Below, piece after piece: positions 1-64,000 of a stretch of 64,000 bases of DNA (the first letter of the stretch is position 1; each line of letters starts with the position of its first letter). A program made the position numbers and the translations under genes. Location of the stretch: positions 20,541 through 84,540 of the forward strand of contig SHNG01000192.1 in assembly GCA_004295005.1 (NCBI GenBank). The letters are read 5' to 3'. Under the pieces are notes generated by a model. It was given only the letters and a program-made list of their open reading frames with translations, had not been told where the DNA came from and did not search any database. The DNA is from Gammaproteobacteria bacterium. GTDB taxonomy: Bacteria; Pseudomonadota; Gammaproteobacteria; Xanthomonadales; Rhodanobacteraceae.

Positions 1-878
1 ACGCACGCGAAAATGAGCACCGCGTTGAGCTGCACCAGTGAGGCAAGAAAACAGGAAATGGCTGCCTTGCGGTTCTGTTGCTTTACCAGGGACCAGGCCT
101 TGTACACGAACCACAGGCTGCCCGGCACCGCGCCGAGCAGGTAAACGAATCCGGCACCCGCAAGAATCGGCAGCACCGAGGCCACAGCCAGGGCAATGCT
201 GCTGGTCAACACGATGCGCGATGCACGCGGCCCGCCAAACACAACCGGCATCATGGGAATACCGGCCGCCGCATAGTCATCGCGATTGGCAATGGCCAGG
301 CTCCAGAAATGCGGTGGCGTCCAGAGAAAAAGAATGAGTGCGAACAGCCAGGGCATCAGGCCAAGTTGCGGATCCGCCGCCGCTGCACCCGCCAGCACCG
401 CAAAACTTCCGGAAAGGCCGCCGATGACGATGTTTGTCCAACTGCGCCGCTTCAACCACACCGTGTAGACAATCGCGTAGAAGAACGCGCCAAGGAAGAT
501 GAACACGGCGGATTGCACATTGACGATCTTCCATGCAAATGCCACTGCCAGTACCAGCATCGCTGCAAACACCAGCAACCACCACGGCTGGTGCGGCAGG
601 GCACCGGTCACGAAGGGTCGGTTGCGGGTTCGCGTCATCAGACGGTCACTCTGATACTCGTGGTAGTGGTTGAACGCTCCGGCAGCCGCCGACGCAAGCA
701 GCGTGGCCAACGCCATCACCAGCACCTGCCAGGCACTGGCGGACCCGGGGGAAATCACGTAGCCAACCACGGCCGTGATCATGATGAGCACGCCGATACG
801 CAGCTTGAACAGGCTGATTACATCGCGCAGTACGCCGGCAAGCGAACGTTTGGACGAGGGAATGCAGATGGAGTTCAT
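1..878 (-). CDS. cyoE: Protoheme IX farnesyltransferase (heme O synthase), 3' end outside window
   Basis: UbiA-type polytopic membrane prenyltransferase that adds a farnesyl group to heme B to make heme O for terminal oxidases. The frame opens at the ATG at 878 (protein begins MNSICIPSSKRSLAG) and stays open to the left edge, so about 292 residues are visible and the C-terminus is missing. The substrate-binding signature is around residues 68-85 (NHYHEYQSDRLMTRTRNRPF); the usual first Asp of the NxxxD motif is Glu here. Several hydrophobic helices follow, including the second-loop segment with NRDDYAAAGIPMMP. It lies 124 bp downstream of, and on the same strand as, the heme-copper oxidoreductase subunits, which implies a shared maturation role. 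The family call is firm; the exact product (heme O) is inferred. Confidence 0.85.
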   Translation of the reverse strand, partial: MNSICIPSSKRSLAGVLRDVISLFKLRIGVLIMITAVVGYVISPGSASAWQVLVMALATLLASAAAGAFNHYHEYQSDRLMTRTRNRPFVTGALPHQPWWLLVFAAMLVLAVAFAWKIVNVQSAVFIFLGAFFYAIVYTVWLKRRSWTNIVIGGLSGSFAVLAGAAAADPQLGLMPWLFALILFLWTPPHFWSLAIANRDDYAAAGIPMMPVVFGGPRASRIVLTSSIALAVASVLPILAGAGFVYLLGAVPGSLWFVYKAWSLVKQQNRKAAISCFLASLVQLNAVLIFAC

Positions 879-955
879 GGCCGTTGTCCTCGCTGGTGCT
901 GGTCACAGGTGGCGCCACCGCACCGGCTCGGGGAAACCGGTGCGGCGACTGACGA

Positions 956-979
956 TGATCAACCGAACCCCGTTGATCA
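956..979. repeat. 8-bp perfect inverted repeat between subunit I gene and cyoE
   Basis: TGATCAAC and GTTGATCA are separated by 8 bases. It lies in the 124-bp space between the subunit I stop and the cyoE start. It could be an mRNA hairpin affecting transcript stability or an operator. No U-run follows on the minus strand, so it is not a typical intrinsic terminator. Confidence 0.4.
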
Positions 980-1002
980 GCGATGCCTTGGGCTGATCCT
1001 GA

Positions 1003-2703
1003 TCAGCTCAGGCCCCACAAGGTCGACAGATACTTCCAGTTGATGAAGTAGTAGAGGACGAACGCGGCCAGGAAAATCATGGCCAGCACGAAGGTGCCAG
1101 GGGCCGCGAAGCCCAGTGATCCATAACTTTGCGCGGCCGCCGAGGGTGCACCCACGGGAATCGGCGTGGGCTCGCTGCTGATCTTGGTCTGCGCAACCCG
1201 CTTGCCCCACAGCAGGGAGCCCACGGTCAGGTAGATATAGAGCGCCCCACCGACTATGGCGGCGATGCCGGCGATGCCGACCAGACCCATCATCAGGTAG
1301 GCCGCACCCGGCCATTCATAAGCCAAGGCCGCGCCGCTGAATGCCATGTCCCAATGACGACGGGAAACACCCAGGGTTCCGGCACCCATCATCACCAGGC
1401 AGAAGAAGTACATGGACAGGCCAAACAGGTAAGGCTGCCACTTGGCCAGGGTCGGGTTGATGATCTCGCGCTTGAACAACACCGGTATCAGGAAATAGGT
1501 CAGCGCCATGAACGAGAGCGTGGTGCCGATCACCACCGTGGCATGGAAATGACCCGGCACGTAGATCGTGTTGTGGATGATCATGTTGAGCTGTTCGGTA
1601 CCCATCATCACGCCGGAGATTCCACCGAGGAATCCGAAGCCGATGATCGAGATGAACACGCCGGAGAACGAGGGATTGCCCCACGGCGCCTTGCGCAACC
1701 ATTCGAACAGGCCCTTGTTGTATCCCTTGGCACGCTGCGCCACTTCCATTGCGCCGGGAATGGTGAGCCCGTGAATCATCGAGGCGAGCACGGCGAAGTA
1801 CATGAAGTAGCTGGTGTTGAGCACCTTCCATTCCACGCTCATGCCGGGATCCGACAGGATGTGATGCGCACTGGCCAGTTGCAGGAACACGATGTAGAGC
1901 AGGAACGCGCCGCGGCTGACCCGCTCCGACATCGGCTTGGCGCCGAACACCACGGCCGCGACCAGATACCAGATGGAAATGTGGGCGGCGACGTTGATCT
2001 GCTGTGACGAGTGTCCGAATGCCCACCAGATCACGCGGTAGATCAAGGGATCGACATGCTCGACCCAGCCCATGGACTGCATCCAGGTTGGAATCAGGAT
2101 GATCGCTCCGGAGGCAATGGTGAACACGGCAATGATCGCTGCGGTGATCGCACCGAAGGTGACCAGCGGCACCGAGCCCTGGTAGGTCTTCTCGCGCTTG
2201 GCCACCACCAGGGTGCCGAAGAACACGAAGCAGGCGATCAGCGCGCCCACCGCAAACAGGATCAGGCCCAGGTAGAACGAGGGCGCTGCCATCATCGGCA
2301 CGTACGAGGTCATCATCACGCTCGATGCGCCGTCATACACCGCGTAGTTGTTCATGACCGAGCCGATCACCATCAGGGCAAAGGCCAGCCATGCGATCTT
2401 CGGCGTGGCAATCCGGCATCGCAACAGCGTCGATGAACAGAAATACAGTACTGCGATCTCGAAGAAGATGATCCAGTAGACCAGCATGTCGAGGCCATGT
2501 GCGGTCAGCACCTGGTAGAAGGTGGCCGCTTCCAGCCAATGCACGCTGGGCCAGCGCGTGAGCACGATGCCGATGGCGAGAATGCCGCCGATGAGCAGGA
2601 AGATGACGCCTGCCACGGCATTGGCGATCACCAGTTTTTCAGCCTGGGATTCGAACTGCAGCCCGGAACGCGGGCAGGTCCGGTAGGTGGTGTTATTGGA
2701 CAT
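1003..2703 (-). CDS. B-family heme-copper oxidoreductase subunit I lacking the active-site Tyr (possible NO reductase)
   Basis: A 566-aa integral membrane catalytic subunit resembling the B (ba3) family. Visible ligands are His69 for the low-spin heme, His231, His280 and His281 for the metal next to the high-spin heme, and His385/His387 in GHFHATV for the hemes. HHILSDPG matches the HHQ-ADPG block of ba3 enzymes. In true oxygen reductases of this family a Tyr follows four residues after the first metal-ligand His (GHPxVY). Here the segment reads FGHSSQQIN, so Gln235 is at that position. B-family-derived NO reductases (eNOR, sNOR and relatives) also lack this Tyr, so NO reduction is a real alternative to O2 reduction. 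The start at 2703 has GGAGG seven bases upstream and overlaps the subunit II gene by 11 bp; a longer frame to 2760 lies wholly inside that gene and is rejected. Confidence 0.9.
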   Translation of the reverse strand: MSNNTTYRTCPRSGLQFESQAEKLVIANAVAGVIFLLIGGILAIGIVLTRWPSVHWLEAATFYQVLTAHGLDMLVYWIIFFEIAVLYFCSSTLLRCRIATPKIAWLAFALMVIGSVMNNYAVYDGASSVMMTSYVPMMAAPSFYLGLILFAVGALIACFVFFGTLVVAKREKTYQGSVPLVTFGAITAAIIAVFTIASGAIILIPTWMQSMGWVEHVDPLIYRVIWWAFGHSSQQINVAAHISIWYLVAAVVFGAKPMSERVSRGAFLLYIVFLQLASAHHILSDPGMSVEWKVLNTSYFMYFAVLASMIHGLTIPGAMEVAQRAKGYNKGLFEWLRKAPWGNPSFSGVFISIIGFGFLGGISGVMMGTEQLNMIIHNTIYVPGHFHATVVIGTTLSFMALTYFLIPVLFKREIINPTLAKWQPYLFGLSMYFFCLVMMGAGTLGVSRRHWDMAFSGAALAYEWPGAAYLMMGLVGIAGIAAIVGGALYIYLTVGSLLWGKRVAQTKISSEPTPIPVGAPSAAAQSYGSLGFAAPGTFVLAMIFLAAFVLYYFINWKYLSTLWGLS

Positions 2704-3253
2704 TTCCGGCCTCCGCCTTGACGTAGATTCGCCCGACCATGGTGTGGTGGCCGATACCACAGAATTCGTTGCACACCACCGAATAGGTGCCGCTCTGGTT
2801 TGGCGTGACCGTCACCACGTGCTCGTATCCGGGCACGACCTGGATGTTGATGTTGGCCGGCTGCAGCGAGAATCCGTGGTTGTAGTCCATCGAGGTCAGG
2901 TGCAGGCGATAGGTCTGCCCCTGTTGCAGTTCGAGGATCGGCCAGAAATTCCACAAGCGCGCGATCATGTACACATCGCTGCCGGGCGGCGGCGCGACCA
3001 CCGGCGTCTGGAAATCGGTTTCAACCCGAACCGTGTACTTGTCGACCACCGCCTGGGCCTTGGCTGCGAATTGTTCGCTGGTGGTCTTGTAGGTTTCGGT
3101 GGAAAGGTTTTGCTTTCCGTACATGTGCCAATAAATCATCATGAAGAACATGATCATGCACCAGACGAATGCGATGGCTATCCAGGTGCCTTCCACCCGG
3201 TCCAGCGGGTGCTTCCACCAGAGTCGTTCGGTGGGCGGTAAAATTGCGCTCAT
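2693..3253 (-). CDS. CuA-containing subunit II of the heme-copper oxidoreductase
   Basis: A 186-aa subunit II with one N-terminal membrane anchor (about residues 22-44) and a periplasmic cupredoxin domain. The CuA ligands are all present: His126 in DYNHGF, then Cys161, Cys165, His169 and Met172 in CNEFCGIGHHTM. It accepts electrons from cytochrome c or a similar donor and passes them to subunit I. It overlaps the downstream subunit I start by 11 bp, which suggests translational coupling. The N-terminal half of the soluble part (residues 50-90) is a longer linker than in Thermus-type subunit II. CuA-type subunits occur in both oxidases and several B-family NO reductases, so this gene does not settle the substrate. 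Confidence 0.9.
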   Translation of the reverse strand: MSAILPPTERLWWKHPLDRVEGTWIAIAFVWCMIMFFMMIYWHMYGKQNLSTETYKTTSEQFAAKAQAVVDKYTVRVETDFQTPVVAPPPGSDVYMIARLWNFWPILELQQGQTYRLHLTSMDYNHGFSLQPANINIQVVPGYEHVVTVTPNQSGTYSVVCNEFCGIGHHTMVGRIYVKAEAGNVQ

Positions 3254-3286
3254 GAGAGTTTCCCCGGGGTTGTGCGATGCGCTCGC

Positions 3287-3442
3287 CTACTTCGCGACCG
3301 GAATGGTCAGGATGTCGATGACGCCCCAGAGGACGTAAACGACCATGGGCACCATCACTCCGATGAACAGGAGCAGGAACGGGTTGTCGAGCAGCTTCTG
3401 CATCATCGGGATCTTTTCGTCGTGTTCCTGGGTGGTTTCCAT
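3287..3442 (-). CDS. Small single-helix membrane protein of the oxidoreductase operon
   Basis: A 51-aa protein starting METTQEHDEKIPMMQKLLDN with one membrane helix (about residues 21-45, rich in Phe, Leu, Val and Met) and ending TIPVAK. It is the first gene of the operon, 33 bp before the subunit II gene. By position and size it looks like a small accessory subunit comparable to subunit IIa of ba3 oxidases, but sequence similarity cannot be judged by eye at this length. The ATG at 3442 is the only sensible start, and codon use fits its neighbours. Confidence 0.7.
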   Translation of the reverse strand: METTQEHDEKIPMMQKLLDNPFLLLFIGVMVPMVVYVLWGVIDILTIPVAK

Positions 3443-3522
3443 CGGCGCCTCCGCAATGGTTCATGGCACTCTGCCGGGTCGGCAGGCTCGCGATATTTAC
3501 GTCTGAATCGCAATTTGCGGCC

Positions 3523-3536
3523 TTGACTTGGGTCAA
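3523..3536. promoter_or_regulatory. FNR/DNR-type palindrome between the oxidoreductase operon and ctaA
   Basis: TTGACTTGGGTCAA is a perfect TTGAC-N4-GTCAA palindrome, the layout recognised by CRP/FNR-family regulators such as FNR, ANR and DNR. It lies about 81 bp before the 51-aa gene (minus) and 91 bp before ctaA (plus), so it could control both directions. A second, near-identical box lies between sco and the DUF420 gene. The regulator itself is not in the window. Confidence 0.55.
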
Positions 3537-3626
3537 GCCAGGCGCGAATCGACGCGGCATGGGTGACAATTCGGGTCATCTCGGACATCCTGCGCGGGAT
3601 TGCCGCAGCCCCACGGAAGCCGAGAA

Positions 3627-4700
3627 ATGACCGAGTCCGCACACGATCCCAAGTCACAACGCAGCGCGCGCGAGCGGCCACGCGCCGTTGGTTGGTGGCT
3701 GCTCAGTTGCTGCGCCGTGCTGCTGATCCTGGTGATGGTCGGTGGCGCAACGCGACTGACCGAGTCAGGCCTTTCCATCGTCGACTGGAAGCCGGTGACC
3801 GGTGTGCTGCCGCCGATGGGCGAGGTGGCGTGGCAGGCAGAATTCTCGCGCTATCAAACCAGTCCGCAATTTGCCCAGGTCAACCAGGACATGTCCCTCG
3901 GTGACTTCAAGGTGATTTTCTGGTTCGAGTTCTTCCATCGACTGCTGGCGCGTCTGCTCGGCCTCTGGTTTGCCTTGCCGCTGCTGTGGTTCTGGTTGCG
4001 TGGCACCATTCCCGCGCGCTTGCGCTGGCCCCTGCTCGGCATCCTCGCCCTGGGCGCGGCGCAGGGATACATGGGCTGGTACATGGTCAAGAGCGGACTC
4101 GTCGATATCCCACGGGTCAGCCCCTATCGCCTGGCAGCGCACCTGGGACTCGCACTGCTGGTGTATGCGCTGATGCTGCGCGTGGCCATCGGCTTGTTGC
4201 TGAATCGTGTGCCGGCACCGGATTCAGTACCTGCACAACGCTGGCCGCGCGCTCTCCTGCTGGTCATGGTGGCCACGACCATCCTGTTCGGTGCATTTGT
4301 TGCCGGCCTTCGCGCAGGCCACATGTACAACACCTTTCCACTGATGGCCGGATACTGGGTTCCACCAGGGATGGCCGCGATGGAGCCGTTCTGGCGCAAC
4401 CTGTTCGAGAACCCGGTGAGCGTGCAGTTCATCCATCGCATCATTGCCCTGAGCACGCTGGCGGTGACCCTGTGGGCCTGGTGGCGCATGCGCAACGCGG
4501 CGCAGGACAGGGCGCAGGCCCGATCACGCCTTGCACTCTTGTTGATGGCGCTCATCCAGGTGACGCTGGGCATCTGCACCCTGCTGTGGGTGGTGCCTGT
4601 GTGGCTGGGAACCCTGCATCAGGGTGGTGCCGTGCTCCTGCTCAGCGCAGTCATCGTCGCCGGCTGGTGCTGGCGCACGACGGATCAATCCCCAAGATAA
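3627..4700 (+). CDS. ctaA: Heme A synthase
   Basis: A 357-aa membrane protein of the COX15/CtaA family, which oxidises the C8 methyl of heme O to the formyl group of heme A with O2. Eight hydrophobic helices are visible. Conserved heme-ligand histidines appear in FFHRLLARLLG, AAHLGLALL, FIHRIIAL and TLHQGGAVLLL. The N-terminal VMVGGATRLTESGLSIVDWKP block is diagnostic. The start is set at the ATG at 3627 (MTESAHDP), because the upstream in-frame Met at 3600 adds only a poor, charged leader. It is divergent from the oxidoreductase operon. Its last codons overlap the former convergent sco tail, and that junction is duplicated (see the 68-bp repeats). Confidence 0.92.
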   Translation: MTESAHDPKSQRSARERPRAVGWWLLSCCAVLLILVMVGGATRLTESGLSIVDWKPVTGVLPPMGEVAWQAEFSRYQTSPQFAQVNQDMSLGDFKVIFWFEFFHRLLARLLGLWFALPLLWFWLRGTIPARLRWPLLGILALGAAQGYMGWYMVKSGLVDIPRVSPYRLAAHLGLALLVYALMLRVAIGLLLNRVPAPDSVPAQRWPRALLLVMVATTILFGAFVAGLRAGHMYNTFPLMAGYWVPPGMAAMEPFWRNLFENPVSVQFIHRIIALSTLAVTLWAWWRMRNAAQDRAQARSRLALLLMALIQVTLGICTLLWVVPVWLGTLHQGGAVLLLSAVIVAGWCWRTTDQSPR

Positions 4701-4731
4701 GTGCGCAGCGCGGTGAACTGGCGCAGCACCA
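4664..4731. repeat. 68-bp direct repeat, left copy (ctaA/sco tail)
   Basis: This copy holds the last codons of ctaA and, on the opposite strand, a relict of the sco C-terminus. It matches 6219-6286 with about five mismatches. The two copies bracket a 1,487-bp insert that holds one secreted-protein gene and a minisatellite. Confidence 0.85.
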
Positions 4732-4797
4732 GCGTGCGGCCAACCGGCGCAATTCGGGTGTTCTGGATTTGATGCGTGCGGCCAATCGGCAGATTTT

Positions 4798-4917
4798 GGG
4801 TGTCGCGGATTCTGCGGATTCTGTTGGGTGTCCCGGATTCTGCGGATTCTGGGTGTCCCGGATTCTGCGGATTCTGGGTGTCCCGGATTCTGCGGATTCT
4901 GGGTGTCCCGGATTCTG
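4798..4917. repeat. 25-bp minisatellite, about 4.7 copies
   Basis: The unit starts GGGTGTCCCGGATTCTG and is 25 bp long. The first copy (4798-4825) has a C-to-G change and two extra bases; units 2 to 4 are identical; the fifth is cut at 17 bases. The period is not a multiple of three and there is no coding frame of interest. It lies inside the insert between the 68-bp repeats, just downstream of the secreted-protein gene. Confidence 0.9.
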
Positions 4918-4983
4918 TCCAGGTGGCATTACAAGTCCTGACCCCTACCCCCATTGCAAAACCCTACTCCATCCCCCCCGGGC

Positions 4984-5865
4984 TCATCGGTCCTTCAATG
5001 GAGGTGAGCCGCCCCTCTCGACAAAAGAAGGTGCGCGCAGGTCTCGGTGCCGAACAATGGCCCCGCGCGCGTTCACGATGCATCGAGCCACCTTGGCAAG
5101 CTGCTGCCAAGAGAACTCCCACTCTTCGGCAAGTTCAGGATCGCGGAATCCGCAAACGCCTGCTGAGTCCTCCGAGACGGGGTCGATCTCACGCGCTTCA
5201 AATCGGCCGTTGACCTCATTCTCAGTCGACACACTGAGCACACCACCGCTGCTATCCGTGTCGTATGAATGAAAGTAGCCGAACGTGTTCCTGACGTGCG
5301 CAAACGTAACGGCGCTGGCGCTGGTGCGGAAGACGAACTCCTTCCCCACGATCCACCAAGCGCCTCCCGGTCGGAACATCTGTCCTTGGACTCGAAAGAC
5401 GGCGCGACTCTTGTCAGGAGTTGAAAGACTGTCGAGGCGGTAGTTGCTCAACGCCTTGCCATCCGCCCGGACTGGACTAGCCTCGAAGTACCAGACGTCG
5501 CTTCGACGTCCATCATCATACAGCGCCCACCACAGCTCCGAGATTCGCGGATTGCTGACATCCAAGACTTCGCGGATCCAAACTTGGTGCTTCACAGAAC
5601 GCAGGGGAAGCGCGAAATCTCGCACGAGGAGTTCAGCATCGGACTCGACCGCTGCGGACGTTCCCGACGCAAACTCAGGCTTGGCCAAGACGTCTGGGAT
5701 GAGAGATGCGACGTCCTGATTGGGCTTGGCAGCGGGGAGTTGGCCGCCAAGCCCCACAACCCGCTCGAAATACAGACGATCGAGTCCTTCTAGCCTGACT
5801 CGGGCGGCTGCTGGTGACACCGCAACGGCGACGAACGCTGCAACCGCCATCGCATGCCGGATCAT
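4984..5865 (-). CDS. Exported protein of unknown function in the ctaA-sco insert
   Basis: A 293-aa protein. The start at 5865 has AGGAGT upstream and gives a clear signal peptide (MIRHAMAVAAFVAVAVSPAAA, cleavage probable after AAA). The mature part is Trp- and Arg-rich with no motif I recognise; segments include SELWWALYDDGRRSDVWYF and GGAWWIVGKEFVFRTSA. A longer frame up to 6030 exists but would put a charged leader before the signal peptide. It is the only gene in the 1.5-kb insert between duplicated ctaA/sco tails, so it is probably an acquisition unrelated to heme or copper assembly. An upstream 9-bp inverted repeat may control it. Confidence 0.7.
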   Translation of the reverse strand: MIRHAMAVAAFVAVAVSPAAARVRLEGLDRLYFERVVGLGGQLPAAKPNQDVASLIPDVLAKPEFASGTSAAVESDAELLVRDFALPLRSVKHQVWIREVLDVSNPRISELWWALYDDGRRSDVWYFEASPVRADGKALSNYRLDSLSTPDKSRAVFRVQGQMFRPGGAWWIVGKEFVFRTSASAVTFAHVRNTFGYFHSYDTDSSGGVLSVSTENEVNGRFEAREIDPVSEDSAGVCGFRDPELAEEWEFSWQQLAKVARCIVNARGAIVRHRDLRAPSFVERGGSPPLKDR

Positions 5866-5890
5866 CGCCCACTCCTGCTGCCCAACTACA

Positions 5891-5916
5891 CAATGTTCGT
5901 CCAAATTCGAACATTG
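5891..5916. promoter_or_regulatory. 9-bp inverted repeat upstream of the secreted-protein gene
   Basis: CAATGTTCG and CGAACATTG are separated by 8 bases and lie 26 bp upstream of the start codon at 5865. This is a plausible operator for the inserted gene; the regulator is unknown. The next 300 bases (5917-6218) show no convincing gene on either strand. Confidence 0.4.
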
Positions 5917-6218
5917 GGTCAAGCCGTTTTCCTGCTCGAAATCAAATGGATAACGACTCGCAGAGCGTGCGTGGAAGCCTGAACATGGACGCGTTGTTTC
6001 ATGCAGACGCGGGGGCAATGGAATGCGCACACAAGGACCAGGGTGTATTGGGCAAGTTGGCAGTGGTGCCTGCGCCGCGTTTGCTGGATGAGGCTAGTCG
6101 AATTTGCGCGGGGTTACTGCGCGAGTTCAGAGCTTGCAATGCCACATCGACAACAGCGGCAGTCTGCGATCCACGGCGGGCTACACCAGCCGCGCCCAGG
6201 GCAACCGCAAACCCACCC

Positions 6219-6286
6219 CTGGTGCTGGCGCACAACGGATCAATCCCCAAGATAAGTGCGCAGCGCGTTGAGCTGGCGCAGCATCA
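6219..6286. repeat. 68-bp direct repeat, right copy (ctaA/sco tail)
   Basis: Second copy of the ctaA/sco junction. It holds the real sco C-terminal codons (ending TYLGD) and, on the plus strand, a relict of the ctaA C-terminal codons ending in a TAA. It matches 4664-4731. Confidence 0.85.
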
Positions 6287-6884
6287 CGGCGGGCTGATGG
6301 GGTGACGGCAATGCCGCCACCGCGCGCCCCTGCGCATCGATGACAATGATCGAAGTCGAGTGATCCATGCTGCGCACGCCTCCCGCATCGCGGTTCTCCG
6401 CATAGGCGATGCCCAATGGTCCAGCGAGTGCTTCGAGTTGATCGGCGGTACCGCTCAATCCGATCAGCGAATCGTCGAAGAAGGCAAGGTATGCGGCCAT
6501 GCGCTCGGGCGTATCGTTGGCGGGATCCACGCTTGCGAACACCATTCGAGGGATCTCGCTTGCCTGCCCCGATTCACGCATCAGCGCGCGCAGGGTCTTC
6601 ATTGCCTGCAAGGTCATTGGACACACATCCGGGCATTGCAGATAGCCAAAGAACAGCAGGCTCCAACGGCCCTTGAAATCCTCTGCGGAGAACGACTTGC
6701 CGTTCTGCTCGCGCATGCTGAAGTCGGGAATTGCGCGCGGCTCGGGCCAAAGCAACGGCTTGATTTCTGCCGGCGCGGATTCCCAGCGTGACTGTACGAA
6801 GTGACGATTGGCCAGCAATGCGATGACCACGCCAAGGATCAGCATCGATACCAACAGGATTATGCGGGATGATGTGCTGCGCAT
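6240..6884 (-). CDS. sco: SCO1/SenC-family copper chaperone for CuA assembly
   Basis: A 214-aa membrane-anchored thioredoxin-fold protein. An N-terminal helix (about residues 7-27) is followed by the copper site CPDVC in FGYLQCPDVCPMTLQ and the distal His in RSMDHSTSII. The family delivers or reduces copper at the CuA site of subunit II. The start is placed at 6884 (MRSTSSRIILL); a frame up to 6989 adds a basic leader and would overlap the regulatory palindrome. The 3' end lies in the right copy of the 68-bp repeat, so before the insertion it overlapped the end of ctaA convergently. Its setting beside ctaA, DUF420 and the CuA enzyme fits a metal-centre assembly role. Confidence 0.9.
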   Translation of the reverse strand: MRSTSSRIILLVSMLILGVVIALLANRHFVQSRWESAPAEIKPLLWPEPRAIPDFSMREQNGKSFSAEDFKGRWSLLFFGYLQCPDVCPMTLQAMKTLRALMRESGQASEIPRMVFASVDPANDTPERMAAYLAFFDDSLIGLSGTADQLEALAGPLGIAYAENRDAGGVRSMDHSTSIIVIDAQGRAVAALPSPHQPAVMLRQLNALRTYLGD

Positions 6885-6950
6885 GGTCCGATCACGTCCA
6901 ACTGCGGCAATGGGTATTGCGTACCCTACCCGGCCCTTTCTGCCATGACG

Positions 6951-6964
6951 TTGACTTCGATCAA
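6951..6964. promoter_or_regulatory. Second FNR/DNR-type palindrome, between sco and the DUF420 gene
   Basis: TTGACTTCGATCAA (TTGAC-N4-ATCAA) lies 67 bp from the sco start and 58 bp from the DUF420 start. It has the same layout as the box at 3523-3536, so both divergent promoters of the locus carry one. Confidence 0.55.
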
Positions 6965-7021
6965 TGCCGGCGGCCTTTTGTCGTGCCATGTTGAATCACC
7001 GTAAAAGCCGACTCGTTCTCC

Positions 7022-7444
7022 ATGGACTTGCCCAATCTCCTGCCACACGTCAACGCATCACTGAATGCAACCGCCATGATCCTGCTTGGCTATGCACGGG
7101 TGATGATTGCCCAGCGGCAGATCGACAAACACCGTCGGGCAATGATTGCCGCGCTGGCGGTGTCCGGTTTGTTCCTGGTGACCTACATCACCTATCACCA
7201 TATCGCGCCCATCTTCGTTTTCCGTGGCTACGGCTGGATTCGCCCGGTCTACTACGCATTGCTGGTCAGTCACGTGGTCCTGGCTGCGCTGGCTATCCCC
7301 ATGATCCTGGTGACTGCGGTGCTGGGCATGCGTCGGCGCGATTCCCGCCATCGCGCCATCGCGCGCTGGACGTGGCCGGTGTGGATGTACGTGTCGGTTT
7401 CCGGTGTCGTCGTGTATCTGCTGCTGTACCAGATCTATCGCTGA
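7022..7444 (+). CDS. DUF420 (CtaM/YozB-like) membrane protein
   Basis: A 140-aa protein with four predicted membrane helices. Conserved His residues occur in LLPHVNASLN, THHIAPIF-like YITYHHIAP and LLVSHVVLA. DUF420 proteins include CtaM, needed for maturation of a heme-copper oxidase in Staphylococcus. The gene is divergent from sco and shares the FNR-like box. It is therefore a likely assembly factor for the CuA enzyme encoded at 1003-3442. Assignment rests on the His pattern, size and context. Confidence 0.75.
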   Translation: MDLPNLLPHVNASLNATAMILLGYARVMIAQRQIDKHRRAMIAALAVSGLFLVTYITYHHIAPIFVFRGYGWIRPVYYALLVSHVVLAALAIPMILVTAVLGMRRRDSRHRAIARWTWPVWMYVSVSGVVVYLLLYQIYR

Positions 7445-7478
7445 GGCCCGGACCTCGGTCAAGCCATGCGAATCCGAA

Positions 7479-7506
7479 ATATCGCTTCATCGCGACAAAG
7501 CGATAT
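7479..7506. promoter_or_regulatory. 9-bp inverted repeat in the metF promoter region
   Basis: ATATCGCTT and AAGCGATAT flank a 10-base spacer 38 bp upstream of the metF start. The AT-rich right arm continues as TATATAC, a possible -10 element. ATATC...GATAT palindromes are known for methionine-cycle repressors of the SahR type; that identity is only a suggestion here. Confidence 0.45.
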
Positions 7507-7544
7507 ATACTCGCCGCTCCCGCGTGCCAGACAAACAGCCTTCC

Positions 7545-8366
7545 ATGCCGCCGATCAGTTTCGAGTTCTTTCCGCCCAAGACCGACGAGCAACGCGCGAG
7601 CCTGGAATCCGCGTTGCCCAGACTCAAGGCATACACACCGGAGTATGTGAGCTGCACCTTTGGCGCGGGTGGATCCACCCTGAGCTACACCCCTGATACC
7701 GTACGACGCCTGCGCGAGGTGCATGGCCTCGATGCCGCGCCGCATCTTTCCTGCATGGGCGGAACGCGAGACGAGATCCGTGGCCTGTTGAGCGACTATC
7801 GATCCATGGGCTGCAAGCGCATCGTCGCCTTGCGCGGCGATCTTCCGTCCGGCATGGCCAGCCATGGCGATTTCCGCTACGCAAGCGATCTGGTCGAATT
7901 CATCCGTGCCGAAACCGGCGATCACTTCCATATCGAAGTGGCCTGCTACCCCGAGGTGCATCCGCAGTCAAACGATGCCCTCTCGGACCTCGACAACTTC
8001 AAGCGCAAGATCGATGCCGGCGCCAACGGTGCGATCACCCAGTATTTCTACAATGCAGACGGCTATTTCCGCTTTGTCGAAGCGGCCAGGGCACTTGGCG
8101 TCAGCGCGCCAATCACGCCCGGCATCATGCCGATCAGCAATTTCAGCCAGTTGCGCCGCTTCTCCGACATGTGCGGTGCCGAGATTCCGCGCTGGCTCGG
8201 CAAACGGCTCAGCGCCATGGGTGACGATGTCGAATCCATTCGCGCTTTCAGCGCCGATGTGGTCGCCGAGCTGTGCCGGAAGCTGATCTCTGGCGGCGCA
8301 CCAGGCCTGCATTTCTATACGCTCAATCGGGCCAAACCGACCAGCGCCGTGCTGGAGCGCATCTGA
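7545..8366 (+). CDS. metF: 5,10-methylenetetrahydrofolate reductase
   Basis: A 273-aa FAD-dependent TIM-barrel enzyme that makes 5-methyl-tetrahydrofolate for methionine synthesis. Typical blocks are ISFEFFPPKTDEQRASLE at the N-terminus, FVSCTFGAGGS-like YVSCTFGAGGST near residue 40, HLSCMGGTRDEI near 70, RIVALRGDLP near 93 and TQYFYNADGYF near 165. Length matches bacterial MetF. The ATG at 7545 starts right at the family N-terminus; the earlier Met at 7404 lies in the DUF420 gene. It appears to be a single-gene unit. Confidence 0.95.
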   Translation: MPPISFEFFPPKTDEQRASLESALPRLKAYTPEYVSCTFGAGGSTLSYTPDTVRRLREVHGLDAAPHLSCMGGTRDEIRGLLSDYRSMGCKRIVALRGDLPSGMASHGDFRYASDLVEFIRAETGDHFHIEVACYPEVHPQSNDALSDLDNFKRKIDAGANGAITQYFYNADGYFRFVEAARALGVSAPITPGIMPISNFSQLRRFSDMCGAEIPRWLGKRLSAMGDDVESIRAFSADVVAELCRKLISGGAPGLHFYTLNRAKPTSAVLERI

Positions 8367-8403
8367 AGGAAGCACAAGGAAAGGATGAAACAACTGCTTT
8401 TGT

Positions 8404-8905
8404 TGTCGTTCCGACGCAAGCCGGAATCCATTTTCAATTTGAATACATGCGATTGGAATCAAGATGGATCCCGGCTTGCGCCGGGATGACGACAGTGGAT
8501 CCGCGTTTCCCAAAGGAAACTCTGATCTATACGATCTTCGTCGCCCCGGCGAATGCCGGGGTCCATTTTGACCTTGATTCCATTGGAACACGATCAAGAT
8601 GGGTTCCGGCTAGCGCCGGGATGACGACAGTGGATCCGCGTTTCCCAAAGGAAGCTCTAGTCAATACGATCTTCGTCGCCCCGGCGAATGCCGGGGTCCA
8701 TTTTGACCTTGATTCCATTGGAACACGATCAAGATGGGTTCCGGCTAGCGCCGGGATGACGACAATGGATCCGCGTTTCCCAAAGGAAGCTCTAGTCAAT
8801 ACGATCTTCTTCGCCCCGGCGAATGCCGGGGTCCATTTTGACCTTGATTCCATTGGAACACGATCAAGATGGATCCCGGCTTGCGCCGGGATGACGAACA
8901 AAATC
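8404..8905. repeat. 135-bp tandem array of paired inverted REPs (BIME-like)
   Basis: Anchors ACGATCTTC at 8531, 8666 and 8801 give an exact 135-bp period, with about 3.5 copies. Each unit holds one palindrome of the GTCGCCCCGGCGAATGCCGG type and one in the opposite sense (GGATCCCGGCTTGCGCC), joined by constant linkers. Frames crossing it on both strands are repeat artefacts. It separates metF from the convergent asnB gene, and the hairpins may stop read-through in both directions. Confidence 0.9.
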
Positions 8906-8937
8906 AGAGTTTCCCCAACCCGCGTTGATTGCATCGC

Positions 8938-10611
8938 TCAGGTGTTGGCACTCAGGTGAACTCCAGACACGGCGCGCCCCGATGGGTCCGCGGCTTTTGC
9001 GAAGGCCGGATCCCAGGCAATCGCCGCAGGCGAGGAACAGGCAATCGATTTCCCGCCGGGTACCGTCTGCGCACAGGCATTGCCTGGGAAATGCTGCTCG
9101 AAGATGGCGCGATAGAAATAGGCTTCCTTGGTTGCCGGCGGATTGAGCGGGAATCGCTTGTCGGCAGCGGCAAATTCGCGATCACTGACCGCGGCTTCTG
9201 CGTGCGCCTTGAGCCCGTCGATCCAGCCATAGCCGACGCCGTCACTGAACTGCTCCTTCTGTCGCCACAGGATCTCATCGGGCAAGGCACCGGCAAAGGC
9301 TTCGCGCAGCACCGCCTTTTCGATGCGCCCCTTGCCGGCCATCTTGTGTTTCGCATCCATGCGCATGGCGACATCGAGAAATTCCAGATCAAGAAAGGGC
9401 ACGCGTGCCTCCACGCCCCACGCCATCATCGCCTTGTTGGCGCGCGCGCAGTCGAACTGGTGCAAGGCATCGAGCTTGCGCACGGTTTCCTCGTGGAAGG
9501 CTTGTGCATCCGGTGCCTTGTGGAAGTACAGATAGCCACCAAAGATCTCGTCGGAACCCTCGCCCGAGAGCACCATTTTCACGCCCATGGCCTTGATGCG
9601 CCTTGCCAGCAGGTACATCGGCGTGGATGCGCGGATGGTGGTGACGTCATAGGTTTCCACATGCCGGATCACCTCCGGAATCGCATCCAGCCCTTCCTCG
9701 AAGCTGTAACGAAAACCGTGATGGACGGTGCCCAGCGCCTTGGCGGCAATCTCTGCTGCCGCGAGGTCCGGCGAGCCTTCAAGGCCGATGGCAAACGAAT
9801 GCAGCCTCGGCCACCATGCTTCGGAGCGATCGTCCTCTTCGATGCGATGACGGGCAAATCGTGCGGCGCATGCCGCAACCAGTGAGGAATCGAGACCTCC
9901 CGAAAGCAGCACACCGTAGGGCACATCGGTCATCATCTGCCGATGCACAGCCGCTTCGAATGCCGCGCGCAGGTCCTGCGCACTGACTTCCACATCGCGC
10001 GTCGCCGCGTATGCGCGCCAGGGCTTCTGGTAGTAGCGTTGCAATTCGCCTTGTGAACTGTCGTAAAAGTGGCCGGGCGGGAAAACCGCCAGATCCGCGC
10101 ACACGCCAACCAGGGCCTTCATTTCCGAAGCCACGCACAGGCGACCCTCGCGATCATGCCCCCAATACAGGGGACACACACCCAGGGGATCACGTGCAAT
10201 CAGATATCGCTGCTGTCCCCGGTCCCACAGCGCGAATGCAAAGATGCCGTTCAGCAGGGCAACACCGTGGGCGCCATGTTCGCGGTACAGCGCGTTGATC
10301 ACCTCGCAATCAGATCCGGTCTGAAACGCGTATTCCGTGCCCAAACCCTGCTCCAACTGGCGGTGGTTGTAGATCTCGCCATTGACAGCAAGCGCCAGTT
10401 CGCCATCCGCCGAGCGAATGGGCTGTGAGCCACCGGCCGGATCAACGATGGCCAGGCGCTCATGCACGAGCAACGCCGTCTCGTCTTGGTACACGCCGCT
10501 CCAGTCCGGACCGCGATGGCGTTGACGCTGCGAGAGTTCGAGGGCAAGCCGGCGCAAGGCAACCGGGTCATCCTCCGCCTGCAATCCGAACATTCCGAAA
10601 ATCGAGCACAT
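8938..10611 (-). CDS. asnB: Glutamine-hydrolysing asparagine synthetase B
   Basis: A 557-aa enzyme that forms asparagine from aspartate, ATP and glutamine. The N-terminal class II amidotransferase domain begins with the catalytic Cys2 (MCSIFGMFG) and includes RHRGPDWSG and LAVNGEIYNHR. The synthetase domain carries the PP-loop SGGLDSSL near residue 236 and LSGEGSDEIFGGY near 340. The C-terminus (IAWDPAFAKAADPSGRAVSGVH) is typical of proteobacterial AsnB. Downstream lies the BIME array. A strong minus-strand terminator and a short Asn-containing frame sit just upstream and may form an attenuator. Confidence 0.95.
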   Translation of the reverse strand: MCSIFGMFGLQAEDDPVALRRLALELSQRQRHRGPDWSGVYQDETALLVHERLAIVDPAGGSQPIRSADGELALAVNGEIYNHRQLEQGLGTEYAFQTGSDCEVINALYREHGAHGVALLNGIFAFALWDRGQQRYLIARDPLGVCPLYWGHDREGRLCVASEMKALVGVCADLAVFPPGHFYDSSQGELQRYYQKPWRAYAATRDVEVSAQDLRAAFEAAVHRQMMTDVPYGVLLSGGLDSSLVAACAARFARHRIEEDDRSEAWWPRLHSFAIGLEGSPDLAAAEIAAKALGTVHHGFRYSFEEGLDAIPEVIRHVETYDVTTIRASTPMYLLARRIKAMGVKMVLSGEGSDEIFGGYLYFHKAPDAQAFHEETVRKLDALHQFDCARANKAMMAWGVEARVPFLDLEFLDVAMRMDAKHKMAGKGRIEKAVLREAFAGALPDEILWRQKEQFSDGVGYGWIDGLKAHAEAAVSDREFAAADKRFPLNPPATKEAYFYRAIFEQHFPGNACAQTVPGGKSIACSSPAAIAWDPAFAKAADPSGRAVSGVHLSANT

Positions 10612-10634
10612 GGGCCAAACCCTCTTGTTGATGT

Positions 10635-10664
10635 AAAAAAAAGGCCCGCGTTTCCGCGGGCCTT
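10635..10664 (-). terminator. Intrinsic terminator in the asnB leader
   Basis: Perfect 10-bp stem AAGGCCCGCG/CGCGGGCCTT with a 4-base loop, followed on the minus strand by a run of eight U (two within the stem). It lies 24 bp before the asnB ATG, and no minus-strand gene ends upstream. It therefore looks like a leader terminator rather than the end of another transcript. Confidence 0.8.
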
Positions 10665-10687
10665 GTGCGTGCGTCTGAAAACAAACC

Positions 10688-10741
10688 TCAATGCACGTCG
10701 ACCCCCAATGTGGGCGACGTATTATTCTCGGCGCGATTCAT
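10688..10741 (-). CDS. Possible asnB leader peptide
   Basis: A 17-codon frame, MNRAENNTSPTLGVDVH, has three Asn codons (two adjacent) and ends 24 bp before the leader terminator of asnB. This arrangement recalls amino-acid attenuators. Against it: no clear Shine-Dalgarno sequence precedes the ATG, and I see no strong alternative antiterminator pairing with the terminator arm. Confidence 0.3.
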   Translation of the reverse strand: MNRAENNTSPTLGVDVH

Positions 10742-10784
10742 CGTGATGGCCGAGAATGCACAGGAATGGGAGGTGAATTGCTTC

Positions 10785-11414
10785 ATGTGCGCTACTACAG
10801 CAGAACCGGCGATACATGACAAGCCGTCGATGCGGGCCTGGTGTCTGGCCTTGTGTCTTCTGCCACTCGCTGTATTGAGCGTGGAACGCGCGCACGCCCA
10901 GCAACCGGCAATCCACCGCTGCATCGGCGCCGACGGTGAGCCGACCTTCAGCGACAAGGAATGCGTGAGGTCCATGCCTGCGCCAGCAGCCGACGCCGTG
11001 GCGGGGTCACGCAATCTGCCGCTACCCGAAACAACGGTACTTCCGACGCAAACCTGTCCCGTCTCTGCCGAAGACCTTTTGCAGAGGGCCCGTGCCATGT
11101 TCAATGCCGAGCAAGCCGTCGCGTTCTCGGGATTGATCCTCTGGGATGGAATGGGACAAGGCTCAAGCATTGCCGCCTTGCGTGAACTTGCCATACTGGT
11201 TTCCGAGCCCCTGCTGTCGATGGAACTGGAGTACGACGCCTGGGCCAACTTTCCACAATCCCGTCAGCCCAGGCTCGGACGGGAGTCTCCGCCTGCGCCC
11301 AGCCTCGTGGTGCGCACGGTATCCGAGCACGACAACCAGGTGCCCCATGAGTCGGTTGTCCGTTTCGATGTGACCGATGCAAACGGTTGCTGGTGGCTGT
11401 TGATGCCCTGGTAA
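10785..11414 (+). CDS. Exported protein with DUF4124 domain
   Basis: A 209-aa protein if started at the ATG at 10785, which has GGGAGG 11 bases upstream. An internal ATG at 10830 (MRAWCLALCLLPLAVLSVER) gives a cleaner signal peptide and may be the true start. After cleavage near AHAQ comes a DUF4124-like segment (IHRCIGADGEPTFSDKEC) with its two Cys. The rest has no recognised fold and ends in CWWLLMPW. DUF4124 proteins are common envelope proteins of unknown function in Lysobacterales. It is divergent from asnB, and its 5' end overlaps the asnB leader. Confidence 0.65.
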   Translation: MCATTAEPAIHDKPSMRAWCLALCLLPLAVLSVERAHAQQPAIHRCIGADGEPTFSDKECVRSMPAPAADAVAGSRNLPLPETTVLPTQTCPVSAEDLLQRARAMFNAEQAVAFSGLILWDGMGQGSSIAALRELAILVSEPLLSMELEYDAWANFPQSRQPRLGRESPPAPSLVVRTVSEHDNQVPHESVVRFDVTDANGCWWLLMPW

Positions 11415-11509
11415 GCCTTGCGATTCAACCCGTTGCGAACGGCACATCGCCCCTCGCCGGTGCAGCGGTTATGATTGAGGACTTGCGAACGAACACGAGG
11501 AACGTGGCC

Positions 11510-12424
11510 ATGAACTATCCCCAATTCATCTGGCAGAACGGCAAGATCAAGCCCTGGGCCGAGGCCACGGTGCATGTCATGGCGCATGTCGTCCACTACG
11601 GTTCCTCGGTATTTGAAGGCATCCGCAGCTATGAAACGCCAAAGGGACCGGCCATCTTCCGGCTTGGCGATCACCTCAAGCGCCTCTACATGTCGGCGCG
11701 GATCTACGACATGGAGATCCCGTACACCTTCGATGAACTGGCGGACGCCTGTCGCGCCACGATACGCGCCAACAAATTGACCAAGGCCTATCTCAGGCCG
11801 GTGGTATATCGCAGTCTGGGCGGTTTTGGGCTTTCCGCGACCACCCCGATCGACGTTGCCGTGGCTACCTGGGAGATGGGTCCGTACCTCGGTCCCGGCG
11901 TACTCGAGACGGGAATCGATGCCTGCGTCTCGAGTTGGCAGCGCATGGCGCCCAACACCATTCCGGCCGGGTCAAAAGCCGGCGGCAACTATCTTTCCGG
12001 TCAACTCATCGCACGCGAAGCGCGCCGCCTCGGCTTTGGTGAAGGCATTGCCCTGGCATCCACCGGATTGCTCAGCGAGGGAGCCGGTGAAAACCTGTTC
12101 CTGGTATTTGATGGCCAACTGCACACCACACCGGTGAGTGCAGCCATCCTGAACGGCATCACCCGCCACACCCTGATGACCCTGGCGCGCGAGAATGGCA
12201 TTGAAGTGATCGAGCGCGACATGCCACGCGAATACCTCTACCTCGCCGATGAAGTCCTGATGTGCGGCACCGCGGCGGAAGTCACCCCGATTCGTTCGGT
12301 CGATGGCAAGATTGTCGGCGAAGGCAAGGCCGGCCCGATCACGCGACGCCTGCAGGATCTCTACTTCGGCCTGTTCAGCGGCAAGACGGCGGACCAGTGG
12401 AACTGGCTGGATCCGGTCGGCTGA
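11510..12424 (+). CDS. ilvE: Branched-chain amino acid aminotransferase
   Basis: A 304-aa fold-type IV PLP enzyme that reversibly transaminates Leu, Ile and Val. Visible blocks are HVMAHVVHYGSSVFEGIRSY near residue 25, RLYMSARIYDMEIPY near 65, the PLP-Lys region AGSKAGGNYLSGQLI near 158, STGLLSEGAGENLFLV near 185 and GTAAEVTPIRSVDG near 258. The ATG at 11510 follows GAGGAA and starts at the usual family N-terminus; the longer frame from 11387 overlaps the previous gene. It ends 28 bp from the convergent sensor kinase gene. Confidence 0.95.
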   Translation: MNYPQFIWQNGKIKPWAEATVHVMAHVVHYGSSVFEGIRSYETPKGPAIFRLGDHLKRLYMSARIYDMEIPYTFDELADACRATIRANKLTKAYLRPVVYRSLGGFGLSATTPIDVAVATWEMGPYLGPGVLETGIDACVSSWQRMAPNTIPAGSKAGGNYLSGQLIAREARRLGFGEGIALASTGLLSEGAGENLFLVFDGQLHTTPVSAAILNGITRHTLMTLARENGIEVIERDMPREYLYLADEVLMCGTAAEVTPIRSVDGKIVGEGKAGPITRRLQDLYFGLFSGKTADQWNWLDPVG

Positions 12425-12451
12425 TTATCTTGGCTGTATGAAATATCCGGG

Positions 12452-13738
12452 TTAGCTGCGCTTGTCGAACTGCAGGGTGGCCACTGCGCCACCCTGTGGA
12501 CGTGGCGCCAGAGAAACTTCCCAGCCGTACAGCTCGCACAACCTGCGCACGATGGCGAGGCCAAGGCCCGCGCCCTTGACCAGGTTGGTGCCCCGCTCGC
12601 CGCGCTGGAAAAGACGCTCGGCATCCTCCAGGGGAATACCCGGCCCCGTATCCTCGACGGCGACGCGGCCGTGGCCGACGATCACCGCCACTTCCCCGCT
12701 CTGCGTGTACTTGAACGCATTGCTGATCAGGTTGGTCAATGCCACCGCAACCACTGAGGAAGGCGCCGTTGCCTGCAAGGGTTGTTCGATCTCGAGTCGG
12801 ACGCTGACCGGCTTGCTGCCCAGATGGGGCCGGCTGATATCGATGACCTGCTCGGCCACCCGCGCAACATCCGTGGTTTCCCCATCGGTTGGTGCCTGTC
12901 TCTCGCTGCGCGACAACAGCAACAAGGCATCGGTAAGCTCGGTCGACTGACGCACCGCGCGTTCGATCCTGCGCAATCGCTCCTGGACCTTGGGCGGCAA
13001 GTCCTGGGCCATCAGCAACTCCGTTGTCGTGGCAATGACTGCCAGCGGAGTGCGCAGTTCGTGGCTGACGTCGGCATTGAACTCGCGGTCTCGCTCGACC
13101 AGATGGGTCAGGCGTTCCGCGTATTCATCCAGCGCCGCGGCCAGTTGCCCTACCTCGTCGTCGGCAAAGTGGGGTTTCAGTGCCTGCACCTGGCCACTGC
13201 GACTGAGCGCCTGCACGCGCTTGGCCAAGTCGGTTACCGGACGCATGACCCGCGCGGAGGACCAGAATCCCAGGATCAGCGACAACAGGCTGAAAACCAG
13301 CACGGCAAGCACCAGTGCAGCCTGCAACAGGCGCTGGGCATTCATTTCCTGCGTGGTGTCGTAACGCAGGAAGAACCAGTAATGCGGATCCTTGCGCACC
13401 GCCAGCTTGTAGGTTTGCCGACCACCCTTGCCGTCGCTTTCATCGAGATCGTGGATGCCGTTGGGCAACTCGCGCCAGGCGAACGGCACGTTGGCGAATT
13501 TTCGCTCGCTGTAGGTATAGCCGATGATCTTTTCGAAAGGCACGCCGGGGGTTTGCGGATCCTTGTAGAACTGGTCCGCGTAGCCTGACAGGTTGTTCTG
13601 CAGGGTCTCGCCAATCAGGTTGCTTTCCAGCCAACCGCGCAGAAGCACCGCGCTGACCGCAAACAAGGCCGTCAGCGTCAAACCGAAAATGGCAAACGAA
13701 ACAATGATCCGGCTGCGCAGCCTACGCCGGTACTGCAT
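12452..13738 (-). CDS. Two-component sensor histidine kinase
   Basis: A 428-aa inner-membrane kinase. It has a TM helix at about 12-33, a periplasmic segment of about 105 residues, a second TM at about 138-158, a HAMP domain, and a HisKA domain with the phospho-acceptor His226 in DVSHELRTPL. The ATPase domain carries the N box NLISNAFKYT, VEDTGPGI and GAGLGLAIV. It overlaps the response regulator gene by 17 bp, so the two are translated together. The sensed signal cannot be read from the sequence. Confidence 0.93.
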   Translation of the reverse strand: MQYRRRLRSRIIVSFAIFGLTLTALFAVSAVLLRGWLESNLIGETLQNNLSGYADQFYKDPQTPGVPFEKIIGYTYSERKFANVPFAWRELPNGIHDLDESDGKGGRQTYKLAVRKDPHYWFFLRYDTTQEMNAQRLLQAALVLAVLVFSLLSLILGFWSSARVMRPVTDLAKRVQALSRSGQVQALKPHFADDEVGQLAAALDEYAERLTHLVERDREFNADVSHELRTPLAVIATTTELLMAQDLPPKVQERLRRIERAVRQSTELTDALLLLSRSERQAPTDGETTDVARVAEQVIDISRPHLGSKPVSVRLEIEQPLQATAPSSVVAVALTNLISNAFKYTQSGEVAVIVGHGRVAVEDTGPGIPLEDAERLFQRGERGTNLVKGAGLGLAIVRRLCELYGWEVSLAPRPQGGAVATLQFDKRS

Positions 13739-14408
13739 CCGGATCGACCATGCGATAACCGATTCCGTGGCGGGTCTGGATCAGCGGCTTGGCAAACGGC
13801 TTGTCGATTGCCGCACGCAGCCCGTGGATGTGCACGCGCAATGAGTCGCTGTCCGGCAACTCCTCGCCCCAGACCCGGGTTTCCAGCTCCTGACGGGTCA
13901 CCACCGACGGTGCCGCGTCCATCAAGGCCTGCAACAGCTTGAGCGCAATCGGATTGAGCTGGATCGACTTGCCATCACGGATCACGACCAGGGTATCGAG
14001 GTTGTAGGTGAGATCGGCCAATTGCAGCAGGCGTGTCTTGGCACCCTTGCCGCGCCGCCCCAACACCTCAATGCGTGCCGCCAATTCCTGCAAGGCGAAC
14101 GGCTTGACCATGTAGTCATCCGCCCCTGAATCAAAGCCGGAAAGCTTCTGCTCCAGCGCATCACGCGCCGTGAGCATCAATACCGGGGTCTGCTTTCGCG
14201 CGTCCTGACGCAGCTTGCGGCAGACCTCAAGCCCGTCCATGCCGGGCAGGCTGAGGTCGAGGACGATGACATCGAAGGTGTTGACGACCGCAAGGTGCAG
14301 TCCGGTCACCCCGTCCCCGGCAAAATCGACCACATGGCCACGATCGGCCAGAAAGTCGCCCACGTTGGCGGCGATGTCGCTGTTGTCTTCGATGACGAGT
14401 ATGCGCAT
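13722..14408 (-). CDS. OmpR/PhoB-family response regulator
   Basis: A 228-aa DNA-binding regulator paired with the overlapping kinase. The receiver domain has the acidic pair in VIEDN, phospho-Asp51 in VIVLDLSLPG, the conserved Thr in LMLTARDA and Lys in DYMVKPF. A C-terminal winged helix ends in RTRHGIGYR-like QTRHGIGYRMVDPD. An alternative ATG three codons upstream (14417) is possible; the start at 14408 (MRILVIED) fits the family. Targets are unknown. Confidence 0.93.
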   Translation of the reverse strand: MRILVIEDNSDIAANVGDFLADRGHVVDFAGDGVTGLHLAVVNTFDVIVLDLSLPGMDGLEVCRKLRQDARKQTPVLMLTARDALEQKLSGFDSGADDYMVKPFALQELAARIEVLGRRGKGAKTRLLQLADLTYNLDTLVVIRDGKSIQLNPIALKLLQALMDAAPSVVTRQELETRVWGEELPDSDSLRVHIHGLRAAIDKPFAKPLIQTRHGIGYRMVDPDAVPA

Positions 14409-14496
14409 GGCGGACATAGCTTAACGCGGAACTCCCGAAAAGGATGTTCTGGGCCGGAAGGGCAATGCCGGGGATGGGGATTGCTGATCGAGGCGC

Positions 14497-14547
14497 AATA
14501 AAATGGCCCAAGGAGGTGCCTTTGGGGGAACACACCTCGCTTGGGCC
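14497..14547 (-). terminator. Intrinsic terminator downstream of rimK
   Basis: A stem of about 14 bp with a small interruption (GGCCCAAG-GAGGTG against CACCTC-GC-TTGGGCC) is followed on the minus strand by TTTTATT. It lies 164 bp after the rimK stop and separates rimK from the two-component operon. Confidence 0.7.
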
Positions 14548-14710
14548 AAAAGCTACTGCCCCGATTACCGTAATCTGCCTGTCACCGGAACACGTCTTTA
14601 GGAGTGTCGAGCAGAACCTACAGTGGCCCGACTATAGGCATCTGCAACTTAAATCGAGGTTAAGCCGCGCTCAGGCTTGCGTTAACGCCAGATTGATTGC
14701 ACGCCCCGGC

Positions 14711-15595
14711 TCAGGTGCGCCGTGCCACGCCCTGTTCCACGCTGTCGATGATTGCGCCGGCAACGTCCTCACCAGTGGCCGATTCGATGCCCTCAAGGCC
14801 GGGCGATGCGTTGACTTCAAGCACCAGGGGGCCGCGCTGGGAGCGCAGCAGATCCACTCCGGCAATCCCAAGGCCCATGGTCCTGGCTGCGCGAAGGGCA
14901 ATGGTGATTTCCTGGGTCGAAAGTTCCACCGCACTGGCCTTGCCACCCCGATGCAGATTGGCCCGGAAATCACCTTCCGGAGCCTGGCGATGCATGGCCG
15001 CGGCAACCCGGTTTCCGATCACGAAGCAGCGCAAGTCACCACCGCCGGCTTCGGCAATGAACTCCTGCACGACGAAGTTTGCGTAGAGTCCGCGAAACGC
15101 CTCGATCATGCCCTGCGATGCCGAACGCTTCTCCGCCAGCAACACGCCTTGCCCCTGGGCCCCTTCGTTGAGCTTGATGACATGCGGCGGCTCACCCAGC
15201 ATGCGCAGCAGGTCCGCGGTGTCGTCCGGGTAGTCACCAAAAACGGTGCGCGGCAGATCGATGCCCTCGCGAGCAAGCAATTGCAGCGATCGGAGCTTGT
15301 CGCGGGCGCGCAGGACCGCATCCGACGAGTTCGGCGTGTACACCCCCATCATTTCAAACTGCCTCAGCACCGCGGTCCCGTAGAAGGTGATCGACGAGCC
15401 GATGCGCGGAATGACGGCATCGAATCCGCTCAAGGTGCGGCCCTTGTAGTGCATTTCGAATCCCTGGTGCGAAATGCGCATGTAGCAACGCAAGGGATCA
15501 AGCACGCGAACACGATGGCCACGCTTGCGTCCCGCCTCGACCAGGCGCGATGTCGAATACAGGGAGGCGTTGCGGGAAAGAATTGCAATCTTCAT
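14711..15595 (-). CDS. rimK: RimK-family ATP-grasp glutamate ligase
   Basis: A 294-aa ATP-grasp enzyme of the RimK type, which adds Glu residues to the C-terminus of ribosomal protein S6. Seen are [18 protein letters not shown] at the N-terminus, [20 protein letters not shown] near 67, the ATP-grasp segments [17 protein letters not shown] and [11 protein letters not shown], and the metal-binding [15 protein letters not shown]. The start at 15595 matches RimK; five codons upstream lies another Met. It begins 45 bp after the tRNA-Gly gene on the same strand, so they may share a transcript. Confidence 0.92.
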
Positions 15596-15639
15596 GGGCG
15601 GGACACGCATGCGTTTGGAGGCGGTACCACCGGAGAGTC

Positions 15640-15713
15640 TGGAGCGGGTGAAGGGAATCGAACCCTCGTCAGTAGCTTGGGAAGCTACAGCTCTACCATT
15701 GAGCTACACCCGC
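15640..15713 (-). tRNA. tRNA-Gly (anticodon CCC)
   Basis: The minus strand folds as a cloverleaf: acceptor arm GCGGGTG/CACCCGC, D arm with TAGCTCAATGGTAGAGC, anticodon stem GTAGC/GCTAC with loop TTCCCAA (anticodon CCC, reading GGG), and T arm GAGGGTTCGATTCCCTT. Discriminator T and an encoded CCA complete the 74-base gene. Confidence 0.95.
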
Positions 15714-15972
15714 ATCAGCAGCCTGACGGACTGCAGGCGCAGATTATCCGTGAACCGCGTCAAGCGGCAAGCGTGATCCAATTCCCGCCTGGATGCCCCG
15801 CTGGCGCACGTTTTGACGGGACGAAAATGCAAACGATCATGACACGCGGACAGAGGCCCGGATGGATAATCCGCGTTCAGCTTGCATGCGTTGATATACG
15901 CGTGCACCGGAAGGTCCACAGCGGAGCATTGGCTCCCTGGCTGAGGAACTTCCGGTCATTCAGGAGAGCAAC

Positions 15973-18363
15973 ATGTTGAAGCGACACTTTTCACCCTTGG
16001 GTTTCTGGCTGGCCAGCCTGGTGCTGGCGCTGTGCGCGGTCAGCAGTTCGGCATTCGCCGACCCGCCCGGGCGCGTCGCACGCGTGAGTTACCTCGGCGG
16101 TTACGTCAGCATGCAAGCCGCCGGCATGGAGGAATGGAGCGAGGCGCGCATCAATCGCCCCTTGATCACCGGTGACTCCCTGTACTCCGACCGCGCCTCG
16201 CGAGTCGAAATGGAAATCGGCGCAGCGACGCTGCGCCTGGACGAACGCACTTCGTTCCGCCTGCTCAACCTGGACGATTCCCAGGCCCAGTTTGAGCTGA
16301 CCTCGGGCACGGCGAGCCTCAACGTGCGCCGCGTATTCGACGGCCAGTACTACGAAGTGGATACGCCGACCCTGGCACTGGTCATCGATCGACCGGGCCT
16401 GTACCGCATAGACATCTCGCCGGATGGCGACTCGACCATGGTTTCGGTGGTGGATGGCGATGCGGAAGTTTACGGTCGCGACAACGCCAGCTACAGCGTA
16501 CGCGGTGGAAGGGCCTATCGCTTCTACGATGACCGCCTGCGCGATGTACGCGTTTTCGACCTTCCGCGGGAAGACGACTTCGACCGCTGGTGCTACGAGC
16601 GCATGGATCGTTACCAGAACTCGCCGTCGCGCCGCTACGTGTCCGAGGAAATCATCGGTTACGCCGACCTCGATGACTACGGCTCCTGGAGCACGGTCGC
16701 AACCTACGGCTCTATCTGGTATCCGCGGGTCAATGCGGGCTGGGCTCCGTATCGCTACGGACATTGGTCCTGGATCGACCCGTGGGGCTGGACCTGGGTC
16801 GACAACGAACCTTGGGGCTTTGCGCCTTGCCACTATGGCCGCTGGGCCTATGTGGGAAGTCGTTGGGGCTGGGTGCCCGGTCCACGCCATGTGCGGCCGA
16901 TCTATGCCCCTGCGCTGGTTGCCTTTGTCGGCGGCGGCGGATTCAACGTCGGCATTTCCGTGGGTGGCCCCGTTGGCTGGTTCCCGCTCGGACCACGTGA
17001 CGTCTACGTGCCGTGGTATCGCGGCTCGCGCAACTATTTCAACAACATCAACGTGCACAACACGACGATCATCAACAACACCTACATCACCAATGTCTAC
17101 AACGATTATTCGCGTGGCGCAGTGATCAACAACGCCAACTATGCGTATCGTGGCAACGTGGGCGCATTCACGGCCGTCTCGCGGGATGATTTCGTCAATG
17201 CCCGTTCAGTGGACCGTGCGCGTATCCAGGTGAATCAGGCCCAGCTCAGCCGCAGCAATGTGGTCAGCCAGATACAGGTCGCGCCCACCGCGCGCAGCTT
17301 CGTGGGTGGCAGCGTGGCACGGGCCGACGGCGGCCGGGTGGCACGCAACGCGAATTTTGATCGGACGGTGATTGCGCGCACCGCGCCCCCGGTTCGTGAA
17401 ATGAATGCGCAAGCCCGCATCCAGGCCATCTCCCGCAACAACAACCAGCCGCTGGCCGTCAGCCAGATGCAGGAAATGAGCGAGCGCAAGCCGGTGCGTA
17501 CCAGCCAGGGCACACCCCGGGTGCAGGTCGTGGGCAGTGATCGAAGCCCGGTAGGCACGCGTGCTGCGGTTTCCCGCGAGCCGGCTGACGATTCGCGCAA
17601 GCCGATCTCGCGTGGCAATGCGCAGTCCCCATCGGTTGAGAGCCGTGGCACGCCAACGCGCGCGCAGCGCACGGAGGGCGTCCAGCGCACTGCACCTGTC
17701 GAAAGCACGGAACGAACCGTGCGTGCACCACGCAATGAGGGTCGCACCGAGCAGACTACTGCACGTGAACCCGTCGGCACGCGCGAACAATCCGATGTGC
17801 GCTATAACCCGAGCCGCGACAGCCGCCAAGACAGCGGTCCCGTTTCCCGTCAATCCAGCGAACGCACGGTGCGTGCTCCACAACCGAGCGAGCGCCCAAG
17901 CTACAAGGATGAAGCTGGCGACAGTCAACGCGGCACGCAAAGCTCGCGCACCATGCGCCAGCCGCAGGGCCAGGGCATGTCAGGTGCGCGTGAGGAGCCG
18001 ATCCGGGTACCTGATCGCCGCTATGAACCGCGCTCCCAGCCCGAGCAACGCAGCTATCAGCCGCAGCAACAGCAACCGACGCGTCGCAGTGAACCGCAGC
18101 CGCAAGCTGAGCGCAGCTACCAGCCCCAGCAGCAACGCGGTTATCAGCCACAGCAGGAACGCAGCTATCAGCCGCAGCAGCGTTCGGAGCCGGTGCAGCG
18201 AACCCAGCGCGAGGTACAGCCCCAGCAGATGGCACCGCAGCCTCGCGTGGTCGAACCGCGCCAACCACAGCAACGCCAGGCGGTGCCTCAGGAATCGCGC
18301 GAAAAATCCGACAGCGACAACCAGGACAGCGGCCAGAACCAGCGCAAGCCGCGCAACTGGTAG
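15973..18363 (+). CDS. Large exported FecR/DUF6600-type protein with Q/R-rich tail
   Basis: A 796-aa exported protein behind an AGGAGA ribosome site. It has a signal peptide (about residues 1-29, ending SAFA) and a FecR-like beta-rich domain (about 35-190: VARVSYLGGYVSMQA, GDSLYSDRASRVEMEIG). Next is a Trp/Tyr-rich DUF6600-like block (about 225-345: GHWSWIDPWGWTWVDNEPWG). A long disordered region follows with repeats of YQPQQ and ERSYQPQQ at about 685-760, rich in Gln, Arg and Pro. I infer an envelope or periplasmic role. It is a single-gene unit ending in a strong terminator. Confidence 0.8.
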   Translation: MLKRHFSPLGFWLASLVLALCAVSSSAFADPPGRVARVSYLGGYVSMQAAGMEEWSEARINRPLITGDSLYSDRASRVEMEIGAATLRLDERTSFRLLNLDDSQAQFELTSGTASLNVRRVFDGQYYEVDTPTLALVIDRPGLYRIDISPDGDSTMVSVVDGDAEVYGRDNASYSVRGGRAYRFYDDRLRDVRVFDLPREDDFDRWCYERMDRYQNSPSRRYVSEEIIGYADLDDYGSWSTVATYGSIWYPRVNAGWAPYRYGHWSWIDPWGWTWVDNEPWGFAPCHYGRWAYVGSRWGWVPGPRHVRPIYAPALVAFVGGGGFNVGISVGGPVGWFPLGPRDVYVPWYRGSRNYFNNINVHNTTIINNTYITNVYNDYSRGAVINNANYAYRGNVGAFTAVSRDDFVNARSVDRARIQVNQAQLSRSNVVSQIQVAPTARSFVGGSVARADGGRVARNANFDRTVIARTAPPVREMNAQARIQAISRNNNQPLAVSQMQEMSERKPVRTSQGTPRVQVVGSDRSPVGTRAAVSREPADDSRKPISRGNAQSPSVESRGTPTRAQRTEGVQRTAPVESTERTVRAPRNEGRTEQTTAREPVGTREQSDVRYNPSRDSRQDSGPVSRQSSERTVRAPQPSERPSYKDEAGDSQRGTQSSRTMRQPQGQGMSGAREEPIRVPDRRYEPRSQPEQRSYQPQQQQPTRRSEPQPQAERSYQPQQQRGYQPQQERSYQPQQRSEPVQRTQREVQPQQMAPQPRVVEPRQPQQRQAVPQESREKSDSDNQDSGQNQRKPRNW

Positions 18364-18385
18364 TCCACTGCCGAAGCCGATGAAC

Positions 18386-18415
18386 GACGCCGCGGATCTC
18401 CGCGGCGTCTTTTTT
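18386..18415 (+). terminator. Intrinsic terminator after the FecR/DUF6600 gene
   Basis: Perfect stem GACGCCGCGG/CCGCGGCGTC with a short loop, followed by a run of six T, 23 bp after the stop codon. Confidence 0.9.
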
Positions 18416-18529
18416 CACGGCGCCAACCACGAAACCCTGGAAATACGAGTGAACCCAACCTGATCAGCGCATGCTTGCGGTAGCCTGGGGTGCGCGCCCG
18501 ACATGGGGCATCCGGGCTACAATTCGCGC

Positions 18530-18730
18530 ATGAACATCGTTCTCAACGGCGAAACCCGGATACTCGAACACGAGCAGACGCTTGGCGAGCTGCTTGATGC
18601 AGCCGGATACGGCGACAAACGCGTCGCCGTCGAGGTCAACCGACAGATCATCTCGCGCAGCGCCCATGCCGACTACCGCATTTGCAACGGTGATCGCATC
18701 GAGATCGTGCATGCCATAGGTGGCGGCTGA
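18530..18730 (+). CDS. thiS: Sulfur carrier protein ThiS
   Basis: A 66-aa ubiquitin-like protein that carries sulfur as a C-terminal thiocarboxylate for thiazole synthesis. It starts [10 protein letters not shown], contains [13 protein letters not shown] and ends in the required Gly-Gly (HAIGGG). The start at 18530 fits the family; an earlier in-frame Met at 18503 is not needed. The stop overlaps the thiG start (TGATG), so the two are coupled. Confidence 0.93.
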
Positions 18731-19581
18731 TGACTGCCAGTGCACCGCACGCAAGCCCTGCCTTGAGGTTGGCGCCCGTCGGCGCATCGGGAGCCGAAGC
18801 CTCCGATGACCCCCTGGTCATTGCCGGTCGCAGCTATCGTTCACGGCTGCTGACCGGAACGGGCAAGTTCAAGAATCTTGAAGAAACCCGACTGGCCACC
18901 GAGGCCGCCGCCGCGGAAATCGTCACCGTCGCCATCCGTCGCACCAACATCGGCCAGGACCCTTCGCAACCCAATCTGCTCGAGGTGTTGCACCCGGATC
19001 GCTACACCATCCTGCCGAACACGGCCGGCTGCTACACCGCCGACGATGCCGTGCGTACCCTGCAACTGGCGCGCGAGCTGCTTGATGGCCACAGCCTGGT
19101 GAAACTTGAAGTGCTCGGCGACCAGAAGACGCTGTTCCCGGACATGCTGCAAACCCTGGTTGCGGCAGAACGGCTGGTGGCCGATGGATTCCAGGTCATG
19201 GTGTATTGCACGGACGATCCGCTGCTGGCGCGTCGCCTTGAAGAAATCGGCTGCGCCGCGATCATGCCGCTGGCCGCGCCCATTGGCTCCGGACTCGGAA
19301 TCCAGAACCGCTACAACCTGCTGGAGATCGTCGAGAACGCGAAGGTGCCGGTCATCGTCGATGCCGGGGTAGGCACGGCATCGGATGCCTCGATAGCCAT
19401 GGAACTGGGTTGCGACGGAGTGCTCATGAACACGGCCATCGCTGGCGCTCGTGAGCCGATCCTGATGGCCCATGCCATGCGATTGGCGGTGGAAGCAGGA
19501 CGCGCCGCGTTTTGTGCCGGACGCATTCCGCGCAAGCGCTATGCATCGGCCTCAAGCCCGCTCGAAGGAACCCTCGGCTGA
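18730..19581 (+). CDS. thiG: Thiazole synthase ThiG
   Basis: A 283-aa TIM-barrel enzyme that builds the thiazole phosphate of thiamine from deoxyxylulose phosphate, ThiS thiocarboxylate and dehydroglycine. Seen are [12 protein letters not shown]-like [12 protein letters not shown] near 38, the active-site Lys in LVKLEVLGD near 119, [12 protein letters not shown] near 180 and [12 protein letters not shown] and [11 protein letters not shown] toward the end. An N-terminal extension of about 27 residues precedes the fold. It overlaps thiS by one base and precedes trmB by 4 bp. No other thiazole-branch genes lie here. Confidence 0.95.
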
Positions 19582-19585
19582 GGCC

Positions 19586-20302
19586 ATGACTGATCCGCGC
19601 CAGTCCGACCGCACCGCGGACCCACAGAGCCATCCACGCCGAATCCGCAGCTTTGTGCTGCGCCAGGGCCGCATCACACCGGCCCAGGAACAGGCATTCG
19701 CCGCACATTGGTCGCGCTTTGGAGTGGACAGTGGCACGGGATTGCTTGAACTGGATGCCTTGTTTGCGCGCGCGGCGCCCGTGGTCCTTGAAATCGGTTT
19801 CGGCAACGGCGCACAACTGTTGCATGCCGCCAGCAATGAGCCAGAGCGCAATTTTATCGGCATCGAAGTGCATCGCCCCGGCGTCGGTCGACTGATGAAC
19901 GGGCTCGCTGAGGCCGGATTGGAGAATGTGCGCCTGTTCCAGCACGACGCCGTGGAAGTCCTCGGCCAGCAGATTCCCGAAGGCTCGCTGGACGAGGTCC
20001 GCATCTACTTTCCCGATCCGTGGCCAAAGAAGCGTCACCACAAGCGCCGCCTGATCCAGGCCGAATTCATCGAGCTGCTCGCCACGCGGGTGCGCAGCGG
20101 CGGGCTGCTGCATCTGGCCACCGACTGGGCAGAATATGCCGAGCACATGCTGGCGACCATGGATGCCAGTCCGCGCTGGCGAAACCGGGCCGGCAACGGG
20201 GCATACTCTGCGGCACCGGCGTGGCGCATCAACACGCATTTCGAAAAGCGTGGCGTACGCCTTGGCCACGGAGTCTGGGACCTGATCCACGAACGCACCT
20301 GA
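19586..20302 (+). CDS. trmB: tRNA (guanine-N7)-methyltransferase
   Basis: A 238-aa SAM-dependent enzyme that makes m7G46 in tRNA. SAM-binding motif I is LEIGFGNGAQLLHAA near residue 72, followed by FIGIEVHRPGVG, and the catalytic block is VRIYFPDPWPKKRHHKRRL near 140. The ATG at 19586 lies 4 bp after the thiG stop, so trmB is the last gene of the thiS-thiG-trmB operon. The first 20 residues are Arg/Ser-rich and variable. Confidence 0.95.
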   Translation: MTDPRQSDRTADPQSHPRRIRSFVLRQGRITPAQEQAFAAHWSRFGVDSGTGLLELDALFARAAPVVLEIGFGNGAQLLHAASNEPERNFIGIEVHRPGVGRLMNGLAEAGLENVRLFQHDAVEVLGQQIPEGSLDEVRIYFPDPWPKKRHHKRRLIQAEFIELLATRVRSGGLLHLATDWAEYAEHMLATMDASPRWRNRAGNGAYSAAPAWRINTHFEKRGVRLGHGVWDLIHERT

Positions 20303-20350
20303 GTCATTGGTTTCATTCGAGCTGCACCACCCGGAGCCGTCGCCAGCCCA

Positions 20351-22201
20351 ATGGACATGAGCCTGACCCTGACCACAGACATGGCCCTGGTGCTTGGCCT
20401 GCTCGGTTTCACCGTGCTCATGCTGGTGCTGGAATGGATCCGCGCCGATCTGATCGCCTTGCTCGTCCTGGTGGTCATCGGCGTCACCGGACTGATGCCG
20501 GTGGATCAACTGTTTGATGGTTTCGCCGGCAATGCGGTGATGTCGCTGATCGCGGTCATGATCATGGGTGCGGGCCTGGACCGCACCGGGGTACTCGGCA
20601 AGGCGGCATCCTTCATCCTGCGCCTCGCGGGCGGTGTGGAGACGCGCGTGTCGCACCTGATCAACGCCATGGTCGGCAGCATGTCGGCGGTCATGCAAAG
20701 CCAGGCCCTGGCCACCTTGTTCGTACCCGTGGTCAGCCGCGTCAGTGCACGCACCGGTATTCCCTTGAAGCGCCTGTTGTTGCCCATGGCCTGCTGCATC
20801 CTGGCTGGCACCAACACCACCATGATCTCCAACTCGCCGCTGATCCTGCTCAATGACCTGGTCGCCAGCGCCAATCGCAACCTTCCACCAGGCGCGCAGA
20901 GCATCGAGGCATTCCCGCTGTTCGCCATCGCCCCCGTGGGCATTCCACTGTTGCTGGTCGGGCTGGGCTATTTCGCCTTCCTGACGCCACGGCTGTGGCC
21001 GAGCGAGGAGGAAAAACAGAAGGTCACGCCTGGCCGCACGGAAACCTATTTCGCCGAGATGTACGGCATCGATGGCGAGGTCATGGAGCTGACGGTAACC
21101 GCGGAGAGCGCCCTGGTCGGCATGAGCGTGATCGAGGCCGAGCGTCTGCATGGTGCACCGCTGATCCTTGCCCTGCGAACCGGCAACGAGGCGCGCCTGG
21201 CGCCACCCGGTGACCAGATGATCTGGGTCGGCAGCATCATCGGCGTGCTCGGCAAGCGCGAGGACATCACCGAATTTGCCAACAACCAGTTGTGCAAGGT
21301 ACAGGCGCGCCTGCGCAATTTCGGCGACATGTTCAATCCGACGCGAGCCGGAATTTCCGAAGTCGTGGTGTCACCGAACTCGCGCTGGATCAAGCAGCGG
21401 GTTGGCGACCTGCGCCTGCGCAAGCGCTTCGGCATCAACGTGCTCGCGGTGACCCGTGGCGAGCAGGTATTCCGCGAGGATGTGCGCGAAGTCACCTTGC
21501 GTCCGGGTGACTCCCTGGTCGTGCACAGCCTGTGGCGTGATCTGACCCTGGCCGCGGAGTCGCGCGACTTCGTGGTGGTAACCGACTATCCGCAGGAAGA
21601 ACAACGACCAAGCAAGATCTGGCATGCGGTGATCTTTTTCGGCATCGCCATGGGTCTTGGCCTGTTCACCGATCTCAAGCTGGCGGTGGCCATGTTGACC
21701 GGTGCGGTGGGCATGCTGCTCGCGGGCGTGCTCAGCATGGACGAGGCCTATCACGCGATCAACTGGAAAACGATCTTCATCCTTGCCTGCCTGATTCCAC
21801 TGGGTGGAGCCATGGACTCCACCGGCACCGCCGCCTGGATCGCGCAGGAGGTGCTGGTCTACCTCGGCAATCTGCCGCCGTGGGTCGTGCAGGCCTTCAT
21901 CGCCATCCTCGCCCTGATCCTTTCGCAGGTGATTTCCAATGTGGGCGCCGCCGTGATGATGGTGCCGATGGCCATCAACATCGCGCTTGCATCCGGTGGC
22001 AACCCGGCCGCCTATGCGTTGATCGTGGCCATATCAACTTCGAATACCTACCTGCTGCCGAGTGCGAACCCGGTGCTGCTGGTCATTGCCGGGCCCGGTG
22101 GCTACAAGACGCGGGACTTCCTGCGCGTGGGCCTGCCGTTGACCGTCCTGATCCTGGTGACCACGCTGGTCAGCATCAATCTTGTGTTCGGTTCAAGCTG
22201 A
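20351..22201 (+). CDS. SLC13/DASS-type anion permease with central RCK_C domains
   Basis: A 616-aa inner-membrane transporter with hydrophobic blocks on both sides of a soluble central part (about residues 225-420). The first half has AGTNTTMISNSPLILLNDL, the second ISTSNTYLLPSANPVLLVIAG; both are typical repeats of SLC13-family carriers. The central part carries two TrkA-C-like modules (LVGMSVIEAERLHGAPLI and RFGINVLAVTRGEQVF). Members carry sulfate or dicarboxylates. The substrate is not evident, and the cys cluster is 23 kb away. Start at 20351 (or ATG at 20357). Confidence 0.85.
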   Translation: MDMSLTLTTDMALVLGLLGFTVLMLVLEWIRADLIALLVLVVIGVTGLMPVDQLFDGFAGNAVMSLIAVMIMGAGLDRTGVLGKAASFILRLAGGVETRVSHLINAMVGSMSAVMQSQALATLFVPVVSRVSARTGIPLKRLLLPMACCILAGTNTTMISNSPLILLNDLVASANRNLPPGAQSIEAFPLFAIAPVGIPLLLVGLGYFAFLTPRLWPSEEEKQKVTPGRTETYFAEMYGIDGEVMELTVTAESALVGMSVIEAERLHGAPLILALRTGNEARLAPPGDQMIWVGSIIGVLGKREDITEFANNQLCKVQARLRNFGDMFNPTRAGISEVVVSPNSRWIKQRVGDLRLRKRFGINVLAVTRGEQVFREDVREVTLRPGDSLVVHSLWRDLTLAAESRDFVVVTDYPQEEQRPSKIWHAVIFFGIAMGLGLFTDLKLAVAMLTGAVGMLLAGVLSMDEAYHAINWKTIFILACLIPLGGAMDSTGTAAWIAQEVLVYLGNLPPWVVQAFIAILALILSQVISNVGAAVMMVPMAINIALASGGNPAAYALIVAISTSNTYLLPSANPVLLVIAGPGGYKTRDFLRVGLPLTVLILVTTLVSINLVFGSS

Positions 22202-22512
22202 GCCGCGATCGATCATCCGGGAACCCCGGGCAGCAAGGTGATGCCTGACGGCTTGCGCGCAATCCGTGTACGCATCCAATCCGCGCCATCTGCGACGCGC
22301 CCACACCATGCATGAACCGTTGCGGCGGATTCGACTCGATCAGACAACGCGGCCGCGGACTTGCGCACGGTTGCGATCCAACCAGAATCCTTCGGCCGCG
22401 CGGATTCGCACAATGAACCAACGTGTTGGCAGACCAGTGGCCTTGAACGAAAATGCCCGAACCCATCCCGAATGGCGTAATGGATACGGCCACTCGGGAC
22501 AGGGTGCGCGAA
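22202..22512. other. 310-bp intergenic region with no supported gene
   Basis: It lies between convergent genes. Short frames exist on the minus strand (for example 22213-22413) but lack a ribosome site or family resemblance. I see no terminator with a U-run and no repeat family here. Confidence 0.5.
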
Positions 22513-24276
22513 TCAATTGTAGTTGCCAGCCAGAATGATCATCTGGGCTGAGGATTCACGTTCGCGATCGAGTCTGGAAATGTTGCCGTCTGGTATCGGC
22601 CGGCAGATGTGCGATCCCGTATAGGAAGCACACTGCTCTTCATCAACTGTCGCCAAGGCATCGCTGGCGCCGCTGTACTCGAAATCCTGGCGGAAGGTGG
22701 TGCCAGCAAAACCCTCGACGCTTTGTGGGTCAAACCGCCACTGCTTCAAGGCGCGTCGGGCTGCCGATGCGAAGCTTCCCTCGGTATCGCCGGAAACGGC
22801 ACGGATGTCACGCACCTTGCCCCTGCGGTCGATGGTGAAATCGAACGCCACTTTGGTCGCGGCTGCTTCTTCGCTGCCACGCGGATAGTTGGGCGTAACA
22901 ATTCGTACCGCTCGTGGAGCCGGCTTTCCGTCATTCTTGACCTGAGGCACTGCAATGGAATCCGCAACGGCCAGATCCTGCGGCTCTTTGGCTGCTTCTG
23001 GTACTTCGGCGAGCGGCTCATCCAGGGACGGAAGCGCAGGAACCATCTGCTCCGGGGCCTCCATGGTCGAGGCAAGCGCCGGTGCCGGAACATCGGGAAG
23101 GACGCGTTCCGTAAGCACGGCCGGTTCACTGACTTGCGCTACCGAAAGCCGGGTGAACTCGGGTCGCAAGCTTGCATCCTGCCTGGCTACTTCAACACGC
23201 AGTGGCACTTCCGCCTGGCGCATCTGCAGTGCGGGTTGCAGTACGTCCACGACCAGCGATTCCTCGCTTGAAATTCGCGAACCGGCAGCAATGGCGATCA
23301 CCAGCCCGAGGCTGGCGATTCCGGCGACCCATGGCCCACGTCTGGAACGATGCGCGCTCTTGTGTGCCGGGTACGCACCGAGTATGCGACGCACCCGATC
23401 AAGCAACATGCCGCCGGAAGCTGCCACGGCCAGTTGTGGCGTCACCTGCCGCACATTCTCCAGCGCAGCCAGGGTGCGCGCGTACTCGCGAGGCTCGCCG
23501 CGGGTAAGCCTGAGCACCAGGTTGTCGCAGCAGATTTCACGTTCATGGCGCACTTCACGCGATATCCAGTGCACGACCGGATGATAGAACAACAGGGTTT
23601 CAACCACGGTCTGCGCAAGATTGACCAGGTGATCGTAGCGACGCAGGTGACCCAGTTCGTGGGCCAGGATGAGGCCGAGTTGCTGGCGCGGGAACCCCGT
23701 GACCACGGCGAGCGGCATCAGGATCACCGGCTTGAACCAGCCGATCAGGGTTGGCGTGTCAATGTGCCCGGAAACCAGAATGCGAACCGCGGCCATCGGC
23801 CCGAAGCGCCTTGCGACACCAGCGAGCAGGTCTTCGAGTTCCACATGACGCCAGGCCAGGTGCGTGGCGACACGTTCGAGCGCACGCCACTGGCGTACGG
23901 CACGCCCGATCATGAAGACCACGCCCGCCATCCAGCTCAGCACCAGCCATGGCAACAGTTCACTCCACAGCGAAGCGGACTGGGTCGCATCGACATTGGA
24001 TGCAAGCGTCAGCGCAGGCAGCGCGATGGCATCCGTCGTCGCAAGTGCCACGGCAGGGATATCGGCGGACATCACAACGATAGTCAGCGGCACGCAGACA
24101 GCCAATGCGCCCATCGCGATCAGTCCCGCCGCGTAGCGCAGGTTGGCCTGCTCGCGCGGTACCAGCATGCGCGTCAATGCGTACAGCACGCCGATCAATG
24201 CACCCTGCCAGAGAAAGTGGAGCAGGCTCCAGCCCAGCACCTGGATCCACGACATCAGATCGAATCCCGCGCTCAT
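22513..24276 (-). CDS. BlaR1-like M56 metallopeptidase with TonB-type C-terminal domain
   Basis: A 587-aa membrane protein. It has N-terminal helices, a cytoplasmic zinc-peptidase domain with HELGHLRRYDH near residue 206 and further ligands in CCDNLVLRL, and another helix near 310-325. A Pro/Glu-rich linker leads to a TonB_C-like domain (about 455-545: TPNYPRGSEEAAATKVAFDF, ALKQWRFDP). BlaR1-type proteins sense an envelope signal and cleave or inactivate a BlaI-type repressor. Its ATG overlaps the stop of the upstream BlaI-like gene by 4 bp. The M56-TonB combination is common in Lysobacterales; the signal is unknown. Confidence 0.88.
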   Translation of the reverse strand: MSAGFDLMSWIQVLGWSLLHFLWQGALIGVLYALTRMLVPREQANLRYAAGLIAMGALAVCVPLTIVVMSADIPAVALATTDAIALPALTLASNVDATQSASLWSELLPWLVLSWMAGVVFMIGRAVRQWRALERVATHLAWRHVELEDLLAGVARRFGPMAAVRILVSGHIDTPTLIGWFKPVILMPLAVVTGFPRQQLGLILAHELGHLRRYDHLVNLAQTVVETLLFYHPVVHWISREVRHEREICCDNLVLRLTRGEPREYARTLAALENVRQVTPQLAVAASGGMLLDRVRRILGAYPAHKSAHRSRRGPWVAGIASLGLVIAIAAGSRISSEESLVVDVLQPALQMRQAEVPLRVEVARQDASLRPEFTRLSVAQVSEPAVLTERVLPDVPAPALASTMEAPEQMVPALPSLDEPLAEVPEAAKEPQDLAVADSIAVPQVKNDGKPAPRAVRIVTPNYPRGSEEAAATKVAFDFTIDRRGKVRDIRAVSGDTEGSFASAARRALKQWRFDPQSVEGFAGTTFRQDFEYSGASDALATVDEEQCASYTGSHICRPIPDGNISRLDRERESSAQMIILAGNYN

Positions 24277-24674
24277 GATGTTTTCCCCGATTCGATGCTG
24301 TCGAGCAGGGCGCGGATTTCATCGAGCTCCTCACGACTGGCATGCGGCTGGCCACCCAGCGCCTGCAGCACGAGTTGCGAGGACGAGCCATCGAACACGC
24401 GCTGGACGATATCGCTGAGGAAGCGCTTTTGCGTCGACTCCTTGGAGATGGCGGCGCGATAGACATGCGCGCGTTGCGAGTCGTCACGCTCCACCAGCCC
24501 CTTGGCATGCATGATCTGCAGCATTTTCAGGGAGGTCGTGTAACCGGCTCCGTCATCGCGGTAGTGAAGTTCGTGCAGCTCGCGCACGGTGCATTCACCA
24601 CGTTCCCAGAGCACGTTGAGGATGCCAAGCTCGGCTTCGGTCGGTTTTGGCGCGGGCGGAGTGCGTGGACGCAT
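24273..24674 (-). CDS. BlaI/MecI/CopY-family transcriptional repressor
   Basis: A 133-aa winged-helix repressor: PTEAELGILNVLWERGECTV at the N-terminus, the recognition region GAGYTTSLKMLQIMHAKGL and a C-terminal dimer domain (FLSDIVQRVFDGSSSQL). The start at 24674 (MRPRTPPAPK) is chosen over a longer frame that lacks family resemblance. It overlaps the M56-TonB sensor by 4 bp, the classical BlaI-BlaR1 layout. No beta-lactamase gene is nearby, so the regulon is not visible. I did not find a convincing TACA-N2-TGTA operator upstream. Confidence 0.9.
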   Translation of the reverse strand: MRPRTPPAPKPTEAELGILNVLWERGECTVRELHELHYRDDGAGYTTSLKMLQIMHAKGLVERDDSQRAHVYRAAISKESTQKRFLSDIVQRVFDGSSSQLVLQALGGQPHASREELDEIRALLDSIESGKTS

Positions 24675-24893
24675 GGTCACCTCGAAAATGTTTGCCGGAA
24701 CCCGGGTGAATGGCCGGCGAGTGCAATATCTGTGGAAATCCACCCCGATCAGTGCTTCATGATCCAGCCTTGCCTGCGGGGCCACCGGATTGCAGCCTAG
24801 TGAGCATCCGGGCGCGTGTCAACGACATTCCTCGTAGTTTTGCCGGGGCGTGCCCGATCGAACCCGAAATCCGGCCCCCGCACCCCCAAAAGT

Positions 24894-25223
24894 TCAGGCC
24901 AGGCGTACCTCGTCACCCTCGATCAGCACAGGAAATCGCACCAATCCGCTGCTGCAGGGCCCGGAAACCCGGCTGCCGGAGTCCACCGCAAACATCGCTC
25001 CATGGGCGGCACAGATGATCTGGCCATTCTTGATCAGGAACTTGCCCGGCACGTAGTCCAGATGCCGGCCCTGGTGTGGGCACTCATTGTGGTATGCGAA
25101 TACCTGCCCGCCCTGGCGCATCAGGATGATCTGGAAACCACCGGTTGCCGATTCAATGTGGCGCGAAATCGCACCACCATCGGGAATATCCGCCAGCACA
25201 CACAGCAACCTGGAATCACCCAT
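24894..25223 (-). CDS. Small Rieske [2Fe-2S] protein
   Basis: A 109-aa soluble Rieske-type ferredoxin. The cluster ligands are Cys48 and His50 (ECPHQGRH) and Cys71 and His74 (ICAAHGAMF). There is no TAT signal or helix, so it is probably cytoplasmic and passes electrons or has a structural role. It stands alone on the minus strand, divergent from the small membrane protein gene, 219 bp upstream of the blaI-like gene. A partner oxygenase or reductase is not present here. Confidence 0.85.
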   Translation of the reverse strand: MGDSRLLCVLADIPDGGAISRHIESATGGFQIILMRQGGQVFAYHNECPHQGRHLDYVPGKFLIKNGQIICAAHGAMFAVDSGSRVSGPCSSGLVRFPVLIEGDEVRLA

Positions 25224-25337
25224 ACCCACCTTTGACACTTGCGAGGCGACCTTCGGGCCCCAAGAATAGCGGTTCCGGATCCGTTCCTGCCCTCGACTTG
25301 CGTTCCCGGCGCAACGGTTCCCCGACGAGGATCGCCC

Positions 25338-25643
25338 ATGTTCGTGTTCCGTTCCGCCATTCGTCCTCGCAATCCGCTGCTGCGCCTGCTGGGTGGACTG
25401 CTCGGCTTTCTCGCCGTATTGGCCGTGTTGGCACTGGGCATGTTTGCCTTTGCCGCCCTGGTTGTCGGCGGTGCCATCTGGTTTGTGGTCAACCAGTTGC
25501 GCGGGGGACGCAGACCCGCCACGCGCACCAACCCGCGCGGTCAGGATGCCGATGTCATCGACGGCGAATTCAGCATCGTCGGCAATCCTGCACCCCCGGT
25601 CCTGATTGCCCAGGACAACCGGCAGGGCTCGAATCGGAGCTGA
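25338..25643 (+). CDS. Small membrane protein of unknown function
   Basis: A 101-aa protein starting MFVFRSAIRPRNPLLRLLGG with two close hydrophobic stretches (about residues 14-50) and a polar, Arg-rich tail. GAGGAT precedes the ATG. It lacks recognisable motifs and sits 117 bp before the EamA gene. Confidence 0.6.
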   Translation: MFVFRSAIRPRNPLLRLLGGLLGFLAVLAVLALGMFAFAALVVGGAIWFVVNQLRGGRRPATRTNPRGQDADVIDGEFSIVGNPAPPVLIAQDNRQGSNRS

Positions 25644-25760
25644 CAAGCCAAAACTTCGGCGGCCTGTCCGGTTTGGTTCCCATCGCGTCCACGACAAATG
25701 GACCTTGCCCGCCACCCGTGGGCATCCCAAGCTGTGTCGACCAGCGAGAATTCCCGAGCC

Positions 25761-26684
25761 ATGAATCCAATCACCGCGGTGCAAACGCCGGGAATCGCCG
25801 GGACTCGACTGCTGCTTCCGCTGGCCCTGCTTTCGGTTTACCTGATCTGGGGCTCGACCTACCTGGCGATCAGCGTGGCCCTGCAAAGCTGGCCGCCTTT
25901 CATGATGGCATCCATCCGTTTCCTGATTGCCGGTGCGGCCCTGTACACGGGCTTGCGCATGCGCGGCATGCCATCACCCACGCGCCGCCAATGGTTGAAC
26001 GCGGCATTTGCCGGCAGCCTGTTGCTGGGAATCGGCAATGGCGCCGTGTGTTACGCGCAGCAAACCGTGGCCTCCGGTTTGGCGGCCATTGCGATCGCCA
26101 GCATGCCGCTGTTTGCCGCAATATTTGGCGTGGTCTACAAGACCTGGCCCAGCCGGGTTGAATGGATGGGCCTCGTCATTGGTTTCAGTGGCGTGATCCT
26201 GCTCAATTTCGGCAATGGCCTCGACGGATCGCCACTCGGGGCCGTGGCCCTGATCATGGCCGCCTGTGCTTGGGCATTCGGTTCGATCTGGAGCCAACGC
26301 CAGGACATGCCGCCGGCATTGATGAACACCGCAGCGCAGATGCTGTGTGGTGGCGTGATACTGGGCGTGGTTGCCTTCCTGCACGGCGAACGACTGCACG
26401 CCATGCCTTCGCTGCCGGCAAGCCTGTCGCTTGCCTACCTCATCGTGTTCGGTTCACTGGTTGCATTCAGCGCCTACCTTTACTTGCTGAACAATGTGCG
26501 ACCGTTGCTTGCCACCAGCTATGCCTATGTCAATCCACCGGTCGCGGTACTGCTGGGCATGATGTTTCTCGGCGAGCAGGTGCACGCAACCGATGTGATC
26601 GCGATGCTGGTCATCCTTGCCGGCGTCGCCCTGATTGCCTTCAGCAAGGCAACACGCCGAACGGCGGCGAATTCCGAGCCCTGA
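25761..26684 (+). CDS. EamA (DMT superfamily) exporter, YedA-like
   Basis: A 307-aa transporter with ten predicted helices in two EamA repeats. Signature segments are LLSVYLIWGSTYLAISVAL near residue 20 and ASMPLFAAIFGVVYKTWPSR near 112. The second repeat has FGSLVAFSAYLYLLNNVRP near 235 and TSYAYVNPPVAVLLGMMFLG near 255. YedA/RhaT-type members export amino acids or other small metabolites; the substrate is unknown. The start at 25761 fits the family length. Confidence 0.88.
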   Translation: MNPITAVQTPGIAGTRLLLPLALLSVYLIWGSTYLAISVALQSWPPFMMASIRFLIAGAALYTGLRMRGMPSPTRRQWLNAAFAGSLLLGIGNGAVCYAQQTVASGLAAIAIASMPLFAAIFGVVYKTWPSRVEWMGLVIGFSGVILLNFGNGLDGSPLGAVALIMAACAWAFGSIWSQRQDMPPALMNTAAQMLCGGVILGVVAFLHGERLHAMPSLPASLSLAYLIVFGSLVAFSAYLYLLNNVRPLLATSYAYVNPPVAVLLGMMFLGEQVHATDVIAMLVILAGVALIAFSKATRRTAANSEP

Positions 26685-26776
26685 GAAACGCGCTTGGGTT
26701 GCTTGCGCTGATTCCGATCATGCACCGCGCCGTGGACAGTGGAGCAAGCTCCGCTTGTCTTTTTCCGCATGTCCAC

Positions 26777-26834
26777 AGCCGAGCAAGCTCGGCTCTACAA
26801 AAGCATGTCCACAACCGAGCAAGCTCGGCTCTAC
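26777..26834. repeat. Two GTAG-type (SMAG-like) palindromic repeats
   Basis: Two 22-bp copies, 26777-26798 and 26813-26834, read on the minus strand as GTAGAGCCGAGCTTGCTCGG followed by CT/TT. They are 36 bp apart in direct orientation, between the EamA and ABC operons. Such elements are typical of Lysobacterales and thought to be spread by RAYT transposases. Confidence 0.85.
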
Positions 26835-26938
26835 AAACGCCCCACATTCACTCACTCGGAATCAATCAAAACTCGAATTCACAACCAAGCGACCCAATGG
26901 CTCCGCATCGCCAAGATGCGGAGCAATCCCCGGTTTGA

Positions 26939-28264
26939 TCAGGACTCGCGCAAGGCCGTGGTGACCGGCATGCGTGCCGCACGCAGCGCCGGATACAGAC
27001 CGCCAATGAAACCAATGGCCAGCGCCCACTTGATGCCGGTCCAGAGCAGGGCCACCGAGACATCAAACTCGAAGGTGAGTTGCCCGGTACTGCCCGCTGC
27101 CAGGGTGGATGCGGTATAGCCATTGAACACGAGCCAAGCCAGGAACCCGCCGAGCAGACCGCCGATCAGGGCCAACAGCATGGTTTCGAGCATGATCGCA
27201 ACCACCACCGGCAAGCCACGGAAGCCGATCGCCCGCAGGGTGGCAATTTCGCGCGCACGGGTGGCCACTGCGGCAAACATGGTGTTGAGCGCACCAAACA
27301 CGGCACCGATGGCCATGATTGCACCGACCACGATGCCGATGGCACTGATGGCCTTGGAAGTGCCTTCCGATTGCTTGCTGAAATAGTTGAGGGTGGTGTC
27401 CACATCCACCTGCAATCGCGGGTCGGACACCAGGGCCGCCTTGAAGGCATCGAAGGCATTCGCACCGGTCAGGCGCACGAACACCGAGGTGCGGCTGTTG
27501 CCGCCGTTGGGCCGATAGGTCGGCCCAACCACGCCGGCATCGCCCCACAACTCCGATTCCATGGCGTCATTCGATTCGAAGATGCCAACCACTTTCCACA
27601 TCTGGTTGCCGAGCTTGATCTCGTGCCCAACCTCCAGGCCCTGGAACTGTCGCTGCGCACCCTTGCCCGCCACCAGTTCACGCATGCCAGGGGTGAACTT
27701 GCGGCCTTCGACGATCTTTGCGTTGCTGCGCAGCTCCCAGGCCATCTCGCCGATACCGCGCAATTGCACGCTGCCGAAATCCTCTTCCGGATTGCCGCCC
27801 ATCATCGGCAGGTTGGCAGCCACCACCAATTCGGGTGAGGCGATGGGTCGGCCTTGGGCATCCTTGGCAATGCCGGGTGCTTCGGCAATCACCACCGTCG
27901 CATCATGGCCCAGCACCGAGGACACTTCCGAGGCGGATGCGCCACGCATGACGATGGCGGTGTCGTCACTGCCGGTGCGCTTGAGGGTTTCACGAAAGCC
28001 GTTGGCCATGGCCAGCATGGCCACCAGCACCGCCACCACACCGGCAATGCCGACCACCACCACCGCCGAGGAACCGAGGCGTTGGGTCAGGGTGCTGACG
28101 CCAATACTGGTGACCGAGGCGGCTTGGCGTCCGCGCCGGGTCAGCACCATCCACAGACCGAGCAGCACCAGCACCACCAGCAAGGCTGGCCAGGACAGGT
28201 TGAGAAACACCATGACGCCGACAATGACGGCGAAGAAGGCAAGCAATCCAATCAGGAAATTCAT
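26939..28264 (-). CDS. ABC transporter permease (MacB/FtsX type), second subunit
   Basis: A 441-aa membrane protein, last gene of a four-gene export operon. Unusually it begins with two extra hydrophobic helices (about residues 3-42) before the usual first helix (about 70-92), periplasmic MacB-type domain (about 95-320) and three C-terminal FtsX-type helices. RAREIATLRAIGFR near 345 and IGGLYPALRAARMPVTTALRE at the end are typical coupling and C-terminal motifs. It pairs with the permease just upstream (12-bp gap). Confidence 0.88.
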   Translation of the reverse strand: MNFLIGLLAFFAVIVGVMVFLNLSWPALLVVLVLLGLWMVLTRRGRQAASVTSIGVSTLTQRLGSSAVVVVGIAGVVAVLVAMLAMANGFRETLKRTGSDDTAIVMRGASASEVSSVLGHDATVVIAEAPGIAKDAQGRPIASPELVVAANLPMMGGNPEEDFGSVQLRGIGEMAWELRSNAKIVEGRKFTPGMRELVAGKGAQRQFQGLEVGHEIKLGNQMWKVVGIFESNDAMESELWGDAGVVGPTYRPNGGNSRTSVFVRLTGANAFDAFKAALVSDPRLQVDVDTTLNYFSKQSEGTSKAISAIGIVVGAIMAIGAVFGALNTMFAAVATRAREIATLRAIGFRGLPVVVAIMLETMLLALIGGLLGGFLAWLVFNGYTASTLAAGSTGQLTFEFDVSVALLWTGIKWALAIGFIGGLYPALRAARMPVTTALRES

Positions 28265-28276
28265 CGTGGGTTCTCC

Positions 28277-29437
28277 TCAGCGTCCGGCCAATGCATCGAC
28301 GATATTCAGGCGCATGGCACGCAAGGCCGGCAGCGCACCGATCAAGACGCCAATGCCGCTGGCCAAGGCAATGCCCAAGGCCCAACTGCTGATGCCGACA
28401 TGGGTGTTGTTGATCATGCCGCCGCTCATGGTCGGCAAGACCATGCCAATCGCGCTGACCAGGGCTAGCCCGATCACGCCGCCGAGAAGCAGCAACAGCA
28501 CCGATTCACCCAGAACCAGGGCCAGCACCTTGTTGTCGGAAAAGCCCATGGTCTTGAGCACGGCCAGTTCGCTGGTGCGCTCGCGCACCGCCTGCATCAT
28601 GGTGTTGCCGGTCAGCAGCACCAGGGTGAAGAACACCGCGCCCATGATCGAGGTGACGATCAGGCCGATGTCGGCCATCTGCTTGATCCAGTTGCGGGTG
28701 GCGGCTTCTTCGGTCTGGGTCTTGGTTTCGTGATCGGAATTGGCAGACAGTGCGTCGATGTCACGGGCAATGCGGTCTGCCTGGTTCACGTCCTTGACCC
28801 GACTGATGTACCAGCCCACCTCGCCCTGGTTATAGGGCGTGGTCTCGTCAAACTTCTTCCAATGCAAGAGCACCATGCCTTCCTGGAAGGCATCGCCATC
28901 CTTTGACTTCATCACCCCGACCAGCTTGAAGCTCCAGTTCTTGCTGCCTTCCTGGTTGGGGAAGATCTGCGACTGCAGCGGAATGGTGTCGCCGATCTTC
29001 CAACCGTACTTCTTGATCAGCATCTCTCCGGCGAGAATGCCATTGAGATCCTCGTTGAATGCCTTGCGATCCTCTGGCGTGACCAGCACTTCCGGATACA
29101 CATCCAGGTAGTTGTCGCTGACGGCGAACGTAAACACCTGGTTGTGCGGATCCTGGTAGGCACCACCAAACCAGTTGGCATAAGCCACGTCCTTGACGCC
29201 GGACACGGCGGCAATCTTCGGCTCCAGGCTCTTGGGCAGGGTCTGGATGAAGGAAAGACGCGCGCCGGTCTGCAGGCGCTCGGCACCATTGGCGGACTTG
29301 CCGGCATCCTCGAACGAGACGCGCACCGCATCCAGCAGGCCAAACAGCAGGAAGGCCATGATGATCGACAACAGGGTGAGAATCGTGCGGGTCTTGCGCC
29401 GGAACAGCGCCGCCCAGATCAAGTGAAGGTATTTCAT
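28277..29437 (-). CDS. ABC transporter permease (MacB/FtsX type), first subunit
   Basis: A 386-aa permease. It has an N-terminal helix after LIWAALFRRKTRTILTLLSI, a large periplasmic domain (about 45-255), three C-terminal helices, RERTSELAVLKTMGFSDNKV near 287 and the closing ALPALRAMRLNIVDALAGR. It likely forms a heterodimer with the downstream permease, driven by the ATPase encoded upstream (16-bp gap). MacB-like systems act as mechanotransmitters or exporters of peptides, lipids or toxins; substrate unknown. Confidence 0.9.
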   Translation of the reverse strand: MKYLHLIWAALFRRKTRTILTLLSIIMAFLLFGLLDAVRVSFEDAGKSANGAERLQTGARLSFIQTLPKSLEPKIAAVSGVKDVAYANWFGGAYQDPHNQVFTFAVSDNYLDVYPEVLVTPEDRKAFNEDLNGILAGEMLIKKYGWKIGDTIPLQSQIFPNQEGSKNWSFKLVGVMKSKDGDAFQEGMVLLHWKKFDETTPYNQGEVGWYISRVKDVNQADRIARDIDALSANSDHETKTQTEEAATRNWIKQMADIGLIVTSIMGAVFFTLVLLTGNTMMQAVRERTSELAVLKTMGFSDNKVLALVLGESVLLLLLGGVIGLALVSAIGMVLPTMSGGMINNTHVGISSWALGIALASGIGVLIGALPALRAMRLNIVDALAGR

Positions 29438-29453
29438 TGTCGGATCCTCGGCT

Positions 29454-30140
29454 TCAGGCGGTGGCTTGCTCGACCAGGGTGCCCTTGTCCAGATGCAGGG
29501 TCTGTTCTGCGTACTCGGCGGCCTTGGGATCGTGGGTTACCATGATGAGGGTCTTGCCATGCTCGCGATTGAGCACCTGCAGCAGGCCGAGCACGTCTTC
29601 CGCCGACTGGCGATCCAGGTCTCCGGTGGGCTCGTCGCAAACCAGCAGCGACGGATCGGAAACGATGGCACGTGCAATCGCCACGCGCTGCTGCTGGCCA
29701 CCCGAGAGTTCCGTCGGCTTGTGGCTGGCACGATCCGCCAGGCCGACCAGTTGCAGGGCAATGGCGGCATTGCGCTTGCGCTCGGCGGCGGAAAGGCCGG
29801 TCAACAACAGGGGCACTTCCACGTTCTTCTGCGCACTCAGCATGGGCAACAGGTTGTAGAACTGGAAGATGAAGCCCACGTTTGCCGCACGCCACTTGGC
29901 CAGCGCACCACCGCCGAGCGTGTCGATGCGTTGGCCGCCCACGCTGATCGAGCCGCCGCTGGGCGAATCCAGCCCGCCGATCAGATTCAGCAGGGTGGTC
30001 TTGCCGGAACCGGACGGCCCCATCAACGCCAGGAAATCGCCTTGCTGGATATCCAGGTTGACGTGGTGCAGGACTTCAACCTTCTGCTTGCCACGTGCAT
30101 AGGTTTTGCTGACATCACGAATTTCAACAAGTGTAGACAT
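29454..30140 (-). CDS. ABC transporter ATP-binding protein (LolD/MacB type)
   Basis: A 228-aa ATPase with Walker A GPSGSGKTTLLNLIGG near residue 39, Q-loop FIFQFYNLLP, signature LSGGQQQRVAIARAI near 143, Walker B LLVCDEPTGDLD and the H-loop in MVTHDPKAAEYA. It is the second gene of the operon, between the membrane-fusion protein and the two permeases. Confidence 0.94.
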   Translation of the reverse strand: MSTLVEIRDVSKTYARGKQKVEVLHHVNLDIQQGDFLALMGPSGSGKTTLLNLIGGLDSPSGGSISVGGQRIDTLGGGALAKWRAANVGFIFQFYNLLPMLSAQKNVEVPLLLTGLSAAERKRNAAIALQLVGLADRASHKPTELSGGQQQRVAIARAIVSDPSLLVCDEPTGDLDRQSAEDVLGLLQVLNREHGKTLIMVTHDPKAAEYAEQTLHLDKGTLVEQATA

Positions 30141-30187
30141 GGTATTTCCTCTTTCAAGCTTGGATTCTGAAAACTGCTCGCCAGGAA

Positions 30188-31417
30188 CTATTCGGACAAC
30201 TGGATGCGGGTTCCATCCTTGAGTTCTGCGGGCGGCTGTCGCACGACTTCGGTGGAGGCCGCAATGCCTTCGACCATGCGCAGGTCACCCATGGTTGCGC
30301 CCGGAGTGACGGCGGTCTGTGCAACACGGTCGCCCTTGATGACGAAAACCACCGACTTGCCATCGCGCTGGACGATGGCACTCTCCGGCAGCAGCACACC
30401 CTTGGGCGGCGCGGGCGTCGCAGCCTGCGCAGGCTTTTCTTCGAGGAAATTCACCCGTGCACCCATGTCCGGCAACACGCGCGCATCCTTCTGGTCCAGG
30501 CCGATGCGCACCTTCACCGTGGCCTTGCCGCGATCGGCGGTGGGAATGATGGCAATGACGTGGGCCGGAATGGTCCAGTCCTTGTAGGCATCGAGAATGG
30601 CTTCGGCAGGCATGCCTGACGTCACCCGATTGATGTACGTCTCGTTGACATCGACTTCGATTTCCAGCGAATCCATATCGACAATGGTGCCGACGCCGGT
30701 GCGGGTGAAGCCACCGCCGGCCGACAAGGGCGAGACGATCTCGCCCACCTGTGCCGACTTGGCGATCACCATGCCGGCAAAGGGAGCACGCACCGTGGTG
30801 TAGTCAAGCTGTACCTGCGCGCTGCGTTGTTGGGCTTCGGCGAGATCCACCATGCGCTGCTGGGCAGTGAGCTGCGCGGACAGACTGGTCGCCTCGGTTT
30901 GCGCGGATTCGACAGCCTGCCGTGAAACCAGCTTGCGCCCAACCATGTCTTGCTGTCGCTCCAGATCACGCCGGGCCTGGATCAGCTGTGCGCTGATCTG
31001 GTTCACCTGGGCTTTGGCATGAGCCACCTGTGCGCGCGCCTGGGTAAGGATTGCCTGCTGTTCGGTGTCGATCAGTCGCGCCAGCACCTGCCCTGCTTCG
31101 ACATGCTCGCCTTCCTCGATCAACACTTCGGCCAGGGTACCGGTGATCTGGGCGGAAACCGTCGCCTGTCGTCGCGCCGTGACATAGCCGGTAGCCTGCA
31201 GTACGGCGGTGGCGGAATCGGCATTGGCGCCGGGCGCCATCGCGGCAACCCGGGAAACCGCAAGCACGGGGCCCGATGTCAGCCACCACCAAATCCCCGC
31301 CCCGCCCAACGCGGCGACCACCACCAGCGCCAGGATCCACGGCGCCCGCGAGGGTGGCTTGGCCTCATTGCGGTCGATGCGCAACTGGTTGAGCAATTCA
31401 CGCTGGTTTTCCATCAT
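30188..31417 (-). CDS. Membrane-fusion (HlyD/MacA-type) subunit of the ABC exporter
   Basis: A 409-aa periplasmic adaptor, first gene of the operon. It has an N-terminal anchor helix (about 25-43), a lipoyl half-motif TVSAQITGTLAEVLIEEGEH near 90, a long coiled-coil hairpin (about 115-205, Gln/Ala-rich), a second lipoyl half YTTVRAPFAGMVIAKSAQVG near 205, and beta-barrel segments. The start is placed at 31417 (MMENQREL), preceded by GGAA; a longer frame to 31456 adds 13 residues. It presumably links the permeases to an outer-membrane channel encoded elsewhere. Confidence 0.9.
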   Translation of the reverse strand: MMENQRELLNQLRIDRNEAKPPSRAPWILALVVVAALGGAGIWWWLTSGPVLAVSRVAAMAPGANADSATAVLQATGYVTARRQATVSAQITGTLAEVLIEEGEHVEAGQVLARLIDTEQQAILTQARAQVAHAKAQVNQISAQLIQARRDLERQQDMVGRKLVSRQAVESAQTEATSLSAQLTAQQRMVDLAEAQQRSAQVQLDYTTVRAPFAGMVIAKSAQVGEIVSPLSAGGGFTRTGVGTIVDMDSLEIEVDVNETYINRVTSGMPAEAILDAYKDWTIPAHVIAIIPTADRGKATVKVRIGLDQKDARVLPDMGARVNFLEEKPAQAATPAPPKGVLLPESAIVQRDGKSVVFVIKGDRVAQTAVTPGATMGDLRMVEGIAASTEVVRQPPAELKDGTRIQLSE

Positions 31418-31556
31418 CGCGTTTCCGGGGTGGCTTGGAGCCGGACAGTCTGACATAAAGTGCAGGAGGCCCCGACCCCGGACAATGCGCAGCCCTCACC
31501 CGACGCACATGACGAGTGTCAACATCCAATCAACGAAAAGACAGTGAGCAGCATCC

Positions 31557-32243
31557 ATGACGTTTGCCATCGCGCCCCACGCCATACCTTCCATCCCGGT
31601 CGCAGGTTCGGACATGCGGTTTCCCGTGCACCGCATCTACTGCATCGGGCGCAATTTCGCTGATCACGCCAGGGAAATGGGCGCAGCGGTTGATCGCGGC
31701 AACCCCATCTTCTTCACCAAGCCCGCCGATGCGATCGTCATCGACGATGGCGATGTGCCCTATCCGTCCGCAACCACCGAACTGCATCATGAAGTGGAAA
31801 TGGTCATCGCGCTTGCCAGTGGAGGGCGCGACATCGCCCTCGAACATGCGCTGGACAAGGTCTACGCCTATGGCATCGGGCTTGACCTGACCCGGCGCGA
31901 CCTGCAGGCAGCCGCAAAGAAGAACGGCAACCCCTGGGATACCGCCAAGGGATTCGACTGTTCGGCACCTGTTTCATCCCTGCATCGTGCCAGCGACATC
32001 GGCCACCCGGCCAATGCAGCCATCTCGTTGCATGTGAACGGCGCATTGCGCCAGCAAGCCGATATTGCCGAGATGGTCTTCAGCGTGGCCGAGATCATCC
32101 ATGAACTATCCAGGTTCTATGAGCTGGCTGCGGGCGATCTCATCTTCACCGGCACGCCGGCCGGGGTTGCCAGCCTATCGCGCGGCGACAGGTTCCGTGC
32201 CGAACTGCACGGCATCGCCATCCTGGAGGGGCGCATCATCTGA
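31557..32243 (+). CDS. Fumarylacetoacetate hydrolase (FAH)-family protein
   Basis: A 228-aa enzyme of the FAH superfamily. Typical segments are IYCIGRNFADHAREMG near residue 27, FFTKPADAIV near 52, the metal-binding acids in TELHHEVEMVIAL near 74, YGIGLDLTRRDLQAAAK near 104 and LIFTGTPAGVASL near 200. Members hydrolyse or decarboxylate acyl-pyruvates and similar compounds; the small size resembles acylpyruvase/YcgM types. It is divergent from the ABC operon, with no pathway partner nearby. Confidence 0.88.
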   Translation: MTFAIAPHAIPSIPVAGSDMRFPVHRIYCIGRNFADHAREMGAAVDRGNPIFFTKPADAIVIDDGDVPYPSATTELHHEVEMVIALASGGRDIALEHALDKVYAYGIGLDLTRRDLQAAAKKNGNPWDTAKGFDCSAPVSSLHRASDIGHPANAAISLHVNGALRQQADIAEMVFSVAEIIHELSRFYELAAGDLIFTGTPAGVASLSRGDRFRAELHGIAILEGRII

Positions 32244-32356
32244 AGGCTGGTGACAATTGCTTGCACGGACGTTCTCGCGCGAGTGGCAGCTGCCCGCTAG
32301 AGTAATCCAATGGCTCGCAAGCCCATCCCAATTCATCCACCCTGAGGAGAACCATC

Positions 32357-32764
32357 ATGAGCATGATTTCGGAGTTCAAGGCTTTCGCCATGCGCGGCAA
32401 TGTCATCGACCTTGCCGTGGGCGTGGTCATTGGCGCGGCCTTCGGCAAGATCGTTTCTTCGTTGGTGGATGGCGTGATCATGCCGCCGCTCGGCAAACTG
32501 ATCGGCGGCGTGGATTTTTCCGCCTTCAAATGGGTGCTGACACCTGCCGGGGCGGACGGCAAGGGCGAAGTGGCCATCCTGTATGGCGCGTTCATCAACA
32601 CCATGATCCAGTTCCTGATTGTCGCCCTGGCCATTTTCATCGTGGTCAAGGCCATCAACAAGATCAGTCGCAAGCAGGAAGATGCGCCCGCCGCGCCAGC
32701 GCCCGACGTCGTCCTGCTGACCGAGATCCGCGACTTGCTCAAGCAGGGCAAGCAAGCCCCGTAG
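32357..32764 (+). CDS. mscL: Large-conductance mechanosensitive channel
   Basis: A 135-aa channel that opens under osmotic downshock. It has the N-terminal amphipathic helix ([20 protein letters not shown]), pore helix TM1 with [20 protein letters not shown], the periplasmic loop, TM2 (about 75-100) and a cytoplasmic helix ending [13 protein letters not shown] strong GAGGAG ribosome site precedes the ATG. Single-gene unit. Confidence 0.96.
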
Positions 32765-32879
32765 TCCCCGCGGTGTCTGCCCATGCGGGTCGCAATCAGC
32801 GGCCCGCGTGACCTTCGCCATGGGCCAATGGCCGGGGTACTTTGCCAAAATCCGCGTTTGACCCTTGCGGATACCCAGC

Positions 32880-34322
32880 ATGCGCATTCACACCGCCTTC
32901 GCCTTCGCCCTGCTGCTCACCACCGGCGCGCAAGCCGCTGATACCGGGTCATCCGGGACGCGCATTCCGCAGTCTGCAATCGAGCAGGTCAGCGCACTGC
33001 GCGAACGTGCCCTCAAGGATGAGGTGGCGTATTCAATCACCGAGGGCCTGACCAGCGAGATCGGTGCCCGCCTGGCCGGCAGCGACAACGACCTCAAGGC
33101 GCGTGATTGGATGATCGCCAGGTTCAAGGCACTCGGATTCGACAAGGTCTGGAGCGAGGAGGTCAGCTATCCGCGCTGGATTCGCCGCTCCGAGAGCGCT
33201 GCGGTGATCGAGCCGTTTGCCCAGCCATTGACCGTTGCCGCACTGGGCAATTCCGCGGGCACGCCCAAAGGCGGCCTTGAAACCGAAGTGGTGCGATTCG
33301 AATCGCTGGATGCAATGCAGGCAGCACCGGATTACCTGGTGAACCACAGGATTGTCTACCTGAGCAATGCCCGCATGCAGGCGCGCACGGAGGGTGGTGG
33401 CTATGGCGCAGCCTCGCAGGTACGCGTGTCCGGTCCAGCTGCGGCCGCGGCCAAGGGCGCTGTCGGATTCCTGATGCGCTCCGCTGGCTCGGATCAAAAC
33501 CGCATTGCGCATACAGGCGTGACCCATTTCGAGGATCAGGCCAAGGCGATCCCCGCCGCTGCGCTTTCCAGCCCGGATGCCGACCTGCTCGATCGCATCT
33601 TCGCGCGCGGCAAGCCGGTCAAGATCCGGCTCCAACTCGATTGCGGCATGGATGGCAGCTACACCGGCGCCAACGTGATTGCCGAGATCACCGGCAGTTC
33701 GCGCCCGGCAGAATATTTCCTCACCGGCGGTCATCTGGATTCCTGGGATGCGGGCACCGGCGCCATCGATGACGCAGCCGGGGTTGCCATCACCACCGCT
33801 GCAGCGCATCTCATCGGCCAGCTTCCCGAGCGCCCCGCGCGCAGCATCCGCGTGGTCGCCTTTGCCAACGAGGAATCCGGCCTGTTCGGTGGCAAGGCCT
33901 ATGCCGCCCAGCACCACACTGAAATCGGCAAGGCCGTGCTCGGCGCGGAATCCGACCTGGGTGCGGACCGCATATTCAAACTGACGGCAACCGTCAAGCC
34001 GGAGGCGCGTGCGGCCATCGCACAGATCGCCGCCGCGGTGAAGTCCCTTGGCGTCGAATACGACGCGGACGCCCCCGGTGCCGGCGGATCGGATCTGTCC
34101 GCCGTGCATGCGGTCGGCATGGCGGGCCTGTCCCTGCACCAGGATGCCAGCCGCTACTTCGACTGGCACCACACCGCCAACGACACCCTGGACAAGGTCG
34201 ATCTTGAGCAAATGCGTCAGAACGTGGCGGTTTACGCCATCGCCATGTACCTGGCGGCCAGCGCCGAAGGCGATTTCGGATCGGCTCCGGGAGCCTTTGC
34301 CAAGGAAGCCGGCAGCGACTGA
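32880..34322 (+). CDS. Exported M28-family zinc peptidase
   Basis: A 480-aa secreted aminopeptidase-like enzyme with a signal peptide (MRIHTAFAFALLLTTGAQA). A PA-type insert lies before the peptidase domain. The metal-binding residues are visible: His and Asp in TGGHLDSWDAGTGAIDDAAG, the catalytic Glu pair in AFANEESGLFGG, Asp in AESDLGAD, and the last His in WHHTANDTLDKVD. The start at 32880 fits the signal peptide; an in-frame Met five codons earlier is less likely. It is transcribed alone and probably degrades peptides in the periplasm or outside the cell. Confidence 0.92.
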   Translation: MRIHTAFAFALLLTTGAQAADTGSSGTRIPQSAIEQVSALRERALKDEVAYSITEGLTSEIGARLAGSDNDLKARDWMIARFKALGFDKVWSEEVSYPRWIRRSESAAVIEPFAQPLTVAALGNSAGTPKGGLETEVVRFESLDAMQAAPDYLVNHRIVYLSNARMQARTEGGGYGAASQVRVSGPAAAAAKGAVGFLMRSAGSDQNRIAHTGVTHFEDQAKAIPAAALSSPDADLLDRIFARGKPVKIRLQLDCGMDGSYTGANVIAEITGSSRPAEYFLTGGHLDSWDAGTGAIDDAAGVAITTAAAHLIGQLPERPARSIRVVAFANEESGLFGGKAYAAQHHTEIGKAVLGAESDLGADRIFKLTATVKPEARAAIAQIAAAVKSLGVEYDADAPGAGGSDLSAVHAVGMAGLSLHQDASRYFDWHHTANDTLDKVDLEQMRQNVAVYAIAMYLAASAEGDFGSAPGAFAKEAGSD

Positions 34323-34549
34323 TCTTCCCGCTTCCCGCCAATTGGCGCTGCCTTGCAGCGGGTTCGCGTTTCGCCAATGCAGCACGCGCCGTTCGCACAA
34401 CGCGCTGATCCGCATGGCAGCGCCGTTTTGCCCATGCGATGCGCGTCCATGATTGAACACACCTGGCCCTGATCAACCCGCGATCCCCGGGAACCGGGCG
34501 GACCACGGTTGTGCAGCCTTGCTGGCTTTCGCAAGCCGAGCCCCGAATC

Positions 34550-34565
34550 TGGCACACCTGTTGCA
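34550..34565 (+). promoter_or_regulatory. Candidate sigma-54 (-24/-12) promoter
   Basis: TGGCACACCTGTTGCA matches the RpoN consensus TGGCACG-N4-TTGCW at all fixed positions except one (A for G at position 7), with the exact GG-to-GC spacing of 12. It points toward the GGDEF-EAL gene that starts 81 bp downstream. The rest of 34323-34646 shows no gene. Confidence 0.6.
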
Positions 34566-34646
34566 GGAGTGCTCACTCAGGCAAGACGCTGGCAGCTTCG
34601 ACAGCGCCACCAGCGGGTGATACGGTAACGGGCACAGGGGGACGAT

Positions 34647-37550
34647 GTGCAAAGGTTGGCCGGGCTACTCCGACCGCACACACCGGTTCGGGCAATGTCG
34701 CCCGACGGGTTGGCTTGTGCCGATACCCTGCTTGTCACCCACGATCTCCAGCAACTGGCATTGCGCACTGAAGCCCTGGCCCTGGAGAAATTGCCCTGCG
34801 TTGGCGCACTCTGCCGCGTAGCCGACCTGGGACCTTTCGGTTCTGCCGTTGCGCGGACGGCAGAAGCCGAGATCCTCGAGGTTCCGCTGGCCAATGGCCG
34901 TGCGCGACTCGAACTCGAGTTTCCCCGCGGCTGTCTTGATGGCCGGGTGATAACGGATGCCGACTGTGCCTGGATTGATCGGGTCGACCTACGCATGCGC
35001 GAATTTCTGGACGCGTGCGAACAACAGGACATCGTGCATACCGCGCTGCGTTCCGAGCAGTTGCAGAAGGCGCTCTATGCGATTGCAAGCCTTGCGCATT
35101 CGCCGCTCGATTTCTCCGACATGTTTGCGCGCATCCACGAGGTTATCCGCAACCTGACCTATGCGGAAAACTTCTTCGTGGCGCTGTATGACGATGAGCG
35201 CGATGTCATGCGCCTGCCTTACTACGCGGACAGCGAAGATACCGATGGCCAGGATCCGCAAAAGGAGTTGCACGCGGCTGATTACGTCAACAGCCTCACA
35301 TTCAGGGTGCTGCATACCGGCCAGGTGCTGTGGGGGGACAGCAACCAATTGCGCGAGCAATTGCGCTTGAAGCCCGATCCACGCCTCGGCCCGGAAAGCG
35401 TCGACTGGATGGGCATTCCGATGATCGACCGGGAGCAGGTGCTTGGCGCGATCGTCGTGCAAAGTTACGACCACCGGCATCGCTACAGCGAGCGTGATCG
35501 TGATCTCTTGATTTTCGTGGCCCAGCATGTGGTATCCGCGTTGGTACGCAAGCAGGCTCGCGAGGAGCTCGAACGCGAAGTTCACAAGCGCACACGGGAG
35601 CTCGCCGAGGCCAACCGCTCGCTGCGCGAGGAAGTCGAACAGCGCCTGCGGGCACAACACCTGCAAGCTGCCTGGTACCGCATTGCCGAACTGGCCAGTG
35701 AGCAAACCGGCATCGACGCGTTCTATGCCGGTGTGCATGCCGTGATAGCGGAATTGCTCAATGCACACAATTTCTTCATATCCGTGCTCAACGAGGACGG
35801 TTCGCGCATTGCATTTCCCTATTTCATTGACGAGCGCGATGAGCGTGCTTGTGAGCCCCGCCTGCCCGCCAACGGCATGACCGAGTGGGTACTCAACCAC
35901 AAACGTCCGTTGCTGGCCGCGCAGGCGCAGATAGTCGAGATGATGCAAGCGGGCGAAATGGTGGTTTTCGGCACCCTACCCCAATGCTGGCTCGGGGTTC
36001 CCCTGGTGATTGGCGAACGTGCGCTCGGCGTCATGGCCGTGCAGAGTTACGACGACGAAAATGCCTATGGCCCCGAGGAGCAGGAAATCCTCCTGTTCGC
36101 CTCATTCCACGTTGCCACCGCGCTTGAACGTCGGCAGTACCAGGAACGCCTGCGACTGTCCAACATGCGGCTGGAAGTGCGCGTCCAGCAGCGTACCCGC
36201 GAGCTCGAAACAGCCAATCGCGACTTGCTGGAACAGATCGGCGTGCGCAAGCTGGCCGAATCGCGGCTCACCCACGAAGCACTGCATGACAGCCTCACCG
36301 GCCTGCCCAATCGCACCGCCCTGCTACAACGCCTTCACCACGTCCTCAACCGCTTCCGCAAGGATCCATCCCGGCTGTTTGCCGTGCTGTTCCTCGACCT
36401 GGACCGCTTCAAGGTGGTCAACGACTCGGTAGGACACCTGCTCGGCGACGAATTGCTGGTTGAAGCCGGCAAACGCATTTCCGGATGCGTGCGCGGGCCC
36501 GATTCCGTTGCCCGCCTGGGCGGCGACGAATTCACCCTGTTGTTGGAAGACATTGCGAGTGCGGAAGATGCGAACCGGGTTGCACGTCGCGCCCTGACCG
36601 CCCTCGCCGATCCGGTGCGTCTCGGCGACAAGGAAATCTACACCTCGGGCAGCATTGGCATCGCCATTGCCAACATGCGCTACACGCTGCCCGAGGAATT
36701 GCTGCGTGATGCCGATGTGGCCATGTACCGGGCCAAGGCACGCGGCCGCCAGCGCTTCGAGATTTTCGACGAGCAATTGCGCCAGGAAGCCCTGCATACC
36801 CTGGATATGGAAAGCGACCTGCGACGGGCCATCACCCGCCAGGAGTTCGAGCCGCACCTGCAACCCATCGTCAGCCTGGTCGATGGCCAGGTGTTGGGCT
36901 ACGAAGCCCTGCTGCGTTGGCGCCACGCCAAACGCGGGCTGTTGCGTCCGGCGGACTTCCTCACCGTCGCCGAAGAATCAGGCAATGTCGAACAGATCGA
37001 CTGGCAACTCTACGAACAGGTGTGCTCTGCAATCTCCAAACTGCATGATCCCGACGCCTATGTGAGCATCAACGTCTCCGCGCGCCATTTCCGTTCGCCC
37101 AAGCTGGTGCACAACCTGCTTGGCCTGCTCGATGCACACCATGTCCCCACCCGTCGTGTGCGCATCGAGATCACCGAAGGCGTGCTGCTGGCCGACCCCG
37201 AACAGGCGAGTACTACCATGCTGGAGCTGCGCGCCTCCGGGGTACTGACGGTTCTCGATGATTTTGGAACCGGATATTCCTCGTTGTCCTACCTGCACCG
37301 TTTCCCCTTGCACGCACTGAAGATCGATCGTTCCTTCGTCGCGGAACTGAATGCCGACCTGAGCGGCAGTTGCGCCGCCGTGATCCGCGCCATTCGTGCG
37401 CTGGCCGGTTCGTTGGGCATGGAAGTCATCGCGGAAGGCATCGAGACGCCGGTGCAATGCGAAGCGCTGCTGCGCCTCGAATGCATGATCGGCCAGGGTT
37501 TCCTGTTCGACCAACCACGGCCGGTTCCCGAGCTGATCTACGCGAGCTGA
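34647..37550 (+). CDS. GAF-GAF-GGDEF-EAL cyclic-di-GMP enzyme
   Basis: A 967-aa cytoplasmic signalling protein started at GTG 34647 (AGGGGGA just upstream; an in-frame ATG at 34695 is possible). The N-terminal about 130 residues are unassigned. Two GAF-like domains follow (about 135-300 and 335-500), each followed by a Glu/Arg-rich coiled coil. The GGDEF domain carries an intact RLGGDEF near 625 and the EAL domain YEALLRW near 752, with VLDDFGTGYSSL, LKIDRSFV and IAEGIET. Both catalytic motifs look intact, so synthesis and breakdown of cyclic di-GMP are both possible. No transmembrane segments are seen. The sigma-54-like promoter upstream suggests motility- or biofilm-linked control. Confidence 0.92.
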   Translation: MQRLAGLLRPHTPVRAMSPDGLACADTLLVTHDLQQLALRTEALALEKLPCVGALCRVADLGPFGSAVARTAEAEILEVPLANGRARLELEFPRGCLDGRVITDADCAWIDRVDLRMREFLDACEQQDIVHTALRSEQLQKALYAIASLAHSPLDFSDMFARIHEVIRNLTYAENFFVALYDDERDVMRLPYYADSEDTDGQDPQKELHAADYVNSLTFRVLHTGQVLWGDSNQLREQLRLKPDPRLGPESVDWMGIPMIDREQVLGAIVVQSYDHRHRYSERDRDLLIFVAQHVVSALVRKQAREELEREVHKRTRELAEANRSLREEVEQRLRAQHLQAAWYRIAELASEQTGIDAFYAGVHAVIAELLNAHNFFISVLNEDGSRIAFPYFIDERDERACEPRLPANGMTEWVLNHKRPLLAAQAQIVEMMQAGEMVVFGTLPQCWLGVPLVIGERALGVMAVQSYDDENAYGPEEQEILLFASFHVATALERRQYQERLRLSNMRLEVRVQQRTRELETANRDLLEQIGVRKLAESRLTHEALHDSLTGLPNRTALLQRLHHVLNRFRKDPSRLFAVLFLDLDRFKVVNDSVGHLLGDELLVEAGKRISGCVRGPDSVARLGGDEFTLLLEDIASAEDANRVARRALTALADPVRLGDKEIYTSGSIGIAIANMRYTLPEELLRDADVAMYRAKARGRQRFEIFDEQLRQEALHTLDMESDLRRAITRQEFEPHLQPIVSLVDGQVLGYEALLRWRHAKRGLLRPADFLTVAEESGNVEQIDWQLYEQVCSAISKLHDPDAYVSINVSARHFRSPKLVHNLLGLLDAHHVPTRRVRIEITEGVLLADPEQASTTMLELRASGVLTVLDDFGTGYSSLSYLHRFPLHALKIDRSFVAELNADLSGSCAAVIRAIRALAGSLGMEVIAEGIETPVQCEALLRLECMIGQGFLFDQPRPVPELIYAS

Positions 37551-37600
37551 GCCACGAGGCAAGCCATCGGCGGATCGTGTTGAAGCGGCCCACAAGGACG

Positions 37601-37795
37601 ACAGCCGAGCAAGCTCGGCTCTACCCAAGCGTCGTGTTTCGCGCAATGCGGAGATCGCTCCGCTTGTCGCTGCCAGGAGCCTACAGCCGAGCAAGCTCGG
37701 CTCTACCAAAGCGTCGTGTTTCGCGCAATGCGGAGATCGCTCCGCTTGTCGCTGCCAGGAGCCTACAGCCGAGCAAGCTCGGCTCTACCAAAGCC
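37601..37795. repeat. Three SMAG-like palindromes in an 82-bp tandem repeat
   Basis: Palindromes AGCCGAGCAAGCTCGGCT recur with an exact 82-bp period (motif ACAGCC at 37601, 37683, 37765). The spacer, which itself holds a smaller inverted repeat (GCGGAGATCGCTCCGC), is also repeated. Short frames crossing it are artefacts. Confidence 0.9.
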
Positions 37796-37811
37796 TCACG
37801 ATTGCGCGTAA

Positions 37812-38699
37812 TCAATGACGCGTCTGGCGCCAGTACTCGGCCAGCAACACGGCAGCGCTGGCGGCAATGTTGAGGCTCTCGACGCGGCCGCTGCCGGGAA
37901 TGCTCAGGCGCTGCGTTGCCGCAGCAATCAGTTCCCGGCTCATGCCTTCGCCTTCCGCGCCGAAAACCAGCACGCTGCGCGCCGCGAGGCGCGATGCATA
38001 CAGGTTGGCTGCGCCCGCCGGAACCGTTGCAACAACATCGAAATCGGCATCACGCAACGCCTGCAACGCGGCGTGCACATCGTCAACCCGCGCCATGGGC
38101 ACGAACTCCGCTCCCCCTTCCGCGACGCGCGCTGCCGCACCGGAAAGATCCAGCGGGGAGCTGGTCGGCACGATGACTCCGGCCACTTCGAAATGCGCGG
38201 CACTGCGCAGCAGTGCGCCGAGATTGTGCGGATTGCCGACGCCATCCAGCCAGATCAGCAAGGCCGGCGCAGGCGCCGGTGGCAAGCCGGCAAGCAGATC
38301 GGCCAGCGCCTTTGCTGGATGACGCAACATCTCGAAACACACGCCTTCGTGGTGGCGCGAGCCGGTCAGCTTGTCGAGGTCCATGGTTTCCACAACGCGG
38401 TATCCGAGCCGATGCTTCACGCACCAGGCCAGAACCGGCTTGAGGTCCGCCACGCGCGCTTCGCTCAGATAGACCTTGCGCAAATCCTGTGGTCGATTGG
38501 CAAATGCGGCGCGGCAGGCATTGAGTCCATACAAACGCAGCTCGCCACTGGGTCGCACCGGCTTGCGCTCGCCAGGCGGTTGCGTGGCTTGCGCGGAATG
38601 CTCACGCAATGGCCTGCTCGCGGATTGTTTCCATGGCGAGCCCACCATCGGCTTGCGGTTCTTGCGTGGGGTGTCAGTCACGAGCGTTGGCCGTCGCAT
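37812..38699 (-). CDS. SpoU/TrmH-family RNA 2'-O-methyltransferase
   Basis: A 295-aa SPOUT methyltransferase. A basic N-terminal tail (about 1-50) precedes an L30e-like substrate-binding domain (RLYGLNACRAAFANRP near 55). The knotted SAM domain has motif 1 NPHNLGALLRSAAHF near 157, motif 2 VLVFGAEGEGMS near 244 and motif 3 IPGSGRVESLNIAASAAVLL near 266. It resembles the RlmB/TrmH group, but the target RNA is not certain. It starts 12 bp after the RND permease gene on the same strand and may be co-transcribed. Confidence 0.88.
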   Translation of the reverse strand: MRRPTLVTDTPRKNRKPMVGSPWKQSASRPLREHSAQATQPPGERKPVRPSGELRLYGLNACRAAFANRPQDLRKVYLSEARVADLKPVLAWCVKHRLGYRVVETMDLDKLTGSRHHEGVCFEMLRHPAKALADLLAGLPPAPAPALLIWLDGVGNPHNLGALLRSAAHFEVAGVIVPTSSPLDLSGAAARVAEGGAEFVPMARVDDVHAALQALRDADFDVVATVPAGAANLYASRLAARSVLVFGAEGEGMSRELIAAATQRLSIPGSGRVESLNIAASAAVLLAEYWRQTRH

Positions 38700-38711
38700 T
38701 GCACATGTTGA

Positions 38712-41700
38712 TCATGCGTGCCCACCCACAGGCGGCGTTTCGGCTTCCAGCGTTTCGATCCTGTGCGCCAGGGCCTCCGGCGAACGCGTGAATGGAGCAA
38801 GCAAGGCGTAAAAGGAGGGCACCACGAACAGCGAAAGAATGGTCGAGAAGGCCACGCCGAATATCACCACCACGCCAATGGCCGCGCGGCTTGCCGAACC
38901 AGGGCCACCGGCAACCACCAGCGGCACCGCACCGGCAATGGTGGCCACCGAGGTCATCAGGATCGGTCGCAAGCGAACCGCTGCTGCTTCGGCAATGGCT
39001 TCACGGACACTCCTGCCCTGGTCGCGCAACTGGTTGGCAAATTCCACGATGAGGATGCCGTTCTTGGCCGCGAGGCCAATCAACATGACGATGCCGATCT
39101 GACTGAACAGGTTCAGTGTATTGCCGGTCAACCACAAGCCAATCAAGGCACCCAAAACCGCCAGCGGCACGGTCAGCATGATCACGAACGGGTGCACGAA
39201 ACTCTCGAACTGTGCGGCCAGCACCAGATACACCACCAACAAGGCCAGGGCGAAGGTGAAAACCACCGCACCACCCGCTTTCAGGTACTCGCGGGACTCA
39301 TCCTTGTAGTCAAGTTGTGCATAGGGCGGAAGTTCTTCCTCGGCCACCTGCTGCACCCAGGCCAATGCTTCGCCAAGCGTGTATCCCGGCGCCAGGCTGG
39401 CAGAAATGGTAATGCCGCGGAGTCGATTGAAGCGGTTGTATCGACCCGGTTCGGCAAGCTCGCTGAGGCTGACGAGATTGGCCAGCGGAATCAGCTCGCC
39501 GCTGCTGCTGGAACGCACGTACAGGTTGTCGAGGTCGGCCGGTTCCGCGCGATCGCCGCGCTGTGCCTGCATGATGACGTCATACTCCTCGCCGCCATCG
39601 ACATAGGTGGTGACGCGGCGCCCGCCCATCATGGTTTCCAGGGTGCGACCGATTTCCTGTGCCGACACGCCAAGGTCCGCGGCACGCACATGGTCGATGT
39701 TGATGCGCATCTGTGGCTGGGTTTCCTTGTAGTCGGAATCCGCGCCGATCAAGCCGGGATTCTCGTCCATGCGCTTGAGCATGCGATCGCGCCACTGCGC
39801 AATCTCCTCGTAGTCCGGTCCGCCCAACACCACGCTCAACGGCTGCCCACCACCACGGACCAGGCCGGTCCGGTAGGAGGCAAAGGCGCGCACGCCGGTC
39901 AGGGTATTGAGTTCCTTGCGCAGGCTTTCGGTCACCTCGGGCGTGGACTGCTTGCGCTCGGTCCAGTCCTTCAGAAACACGGTGATGCGGCCGGTGTGCA
40001 TTTCCTGGCTGGCACCCCAACTGCCGGGAACGCGCGAATTGATGCGCTCGATCGGGCCGCCCTCGCCGATCAAGCCCATGAACTTCTGCTCGACCTGCTG
40101 CATCTGGCCGACCGTGTAGTCGTAACCGGCACCTTCCGGCCCCGTCACGGAGACATGGAACACGCCACGATCTTCGGTGGGAGCCAACTCTGCCGGCACA
40201 AGCTTGAACAGCATCGCGCTCAGGCCCAGTGCCGCCAGCATCAGCAAGCCAAACACGACCGGCTTGCCACTGCTGCGTTCGACGCTGCGCCGGTAGCTTG
40301 CGGTCAGGCGTTCGAGGCGCTCATGCACAAAAGCGTTGAAACCCCTTTTCTCCACATGCGCACGCACCAGCTTGGAAGCCATCATCGGGGTCAGGGTCAA
40401 GGCCACGAATGCCGACAACGCAATGGCACTGGCCAGGGTGACCGACAGCTCGCGGAACAGGCGGCCGGTATTGCCTTCCATGAAACCGATGGGCAGGAAC
40501 ACGGCAACCAGCACCGCCGTGGTTGAAATCACCGCAAAGGCAACCTGGCGCGTGCCCCGCTGCGCTGCCACCAGCGAAGGCTCGCCAAGGTCCGCGCGGC
40601 GCTGGATGTTTTCCAGAACCACGATGGCATCATCAACCACCAGGCCAATGCACAGCACCAGCGCCAGCAAGGTCAGCAGGTTGATCGAATAGCCAAAGGC
40701 ATACAGGCCGATGAACGCGGCGATCAGACACACCGGTACGGTGACCGCCGGGATCAAGGCTGAGCGCACGCTGCCGAGGAACAGGAAGATCACGATGATG
40801 ACCAGCGCGCAGCCTTCGATCAGGGTTGCATACACTCGCTCCACCGCGGACTCGATGAACAAGGTGGAGTCGTAGGCAACGAAGATCTGCGTGCCCGCCG
40901 GCAAGGACTGTTGCACACGCAGCGCTTCGGCGCGCGCCGCACGCGCCACGTCGAGACTGTTTGCGGTGGAGGTCTTGACGATGCCGAGTCCAACATTCTG
41001 CTGGCCATTGCTGCGCAGATAGGAGCGACGCTCCTCGGCGGCACGCTCGACCCTGGCCACATCGCCCAGGCGAACCACATAGCCATCGGCGCCCTTGGTC
41101 AGCGCCAACTTTGCGAAATCCCCGGCCTGGCGATAGCTGCGCTGCACGCGCAGGGTGAAATCGCGATTGGCGGATTCAATGCGTCCGGCCGGCAGTTCCA
41201 CGTTTTCCCGACGCAGCGCGGCTTCCACGTCGGAAACCGCCAGGCCGCGCGCGGCCAGCGCTTCGCGATCCAGCCAGATGCGCATGGCATAGCGCTGGTC
41301 ACCACCGACGATGACGCGTGCCACGCCCTCAATCGCGGAGAGGCGGTCGGAAACATAGCGGTTCGCATAGTCGCTGAGCTCCAGCGCATCCATGTTGTCG
41401 GAGCGCATGTTGAGCCAGAGGATGGCATCCGAATCGCTCTCGACCTTGGACACTTCCGGCGGATCGGCTTCTTCCGGCAAGCGGCCCTGTACCCGGCTGA
41501 CCGCATCACGCACGTCGTTGGTTGCCGCTTCGATGTCGCGACTGAGCTTGAACTCCATGGAGACATCCGCGCTGCCGTTGCGGCTGCTCGACTGCACGAT
41601 GTCCACACCTTCGATGCCGGCCAGCGCATCTTCCAGGACCTGGGTGATGCGCGTTTCAACCACGGCTGCCGAAGCACCCGGATAGTCGACGCTCACCGAG

Positions 41701-41834
41701 ACGATGGGCGGGTCGATGGCCGGCAGTTCGCGCAAGGTCAGGCGGGTGAACGACATCACCCCGAGCACGACCAGCAGCAGGCTGATGACGGTGGCTAGAA
41801 CCGGTCGGCGTACCGAGATGTCGGAAAGATTCAT
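38712..41834 (-). CDS. RND-superfamily efflux pump, inner-membrane permease
   Basis: A 1040-aa HAE1-type proton-driven exporter. It has the usual architecture of TM1 (about 10-30), a large porter domain, TM2-6 (about 335-465, with LALVLCIGLVVDDAIVVLEN holding the proton-relay Asp pair), TM7, a second periplasmic domain, and TM8-12 ending near 1015. The N-terminus NLSDISVRRPVLATVISLLL is typical. The start overlaps the adaptor gene stop (ATGA). Substrates are unknown; an outer-membrane channel gene is missing from the locus. Confidence 0.95.
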   Translation of the reverse strand: MNLSDISVRRPVLATVISLLLVVLGVMSFTRLTLRELPAIDPPIVSVSVDYPGASAAVVETRITQVLEDALAGIEGVDIVQSSSRNGSADVSMEFKLSRDIEAATNDVRDAVSRVQGRLPEEADPPEVSKVESDSDAILWLNMRSDNMDALELSDYANRYVSDRLSAIEGVARVIVGGDQRYAMRIWLDREALAARGLAVSDVEAALRRENVELPAGRIESANRDFTLRVQRSYRQAGDFAKLALTKGADGYVVRLGDVARVERAAEERRSYLRSNGQQNVGLGIVKTSTANSLDVARAARAEALRVQQSLPAGTQIFVAYDSTLFIESAVERVYATLIEGCALVIIVIFLFLGSVRSALIPAVTVPVCLIAAFIGLYAFGYSINLLTLLALVLCIGLVVDDAIVVLENIQRRADLGEPSLVAAQRGTRQVAFAVISTTAVLVAVFLPIGFMEGNTGRLFRELSVTLASAIALSAFVALTLTPMMASKLVRAHVEKRGFNAFVHERLERLTASYRRSVERSSGKPVVFGLLMLAALGLSAMLFKLVPAELAPTEDRGVFHVSVTGPEGAGYDYTVGQMQQVEQKFMGLIGEGGPIERINSRVPGSWGASQEMHTGRITVFLKDWTERKQSTPEVTESLRKELNTLTGVRAFASYRTGLVRGGGQPLSVVLGGPDYEEIAQWRDRMLKRMDENPGLIGADSDYKETQPQMRINIDHVRAADLGVSAQEIGRTLETMMGGRRVTTYVDGGEEYDVIMQAQRGDRAEPADLDNLYVRSSSSGELIPLANLVSLSELAEPGRYNRFNRLRGITISASLAPGYTLGEALAWVQQVAEEELPPYAQLDYKDESREYLKAGGAVVFTFALALLVVYLVLAAQFESFVHPFVIMLTVPLAVLGALIGLWLTGNTLNLFSQIGIVMLIGLAAKNGILIVEFANQLRDQGRSVREAIAEAAAVRLRPILMTSVATIAGAVPLVVAGGPGSASRAAIGVVVIFGVAFSTILSLFVVPSFYALLAPFTRSPEALAHRIETLEAETPPVGGHA

Positions 41835-42886
41835 GGCGAAGGCGCCGGCTTGGGAGTGGCGTCGCTGATGAGTGAACCGTCGCGCAGCTTGACCGTGCCG
41901 TCGATGACGATGCGATCACCGGCTGCAAGTCCGGCCAGGATTTCGACCTTGCCTTGCTGACGTGCCCCGATTTCGACCTTGGTGCGCGAAACCTTGTTCC
42001 CTTCCTGCACCCGGTAAACAAACGCTCCGGTTCCGACCTGTTCCACGGCGATTTCCGGAATTCCCAGCACCTCGCGCGCCGGTTGCAGCAACTTCACCGT
42101 CATCAGCATGCCGGCGCGCAGGGCGTGGTCGGCATTTGGCATCTCGGCACGCACGAGAAAAGAGCGCGTCAAGGCATCGACCCGCGAATCCACCGACATG
42201 ACCGTGCCCTCGAAGCTGCGATCGGGATAGGCCGCCGTGGCCACGACGATGGCCAGCCCCGTTCGGACCGCCGCGAGATAGCGCTCGGCCAGGGAAAAAT
42301 CGAGTTTGACCGTATCGATATCGTCCAGGGTTGTAATCACCGTCCCCGGCGTGACCAGCGCACCCACACTGACCTGGCGCAGGCCCAACACCCCGGAGAA
42401 CGGTGCCGTCACCACGCGATCAGCCAGTTGTGCACGCAGCACCGCAACCCTGGCCTGCGCGGAATCGTGGGTGGCGCGCGCGGTGTCGGCCACCTGCTTG
42501 GATACCGTGCCCTGCTTGACCAGGTCGTTGTTGCGCGACATCAAGCGCTCGGCATCCTTGAAGGTGGCCTGGGCTTCGGCCAGCGCTGCCACCTGCTGAC
42601 CCGAAGTCAATTCAACCAGCACATCGCCGGCATCCACATGCTGGCCATCCTGGAAATTGATCTTGCGCACGGTGTCGGAAATCTTCGCGGTCAAGGTGAT
42701 CGACTCGCGCGCCTTGGTGGTGCCCACCGCCTCGATGGTGTCGACCCACTGCATGGGTTCGACCAGGGCCGTCGTCACCGGGATGGCAGGCGCGCTCACC
42801 CTGCCGCGTTCGGCTGGCTCTTTCGAAGTACAGGCGGCCAGCACGAGGCTGGCGCTTGCGATCAGGATGAATGGGCGTTTTTGCAT
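41831..42886 (-). CDS. RND efflux periplasmic adaptor (lipoprotein)
   Basis: A 351-aa membrane-fusion protein. The start at 42886 gives a lipoprotein signal (ILIASASLVLAAC, lipidated Cys about residue 19). Lipoyl halves are seen at LTAKISDTVRKINFQDGQHV near 68 and VTAPFSGVLGLRQVSVGALV near 158, with a coiled-coil hairpin between. A beta-barrel and membrane-proximal domain follow. A long frame upstream to 43147 crosses a REP-rich region and is spurious. It is coupled to the RND permease by a 4-bp overlap. Confidence 0.92.
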   Translation of the reverse strand: MQKRPFILIASASLVLAACTSKEPAERGRVSAPAIPVTTALVEPMQWVDTIEAVGTTKARESITLTAKISDTVRKINFQDGQHVDAGDVLVELTSGQQVAALAEAQATFKDAERLMSRNNDLVKQGTVSKQVADTARATHDSAQARVAVLRAQLADRVVTAPFSGVLGLRQVSVGALVTPGTVITTLDDIDTVKLDFSLAERYLAAVRTGLAIVVATAAYPDRSFEGTVMSVDSRVDALTRSFLVRAEMPNADHALRAGMLMTVKLLQPAREVLGIPEIAVEQVGTGAFVYRVQEGNKVSRTKVEIGARQQGKVEILAGLAAGDRIVIDGTVKLRDGSLISDATPKPAPSP

Positions 42887-42984
42887 GTTCTGGACACTAC
42901 CACGAGTCGAATTTCGGATTTGCCGGCGCGCGCAAGGGCTGCGCGAGGCACGGTTAAGGCAATGCTGACCAAGCCTGCTTCGCT

Positions 42985-43209
42985 CGTCGTTCCCGCGAAG
43001 GCGGGAACCCAGTGCCTTGGCTGTTGAATCCCTTGAAGGCGCTGGATCCACGCTCGCGCGACGATGACAGCAATGAATCAGCGATGAGAGGTTCAAGGTT
43101 CCGCGACTGGGCTTTCTGGGGAAACTCTGGACAAGTAGGGGACTCATTCGTCGCGAGCAAGCCCGCTCCCACGATTGCTTGATTTTGTCGGAGCGAGCTT
43201 GCTCGCGCC
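42985..43209. repeat. Cluster of short palindromic repeats upstream of the RND operon
   Basis: Four REP-like palindromes are visible: CGTCGTTCCCGCGAAGGCGG near 42985, GGATCCACGCTCGCGCGACG near 43043, TCGCGAGCAAGCCCGCTCCC at 43151, and GTCGGAGCGAGCTTGCTCGC near 43188. The stretch 42990-43400 holds no supported gene. Confidence 0.7.
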
Positions 43210-43400
43210 AATACTTGTCCAGACCTTTCCTAGGGCGGCGCCACCCGCGCGACGAGGCGTGCGAAACAGGGTTGGCAAGGGTAACGCAAGGCGGGGTGCC
43301 GGGCTAATCGGCCAGAAGTCACTGCCGGGAGCTCGGTCCGTTCGCCAAAACGTCGCCAATCCAGCTTGGAAACGCCGATCCGCTGGACGATCATGAAGCC

Positions 43401-43934
43401 ATGCAGATCACGATTGTCCAAACAGACATCACCGGCATACGGGTCGACGCCATCGTCAATGCCGCCAATGAAACCTTGCTTGGCGGCGGTGGCGTCGATG
43501 GTGCCATCCATCGTGCGGCGGGCGCGGAGCTGTTGCGTGCTTGTCGCGCGCTCCCCGAAGTGCAGCCGGGCGTACGTTGCCCGACCGGCGAGGCACGCAT
43601 CACACCCGGCTTCGACCTGCCTGCCCGCCACGTCATTCACACCGTGGGGCCGGTATGGGAAGGTGGCGACCAGGGCGAAGCGGAACTGCTGGCTGCCTGT
43701 TATCGCAACTGCATACGCCTTGCCCGCGAACACGGCCTGAATTCACTGGCGTTCCCGGCCATCAGTTGCGGGGTGTTTGGCTATCCACCCGAAGCGGCGG
43801 CGCGCATTGCCTTGCGCGAACTGGCGGAAGCCTCGGCCAGTGGCATGCGCATCACTGCCTGTCTGCGCGGCGAACACATTGTCGCCAGCTACCACCACGC
43901 GGCACGCACATTGCAGATCGGCGCATCGGAGTAA
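43401..43934 (+). CDS. Macro-domain protein (ADP-ribose binding/deacetylase type)
   Basis: A 177-aa single macro domain, which binds ADP-ribose and in the YmdB/MacroD class removes acetyl or ADP-ribosyl groups. The diagnostic ligand loops are visible: [20 protein letters not shown] near residue 16 and [20 protein letters not shown] near 118, plus [10 protein letters not shown] near 80. It ends 6 bp from the convergent NYN gene. Confidence 0.93.
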
Positions 43935-43940
43935 CGCGGA

Positions 43941-44690
43941 TCAGGCGCCCTTGCTGCGCTCGCGCAGGTACACCGACTTGCCGGGGCCGACGCCGGTGAC
44001 ACGCTCTTCCATGTCGAACAGCTTGCTTGCCGCGACCAGCTCGCGCAGCTTGCGGAAGCCGTAGTTGCGCGGGTCGAAGTCCGGCGTCTGTTTCGCAATG
44101 TAGCTGCCAACCGGAGACAGGTTGGCCCAGCCGGTGTCATCCGACGACGCTTCCACAGCCTTGCGCAGCAGGCTCACCAACTTCTGGTTCTTGCCCAGTT
44201 CCTTGACGGCTTGCGTCTGCTTGACCGGCGCATCGGCCTCATCGTCGCGATCAATCAGGATTTCGGTGTAGATGAACTTGTCGCAGGCGGCCACGAACGG
44301 CACCGGCGTCTTGCGTTCGCCGAAACCGTACACGGTCAAGCCGGACTCGCGGATGCGCATGGCAATGCGGGTGAAATCGCTGTCGCTGGAGACGATGCAA
44401 AAACCATCGAAGCGCTCGCTGTAGAGCAGATCCATGGCATCGATGATCATTGCAGAATCCGTGGCGTTCTTGCCGGTGGTGTAGCGGAACTGCTGGATCG
44501 GCTGGATCGAGTGCGACAGCAGAACATCCTTCCAGCCCTTCATTTGCGGACTGGTCCAGTCACCATAGATGCGCTTGACACTGGCGGTGCCGTATTTGCC
44601 GACCTCGGCCAGCAAGCCATCGACAATGGCCGGCTGGGCATTGTCGGCATCGATCAAGACCGCCAGGCGACTCTGTGCGGAACTGTTCAT
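43941..44690 (-). CDS. NYN-domain ribonuclease-like protein with C-terminal LOTUS/OST-HTH domain
   Basis: A 249-aa protein of the LabA/DUF88 type. The PIN-like NYN nuclease domain (about 1-150) has acidic residues in LAVLIDADNAQ, MIIDAMDLLYS and FCIVSSDSDFTRIA. The C-terminal part (about 165-245) with LSPVGSYIAKQTPDFDPRNY and LRELVAASKLF looks like an OST-HTH RNA-binding domain. The ATG at 44690 has a strong GGGAGG site; longer upstream frames are rejected. Function is probably RNA turnover; targets are unknown. Confidence 0.88.
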   Translation of the reverse strand: MNSSAQSRLAVLIDADNAQPAIVDGLLAEVGKYGTASVKRIYGDWTSPQMKGWKDVLLSHSIQPIQQFRYTTGKNATDSAMIIDAMDLLYSERFDGFCIVSSDSDFTRIAMRIRESGLTVYGFGERKTPVPFVAACDKFIYTEILIDRDDEADAPVKQTQAVKELGKNQKLVSLLRKAVEASSDDTGWANLSPVGSYIAKQTPDFDPRNYGFRKLRELVAASKLFDMEERVTGVGPGKSVYLRERSKGA

Positions 44691-44858
44691 CTTGCCTCCC
44701 GATTTGGCCATCTGCCTCGGCCAGCATATCGCACCACGGCCATGCCACATGCACGGCGCGCATAAGCCCATGCGCAACGCTTCCTTCCGCGATCGCCGGC
44801 GCAACCCTAGATTGCCCCCATCGCGGTCATTTGGCCGTCCAAATGAATCCACGCCACG

Positions 44859-46673
44859 ATGTCTGCGCAACTCGCCAGCCAACCTCGAACCCCGCTTGCG
44901 GAAGACAGGATCGCCCTGTTGGCGCGCCTGGTGGATGGACTCGACAGCCAGACCCTGTGGTGGCTTTCCGGCTACAGCGCCGGTTTGGCAGAACACGCAG
45001 CGGAAACCCGCGGCATCGTTGCCCCGCTGGCGGCACCTGGCACTTCCGCGCACGCGGTCAGCGTGGTCTACGCGAGCCAGACCGGCAATTCCAGGCGTGC
45101 TGCCGAAAAGCTGAGTGCCGAGCTTGAGGCCACAGGCATCGCCGTGCGCTTATTCAATGCCAGCGTCTATCCGCTTCGCCAACTCAAGAGCGAACGCCTC
45201 CTGTACCTGGTGGTCAGTACCCAGGGCGACGGTGATCCACCGGACGACGGGCGCGTCCTGTTCGAGCACCTGCTCGGCCCGCGCGCACCGCGCCTGCCCG
45301 AGCTGCGCTTCGGCGTGCTCGGCCTGGGTGATTCCAGTTATCCGCAGTTCAATGCGGTCGGGCGCAAGCTGGACGCGCGCCTGCACGAACTGGGAGCCCA
45401 GCGCGTGCTCGATCTTGGCGAAGCCGACCTGGACATCGAGACGGTGGCCACGCCCTGGCGCCAGCGAGCGCTGGAACCGGCCACCGCTTTCAAGACAACG
45501 ACCCCGGCGACGCCGCGCTCCAGCGTGGTGGCCTTGCATCCGGTCAGCAGTGCTGTGCGCTACAGCCGCGACAATCCCTATGCCGCCGAGCTGCTGGCCA
45601 ACCAGCGCATCACCTCCCGCGACAGCGACAAGGATGTGCGCCACATTGAACTGTCACTGGCAGGCTCCGGACTCGACTACACACCCGGTGATGCGCTGGG
45701 TATCTGGCCCACGAATGACCCTGCCCTGGTCAATGAAATCCTCGAACAACTGCACCTCGATGGAAAAACGCGGGTCACCCACGGCGGAGAAAGCCTGAGC
45801 CTGCACGAATGGCTGGCTACGCGTCGCGAACTGACGCGCGTGAGTCGGCCGGTGCTCGCCAGCCTGGCAGCCGCATCCGGCAACGCGGAGTTGAACCGCC
45901 TGCTCGCCGGCGAACAACGCGAGGAGCTGGCCAGATTGCTTGCCAGCCATCCGCTCGTCGAGCTGCTGCGCCTGTACCCGAACAACTGGGATGCGGATGA
46001 GCTGATCGCTGCCCTGCGTCCGCTGATGCCCCGTCTGTACTCCATCGCCTCCAGCCGCACCCTGGTCGAGGACGAAGTGCATCTGACGGTGGCCAATGTC
46101 GCCTACGAAGCCTTTGGGCGCCAACACGGCGGTGCCGCTTCGGGCTATCTGTCGCGCGCACAGGCGGGAGACCGGCTTCCCGTCTTCATCGAGACCAATG
46201 AGCGCTTCCGCCTGCCCGCCGATGGCAGCCGCGACATCATCATGATCGGTGCCGGAACCGGCGTGGCGCCTTACCGCGGATTCCTGCAGGAGCGCGCGGA
46301 AAACGCCGCCAGAGGTCGCAACTGGCTGGTCTTTGGCAACCCGCATTTGCGCAGCGATTTCCTCTACCAGACCGAATGGCAGCAGGCCCTGCGTGAGGGC
46401 CGCCTGAGTCGTCTCGATCTCGCCTTCTCGCGTGACCAGGCGCACAAGATCTATGTGCAACATCGCCTGCGCGAGAATGGTCGCGATCTTTACGCCTGGC
46501 TGGAAAGCGGCGCGCATGTGTACGTGTGCGGCGACGCCACGCACATGGCACGTGATGTCCACGATGCCCTCATCGCGGTGATCGCGGAATACGCCGCAGT
46601 GGATCACGAAGCCGCCAGTGAACGTTTGGAATCCCTGCGTCAGTCCGGCCGCTATGCGCGTGATGTGTACTGA
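44859..46673 (+). CDS. cysJ: Sulfite reductase [NADPH] flavoprotein alpha subunit
   Basis: A 604-aa diflavin reductase that passes NADPH electrons via FAD and FMN to CysI. The flavodoxin domain (about 65-205) starts [17 protein letters not shown]. The FAD-binding region carries [20 protein letters not shown] near 390, followed by [13 protein letters not shown] and [20 protein letters not shown]-type [19 protein letters not shown] near 462. The C-terminus ends YARDVY as in typical CysJ. First gene of cysJ-cysI-cysH; divergent from the NYN gene. Confidence 0.96.
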
Positions 46674-46690
46674 GAACGGACCGCCGCACC

Positions 46691-48382
46691 ATGAGCCGCG
46701 AACTTTCCCACGTCGAACACATCAAGCAGCGCAGCCGCTTCTTGCGCGGCAGCCTGCTCGAGAGCCTTGCAGACAACCACACCGGTGCCATCCGCGAGGA
46801 CGACACCGCACTGATCAAGTTCCATGGCAGCTATCAGCAGGATGACCGCGACCTGCGCGAGGAACGTCGCCAGCAGAAACTGGAGCCCGCCTACAGCTTC
46901 ATGATCCGCACGCGCACGCCGGGCGGCGTGGTCACGCCCGAGCAGTGGCTGGCGTTGGATGCCGTCGCCATGCGCTTTGCCAATCATTCGCTGCGCCTGA
47001 CCACGCGCCAGGCCTTCCAGTTTCACGGCGTCATCAAGCGTGAACTCAAGGCCACCCTGCAAGCCATCAACGCCAGCCTGATCGATACGGTTTCCGCCTG
47101 CGGTGACGTCAATCGCAATGTTCTGGTTTCGGCCAATCCGCTGCTTTCCCAGGCGCACGCCGAGGTGCATGACTGGGCACGCCGACTGTCCTTGCACCTG
47201 AAGCCGAGCTCACGCGCCTACTCCGAACTGTGGCTGGATGAGGAACGCATTGCAGGCGGCGAACCGGAGAGTGAACCGCTGTACGGCGAGACCTACCTGC
47301 CGCGCAAGTTCAAGATTGCGTTCGCCATACCGCCGGACAATGACGTGGACGTGTTTGCGCACGACCTCGGTTTCATCGCCGTTATCGAGAATGGGGTATT
47401 GGCCGGCTTCAATGTCAGTGTCGGCGGCGGCATGGGTGCGACGCATGGCGATGCTTCGACCTACCCCTTGCTCGGGCACTTGATTGGATTCGTGACTCCC
47501 GGACAACTGTTTGCCGTGGCCGAAGCGGTGCTGACCAGCCAACGCGATTTCGGCAACCGCGAACAACGCAAGCATGCCCGTCTCAAGTACACCATCGAGA
47601 AGCTCGGCCTTGACGCATTCCGCCGCGAGGTGGAATCGCGCGCAGGTTTTTCCCTGGCTCCATTGCGCGATTTCCGTTTCGACCACAACGGTGACCGCTT
47701 CGGCTGGCGCGAAGGCCATGACGGTCGCTGGCACCTGACCCTGCGCATCGAGGCGGGTCGCATTGCCGACAAGCCCGATGCCTTGCACCTCACCGGTTTG
47801 CGTGAAATTGCCATTGTCCACACCGGTGAGTTCCGACTGACGCCGAACCAGAATCTGGTCATTGCCAATGTCGGTGCCCGCCAACGCGGGGATATCGATG
47901 CGCAGGTACAGCGCCACGGCCTGGATCTGTATCGGCACGCCACGCCGCTGCGTCTGAACGCGCTGGCCTGCGTGGCCCTGCCCACCTGCGGCCTGGCCAT
48001 GGCGGAAGCGGAACGCTACCTGCCCGAGTTGCTGCAAAAGGTGGAAGGCCTGTTGAAGCGTCATGGTCTGTCCAATGCGCCGATCCACCTGCGCATATCG
48101 GGCTGTCCCAATGGCTGCTCGCGCCCCTACCTCGGTGAGATCGCGCTGGTGGGCAAGGCCCCGGGCCGCTACAACCTGATGCTCGGCGCGGATCGCCAGG
48201 GACAGCGCCTGAATGCCTTGTATCGCGAGAACATCGACGAGACCGCCTTCCTTGCCGCGCTCGATGCACTGTTTGCCGACTACGCCGCCGGTCGCGAAAG
48301 CGATGAGGGATTCGGAGATTTCCTGCTGCGCAGGAATGTCGTGCAACCCGCCAGAAACATTGCCATCAAGGTGATCCCATGA
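46691..48382 (+). CDS. cysI: Sulfite reductase hemoprotein beta subunit
   Basis: A 563-aa siroheme-[4Fe-4S] enzyme reducing sulfite to sulfide. The cluster/siroheme Cys residues lie in [17 protein letters not shown] (near 426 and 432) and [20 protein letters not shown] (near 471 and 475). Substrate and heme-binding Arg/Lys-rich segments such as [20 protein letters not shown] and [17 protein letters not shown] are present. It begins 17 bp after cysJ and overlaps cysH by 4 bp. Confidence 0.97.
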
Positions 48383-49104
48383 ATGCCCTGCCCGATCTGG
48401 TGACCGCCGCCGAGGATTCGCGCGCGCTGGCCATTCTCAACAATTGGCTGGAGACCCGAAGCGCAGAACAACGCGTGCGCTGGGCCCTGGAAACGCTGCC
48501 GGGTACCCACGTGCTCTCGTCCAGCTTTGGCGCACAGTCGGCAGTTTCCCTGCATCTGCTCACCCGCCAGCAGCCGCGCATTCCGGTAATCCTTGTCGAT
48601 ACCGGCTACCTGTTCGAGGAAACCTATCGCTTCGCCGACGAGTTGAGTACGCGCCTCAAGCTGGATCTGCGCGTTTATCGTCCGCAGGTCGGCCGCGCCT
48701 GGATGGAAGCACGCCACGGCAAGCTGTGGGAACAGGGTCTTGAAGGCCTCGGACACTATGACCGCCTGCACAAGGTGGAACCCCTAAAGCGCGCCCTGGA
48801 TGAGCTCAATGCGCGCACCTGGTTTGCCGGACTGCGCCGCAGCCAGTCAAGTACCCGCGAGCAGGCCAAGGTGCTCGAACTGAAGTCCGGACGCTGGAAA
48901 GTGCATCCGATCATCGACTGGAGCGATCGCGACATCTGGCAATACCTGAGTTGCCACGACCTGCCCTATCACCCGCTCTGGCACGAAGGCTACGTTTCAA
49001 TCGGTGACGTGCACACCACGCAGCGCTGGCAACCCGGCATGCGCGAGGAAGAAACCCGCTACTTCGGCCTCAAGCGCGAATGCGGGATCCATCTTGAAGT
49101 CTGA
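48379..49104 (+). CDS. cysH: Phosphoadenosine phosphosulfate (PAPS) reductase
   Basis: A 241-aa thioredoxin-dependent reductase that converts PAPS to sulfite. The PP-loop-like nucleotide site is [15 protein letters not shown] near 50. The catalytic Cys is in the C-terminal [10 protein letters not shown] after EEETRYFGL. It lacks the paired Cys motifs of [4Fe-4S] APS reductases, so it uses PAPS. This agrees with the APS kinase domain encoded downstream. Confidence 0.95.
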
Positions 49105-49261
49105 TCAATGACCGTTTCGACGCTCGTCGGCCAACTCCCGAACGAGCCAAACCGTTTCGCCGCCGGCCGGAACCTGCTCCATCCGCCCCCCAGAGGATCG
49201 AGCTGTTCCGGTCGGTGGCCCTTCGTTCAACCATGTGAATTCAATTTCGCGAGCCTGCGCC

Positions 49262-51013
49262 ATGAATCAACCCGCACTGGCACCCACGTTTGCTGATTCC
49301 TTGAACCCGCCGCATGGAGGCACGCTCAAGGAACTCTATCTGCCCTTTGCCGATGCGCAAAAGCTCAAGCAACGCAGCGCCAGCCTGCCCGGATGGTCAC
49401 TCGATGCGCGACAGTTGTGTGACCTGGAACTGCTGCTGAGCGGCGCCTTCTCTCCGCTTGAGGGTTTCCTCAACCGACGCGACTACACCAGCGTTCTCGA
49501 TGACATGCGCCTCAGCAACGGAACCCTGTGGCCGATCCCGATTACCCTGGATGTGGATGAGGCTTTTGCGGCCAAGCTGACCTGCGGCAACGAAATTGCG
49601 TTGCTTGACAGGGAAGGCGTACCGCTGGCCGTGATCAAGGTCGAGGACATCTACTTCATCGATCCGCTGCAGGAAGCACACCAGATGTTTGGTACCACCG
49701 ACCGCCTGCATCCGGGGGTGGCTGAACTGCTCGACCGTCGTCACCGTGTCTACATTGGCGGTCGCGTGCAAGGCATTCAGGCACCGCAGCACCACGATTT
49801 CACCGAGCTGCGTGACACGCCGCGATCATTGCGCAATCGCCTCGCCGCGCGCGGCTGGGATCGCGTGGTTGCCTTCCACACCCGCAACCCGATGCATCGC
49901 GCGCATCACGAACTCACCGTGCGCGCGGTCGAGCGCACCCATGCCAATTTGCTCCTCCAGCCCGTGGTTGGCCTGACCAAACCGGGTGATGTCGATCATT
50001 ACACCCGCGTGCGTTGCTGCAAGGCACTGCTCAAGCATTACCCGCAGGATTCCGTCGAACTTTCCCTGCTGCCGCTGGCCATGCGCATGGCCGGGCCTCG
50101 CGAAGCACTCTGGCACGCGATCATCCGCAAGAACTACGGAGCTTCACATTTTATTGTCGGTCGCGATCATGCCGGTCCCGGCAAGGACTCCAACGGCAAT
50201 CCGTTCTACGAACCCTATGCTGCACAGGAGCTTCTGGCCGAGCATCAGGATGAACTCGGTATTCACGTGGTCCCGTTTCCAGCCATGGTCTACGCGGCAA
50301 ACCACCAAGCCTATATCGCGGAAACCGACGTGCGCGCGGGCGATGAAGTCAGCGACATGTCGGGTACCGAGCTGCGGCGGCGCCTGCATACGGGCACGGA
50401 GATTCCGCACTGGTTTTCCTACCCTGAAGTGACGGCGATCCTGCGCGACCGCCATCCGGTCGGCACTCGTCCGGGTTTTGCGCTGTTCTTCACCGGCCTT
50501 TCAGGATCAGGCAAATCGACCATTGCGCAGGCCGTCATTGCACGTCTGCTGGAAAACTCGGCACGTTCCATCACCCTGCTGGATGGCGATGAGGTGCGCA
50601 CGCACCTGTCCAAAGGGCTCGGCTTTTCGCGCGAAGACCGCGCCGCCAATGTCACCCGCATAGGCTATGTTGCCAGCGAGATCGTGCGCCACGGTGGAAT
50701 CGCGGTGTGTGCGCCAATTGCACCCTACCGCGACAGCCGTGCTGATGCGCGGGCGCGCGTGGAGGCTCACGGTCACTTCATTGAAATCCATGTCAATACC
50801 GAACTGGCCACCTGCGAGGCACGCGACCGCAAGGGTTTGTACGCGCAGGCGCGCGCAGGCAAGATTCCGCAGTTCACCGGTATCAGCGATCCTTATGAAA
50901 TTCCCCTGCACGCAGAGCTGCGCCTGAACGGTGGAAGTGCCGACCCGGCAACCCTTGCGAACCAGGTGGTTGTCCTGCTGCGCAATCGTGGCCTGATCGA
51001 TGCTGACAACTGA
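49262..51013 (+). CDS. Bifunctional ATP sulfurylase / APS kinase (Sat-CysC fusion)
   Basis: A 583-aa fusion that activates sulfate to APS and phosphorylates it to PAPS. The N-terminal Sat-type ATP sulfurylase (about 1-395) carries HTRNPMHRAHHELTVRA near 206 and VGRDHAGPGKD near 304. The C-terminal APS kinase (about 405-580) has the P-loop GLSGSGKSTIAQAV near 412, LLDGDEVRTHLSKGLGFSRE and RDRKGLYAQARAGKIPQFTG. This replaces the CysD/CysN heterodimer of enteric bacteria. A 157-bp gap follows cysH, so an own promoter is possible. The ATG at 49262 is preferred over an in-frame GTG at 49235. Confidence 0.94.
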   Translation: MNQPALAPTFADSLNPPHGGTLKELYLPFADAQKLKQRSASLPGWSLDARQLCDLELLLSGAFSPLEGFLNRRDYTSVLDDMRLSNGTLWPIPITLDVDEAFAAKLTCGNEIALLDREGVPLAVIKVEDIYFIDPLQEAHQMFGTTDRLHPGVAELLDRRHRVYIGGRVQGIQAPQHHDFTELRDTPRSLRNRLAARGWDRVVAFHTRNPMHRAHHELTVRAVERTHANLLLQPVVGLTKPGDVDHYTRVRCCKALLKHYPQDSVELSLLPLAMRMAGPREALWHAIIRKNYGASHFIVGRDHAGPGKDSNGNPFYEPYAAQELLAEHQDELGIHVVPFPAMVYAANHQAYIAETDVRAGDEVSDMSGTELRRRLHTGTEIPHWFSYPEVTAILRDRHPVGTRPGFALFFTGLSGSGKSTIAQAVIARLLENSARSITLLDGDEVRTHLSKGLGFSREDRAANVTRIGYVASEIVRHGGIAVCAPIAPYRDSRADARARVEAHGHFIEIHVNTELATCEARDRKGLYAQARAGKIPQFTGISDPYEIPLHAELRLNGGSADPATLANQVVVLLRNRGLIDADN

Positions 51014-51061
51014 GCCAGCCCCGCGCTCAGCCCACCCGCGTCACATGTGGCGGGTTCGAAC

Positions 51062-52054
51062 TCAGGCGGCGTCGGCAACCAATGGCGAGAGCTCCCGCCA
51101 ATGCGGCGGCACCGGCCATGCGGGTGGCGCCGCACCCTGCACCACTCGAACCAGATCGCGTCGATCCACGTGGGGCGCCAGGGCGGCGATCAGGTCAAGC
51201 GCGTAATCGCGCTGCACGCGATCTGCCTGAAGCACGACCCAGGTGGTGCAAGTCGGCAGCAATCCTTCCGCAGACAGCATGCACAAGTCCCGGCTGTCGG
51301 ACTCCTGCAGGGCCATCTCGGCAAGTACTCCAACGCCGAGCCCGGCGCGCACATAGACCTTGATCAGGTCGGCATCCCGCGCGGTCACCGCCAGGTTCAG
51401 TTCGCAGCCGGCAGCCACGAACGCACGGCGCAGCGAGGAATCCGCCGACAGCGAGGATTCGTAGCTGACCAGGGGCCATGCCGCCAGCTCGTCGATCCGT
51501 GGTGCACGCCCGAGCGAAGCCAGGGCATGCGCGCGCGGCACGAGAATCTTGCGATCCCAGCGAAACAGCGGAATGGCCAGTTCCGCGATGGGCGGTGCGC
51601 CCGCGGTGCTGACAATGGCCATATCGGCATTGCCTCGCCCGAGCAATTCGATCAGCTCGGTATCGCCGCGCGGCTCCAGGCGCACCGAGAGCTTCGGATA
51701 GCGCTGCTTTACGGTACTGACCGCACCCGGCAGAACGAACCGCGCCTGGGTGTGGGTGGTCGTGATCACCAGTTCCCCATCGCCATCGCGGCGCAGATTG
51801 GCGGCGAGGGCGCGGATATTTGCCGACTCGGAAAGAATGGTGCGTGCGCGCGCAATTACCTGTGCGCCCGACGCAGTGATGGAATCCAGGCTCTTGCCCT
51901 TGCGCAAAAATACCTGGAAGCCCAGCTCATCCTCGAGCTGGCGCAATTGCCGGGAAATACCCGGCTGGGTTGCGTGCACGCGTTCCGCAGCCATGGTGAT
52001 GTTGAGGCCCGCATCGGCAATCGCAACGATGTAGCGCAGTTGGGTCAAGGTCAT
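51062..52054 (-). CDS. cysB: LysR-family regulator, CysB-like
   Basis: A 330-aa LysR regulator. The N-terminal helix-turn-helix reads MTLTQLRYIVAIADAGLNIT and AAERVHATQPGISRQLRQLE, typical of CysB/Cbl proteins. The effector domain contains TTHTQARFVLPGAV near 100. CysB activates sulfate assimilation genes with O-acetyl- or N-acetyl-serine as inducer. It is convergent with sat-cysC and divergent from cysG, so it sits inside its probable regulon. The start at 52054 is the family N-terminus; a longer frame to 52141 is rejected. Confidence 0.92.
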   Translation of the reverse strand: MTLTQLRYIVAIADAGLNITMAAERVHATQPGISRQLRQLEDELGFQVFLRKGKSLDSITASGAQVIARARTILSESANIRALAANLRRDGDGELVITTTHTQARFVLPGAVSTVKQRYPKLSVRLEPRGDTELIELLGRGNADMAIVSTAGAPPIAELAIPLFRWDRKILVPRAHALASLGRAPRIDELAAWPLVSYESSLSADSSLRRAFVAAGCELNLAVTARDADLIKVYVRAGLGVGVLAEMALQESDSRDLCMLSAEGLLPTCTTWVVLQADRVQRDYALDLIAALAPHVDRRDLVRVVQGAAPPAWPVPPHWRELSPLVADAA

Positions 52055-52243
52055 TTGCTGCAATCCACGGCTGTTGGATACGGGCAATGTTCCGGAGAGT
52101 CTGGAGCAGCCGCGCCCGCGTACTTCGCTGGCCCTTGGCACGGCCCGCGTCGGCGCGACTCACGGCAAACTGGCAGATCCGGGCATTGCCGGCTGAGGCG
52201 GCAGCATACGGGGTGTGCAACGGCGAGTCCAGTATGGACGTCT

Positions 52244-52255
52244 AAACGGCCGTTT
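52244..52255. promoter_or_regulatory. 12-bp perfect palindrome in the cysB-cysG intergenic region
   Basis: AAACGGCCGTTT lies 78 bp before the cysG start and 190 bp before the cysB start. It is a possible operator in the only divergent region of the cys cluster that contains cysB. The regulator is not known; CysB sites are poorly conserved and do not require such symmetry. Confidence 0.35.
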
Positions 52256-52332
52256 GAGCAAATCACGGAATCGCATATTCCTTGAATTTCCGGGTATTTC
52301 CCCTGAAAGCCCCGCGCATTCATGCTGCCGGC

Positions 52333-53763
52333 ATGAGCCTTTACCCCATTTTTGCCAACCTGAACCAGCGTCCGGTGCTTGTCGTCGGGGGCGGCGCAGT
52401 GGGCGAGCGCAAGGTTGCCGCCCTGCGCAAGACCGGTGCGATCATTACGCTTGTGGCCCCACAGATCACCGCGAATTTGCGGGCCTGGGCCAAGGCGGGC
52501 CTCATTCGCCACACCGCGGAAGCGTTCAATGAGTCTCAACTGGACCGCGTCTGGCTTGTGGTGGCGGCAACCGATGATCGTGCCTTGAACCAGCGCATTG
52601 CCGCCGAAGCATGGCGGCGCTGCGTGTTCGTCAATGTCGTGGATGATGCGGCCCTTTCCAGCTTCCAGGTACCGGCCCTGGTGGATCGCAGTCCGCTCAT
52701 GATTGCCATTTCCACGGGCGGCGCCGCTCCAGTGTTTGCGCGCCTGATCCGTGAGCGCATCGAGTCCCTGCTGGATTCATCGCTGGGTCCGCTCACTGAT
52801 TTGGTGGCTCGCTATCGCATACGCATACGTACGCGTATTCCCGACACCGCACGGCGTCGACGCTTCTTTGAGCGCCTGTTTAACGGCCCGGTTGCGGCAC
52901 ACCTGAAACGCGCCCAGCCGTTGGCTGCGGCGCGCGCCCTGCTCGCCGCGCTGCGCGATGTCGGCAACGAGCGAGCGCATGGTTCGGTGGTGCTGGTGGG
53001 TGCCGGACCGGGCGATCCAGGCCTGCTTACCCTGAATGCCTTGCGCGCACTCAACGAAGCCGATGTGATCCTGCATGACCGCCTGGTGTCTGCCGAGGTC
53101 CTTGCACTGGCTCGCCGCGATGCCGAGCTCGTCGATGTCGGCAAGCAATCAGGCGCCACGCTCACATCCCAGGAGATCATTCACTCGCTGCTGCTGGAAC
53201 ACGCACGTCAAGGCAAGCGCGTGGTGCGATTGAAAGGAGGCGATCCCTTCATGTTTGGTCGCGGTGGTGAGGAACTGGAATTTCTGCGAGCGCACGATAT
53301 TGCCTACGAAGTGGTTCCCGGCATCACCGCGGCAATGGCCTGCGCCGCCTACGCTGGCATTCCGCTCACCCACCGCGAGCATGCGCAAAGCGTTCGCTTT
53401 CTCACCGCGCACGGCAAGGATTCACTGGATGCGCTCGACTGGCAGGTGCTCGCGGACGACAGCCAGACCCTCGCCGTCTACATGGGCCTGGGGCTGCTCG
53501 AAACCCTGCAACTGCGCCTGCTTGAACTCGGCCGCAGCCCCAATACCGCGTTCGCCTTGATCGAAAACGGATCGCGCCCCGAACAGCGCATCATCCGCGG
53601 CGCACTGGATCAACTGTCCGAGCTGGCGCGCTTGCACCAGGTTCAATCACCCGCCCTGCTCATCATCGGCAAGGTCGCGGCATTGTCGGATCGCCTACAC
53701 TGGTTCGGCGAAGCTCCCCTGTTTGCTTCGCCGGACACCGCGCACGATCTGCGCGCCGCCTGA
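52333..53763 (+). CDS. cysG: Siroheme synthase (trifunctional CysG)
   Basis: A 476-aa enzyme making siroheme for CysI. The N-terminal precorrin-2 dehydrogenase/ferrochelatase part has the NAD site [17 protein letters not shown] near residue 15 and [20 protein letters not shown] near 100. The C-terminal uroporphyrinogen-III methyltransferase starts [18 protein letters not shown] near 218 and includes [20 protein letters not shown] and [20 protein letters not shown]. Both halves look complete. The ATG at 52333 starts at the family N-terminus. cysK follows 20 bp downstream. Confidence 0.96.
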
Positions 53764-53782
53764 TTCCCACGGAGTTGAACCC

Positions 53783-54739
53783 ATGTCGCACGCTTCCATC
53801 CTGGACACCATCGGCAACACACCGATCGTCAAGCTGCATCGCCTCGCACCCAAGGGCATCGATATTCACGTAAAAGTGGAATCCTTCAATCCCGGCGGAT
53901 CGGTCAAGGATCGTCTCGCCCTCGCCGTGGTGCTGGATGCAGAACGCAGCGGCAAACTGAAACCCGGGCAAACCATCATCGAAGCCACCTCCGGCAACAC
54001 CGGCGTGGCCCTGGCCATGGTGGCCGCAGCGCGCGGCTATCCGTTCGTTGCGGTAATGGCCGATTCGTTTTCAATCGAGCGACGCAAACTGATCCGCGCC
54101 TACGGCGGCAAGGTGATTCTCACCCCGGCAGCAGAGCGCGGCACCGGCATGATCCGCAAGGCCGAGGAACTCGCGGCAAAGCACGGCTGGTTCCTAACCC
54201 AGCAGTTCGACAACCCGGCCAATCCGGCCTGGCATCGCAACACCACCGCGGCGGAGATCCTGCGTGACTTCGTCGGTCATCGCCTTGACTACTTCGTTTC
54301 CGGTTGGGGTACCGGCGGCACCTTGACTGGCGTGGGTGAAGTGCTGCGCGTGGCGCGCCCCGAGGTTCAGGTGATCGCCTGCGAGCCCGCAGCAGCCCCG
54401 ATGCTGTCCGGGGACGAATGGAAACCCCACAAGATCCAGGGTTGGACACCCGACCTCATTCCCGCTGTCCTCAATCGCGCAGTCCCCCACCGCGTATTGA
54501 AGGTTGACGACGTGGTCGCCCGCGACACCGCACGCCTGCTGGCCAGCAAGGAAGGCATCTTCGTCGGCGTATCGGCCGGCGCCACGCTCGCCGCAGCCCT
54601 CGACATCGCCCGTGAAGCCGCTCAAGGCAGCGTGATCCTGGCCATGCTGCCAGATACCGGTGAACGCTATCTCTCCACTTTTCTATTCGAGGGCATCAAC
54701 GAAGGCTCCGACGACGAATGGCTGGCCTCGCTCGGCTGA
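53783..54739 (+). CDS. cysK: Cysteine synthase A (O-acetylserine sulfhydrylase)
   Basis: A 318-aa PLP enzyme forming cysteine from O-acetylserine and sulfide. The PLP Lys is in NPGGSVKDRLALAVV near 42, the Asn/substrate loop in IIEATSGNTGVALAMV near 66, the Gly-rich phosphate loop in SGWGTGGTLTGVGEVLR near 174, and GVSAGATLAAALDIA near 265. It ends just before a repeat block. With cysG it closes the sulfate-to-cysteine pathway in this cluster. Confidence 0.95.
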   Translation: MSHASILDTIGNTPIVKLHRLAPKGIDIHVKVESFNPGGSVKDRLALAVVLDAERSGKLKPGQTIIEATSGNTGVALAMVAAARGYPFVAVMADSFSIERRKLIRAYGGKVILTPAAERGTGMIRKAEELAAKHGWFLTQQFDNPANPAWHRNTTAAEILRDFVGHRLDYFVSGWGTGGTLTGVGEVLRVARPEVQVIACEPAAAPMLSGDEWKPHKIQGWTPDLIPAVLNRAVPHRVLKVDDVVARDTARLLASKEGIFVGVSAGATLAAALDIAREAAQGSVILAMLPDTGERYLSTFLFEGINEGSDDEWLASLG

Positions 54740-54753
54740 CTTCCCCAACCAAC

Positions 54754-55270
54754 GTAGAGCCGAGTTTGCTCGGCTGCACTTCCCCACCCCGCTCTGTCGA
54801 GCGGGCTGACCACTCCTTCGGTCCGGCCCTCGCCCTGCATGGCTCGGGCGCTCGTCATTTCCTCGAAACCGTTCGTGGCGAGGAGACTGGATCGAGACCA
54901 AAGGTCGAGGCCAGTCGTCTCGAACCACACGTCAACCCGCTCTGTCGACGCGCACTCGGTTCATGGTTCGACAGGCCTGTCCTGAGCACGGTCGAAGGGC
55001 TCACCACGAACGGAAGCCGCTTGATCAGCGTTGCCTTAAATCCGTTCATGGTGAGGAGACTGGATCGAGACCAAAGGTCGAGGCCAGTCGTCTCGAACCA
55101 CGCGTCACCCCGCTCTGTCGAGCGGGCTGACCACTCCTTCGGTCCGGCCCTCGCCCTGCATGGCTCGGGCGCTCGTCATTTCCTCGAAACCGTTCGTGGT
55201 GAGGAGACTGGATCGAGACCAAAGGTCGAGGCCAGTCGTCTCGAACCACGCGTCAACCCGTTCGGTCGAG
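54754..55270. repeat. Repeat block: SMAG-like palindrome and 142-bp direct repeats
   Basis: A GTAGAGCCGAGTTTGCTCGG palindrome (54754-54775) is followed by a 142-bp unit at 54787-54928, repeated almost exactly at 55108-55249 (offset 321 bp). A partial copy lies at about 55051-55105. A dispersed TCCTGAGCACGGTCGAAGGG element lies near 54979. The unit starts with about 36 bp that match the 3' end of the neighbouring integrase gene. Frames crossing it are artefacts. Confidence 0.85.
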
Positions 55271-56281
55271 CGGGCTGACCACTCCTCTCCCACCTCGGTT
55301 GAGGACGTGGGTATAGATCATGGTCGTAGAAATATCGGCATGCCCAAGCAACTCTTGGATCGTGCGGATGTCATAGCCATCCTCGAGCAAATGCGTGGCA
55401 AACGAGTGGCGCAAGGTATGGCAACTGGCCGGCTTGGAAAGACCGGCTGCACGAACCGCCGCCTTCATCGCACGCTGTAACTGTTTTTCATCGCGATGAT
55501 GCCGCCCCTCGAACCCGGAACGTGGATCAACACTGCGCTTCACTGAAGGAAACAAGTACTGCCAAGCCAATTCGCGCGCGGCGTTGGGATATTTGCGGGC
55601 CAGCGCATCTGGCAACCAGACCTCGCCAAATCCCGCCGCCAGATCGCGAGCGTGAATACGCGCCACCGTGGCCCGCTGCACACGCAACGGCTCCAGCAAT
55701 CCCTGCGGCAGAATCGTTCGTCGATCCTTGCCGCCCTTGCCATGCCGCACCATCAATTCGCGATGCTCGAAATCAACATCCTGCACCCGCAAACGCAAGC
55801 ACTCCAACAGACGCAAACCTGCTCCATATAGCATCGAAGCCAACAGCCAATCCAAACCCGAAAGCTGAGCAAGTACCGCATTCAGCTCAGTGCGGCTCAG
55901 CACCACCGGTAGGCGTTGTGGGCGCTTCGCGCGCCGGATGTTCTCCATCCACGGCAGTTCAATGCCCAGCACTTCGCGATACAGAAACAGCAAGGCCGAT
56001 AAGGCCTGGTTCTGAGTAGAGGCAGCCACCTGGCCACGCGTCGCCAACAGGCTCAGAAACGATTCAACCTCGCGTTCCCCCATGTCTCGCGGATGCCGCT
56101 TGCCATTGGCCAGAATAAAGCGACGAATCCACCCGACATAGGCATCCTCCGTGCGACGCGCCAGCCCCAATCGCCGTATCCGCATGCGCACTTGATCCAA
56201 CAAGCGCGGCGGCGTGCCACCCGACTCCCTGTGACTCGACTCAAGGCTTGCCGTGCCCCACGTGATTGCGTAACGTTCCAA
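55253..56281 (-). CDS. intI: Integron integrase (tyrosine recombinase)
   Basis: A 342-aa IntI. The core-binding domain has [20 protein letters not shown] and [20 protein letters not shown]. The catalytic domain has Arg in [48 protein letters not shown] and the nucleophile in [13 protein letters not shown]. The IntI-specific extra helix ([20 protein letters not shown]) is present and separates IntI from XerC/D. All catalytic residues are intact, so it may be active. I place the start at a TTG at 56281, preceded by GGAGGTGA; the open frame continues to a TTG at 56341. The last residues ([10 protein letters not shown]) lie in sequence shared with the repeat block downstream. Confidence 0.95.
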
Positions 56282-56361
56282 AGCATCACCTCCGCAAACT
56301 GAAACACGGAGAGGATAGGCACCGGGATTAGGCACCTTCAATCAGCCCATGCTGTTGGTTT

Positions 56362-56381
56362 TTGTAGGATTTTTCCTACAA
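56362..56381. promoter_or_regulatory. Perfect 8-bp inverted repeat in the intI-attI region
   Basis: TTGTAGGATTTTTCCTACAA: two 8-bp arms with a 4-base spacer, between the integrase start and the candidate cassette promoter. It could be an operator for the integrase or cassette promoter. It does not match the LexA boxes I know for Xanthomonads. Confidence 0.5.
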
Positions 56382-56392
56382 GCCATCGCTGA

Positions 56393-56420
56393 TTGACATG
56401 CTACACACCTGGACTACACA
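56393..56420 (+). promoter_or_regulatory. Candidate cassette promoter (Pc)
   Basis: A consensus -35 TTGACA (56393-56398), a 16-base spacer and TACACA (56415-56420) as a weak -10 point into the cassette array, ending 24 bp before the attI crossover. This is the position expected for Pc; activity is inferred. Confidence 0.45.
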
Positions 56421-56429
56421 CCAAATTGG

Positions 56430-56450
56430 GTGTCGAATTGGAAGTTAGGC
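56430..56450 (+). other. attI core recombination site
   Basis: GTTAGGC at 56444-56450 is the first cassette junction after the integrase. The crossover is expected between G56444 and T56445. The left limit of attI cannot be fixed by eye. Confidence 0.7.
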
Positions 56451-56467
56451 CGCACACACCAACCGCC

Positions 56468-56899
56468 ATGTCGGACTACGAGATCACCACAGATCCTGCG
56501 CGTTTCGACGTTCAAGCGATTCACGCCTTTCTTTCGAGTTCCTACTGGTCGCCCGGTGTACCCAGGGCTGTGGTCGAGCGCGCGATCGAGAATTCGCTCT
56601 GCTTTGGCGTACTTCTAGGCAACGCACAGGTTGGCTTTGGTCGTGTCATCACAGACCGCGCCACCTTGGCGTATCTCGCGGACGTCTACGTCCTGGAAGA
56701 GCATCGCGGCAAAGGCCTGTCAAAGCGCCTCCTGGACGCCGTGGTCAGTCATCCAGAACTTCAAGGCCTACGGCGTATGCTGCTTGCCACCAGAGATGCC
56801 CATACGCTCTACGCCAAGTACGGCTTCACACCACTGGCGGCACCGGAGCGCATGATGGAAGTGCATCGCCCCAATGTCTACCGGCAAAGTGCGGCCTAA
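56468..56899 (+). CDS. Cassette 1: GNAT-family N-acetyltransferase
   Basis: A 143-aa acetyltransferase. The acetyl-CoA loop is in VYVLEEHRGKGLSKRLLDAV near residue 78, with GFGRVITDRATLAYLADV before and LYAKYGFTPLAAPE after. It is similar in size and layout to YjgM/PhnO-like small-molecule acetyltransferases; substrate unknown. The start at 56468 (MSDYEITTDPARF) lies 18 bp after the attI core. The stop TAA is part of the attC1 R'' core. Confidence 0.88.
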   Translation: MSDYEITTDPARFDVQAIHAFLSSSYWSPGVPRAVVERAIENSLCFGVLLGNAQVGFGRVITDRATLAYLADVYVLEEHRGKGLSKRLLDAVVSHPELQGLRRMLLATRDAHTLYAKYGFTPLAAPERMMEVHRPNVYRQSAA

Positions 56900-56971
56900 C
56901 CCTTCGTTGCACCCGAAGTGCTACAGCGGACTTCGCCCGCTTCCGCACTCGGGTGAACTCAAACATTAGGC
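56894..56971 (+). repeat. attC1 (78 bp)
   Basis: Starts GCCTAAC, ends ATTAGGC. The inner arms CACCCGAAGTGC and GCACTCGGGTG pair around an AGCGGACTTCGCCCGCT hairpin. It belongs to the 78-bp family with attC5 and attC8. Confidence 0.9.
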
Positions 56972-56974
56972 AAC

Positions 56975-57478
56975 ATGAGTGACATTCATCCCATCGTGTC
57001 GGTTAATAAGCCATCTGCATTAAGCCCTACAGAGATCCAAGATTTCGTGGCTCTCGTTCTTGCCGGCGGTGAAGTCATGGCTCACGGCCTCGAGGATCGT
57101 GTAAAGGCCGCGGCTCACATCGCGTTTCTTCGCGAGGGCAAGTGTTTACTCGGTGTGGCCGGCCTTAAGCTACCATCTCAGAATCACCGCTCTGAAGTTG
57201 AAGGTGGTTCGCGTGCCGCACTTGGGGCTCAGGAGTATCCGTTTGAGCTTGGTTGGGTCTTTGTTCTTCCAAGTGCTCGCGGGCGAAAACTTTCATTGCC
57301 TCTCTGTAGTGCGGTGGTCGAGGCAGCACAAGGTAGAGGTATCTTTGCAACATCGCGCGCTACGAACATTGGTATGCACAAGACCCTCACTAAAATCGGG
57401 TTCACTCGTGTCGGTGTAGAGTGGCCGTCTCGGCAAAACCAAGGGCAGCTTGCTCTGTTCGTGCGCAATGTTGCCTAA
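56975..57478 (+). CDS. Cassette 2: GNAT-like acetyltransferase
   Basis: A 167-aa protein with a GNAT-like core: FELGWVFVLPSARGRKLSLP near residue 88 (beta-4 and the CoA loop, in which the usual RxxGxG is altered to RGRKLS) and TNIGMHKTLTKIGFTRVG near 128. It is divergent enough that another ligand is possible. It starts 4 bp after attC1. The stop is the TAA in the attC2 core. Base composition is lower in GC than the core genome. Confidence 0.72.
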   Translation: MSDIHPIVSVNKPSALSPTEIQDFVALVLAGGEVMAHGLEDRVKAAAHIAFLREGKCLLGVAGLKLPSQNHRSEVEGGSRAALGAQEYPFELGWVFVLPSARGRKLSLPLCSAVVEAAQGRGIFATSRATNIGMHKTLTKIGFTRVGVEWPSRQNQGQLALFVRNVA

Positions 57479-57544
57479 CAACTCAATGCAGCCGACCGTC
57501 ATCCCGCTACGCGGGCTGCCGGCGGCTGATTTCGGGCGTTAGAC
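57473..57544 (+). repeat. attC2 (72 bp)
   Basis: GCCTAAC to GTTAGAC. Inner arms CAGCCGACCG and CGGCGGCTG flank the hairpin CCCGCTACGCGGG. It resembles attC6. Confidence 0.88.
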
Positions 57545-57549
57545 CGCTC

Positions 57550-58083
57550 ATGTACCGTCTCGGCCACCTTGTTAACGGCAATTGGGTCGCCCACTCTCAC
57601 CCGCCCGTATATGAGGTCGGAGAGCGTATCGTCGCAGGCGTTCCTGGCGGCGATCCTTCCGTGTTTGAGCGACTAGTTGAGTGCCTTGAGGCTCCGTACT
57701 ACTTGTTGTACGTGCTCCACACGCCACGCGGCGAGGCGCGACCTGGTCGCTACCAGAGTCCCGCCGTATCCCTTGATGAGGTCAAAGAGTTCCTTGCCCG
57801 GTTTGCCCCGCTTCTTTCAGGAGACGCCCGCTTTGACCTGTGGGCTCACTCCCCCAGAGATAACGCGACTGTAGTTTGGGACCGCCACAACCAAATCTTT
57901 GGCTACGGGCCACTCGATCAATACACTTCTGCACTAGCGTCTATGGGCTTTGGCCCCGGACGGCCCGAGGTTCCGGCTCCGCATCAACATCACTACCGCG
58001 CCGAGTTGGATACTCTAGCCAAAGAGGTTTTGGCCGCATTTGAGTGGTCCCATTCTCCGCTGCACCCAGAGGATGAGCAGTGA
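57550..58083 (+). CDS. Cassette 3: protein of unknown function
   Basis: A 177-aa soluble protein, MYRLGHLVNGNWVAHSHPPV at the N-terminus, with YYLLYVLHTPRGEARPGRYQ near 57 and DRHNQIFGYGPLDQYTSAL near 115. It is Trp-, His- and Pro-rich with no motif I recognise. The fold may resemble small immunity-type proteins, but that is only an impression. It starts 6 bp after attC2; a longer upstream frame runs through attC2 and is rejected. Confidence 0.7.
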   Translation: MYRLGHLVNGNWVAHSHPPVYEVGERIVAGVPGGDPSVFERLVECLEAPYYLLYVLHTPRGEARPGRYQSPAVSLDEVKEFLARFAPLLSGDARFDLWAHSPRDNATVVWDRHNQIFGYGPLDQYTSALASMGFGPGRPEVPAPHQHHYRAELDTLAKEVLAAFEWSHSPLHPEDEQ

Positions 58084-58092
58084 ATGGCCGCG

Positions 58093-58204
58093 GTCTAACA
58101 ATTCGTTCAAGCCGAACTTGCTTCGCTACACCAACAACGTGGCAGAAAAAGCTTGCCACGTTGTTGGCTCCGCTACGCAAGTCGGCTTAACTCAGGCGTT
58201 AGAC
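58093..58204 (+). repeat. attC3 (112 bp)
   Basis: GTCTAAC to GTTAGAC. It has the AATTCGTTCAAGCCGAACTT arm, the matching AAGTCGGCTTAACTCAGGC arm and a long central hairpin around GTGGCAGAAAAAGCTTGCCAC. Member of the 112-bp family. Confidence 0.9.
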
Positions 58205-58210
58205 GATCAT

Positions 58211-58732
58211 ATGGCAACAAAACCGCTTGACCGCCTCATGTTCGCCCAAGGCGGCCTTTGCTACTTCTGCAACATGCCGCTACCGAAAGCAGAGGCAAGC
58301 GTCGAACATCTTGTTCCAACATCTCGCGCCGGCAGCAATAGCGATGACAATTGCGTAGCCTGCTGCAAAGCAATCAACAATCTCTTTGGCAGCATGTCGC
58401 TCAAAGAGAAAATTCGCGTCGTGCTTAACCAGAACGGCAAGTTTACTTGCCCGGCTGGCGTGCCAAATTCCAAACCAGCAACTCCCGCCCAACCGCTAAC
58501 AACAGAGCCAAAGCCGGTAAAGATCGACAACTACGAGATCGTGTTAGCTGACCTAAGGAAGCGCGGCGCATCGCGCCCAAGAAAAGTTGAGACACTTAAA
58601 AACACAATTAGGTCAACTGTAAAGAACGCAAAGAGCACGATCACCGAGGCTCAACTTGAGACCTTGATCAGACACTTACAAGTCAATGCCAAATTGACCG
58701 TCACCGACTCAAAGGTGACTTATTCGCTATGA
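58211..58732 (+). CDS. Cassette 4: HNH-nuclease-like protein with C-terminal extension
   Basis: A 173-aa protein. The N-terminal half (about 10-65) looks like an HNH/zinc domain: CYFCNMPLPKAEASVEHLVP with Cys pair and His, then GSNSDDNCVACCKAINNLFG with the Asn and second Cys pair. A Pro-rich linker (about 85-105) leads to a Lys/Arg-rich C-terminal domain (KIDNYEIVLADLRKRGASRP, LETLIRHLQVNAKLTV) that could be a small winged-helix. It may be a DNA or RNA nuclease. Low GC relative to flanking core genes. Starts 7 bp after attC3. Confidence 0.75.
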   Translation: MATKPLDRLMFAQGGLCYFCNMPLPKAEASVEHLVPTSRAGSNSDDNCVACCKAINNLFGSMSLKEKIRVVLNQNGKFTCPAGVPNSKPATPAQPLTTEPKPVKIDNYEIVLADLRKRGASRPRKVETLKNTIRSTVKNAKSTITEAQLETLIRHLQVNAKLTVTDSKVTYSL

Positions 58733-58734
58733 TC

Positions 58735-58846
58735 GTCTAACAATTCGTTCAAGCCGACGCTGCTTCGTGGCGTCAAATGCGTGCTTACGCTACGCTAGCA
58801 CGCATTCGCCGCCACTACGCTGCGCGGCTTAACTCAAGCGTTAGGC
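58735..58846 (+). repeat. attC4 (112 bp)
   Basis: GTCTAAC to GTTAGGC. It shares the outer arms of the 112-bp family but has a different central hairpin (AATGCGTGCTTACGC region). Confidence 0.9.
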
Positions 58847-58863
58847 GGCGCAAGCGTGGCACC

Positions 58864-59295
58864 ATGAGCGCACTCCGATTCCCCGAGCACTTTCCGCCGA
58901 AGGATCGGTGGGGCAAGTTCTTCATTGGCGTGCGCTGGCTTGGTCCTGACCTTTCGTTCTTCAAGACGCTCAAGACCGCGCAGGCGCAACGGGCAGCGCA
59001 AGAACTCACGGCATGGGGTGGTGGAGCGCGGCAAACGTTGGCGCACGCGATTTCACGCGTCCTGGCGCGAAGCCTTGGCTGGAAGTCCGAGGTGTTTCTC
59101 CCTGAGGATTCCGCCGCTGTCGTATTCCATGGTCCTCGCTATGACTTCAGTGACCCAGAGTCTGCCTTCGCGGAGGTCGTTGAAATGCTGGCCATTGATT
59201 TCCGCATCGTCGTGCCCGAGTCCTTCTGGGCTCGCTACGCTGAGGCTTCCTTTGGCGAAATCATTGACGCTCTCCTCAATGAACGCGCCGCCTAA
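58864..59295 (+). CDS. Cassette 5: protein of unknown function
   Basis: A 143-aa soluble protein starting MSALRFPEHFPPKDRWGKFF with WGGGARQTLAHAISRVLARS near 55 and a C-terminal SFGEIIDALLNERAA. I do not recognise a family. The start at 58864 follows attC4 by 17 bp; the upstream in-frame part lies inside attC4. The stop is the TAA of the attC5 core. Confidence 0.7.
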   Translation: MSALRFPEHFPPKDRWGKFFIGVRWLGPDLSFFKTLKTAQAQRAAQELTAWGGGARQTLAHAISRVLARSLGWKSEVFLPEDSAAVVFHGPRYDFSDPESAFAEVVEMLAIDFRIVVPESFWARYAEASFGEIIDALLNERAA

Positions 59296-59367
59296 CCCTT
59301 CGTTGCACCCGAAGTGCTACAGCGGGCTTCGCCCGCTTCCGCACTCGGGTGAACTCAAACGTTAGCC
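59290..59367 (+). repeat. attC5 (78 bp)
   Basis: GCCTAAC to GTTAGCC. Nearly identical to attC1 except for a few bases in the hairpin and the last core. Confidence 0.9.
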
Positions 59368-59381
59368 GCTGGCGAGGTTTC

Positions 59382-59984
59382 ATGGCTGAGATACTTTCCA
59401 TCTACTGCCCTCACTGTCACAGGCATACGGCGCTCACGCCAGCGCCTGTTGAATACGAGCATGCCTACCAGAAGTACACTACTCGGGCGTTCTGGCAGAA
59501 ATCATCAGGCACGACATGGTGGATCGGTGTCTGCAATGCATGTGATGAGCCAGTGCTTGTTCTCAACAAGGGCAACAAGGTCTATCCGGCCCCGCTGCCG
59601 AAGCCTACCGAGAAGGACATCCCAGAACTGATTCGTACGGACCTTAATGAAGCAAAAATTTGCTTTAGTGCAGGGGCTTATCGCGCCTCTGCGGTCATGG
59701 CAAGGCGCGCAATGCAGGTAGCATCTTTGGAGAAGGGCGCCACTGGGGATAAGTTGGTTTCTCAGATCGCACAGCTACAACAGAACGGCAAGATCACGAC
59801 AGATCTCAAGGAATGGGCTGACGCCGTGCGATGGGTTGGAAACGACGCAGCACACCCCAACGGTGTCCAAGTTACAAAAGATGACGCGGAAGACGTCTTG
59901 CACTTAGCAGAGCAGTTTCTGCATGTGCTCTATGTCGCACCAGCACTTGCCGCAGGTATCAAGAAGCGATTGGGGAAAACGTGA
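59382..59984 (+). CDS. Cassette 6: DUF4145-like protein
   Basis: A 200-aa protein. An N-terminal zinc-finger-like part has CPHCHRHTAL near 10 and VCNACDEPVLV near 50. The C-terminal DUF4145-type helical domain has NEAKICFSAGAYRASAVMAR near 88 and RWVGNDAAHPNGVQV near 154 (the N/H-rich signature). DUF4145 occurs in restriction and other defence-linked proteins as well as alone; the function is unknown. The ATG at 59382 follows GAGG and lies 15 bp after attC5. Confidence 0.8.
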   Translation: MAEILSIYCPHCHRHTALTPAPVEYEHAYQKYTTRAFWQKSSGTTWWIGVCNACDEPVLVLNKGNKVYPAPLPKPTEKDIPELIRTDLNEAKICFSAGAYRASAVMARRAMQVASLEKGATGDKLVSQIAQLQQNGKITTDLKEWADAVRWVGNDAAHPNGVQVTKDDAEDVLHLAEQFLHVLYVAPALAAGIKKRLGKT

Positions 59985-59988
59985 AAAC

Positions 59989-60046
59989 GGCTAACAAGTC
60001 AATGCAGCGGACGCGGTACCCGCGCCGCTGATTTCCAGCGTTAGGG
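59989..60046 (+). repeat. attC6 (58 bp)
   Basis: GGCTAAC to GTTAGGG. Short form with arms AATGCAGCGGACG and CGCCGCTGATT around GGTACC. It resembles attC2. Confidence 0.82.
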
Positions 60047-60049
60047 CTC

Positions 60050-60286
60050 ATGGGCAGAACTTGCGGTTCGTCAATGCATCGGAAGCACCTTCTCGCAAGT
60101 GACATCGCGGTATGTTTTTACTGCTTTACCGAGTTTCTTCCTGGCGCTGTGCAGGAGTGGACGGACGGTGAGCCTGTCGGACATACGGCGCTCTGCCCTT
60201 ACTGCGGTGTCGACGCTGTCGTCGGATTTAATGGCCCTGTAGATGCAGCCTGGGTGACTGAGGCACATAACCGGGGATTCAACTAG
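60050..60286 (+). CDS. Cassette 7: small zinc-ribbon protein
   Basis: A 78-aa protein with two Cys pairs (CFYCFTEF near residue 22 and CPYCGVDAVVG near 49), a probable zinc ribbon. ASDIAVCFYCFTEFLPGAV is similar to small cytoplasmic proteins often found as orphans. It starts 4 bp after attC6. Function unknown. Confidence 0.75.
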   Translation: MGRTCGSSMHRKHLLASDIAVCFYCFTEFLPGAVQEWTDGEPVGHTALCPYCGVDAVVGFNGPVDAAWVTEAHNRGFN

Positions 60287-60292
60287 CATGAG

Positions 60293-60352
60293 CCCTAACA
60301 ATTCATTCAAGCCGAACCCGCTTCGCGGGTCGGCTTAATTCCGGTGTTAGGC
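60293..60352 (+). repeat. attC7 (60 bp)
   Basis: CCCTAAC to GTTAGGC. Outer arms as in the 112-bp family, but only a short CCCGCTTCGCGGG hairpin. Pairs with attC9 in length. Confidence 0.88.
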
Positions 60353-60379
60353 ATTGCTCGCGGCATCACGAAGAACACG

Positions 60380-60841
60380 ATGAAAGCACTGCTCAAGTAC
60401 GTCTTGTCCGCGTCCATCATCGGCACGTTTGGCGGCCCAACACAGGCGAATGGCCAGTTGGCGCAACACGCATTTGGCAAGCTCTCTCGGTTCTATGAGG
60501 ACATCCAGGCCGGGCGGCTCGAAGCAGCAATGGCCTTGTACGCGGCGGACGCCCAGGTCATCCTGCCGGGGCAAAGCCCTGTGGTTGGCAAGGAAGCTAT
60601 TCGCGCTTGGTGGGCGGGCACACTAAGCGCGTTTGAGTTCAGGCTCACGCCTGAACTGACGGAGGCGGCCGATCTCGCCGGTGCGGTGATGCTCCGCGGC
60701 AGGACCGTTGGCAGCCTGATATCTAAGAAGGACGGAAGCGTTGTCCCTGTCGACATCTGGTTCATGCAGATCTACCGTCGAGAACCCGATGGTTCGTATC
60801 TCTTCTGGCGTGGAGCCTCTGGCGCGAATCCATCCCGGTAG
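60380..60841 (+). CDS. Cassette 8: exported NTF2/SnoaL-like protein
   Basis: A 153-aa protein with a probable signal peptide (MKALLKYVLSASIIGTFGGP, then TQANG) and an NTF2-like domain: FYEDIQAGRLEAAMALYAAD, VGKEAIRAWWAGTLS and a C-terminal WFMQIYRREPDGSYLFWRGA. Similar domains bind or turn over small molecules. The GTG at 60344 in attC7 could extend the frame, but the ATG at 60380 gives the signal peptide. Confidence 0.75.
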   Translation: MKALLKYVLSASIIGTFGGPTQANGQLAQHAFGKLSRFYEDIQAGRLEAAMALYAADAQVILPGQSPVVGKEAIRAWWAGTLSAFEFRLTPELTEAADLAGAVMLRGRTVGSLISKKDGSVVPVDIWFMQIYRREPDGSYLFWRGASGANPSR

Positions 60842-60869
60842 CCCTGCCAGCGCCTGAGGTAGATGCAAT

Positions 60870-60947
60870 GCCTAACCCTTCGTTGCACCCGACCTGCTAC
60901 AGGCGGCTTCGCCGCCCTCCGCAGACGGGTGAACTCAAACGTTAGCA
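60870..60947 (+). repeat. attC8 (78 bp)
   Basis: GCCTAAC to GTTAGCA. Third member of the 78-bp family with attC1 and attC5; the hairpin has GGCGGCTTCGCCGCC. Confidence 0.88.
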
Positions 60948-60962
60948 CCCAAGATCAGCATC

Positions 60963-61442
60963 ATGGCTGCCGAAGAACAACTCGAAGCAATCATCGCCGC
61001 AGACGCTCCCGATCGAACCAGACCATCGGTTTATCCAGAGCCTTTTGCCTCTAAAATGCAAGGGCGAACCAAGCGGCCGCTTGGAGACTTGTTCGGCTTG
61101 ACAAACTTTGGCGTTAATCTGACAACCATAGTTCCTGGTGGCGTATCTGCTCTTCGGCACACACACTCCAAGCAAGACGAGTTTGTATACATTATTTCTG
61201 GCACAGCTACGCTCGTTACAAATAACGGCAGGTCGCTGCTCACAGCTGGTTCATGCGCAGGCTTCAAAGCCGGGAATGGGAACGCACACCATATCCTCAA
61301 CGAATCGAGTGAAGATCTAGTCTATCTGGAGATCGGAGATCGATCTGCGGGCGATCAAGTCGCATATCCAGACGACGACATTGCGGCAACCCTTGTAAAC
61401 GGACAATGGCATTTCGCACACAAAGATGGCACACCATACTGA
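60963..61442 (+). CDS. Cassette 9: cupin-domain protein
   Basis: A 159-aa protein with a single cupin: motif 1 LRHTHSKQDEFVYIISGTAT near residue 64 (two His, Glu for metal) and motif 2 GFKAGNGNAHHILNESSEDL near 100. Such proteins include dioxygenases, isomerases and sugar-binding proteins. It starts 15 bp after attC8. Lower GC than neighbours. Confidence 0.85.
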   Translation: MAAEEQLEAIIAADAPDRTRPSVYPEPFASKMQGRTKRPLGDLFGLTNFGVNLTTIVPGGVSALRHTHSKQDEFVYIISGTATLVTNNGRSLLTAGSCAGFKAGNGNAHHILNESSEDLVYLEIGDRSAGDQVAYPDDDIAATLVNGQWHFAHKDGTPY

Positions 61443-61453
61443 GTCGCTTTGGG

Positions 61454-61513
61454 CGCTAACAATTCGTTCAAGCCGATGCCGCTTCGTGGCGCGGCTTGAT
61501 TGAGGCGTTAGCC
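61454..61513 (+). repeat. attC9 (60 bp)
   Basis: CGCTAAC to GTTAGCC with AATTCGTTCAAGCCGATGCC and a GCGGCTTGATTGAGGC arm; short central hairpin GCTTCGTGGC. Confidence 0.86.
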
Positions 61514-61571
61514 TGCAGAAGCAGCATCCTTCGCACTTGACAAAGCCACTTTGCGTAGCTACGTTTATGAC

Positions 61572-61844
61572 GTGCGAATCACATGCGACCCAACCAAGCG
61601 CAAATGGACTCTGCACGAGCGCAGCCTCGACATGCTGCGCGCCAATGAAGTGTTTGCTGGGCCGCACTTCACTCGCATAGACGACCGCCATGACTACGGC
61701 GAGCCTCGCTACATCACTGCAGGCTGGCTTGACTCGCACCTTGTCGTTTTCGCATGGACGCCCCGCGGCGTCGCAAGACGCATTATCAGCATGAGGCACT
61801 GCCATGAACGCGAAGCAAAAAAGCTCACCCCACACCTTGCATGA
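61572..61844 (+). CDS. Cassette 10a: BrnT-like toxin
   Basis: A 90-aa RelE-fold ribonuclease toxin of the BrnT family if started at GTG 61572 (VRITCDPTKRKWTLHERSLD). An upstream TTG at 61551 would add seven residues. Typical segments are ANEVFAGPHFTRIDDRHDYG, DSHLVVFAWTPRGVARRIIS and RHCHEREAKK. It cleaves RNA and halts growth unless bound by BrnA. It overlaps the antitoxin gene by 41 bp. Confidence 0.82.
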   Translation: MRITCDPTKRKWTLHERSLDMLRANEVFAGPHFTRIDDRHDYGEPRYITAGWLDSHLVVFAWTPRGVARRIISMRHCHEREAKKLTPHLA

Positions 61845-62073
61845 CCCGGATCTCCCCGAGATCACGGATGACTGGATTGCTGGTGCAGATCTGTATAACG
61901 GCACCAAGCTTGTGCGCCGCGGCCGGCCAAAGCTGGACAACCCTCGCCAGCTTCTTTCCCTGCGCCTGCCTCCGCAGGTCATTGCTCGCTGGAAAGCCAG
62001 CGGCCCAGGTTGGCAAACACGCATGGCAGAAGCGCTGGAAAAGTCCGCGCCAAAAGCACGAGCTGCAGGCTAA
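61804..62073 (+). CDS. Cassette 10b: BrnA-like antitoxin
   Basis: An 89-aa antitoxin: DLPEITDDWIAGADLYNGTK at the N-terminus and a ribbon-helix-helix tail RGRPKLDNPRQLLSLRLPPQ with VIARWKASGPGWQTRMAEAL, characteristic of BrnA. It binds BrnT and represses the operon. The stop TAA belongs to the attC10 core. Toxin-antitoxin cassettes are thought to stabilise arrays. Confidence 0.85.
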   Translation: MNAKQKSSPHTLHDPDLPEITDDWIAGADLYNGTKLVRRGRPKLDNPRQLLSLRLPPQVIARWKASGPGWQTRMAEALEKSAPKARAAG

Positions 62074-62179
62074 CAATTCGTTCAAGCCGATGCCGCTTCG
62101 TGGCATCAGCGGCGGTGTTACGCTAACGCTACACCGCCGCCTCGCCACTGCGCGGGTCGGCTTAACTCAGGCGTTAGGC
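62068..62179 (+). repeat. attC10 (112 bp)
   Basis: GGCTAAC to GTTAGGC. Outer arms as in attC3, 4 and 11; long central hairpin around GGCGGTGTTACGC. Confidence 0.9.
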
Positions 62180-62221
62180 CTCACGGAAACACGCCGAGCG
62201 GCACTCCCCAAGGAGCGGTAC

Positions 62222-62632
62222 ATGAGCACTCCCGTATCGAACGACACTCCCGAGTCTAAGAAGGCGGTGTTTCGCAGGTTGGTCGACATCTATGCGACCG
62301 GCAACCTCTCCGCGCTGGACGAGGTGATTGCTTCAGACTACGTAGGTCATGCTTCCGCCGGTGACCGCGATCTCGACGGGTTCCGCCAAAGCATCCTGTA
62401 CTTCCACAACCTCTTCATCTACGACAAGGACTCGTTTCAAGTCAATGACCAGTTCGTAGAGGGAGAGAAGGTCGCCACGCGCATGACGGCATACGTCAAG
62501 GTGCGCGCGACCGGAGAACCGATCACGCTCATCGGCATCAATCTAGCGCGCATAGTGGGCGGAAAGATCGTAGAAGAATGGAACACCTGGGAGCAACTTC
62601 AGCCCCCGGCATCTGCACCACAGCAAAAGTGA
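62222..62632 (+). CDS. Cassette 11: SnoaL-like (NTF2-fold) protein
   Basis: A 136-aa cytoplasmic protein. FRRLVDIYATGNLSALDEVI near 16, YVGHASAGDRDLDGFRQSIL near 40, and a C-terminal GINLARIVGGKIVEEWNTWE typical of SnoaL-like proteins (polyketide-cyclase fold). It has lost or never had a signal peptide, unlike cassette 8. AAGGAGCGGTAC precedes the ATG, a good ribosome site. Function unknown. Confidence 0.85.
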   Translation: MSTPVSNDTPESKKAVFRRLVDIYATGNLSALDEVIASDYVGHASAGDRDLDGFRQSILYFHNLFIYDKDSFQVNDQFVEGEKVATRMTAYVKVRATGEPITLIGINLARIVGGKIVEEWNTWEQLQPPASAPQQK

Positions 62633-62633
62633 G

Positions 62634-62745
62634 GCCTAACAATTCGTTCAAGCCGAACTTGCTTCGTTCCACTGGCGCCATGGCAGGTTAAGCTTGCCAT
62701 GGTGCCGGCTCCACTAGGCAAGTCGGCTTAACTCAGGCGTTAGGC
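62634..62745 (+). repeat. attC11 (112 bp)
   Basis: GCCTAAC to GTTAGGC. 112-bp family with arms AAGCCGAACTTGC and GCAAGTCGGCTT; central hairpin CCATGGCA...TGCCATGG. Confidence 0.9.
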
Positions 62746-62766
62746 CGCATAGGAAGTTTCTGGCGT

Positions 62767-63147
62767 ATGAAGATCGACCACGTGACCCTGCTTGTGTCAT
62801 CTCTCGATCGCAGCATGCCCTATTACGAGCACCTGCTACCGCTAATCGGTTTCTCCAAGAAGAAGGACCACGTTTGGACTGATGGAAGCGGCTTCTACTT
62901 CCAGTTCTTGCAGGCGAAGCCAGATACGTATCCCTATGAACGCTACGGTGCAGGCATGAACCATTTGGGGTTCGGGGCATCTTCGCCAGATCAGGTTCAT
63001 TCAATTCGCACCGCCATGCAGACCGCTGGCTTCGAAGTTCCGGACGTTCAGAACCTCGGCGGTGCCATTGCTCTTTTCATGAAGGATCCGGATGGGATTC
63101 GCTTTGAAATCACCTACTATCCGCCCGGGATGGCCGTCGTCGACTAA
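62767..63147 (+). CDS. Cassette 12: VOC/glyoxalase-fold protein
   Basis: A 126-aa vicinal-oxygen-chelate protein: MKIDHVTLLVSSLDRSMPYY at the N-terminus, GAGMNHLGFGASSPDQVHSI near 68, and FMKDPDGIRFEITYYPPG near 105 with the C-terminal metal-binding Glu. Members include glyoxalases, dioxygenases and resistance proteins; substrate unknown. Starts 21 bp after attC11. Last complete gene of the array. Confidence 0.86.
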   Translation: MKIDHVTLLVSSLDRSMPYYEHLLPLIGFSKKKDHVWTDGSGFYFQFLQAKPDTYPYERYGAGMNHLGFGASSPDQVHSIRTAMQTAGFEVPDVQNLGGAIALFMKDPDGIRFEITYYPPGMAVVD

Positions 63148-63154
63148 GGCTGCT

Positions 63155-63168
63155 GCCTAACAATTCGT
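63155..63168 (+). repeat. Truncated attC12
   Basis: GCCTAACAATTCGT matches the first 14 bases of the 112- and 60-bp attC families, then the sequence changes abruptly to GTATGGACTCCC. No matching GTTAGGC core lies in the next 150 bases. The array is therefore interrupted here. Confidence 0.8.
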
Positions 63169-63710
63169 GTATGGACTCCCCCGTCAAGCTCTGAGCACAG
63201 CGGCTTGGCGCGGTGGAAGCCGCGTACTTTTTGTCTTTCCCTGCGGACGCTTTTGCTTCAACGGGCCAAGCGGTGCGGTTGCATTCGTGTCCCACAGGGA
63301 TTTCCTGCGGTGATCCCGAAAAGGGGATTCCCTTCGGTCATCCCGAAAAGGGGATTCCCTTCGGTCATCCCGAAAAGGGGATTCCCTTCGGTCATCCCGA
63401 AAAGGGGATTCCCTTCGGTCATATCCGGCCCTTCGACCGTGCTCAGGACAGGCCTTGTGGTGGGCTTGGCCCTGGCCATCATCCCGGCCAGCCCCTCCGC
63501 CTGCATACGGCCGGGCGTTCGCAGGCTCGCGGCATGCCGCTCGAAGGCCCTGCTCACCCACTTACCTGGGCCATACAGTCAATCGGTCACGAGGACCAGA
63601 ATTGGTATCGGCTTTTCAGGTTCGGCGACCGACACGCTTGGATGAGTTGAGGCAATGCAACGGCAGTGAGGTAGTGCACAACGATGGTTCGGTGTTGCGG
63701 TGGAACGACA
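63169..63710. other. Gene-free stretch rich in repeats between attC12 and the IS110 fragment
   Basis: No supported gene. It holds the 27-bp tandem repeat and, near 63428, a dispersed CCCTTCGACCGTGCTCAGGA element. It may be the 3' untranslated end of the insertion sequence, enlarged by repeats. Confidence 0.5.
63309..63423. repeat. 27-bp tandem repeat, about 4.2 copies
   Basis: The unit starts GGTCATCCCGAAAAGGGGAT, 27 bp long, four full copies plus a partial one; the first has G for C in GGTGATCC. Each unit holds a small CCCGAAAAGGGG palindrome. The 27-bp period keeps long spurious frames open on both strands. Confidence 0.9.
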
Positions 63711-64000
63711 TCAGTTGATGGGGCGATTGCTCACGTGATCGGGATTGAAACTCGCGCCGTGGTGTTCGGCGACCCACAGGCGCCTGACGGTTTTGTTGGC
63801 GAGTGCGACGGCGGCCCTTCGTCAGGCTCAGGACAGGCTTTGTTGTGGCCCTTGCGTTCGGCCAGCGCCAGTACCCAGCGCTGGGTGCGATCCAGTGACA
63901 AGCCGCGTTTGCGGCGCATGGCGGCATTGAGCAGGCTCGAACGCGCACCGTGGATAAGCAAGGTGCGCAGGTAGACGTCGCCTTGTTTGCCGATACGACC
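63711..64000 (-). pseudogene. IS110/IS1111-family transposase, C-terminal part, frameshifted
   Basis: From the right edge the minus strand encodes RIGKQGDVYLRTLLIHGARS, then RTQRWVLALAERKGHNKA. After a 23-bp insertion another frame continues with AVALANKTVRRLWVAEHHGA and ends DHVSNRPIN at 63711. These are the Transposase_20-type C-terminal motifs of IS110/IS1111 elements. The rest of the gene lies outside the window. With the frameshift the protein is probably inactive unless the shift is bypassed. Confidence 0.85.
63813..63835. repeat. 23-bp dispersed repeat inserted in the transposase
   Basis: On the minus strand TGTCCTGAGCCTGACGAAGG splits the HNKA and AVALANK codons of the transposase. 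Related copies lie near 54979 and 63428. It shifts the frame and marks a recent insertion of the repeat. Confidence 0.75.

Follow-up and report, generated by a model that had tools for sequence, protein, structure and literature searches.

A very probable eNOR-family nitric oxide reductase in a long gammaproteobacterial operon with a CuB-poor paralogue of its catalytic subunit

The eNOR enzyme of Rhodothermus marinus has reportedly been purified in a 2024 PNAS study. Four NO reductase families are counted as biochemically characterized in the available text of PMC11388526, with eNOR being one of them. As set out in the accessible portions of PMC8756737, these enzymes can be told apart by the residue occupying the active-site Tyr position of oxygen reductases; i.e., Gln marks eNOR, Asn marks sNOR and CuANor, Asp marks gNOR, and Glu marks cNOR and qNOR. 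The same portions describe eNOR as present in many Proteobacteria, where it is labelled as an oxidase. Gene organization differs between carriers, with the eNorAB system of Verruconatronum consisting of two genes (PMC13274419, available part), in contrast to the long operon described herein. The Thermus homologues form a set of small peptide, subunit II, and subunit I, as do those of Thermomicrobium, where a gene for haem O synthase follows; these also differ from the long operon.

Of the other systems related to this locus, the sNOR of Nitrosomonas (norSY-senC) likewise combines a B-family enzyme with a SenC/SCO neighbour, and its function is disputed (PMC6967387, excerpts). It carries a cupredoxin subunit, as does the enzyme considered here, but differs in its active-site Asn and in the lack of a predicted proton channel (PMC8756737, including Table A4, in the portions available). 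The Thermus CbcBA pair, encoded beside nsrRST in a nitrite reductase context (T. thermophilus NAR1 plasmid pTTHNP4), matches our sequences over their full length at 43-46% identity; NO has already been speculated to be its substrate, and the adjacent regulator has been named NsrR (PMC7694296, accessible text). Both plasmid copies that were aligned have Gln in place of Tyr, as here; in both, the low-spin haem ligand His387 is replaced by Lys, and the fetched stretches contain no cytochrome b module, unlike the present operon. Finally, ba3-type oxygen reductases (Thermus 1ehk, Aquifex 7deg) have the fold, the haem and CuB ligands, and the CuA domain in common with this enzyme, but possess their own Tyr and belong to a separate clade.

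Within the 64-kb window (the whole stretch of 64,000 nucleotides that was analysed), an eNOR-type subunit I is encoded on the minus strand at 1003..2703 (566 aa; PF00115, 4.5e-62). The longest open reading frame spans 1003-2760 on this strand, with the likely start being the ATG at 2703 (MSNNTTYR), from which H231 and Q235 agree with the numbering of the original prediction. Subunit I has the Aquifex and Thermus B-family oxidases as its closest solved structures, and the NCBIfam oxidase models score far under their cut-offs on it. The complete set of haem and metal His ligands anticipated for this protein was recovered in the alignment (H69, H231, H280, H281, H385, and H387), as was the Gln235 claimed to stand in for the cross-linked Tyr: GHSSQQIN in helix VI pairs with the GHPxVYFW of B-family oxidases in a gap-free stretch of the alignment, such that Gln235 lies four residues past the first CuB ligand, where oxygen reductases have Tyr.

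These positions were tabulated for 116 aligned sequences, comprising 105 of Q-type (from gammaproteobacteria, other pseudomonadotal classes, Thermus, and Thermomicrobium), 10 of Tyr-type, and one that was unreadable at the sites. Gln234, Gln235, Asn237, His311, Glu82, Ser308, and Tyr246 are invariant in 105/105 Q-type sequences, whereas the 10 Tyr-type B-family oxidases have Thr at the position of His311 and no Glu82. With Gln at the active-site position, subunit I has there neither the Asn of sNOR, bNOR, and CuANor, nor the Asp of gNOR, nor the Glu of cNOR and qNOR, nor the cross-linkable Tyr that B-family oxygen reductases carry at this place, four residues on from the first CuB His. A Tyr contributed by another helix near the metal, which the original prediction had named as counterevidence, was sought at what we take to be the helix-VII location of the cbb3 Tyr (also displayed by CcoN from the same genome, in the motif HHLMY); at position 284, every one of the 105 Q-type sequences has Ala, Val, Ser, or Thr instead. 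Since the structure predicted for subunit I from 18 close homologues reached a pLDDT of 43, no active-site model is claimed.

Subunit II is encoded directly upstream of subunit I (2693..3253, minus strand; 186 aa) and was detected in 60 of 61 loci. The complete CuA site expected of it is present, with each of the five ligands (H126, C161, C165, H169, and M172) at least 95% conserved among the 87 of 88 subunit II sequences that were aligned, with the window's own gene counted twice; Glu21 is conserved in the same alignment. Upstream of subunit II, the first gene of the operon (3287..3442, minus strand) encodes a 51-aa single-helix peptide that resembles subunit IIa, and small open reading frames occupy the equivalent place in Defluviimonas, Thermus, and Thermomicrobium.

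A scan of GTDB species genomes recovered at least 441 relatives of subunit I, of which the best 80, at 78-99% identity, were used; judged by their titles, all of these are from Pseudomonadota save for L029, labelled only as "bacterium", and the nearest among them is from a Dokdonella metagenome assembly. Further pseudomonadotal genomes carry homologues mostly at 62-65% identity, with two at 48%, and more distant copies are located on plasmids in Defluviimonas (61%), Thermus thermophilus (43-46%), and Thermomicrobium roseum (44%). Placement in a tree against oxygen reductases had been suggested as a check, and the outcome is a single clade of 27 Q-type rows (100/99), separate from the 14 Tyr-type rows, among which are the oxidases of Thermus and Aquifex; L201 (Azospirillum), with unreadable sites, was omitted from the trees. 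The Thermus and Thermomicrobium Q-type homologues fall inside the Q-type clade, which was named eNOR by the Gln mark and by these members. This locus and the published family (PMC8756737, portions available) share a subunit I of the B family in which Gln takes the place of Tyr, a CuA-bearing subunit II encoded upstream, and misannotation as an oxidase; the proton channel predicted for eNOR may also be present here. On the published criteria, the pair is, as far as sequence can tell, a member of an already known family and very probably an NO reductase of the recently recognized eNOR family.

Our best explanation, to which we attach high though not complete confidence, is that this CuA-containing, B-family-derived enzyme would reduce NO generated by NirK to N2O. 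NO would be supplied by the cell's own NirK (or by NirS in most relatives examined), while electrons, donated by a cytochrome c or a cupredoxin of the periplasm, would flow through the CuA of subunit II and the low-spin haem (H69/H387) to a binuclear site formed by a haem (H385) and CuB (H231, H280, and H281), at which two NO would be converted to N2O and water. As the Tyr cofactor is absent, cleavage of O2 with four electrons would not suit this site. The reaction may be electrogenic by way of a K-type proton route, for which the candidate residues are Glu21 of subunit II along with S308, T314, Y246, H311, and Q235; the residue names of the K-path in ba3 enzymes, and the place of the Glu in their subunit II, served as the reference. 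Of these putative channel residues, S308, Y246, H311, and T314 (Ser in some) are conserved in the Q-type set.

The original prediction further assigned ctaA, cyoE, SCO, and DUF420 genes to the service of this enzyme, and this holds for a part of them. Directly after subunit I in the loci drawn, cyoE encodes a haem O synthase (UbiA, PF01040, 2.9e-52); its 3' part occupies 1..878 of the window (minus strand), with the gene exiting the window (C2:20519-21418, or L006:8520-9419). Among the 61 loci whose downstream sequence reaches 8 kb or more, cyoE is present in 58 and an operon SCO in all 61, and the two would provide haem O/A and the copper of CuA. The remaining helpers are far less constant: the divergent neighbour ctaA (haem A synthase; 3600..4700, plus strand; PF02628, 7e-108) is found in 6/61 loci, DUF420 (a membrane protein; 7022..7444, plus strand; PF04238, 3.1e-39) in 4/61, and the SCO1/SenC copper chaperone at 6240..6989 (minus strand; likely start near 6884; PF02630, 6.8e-37) in 2/61, with these three counts being lower bounds owing to short upstream flanks in some loci.

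Past cyoE, the operon continues leftward beyond the window on the same strand, and it is this left portion that is the more unusual half. There, a second SCO (C2:19497 to about 20650) is followed by a cytochrome b with two [4Fe-4S] sites and an FlpD domain (C2:17989-19500), a small membrane protein of 167 aa (C2:17489-17992), a haem-copper-oxidase-like paralogue of subunit I (C2:16050-17492), and, within C2:14119-16398, a second cytochrome b carrying [2Fe-2S], FAD, and NAD domains, all on the strand of cyoE. In 61/61 loci, the detected parts lie on one strand over a median span of 9.5 kb, with the 167-aa protein and the Fer2-FAD-NAD domains present in all 61, the paralogue in 60, and the FeS-FlpD domains in 59; the last genes differ in order between loci. 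Each of the two dihaem cytochromes b conserves its four haem histidines, the first additionally keeping eight cysteines for its two [4Fe-4S] sites plus four in the FlpD part, and the other its [2Fe-2S] cysteines. The order subunit II, subunit I, cyoE, SCO, cytochrome b, and 167-aa protein is kept in several more distant pseudomonadotal operons, and these genes are also found on the Defluviimonas plasmid, with an adjoining hemerythrin; the block of cytochromes b and paralogue was not found in the fetched Thermus and Thermomicrobium stretches. The enzyme is of a known kind; the operon looks undescribed: no recognized description of it or of the CuB-poor paralogue appeared in the literature searched, a partial coverage to which the main eNOR paper did not belong.

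A confident model (pLDDT 88) gives the paralogue the haem-copper subunit I fold, with a TM of about 0.7 to cbb3, aa3, and ba3 enzymes. Across 118 open reading frames (107 distinct), no variation was seen at the positions of the two low-spin ligands, the high-spin ligand, Gln234, and the helix-VI His. The first helix-VII site is never His, and at the second, 75 have Tyr, 24 His, and 16 Phe; a His pair elsewhere in the helix-VII stretch is found in 2/118. In the 66 copies from operons of the window's type, neither site has His: the first is Ala, Thr, or Ile, and the second is Tyr. The place of His311 is mostly taken by Ile, Val, Leu, or Ala, and that of Glu82 by Ala or Gly. The paralogue is therefore probably, on its residues, a dihaem protein without a normal CuB, and as a haem-copper subunit stripped of its copper site it constitutes a natural experiment on the fold without copper.

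In profile comparisons, the paralogue matches eNOR subunit I from end to end (26% identity, E 1.5e-22), the Tyr-type set more weakly (E 1.7e-16), and the A-family over a single stretch (E 0.009). Kinship with cbb3 was also considered and set aside, as comparison with CcoN from the same genome gave nothing, this being a weak test since the CcoN side was a single sequence. Rooted with an A-family outgroup, eNOR and the paralogue form one clade (100/99.7), in which the paralogue branch is long, such that attraction is possible; four long-branch paralogue rows were omitted from this tree, other B-family NO reductases were unsampled, and two of the trees, the rooted one included, were thinned by removing seven Q-type rows.

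The function of the paralogue is probably that of an electron carrier, a regulatory NO-binding protein, or an assembly partner, and the downstream block as a whole (two dihaem cytochromes b, small membrane protein, and paralogue) probably constitutes an accessory electron-input or assembly module. We favour electron input since the paralogue is accompanied by two cytochrome b reductase-like proteins. We tentatively raise the possibility of a previously unrecognized respiratory complex of eNOR, the CuB-poor dihaem paralogue, and the two cytochromes b, one wired to the [4Fe-4S]/FlpD part and the other to the [2Fe-2S]-FAD-NAD(P)H reductase part; NO reduction would then draw on, or be controlled by, the NAD(P)H/ferredoxin pool of the cytoplasm or the quinone pool, either replacing cytochrome c as the electron source or supplementing it. 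Were the operon partners to act with eNOR, the electron supply would differ from that of the NO reductases known to us. An assembly role is a live rival: with some plausibility, though short of an even chance, the block has no relation to NO reduction as such, the paralogue being encoded in the operon as a factor for the assembly of an oxidase or of haem A, consistent with several loci from genomes without eNOR that place it near ctaA, ctaD, cyoE, or SCO genes. Weighing against this are the one-strand arrangement of the parts in 61/61 loci with the paralogue in 60 of them, the grouping of the paralogue with eNOR subunit I rather than with oxidases, and its distribution, as it occurs (at about 290 bits or more) in 28/30 eNOR genomes compared to 25/368 others.

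That the operon may reduce NO to N2O, as first proposed, gains sequence-level support from the Gln, the clade, the linkage to nirS-type genes, the presence of nirK, and the FNR sites. In the host genome (3.47 Mb, 87% complete), a contig other than that of the window encodes NirK fused to a cytochrome c, with a formylglycine-type (nirV-like) gene next in line. Searches of this genome for nirS, nos_propeller, and the qNOR-type domain found nothing, and no second NO reductase candidate was found either; as the assembly is incomplete, the absence of NorB is uncertain. Its four PF00115 genes are an A-family oxidase, a cbb3 oxidase, eNOR subunit I, and the paralogue. Exactly four such genes were also counted in five of nine other genomes examined; each of the five showed the eNOR motif, the A-family motif, and a CcoN with 60-96% identity to that of the host, and one is Curvibacter sp. 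PAE-UM, a cultured denitrifier with nirS. The five and the host all carry nirS or nirK. In these, eNOR is the sole NO reductase candidate found beside the nitrite reductase, and searches for N2O producers limited to cNOR and qNOR would miss such an enzyme under its oxidase label.

A sample of 398 genomes from the phylum contained 30 with the subunit I gene (>600 bits) and 368 without, the latter including G227, which has only an 84-residue gene fragment. Cytochrome d1 (PF02239, nirS-type) was detected in 25/30 eNOR genomes compared to 26/368 others (Fisher p 8e-21, kinship ignored), and d1 or nirK in 26/30 compared to 80/368 (p 1e-12, kinship ignored); nirK by itself was not enriched (1/30 compared to 55/368). 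PF02239 also matches relatives of the NirF/NirN type, meaning that the d1 counts may include genes other than nirS. Given the kinship among relatives, a recount was made by genus, with a d1 genome present in 12/15 eNOR genera compared to 33/212 genera overall. The d1 gene lies within 15 kb on the same contig in 10 of the 25 genomes with both eNOR and d1, and nirS (at least 60% identity) falls within the fetched flanks of 20/80 loci. Among 50 eNOR genomes, the host included, a strong cytochrome d1 match was obtained in 41, nirK above cut-off in 7, and either in 46; no Nir was found in 4 of these 50 and in 4/30 of the phylum sample, some of which are incomplete. NosZ, found in 14 of the 50, is not a constant partner. 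An isolate possessing NirK and an eNOR homologue turns nitrite into N2O (PMC13274419, available part). Thermus homologues adjoin an Rrf2 regulator in 5/5 plasmid regions opened and an annotated nitrite reductase in 2/5, which likewise favours NO as the substrate.

Compatible with eNOR chemistry, and in our estimation unlikely though worth bearing in mind, is that the NO reductase serves NO detoxification or redox balance, with electrogenicity and growth independent of it. The regulator beside the Thermus copies, called NsrR in PMC7694296 (accessible text), and the DUF542 gene found there where named would suit detoxification, as would the hemerythrin next to the Defluviimonas copy and the additional qNOR-type domain in 14/50 eNOR genomes. 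Respiratory use of the eNOR reaction is instead suggested by its standing as sole NO reductase candidate found beside Nir in 6/10 genomes examined, and by the growth yield of the eNOR-bearing isolate on nitrite, which is twice the fermentation yield (PMC13274419, available part).

With respect to regulation, palindromes of FNR/DNR layout had been noted at both promoters and were confirmed: TTGACTTGGGTCAA (3523..3536) lies in the divergent promoter between the operon and ctaA, and TTGACTTCGATCAA (6951..6964) in that between SCO1 and DUF420. The pattern TTGAY-N4-RTCAA occurs exactly twice in the 64 kb, with 0.15 occurrences expected and 1/100 dinucleotide shuffles reaching two. Such sites suit low O2 equally with NO, and together with the B-family fold, CuA, the K-type channel residues, the oxidase annotation of plasmid relatives, and the argument that sNOR is a high-affinity oxidase from its induction under O2 limitation (PMC6967387, excerpts), they could fit a high-affinity, NO-tolerant cytochrome c oxidase for very low O2 in denitrifying habitats, with NO reduction as a side reaction; we reject this as the main reading and deem it highly improbable given the residue table (Tyr missing in 105/105), the fruitless search for a cbb3-type replacement in helix VII, the tree, the A-family and cbb3 oxidases already encoded in the genome, and the linkage to nirS-type genes. 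A perfect palindrome is absent from 64/80 operon upstream regions, so regulation would vary by lineage. In the other 16 of the 80 operons, which include those of the window and a near-copy, an FNR-type palindrome is located within 300 bases upstream, compared to a maximum of one in single-base shuffles of the 80 loci.

The eNOR operon itself, to the left of the window, also encodes a paralogue of subunit I (L006:4051-5493, equivalent to G000:C2:16050-17492, i.e., contig C2 of the own genome) from which the helix-VII CuB histidines are missing. This paralogue is also found in genomes without eNOR, in some of them near cytochrome oxidase assembly genes. Alignment of two eNOR-like subunit I copies encoded on Thermus plasmids (L010:9983-11665 and L011:9983-11668) revealed that His387, the low-spin haem ligand, is replaced by Lys, with the motif reading GHFK vs. 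GHFH. Such a substitution might give rise to a His/Lys-ligated or five-coordinate haem.

Elsewhere in the own genome, NirK (L212:1271-3742, on another contig) carries a cytochrome c domain at its C-terminal end, and the next gene is of the formylglycine (nirV-like) type, with the domains read by eye. On the Defluviimonas plasmid, a hemerythrin gene (L009:17526-17930) directly follows the eNOR operon, with moaA and molybdopterin oxidoreductase genes nearby.

Within the window, a 68-nt segment is present twice (4664-4731 and 6219-6286; 94% identical); one copy adjoins the 3′ end of ctaA, while the 3′ end of SCO1 lies inside the other. Between them, on the minus strand, is a 348-aa ORF (4984-6030), for which a Pfam search returned no match at 0.01. 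This arrangement suggests that an insertion or rearrangement took place here long ago. Tandem arrays occur at 4792-4917 (25-nt unit, 4.9 copies) and 8458-8897 (135-nt unit, 3.3 copies).
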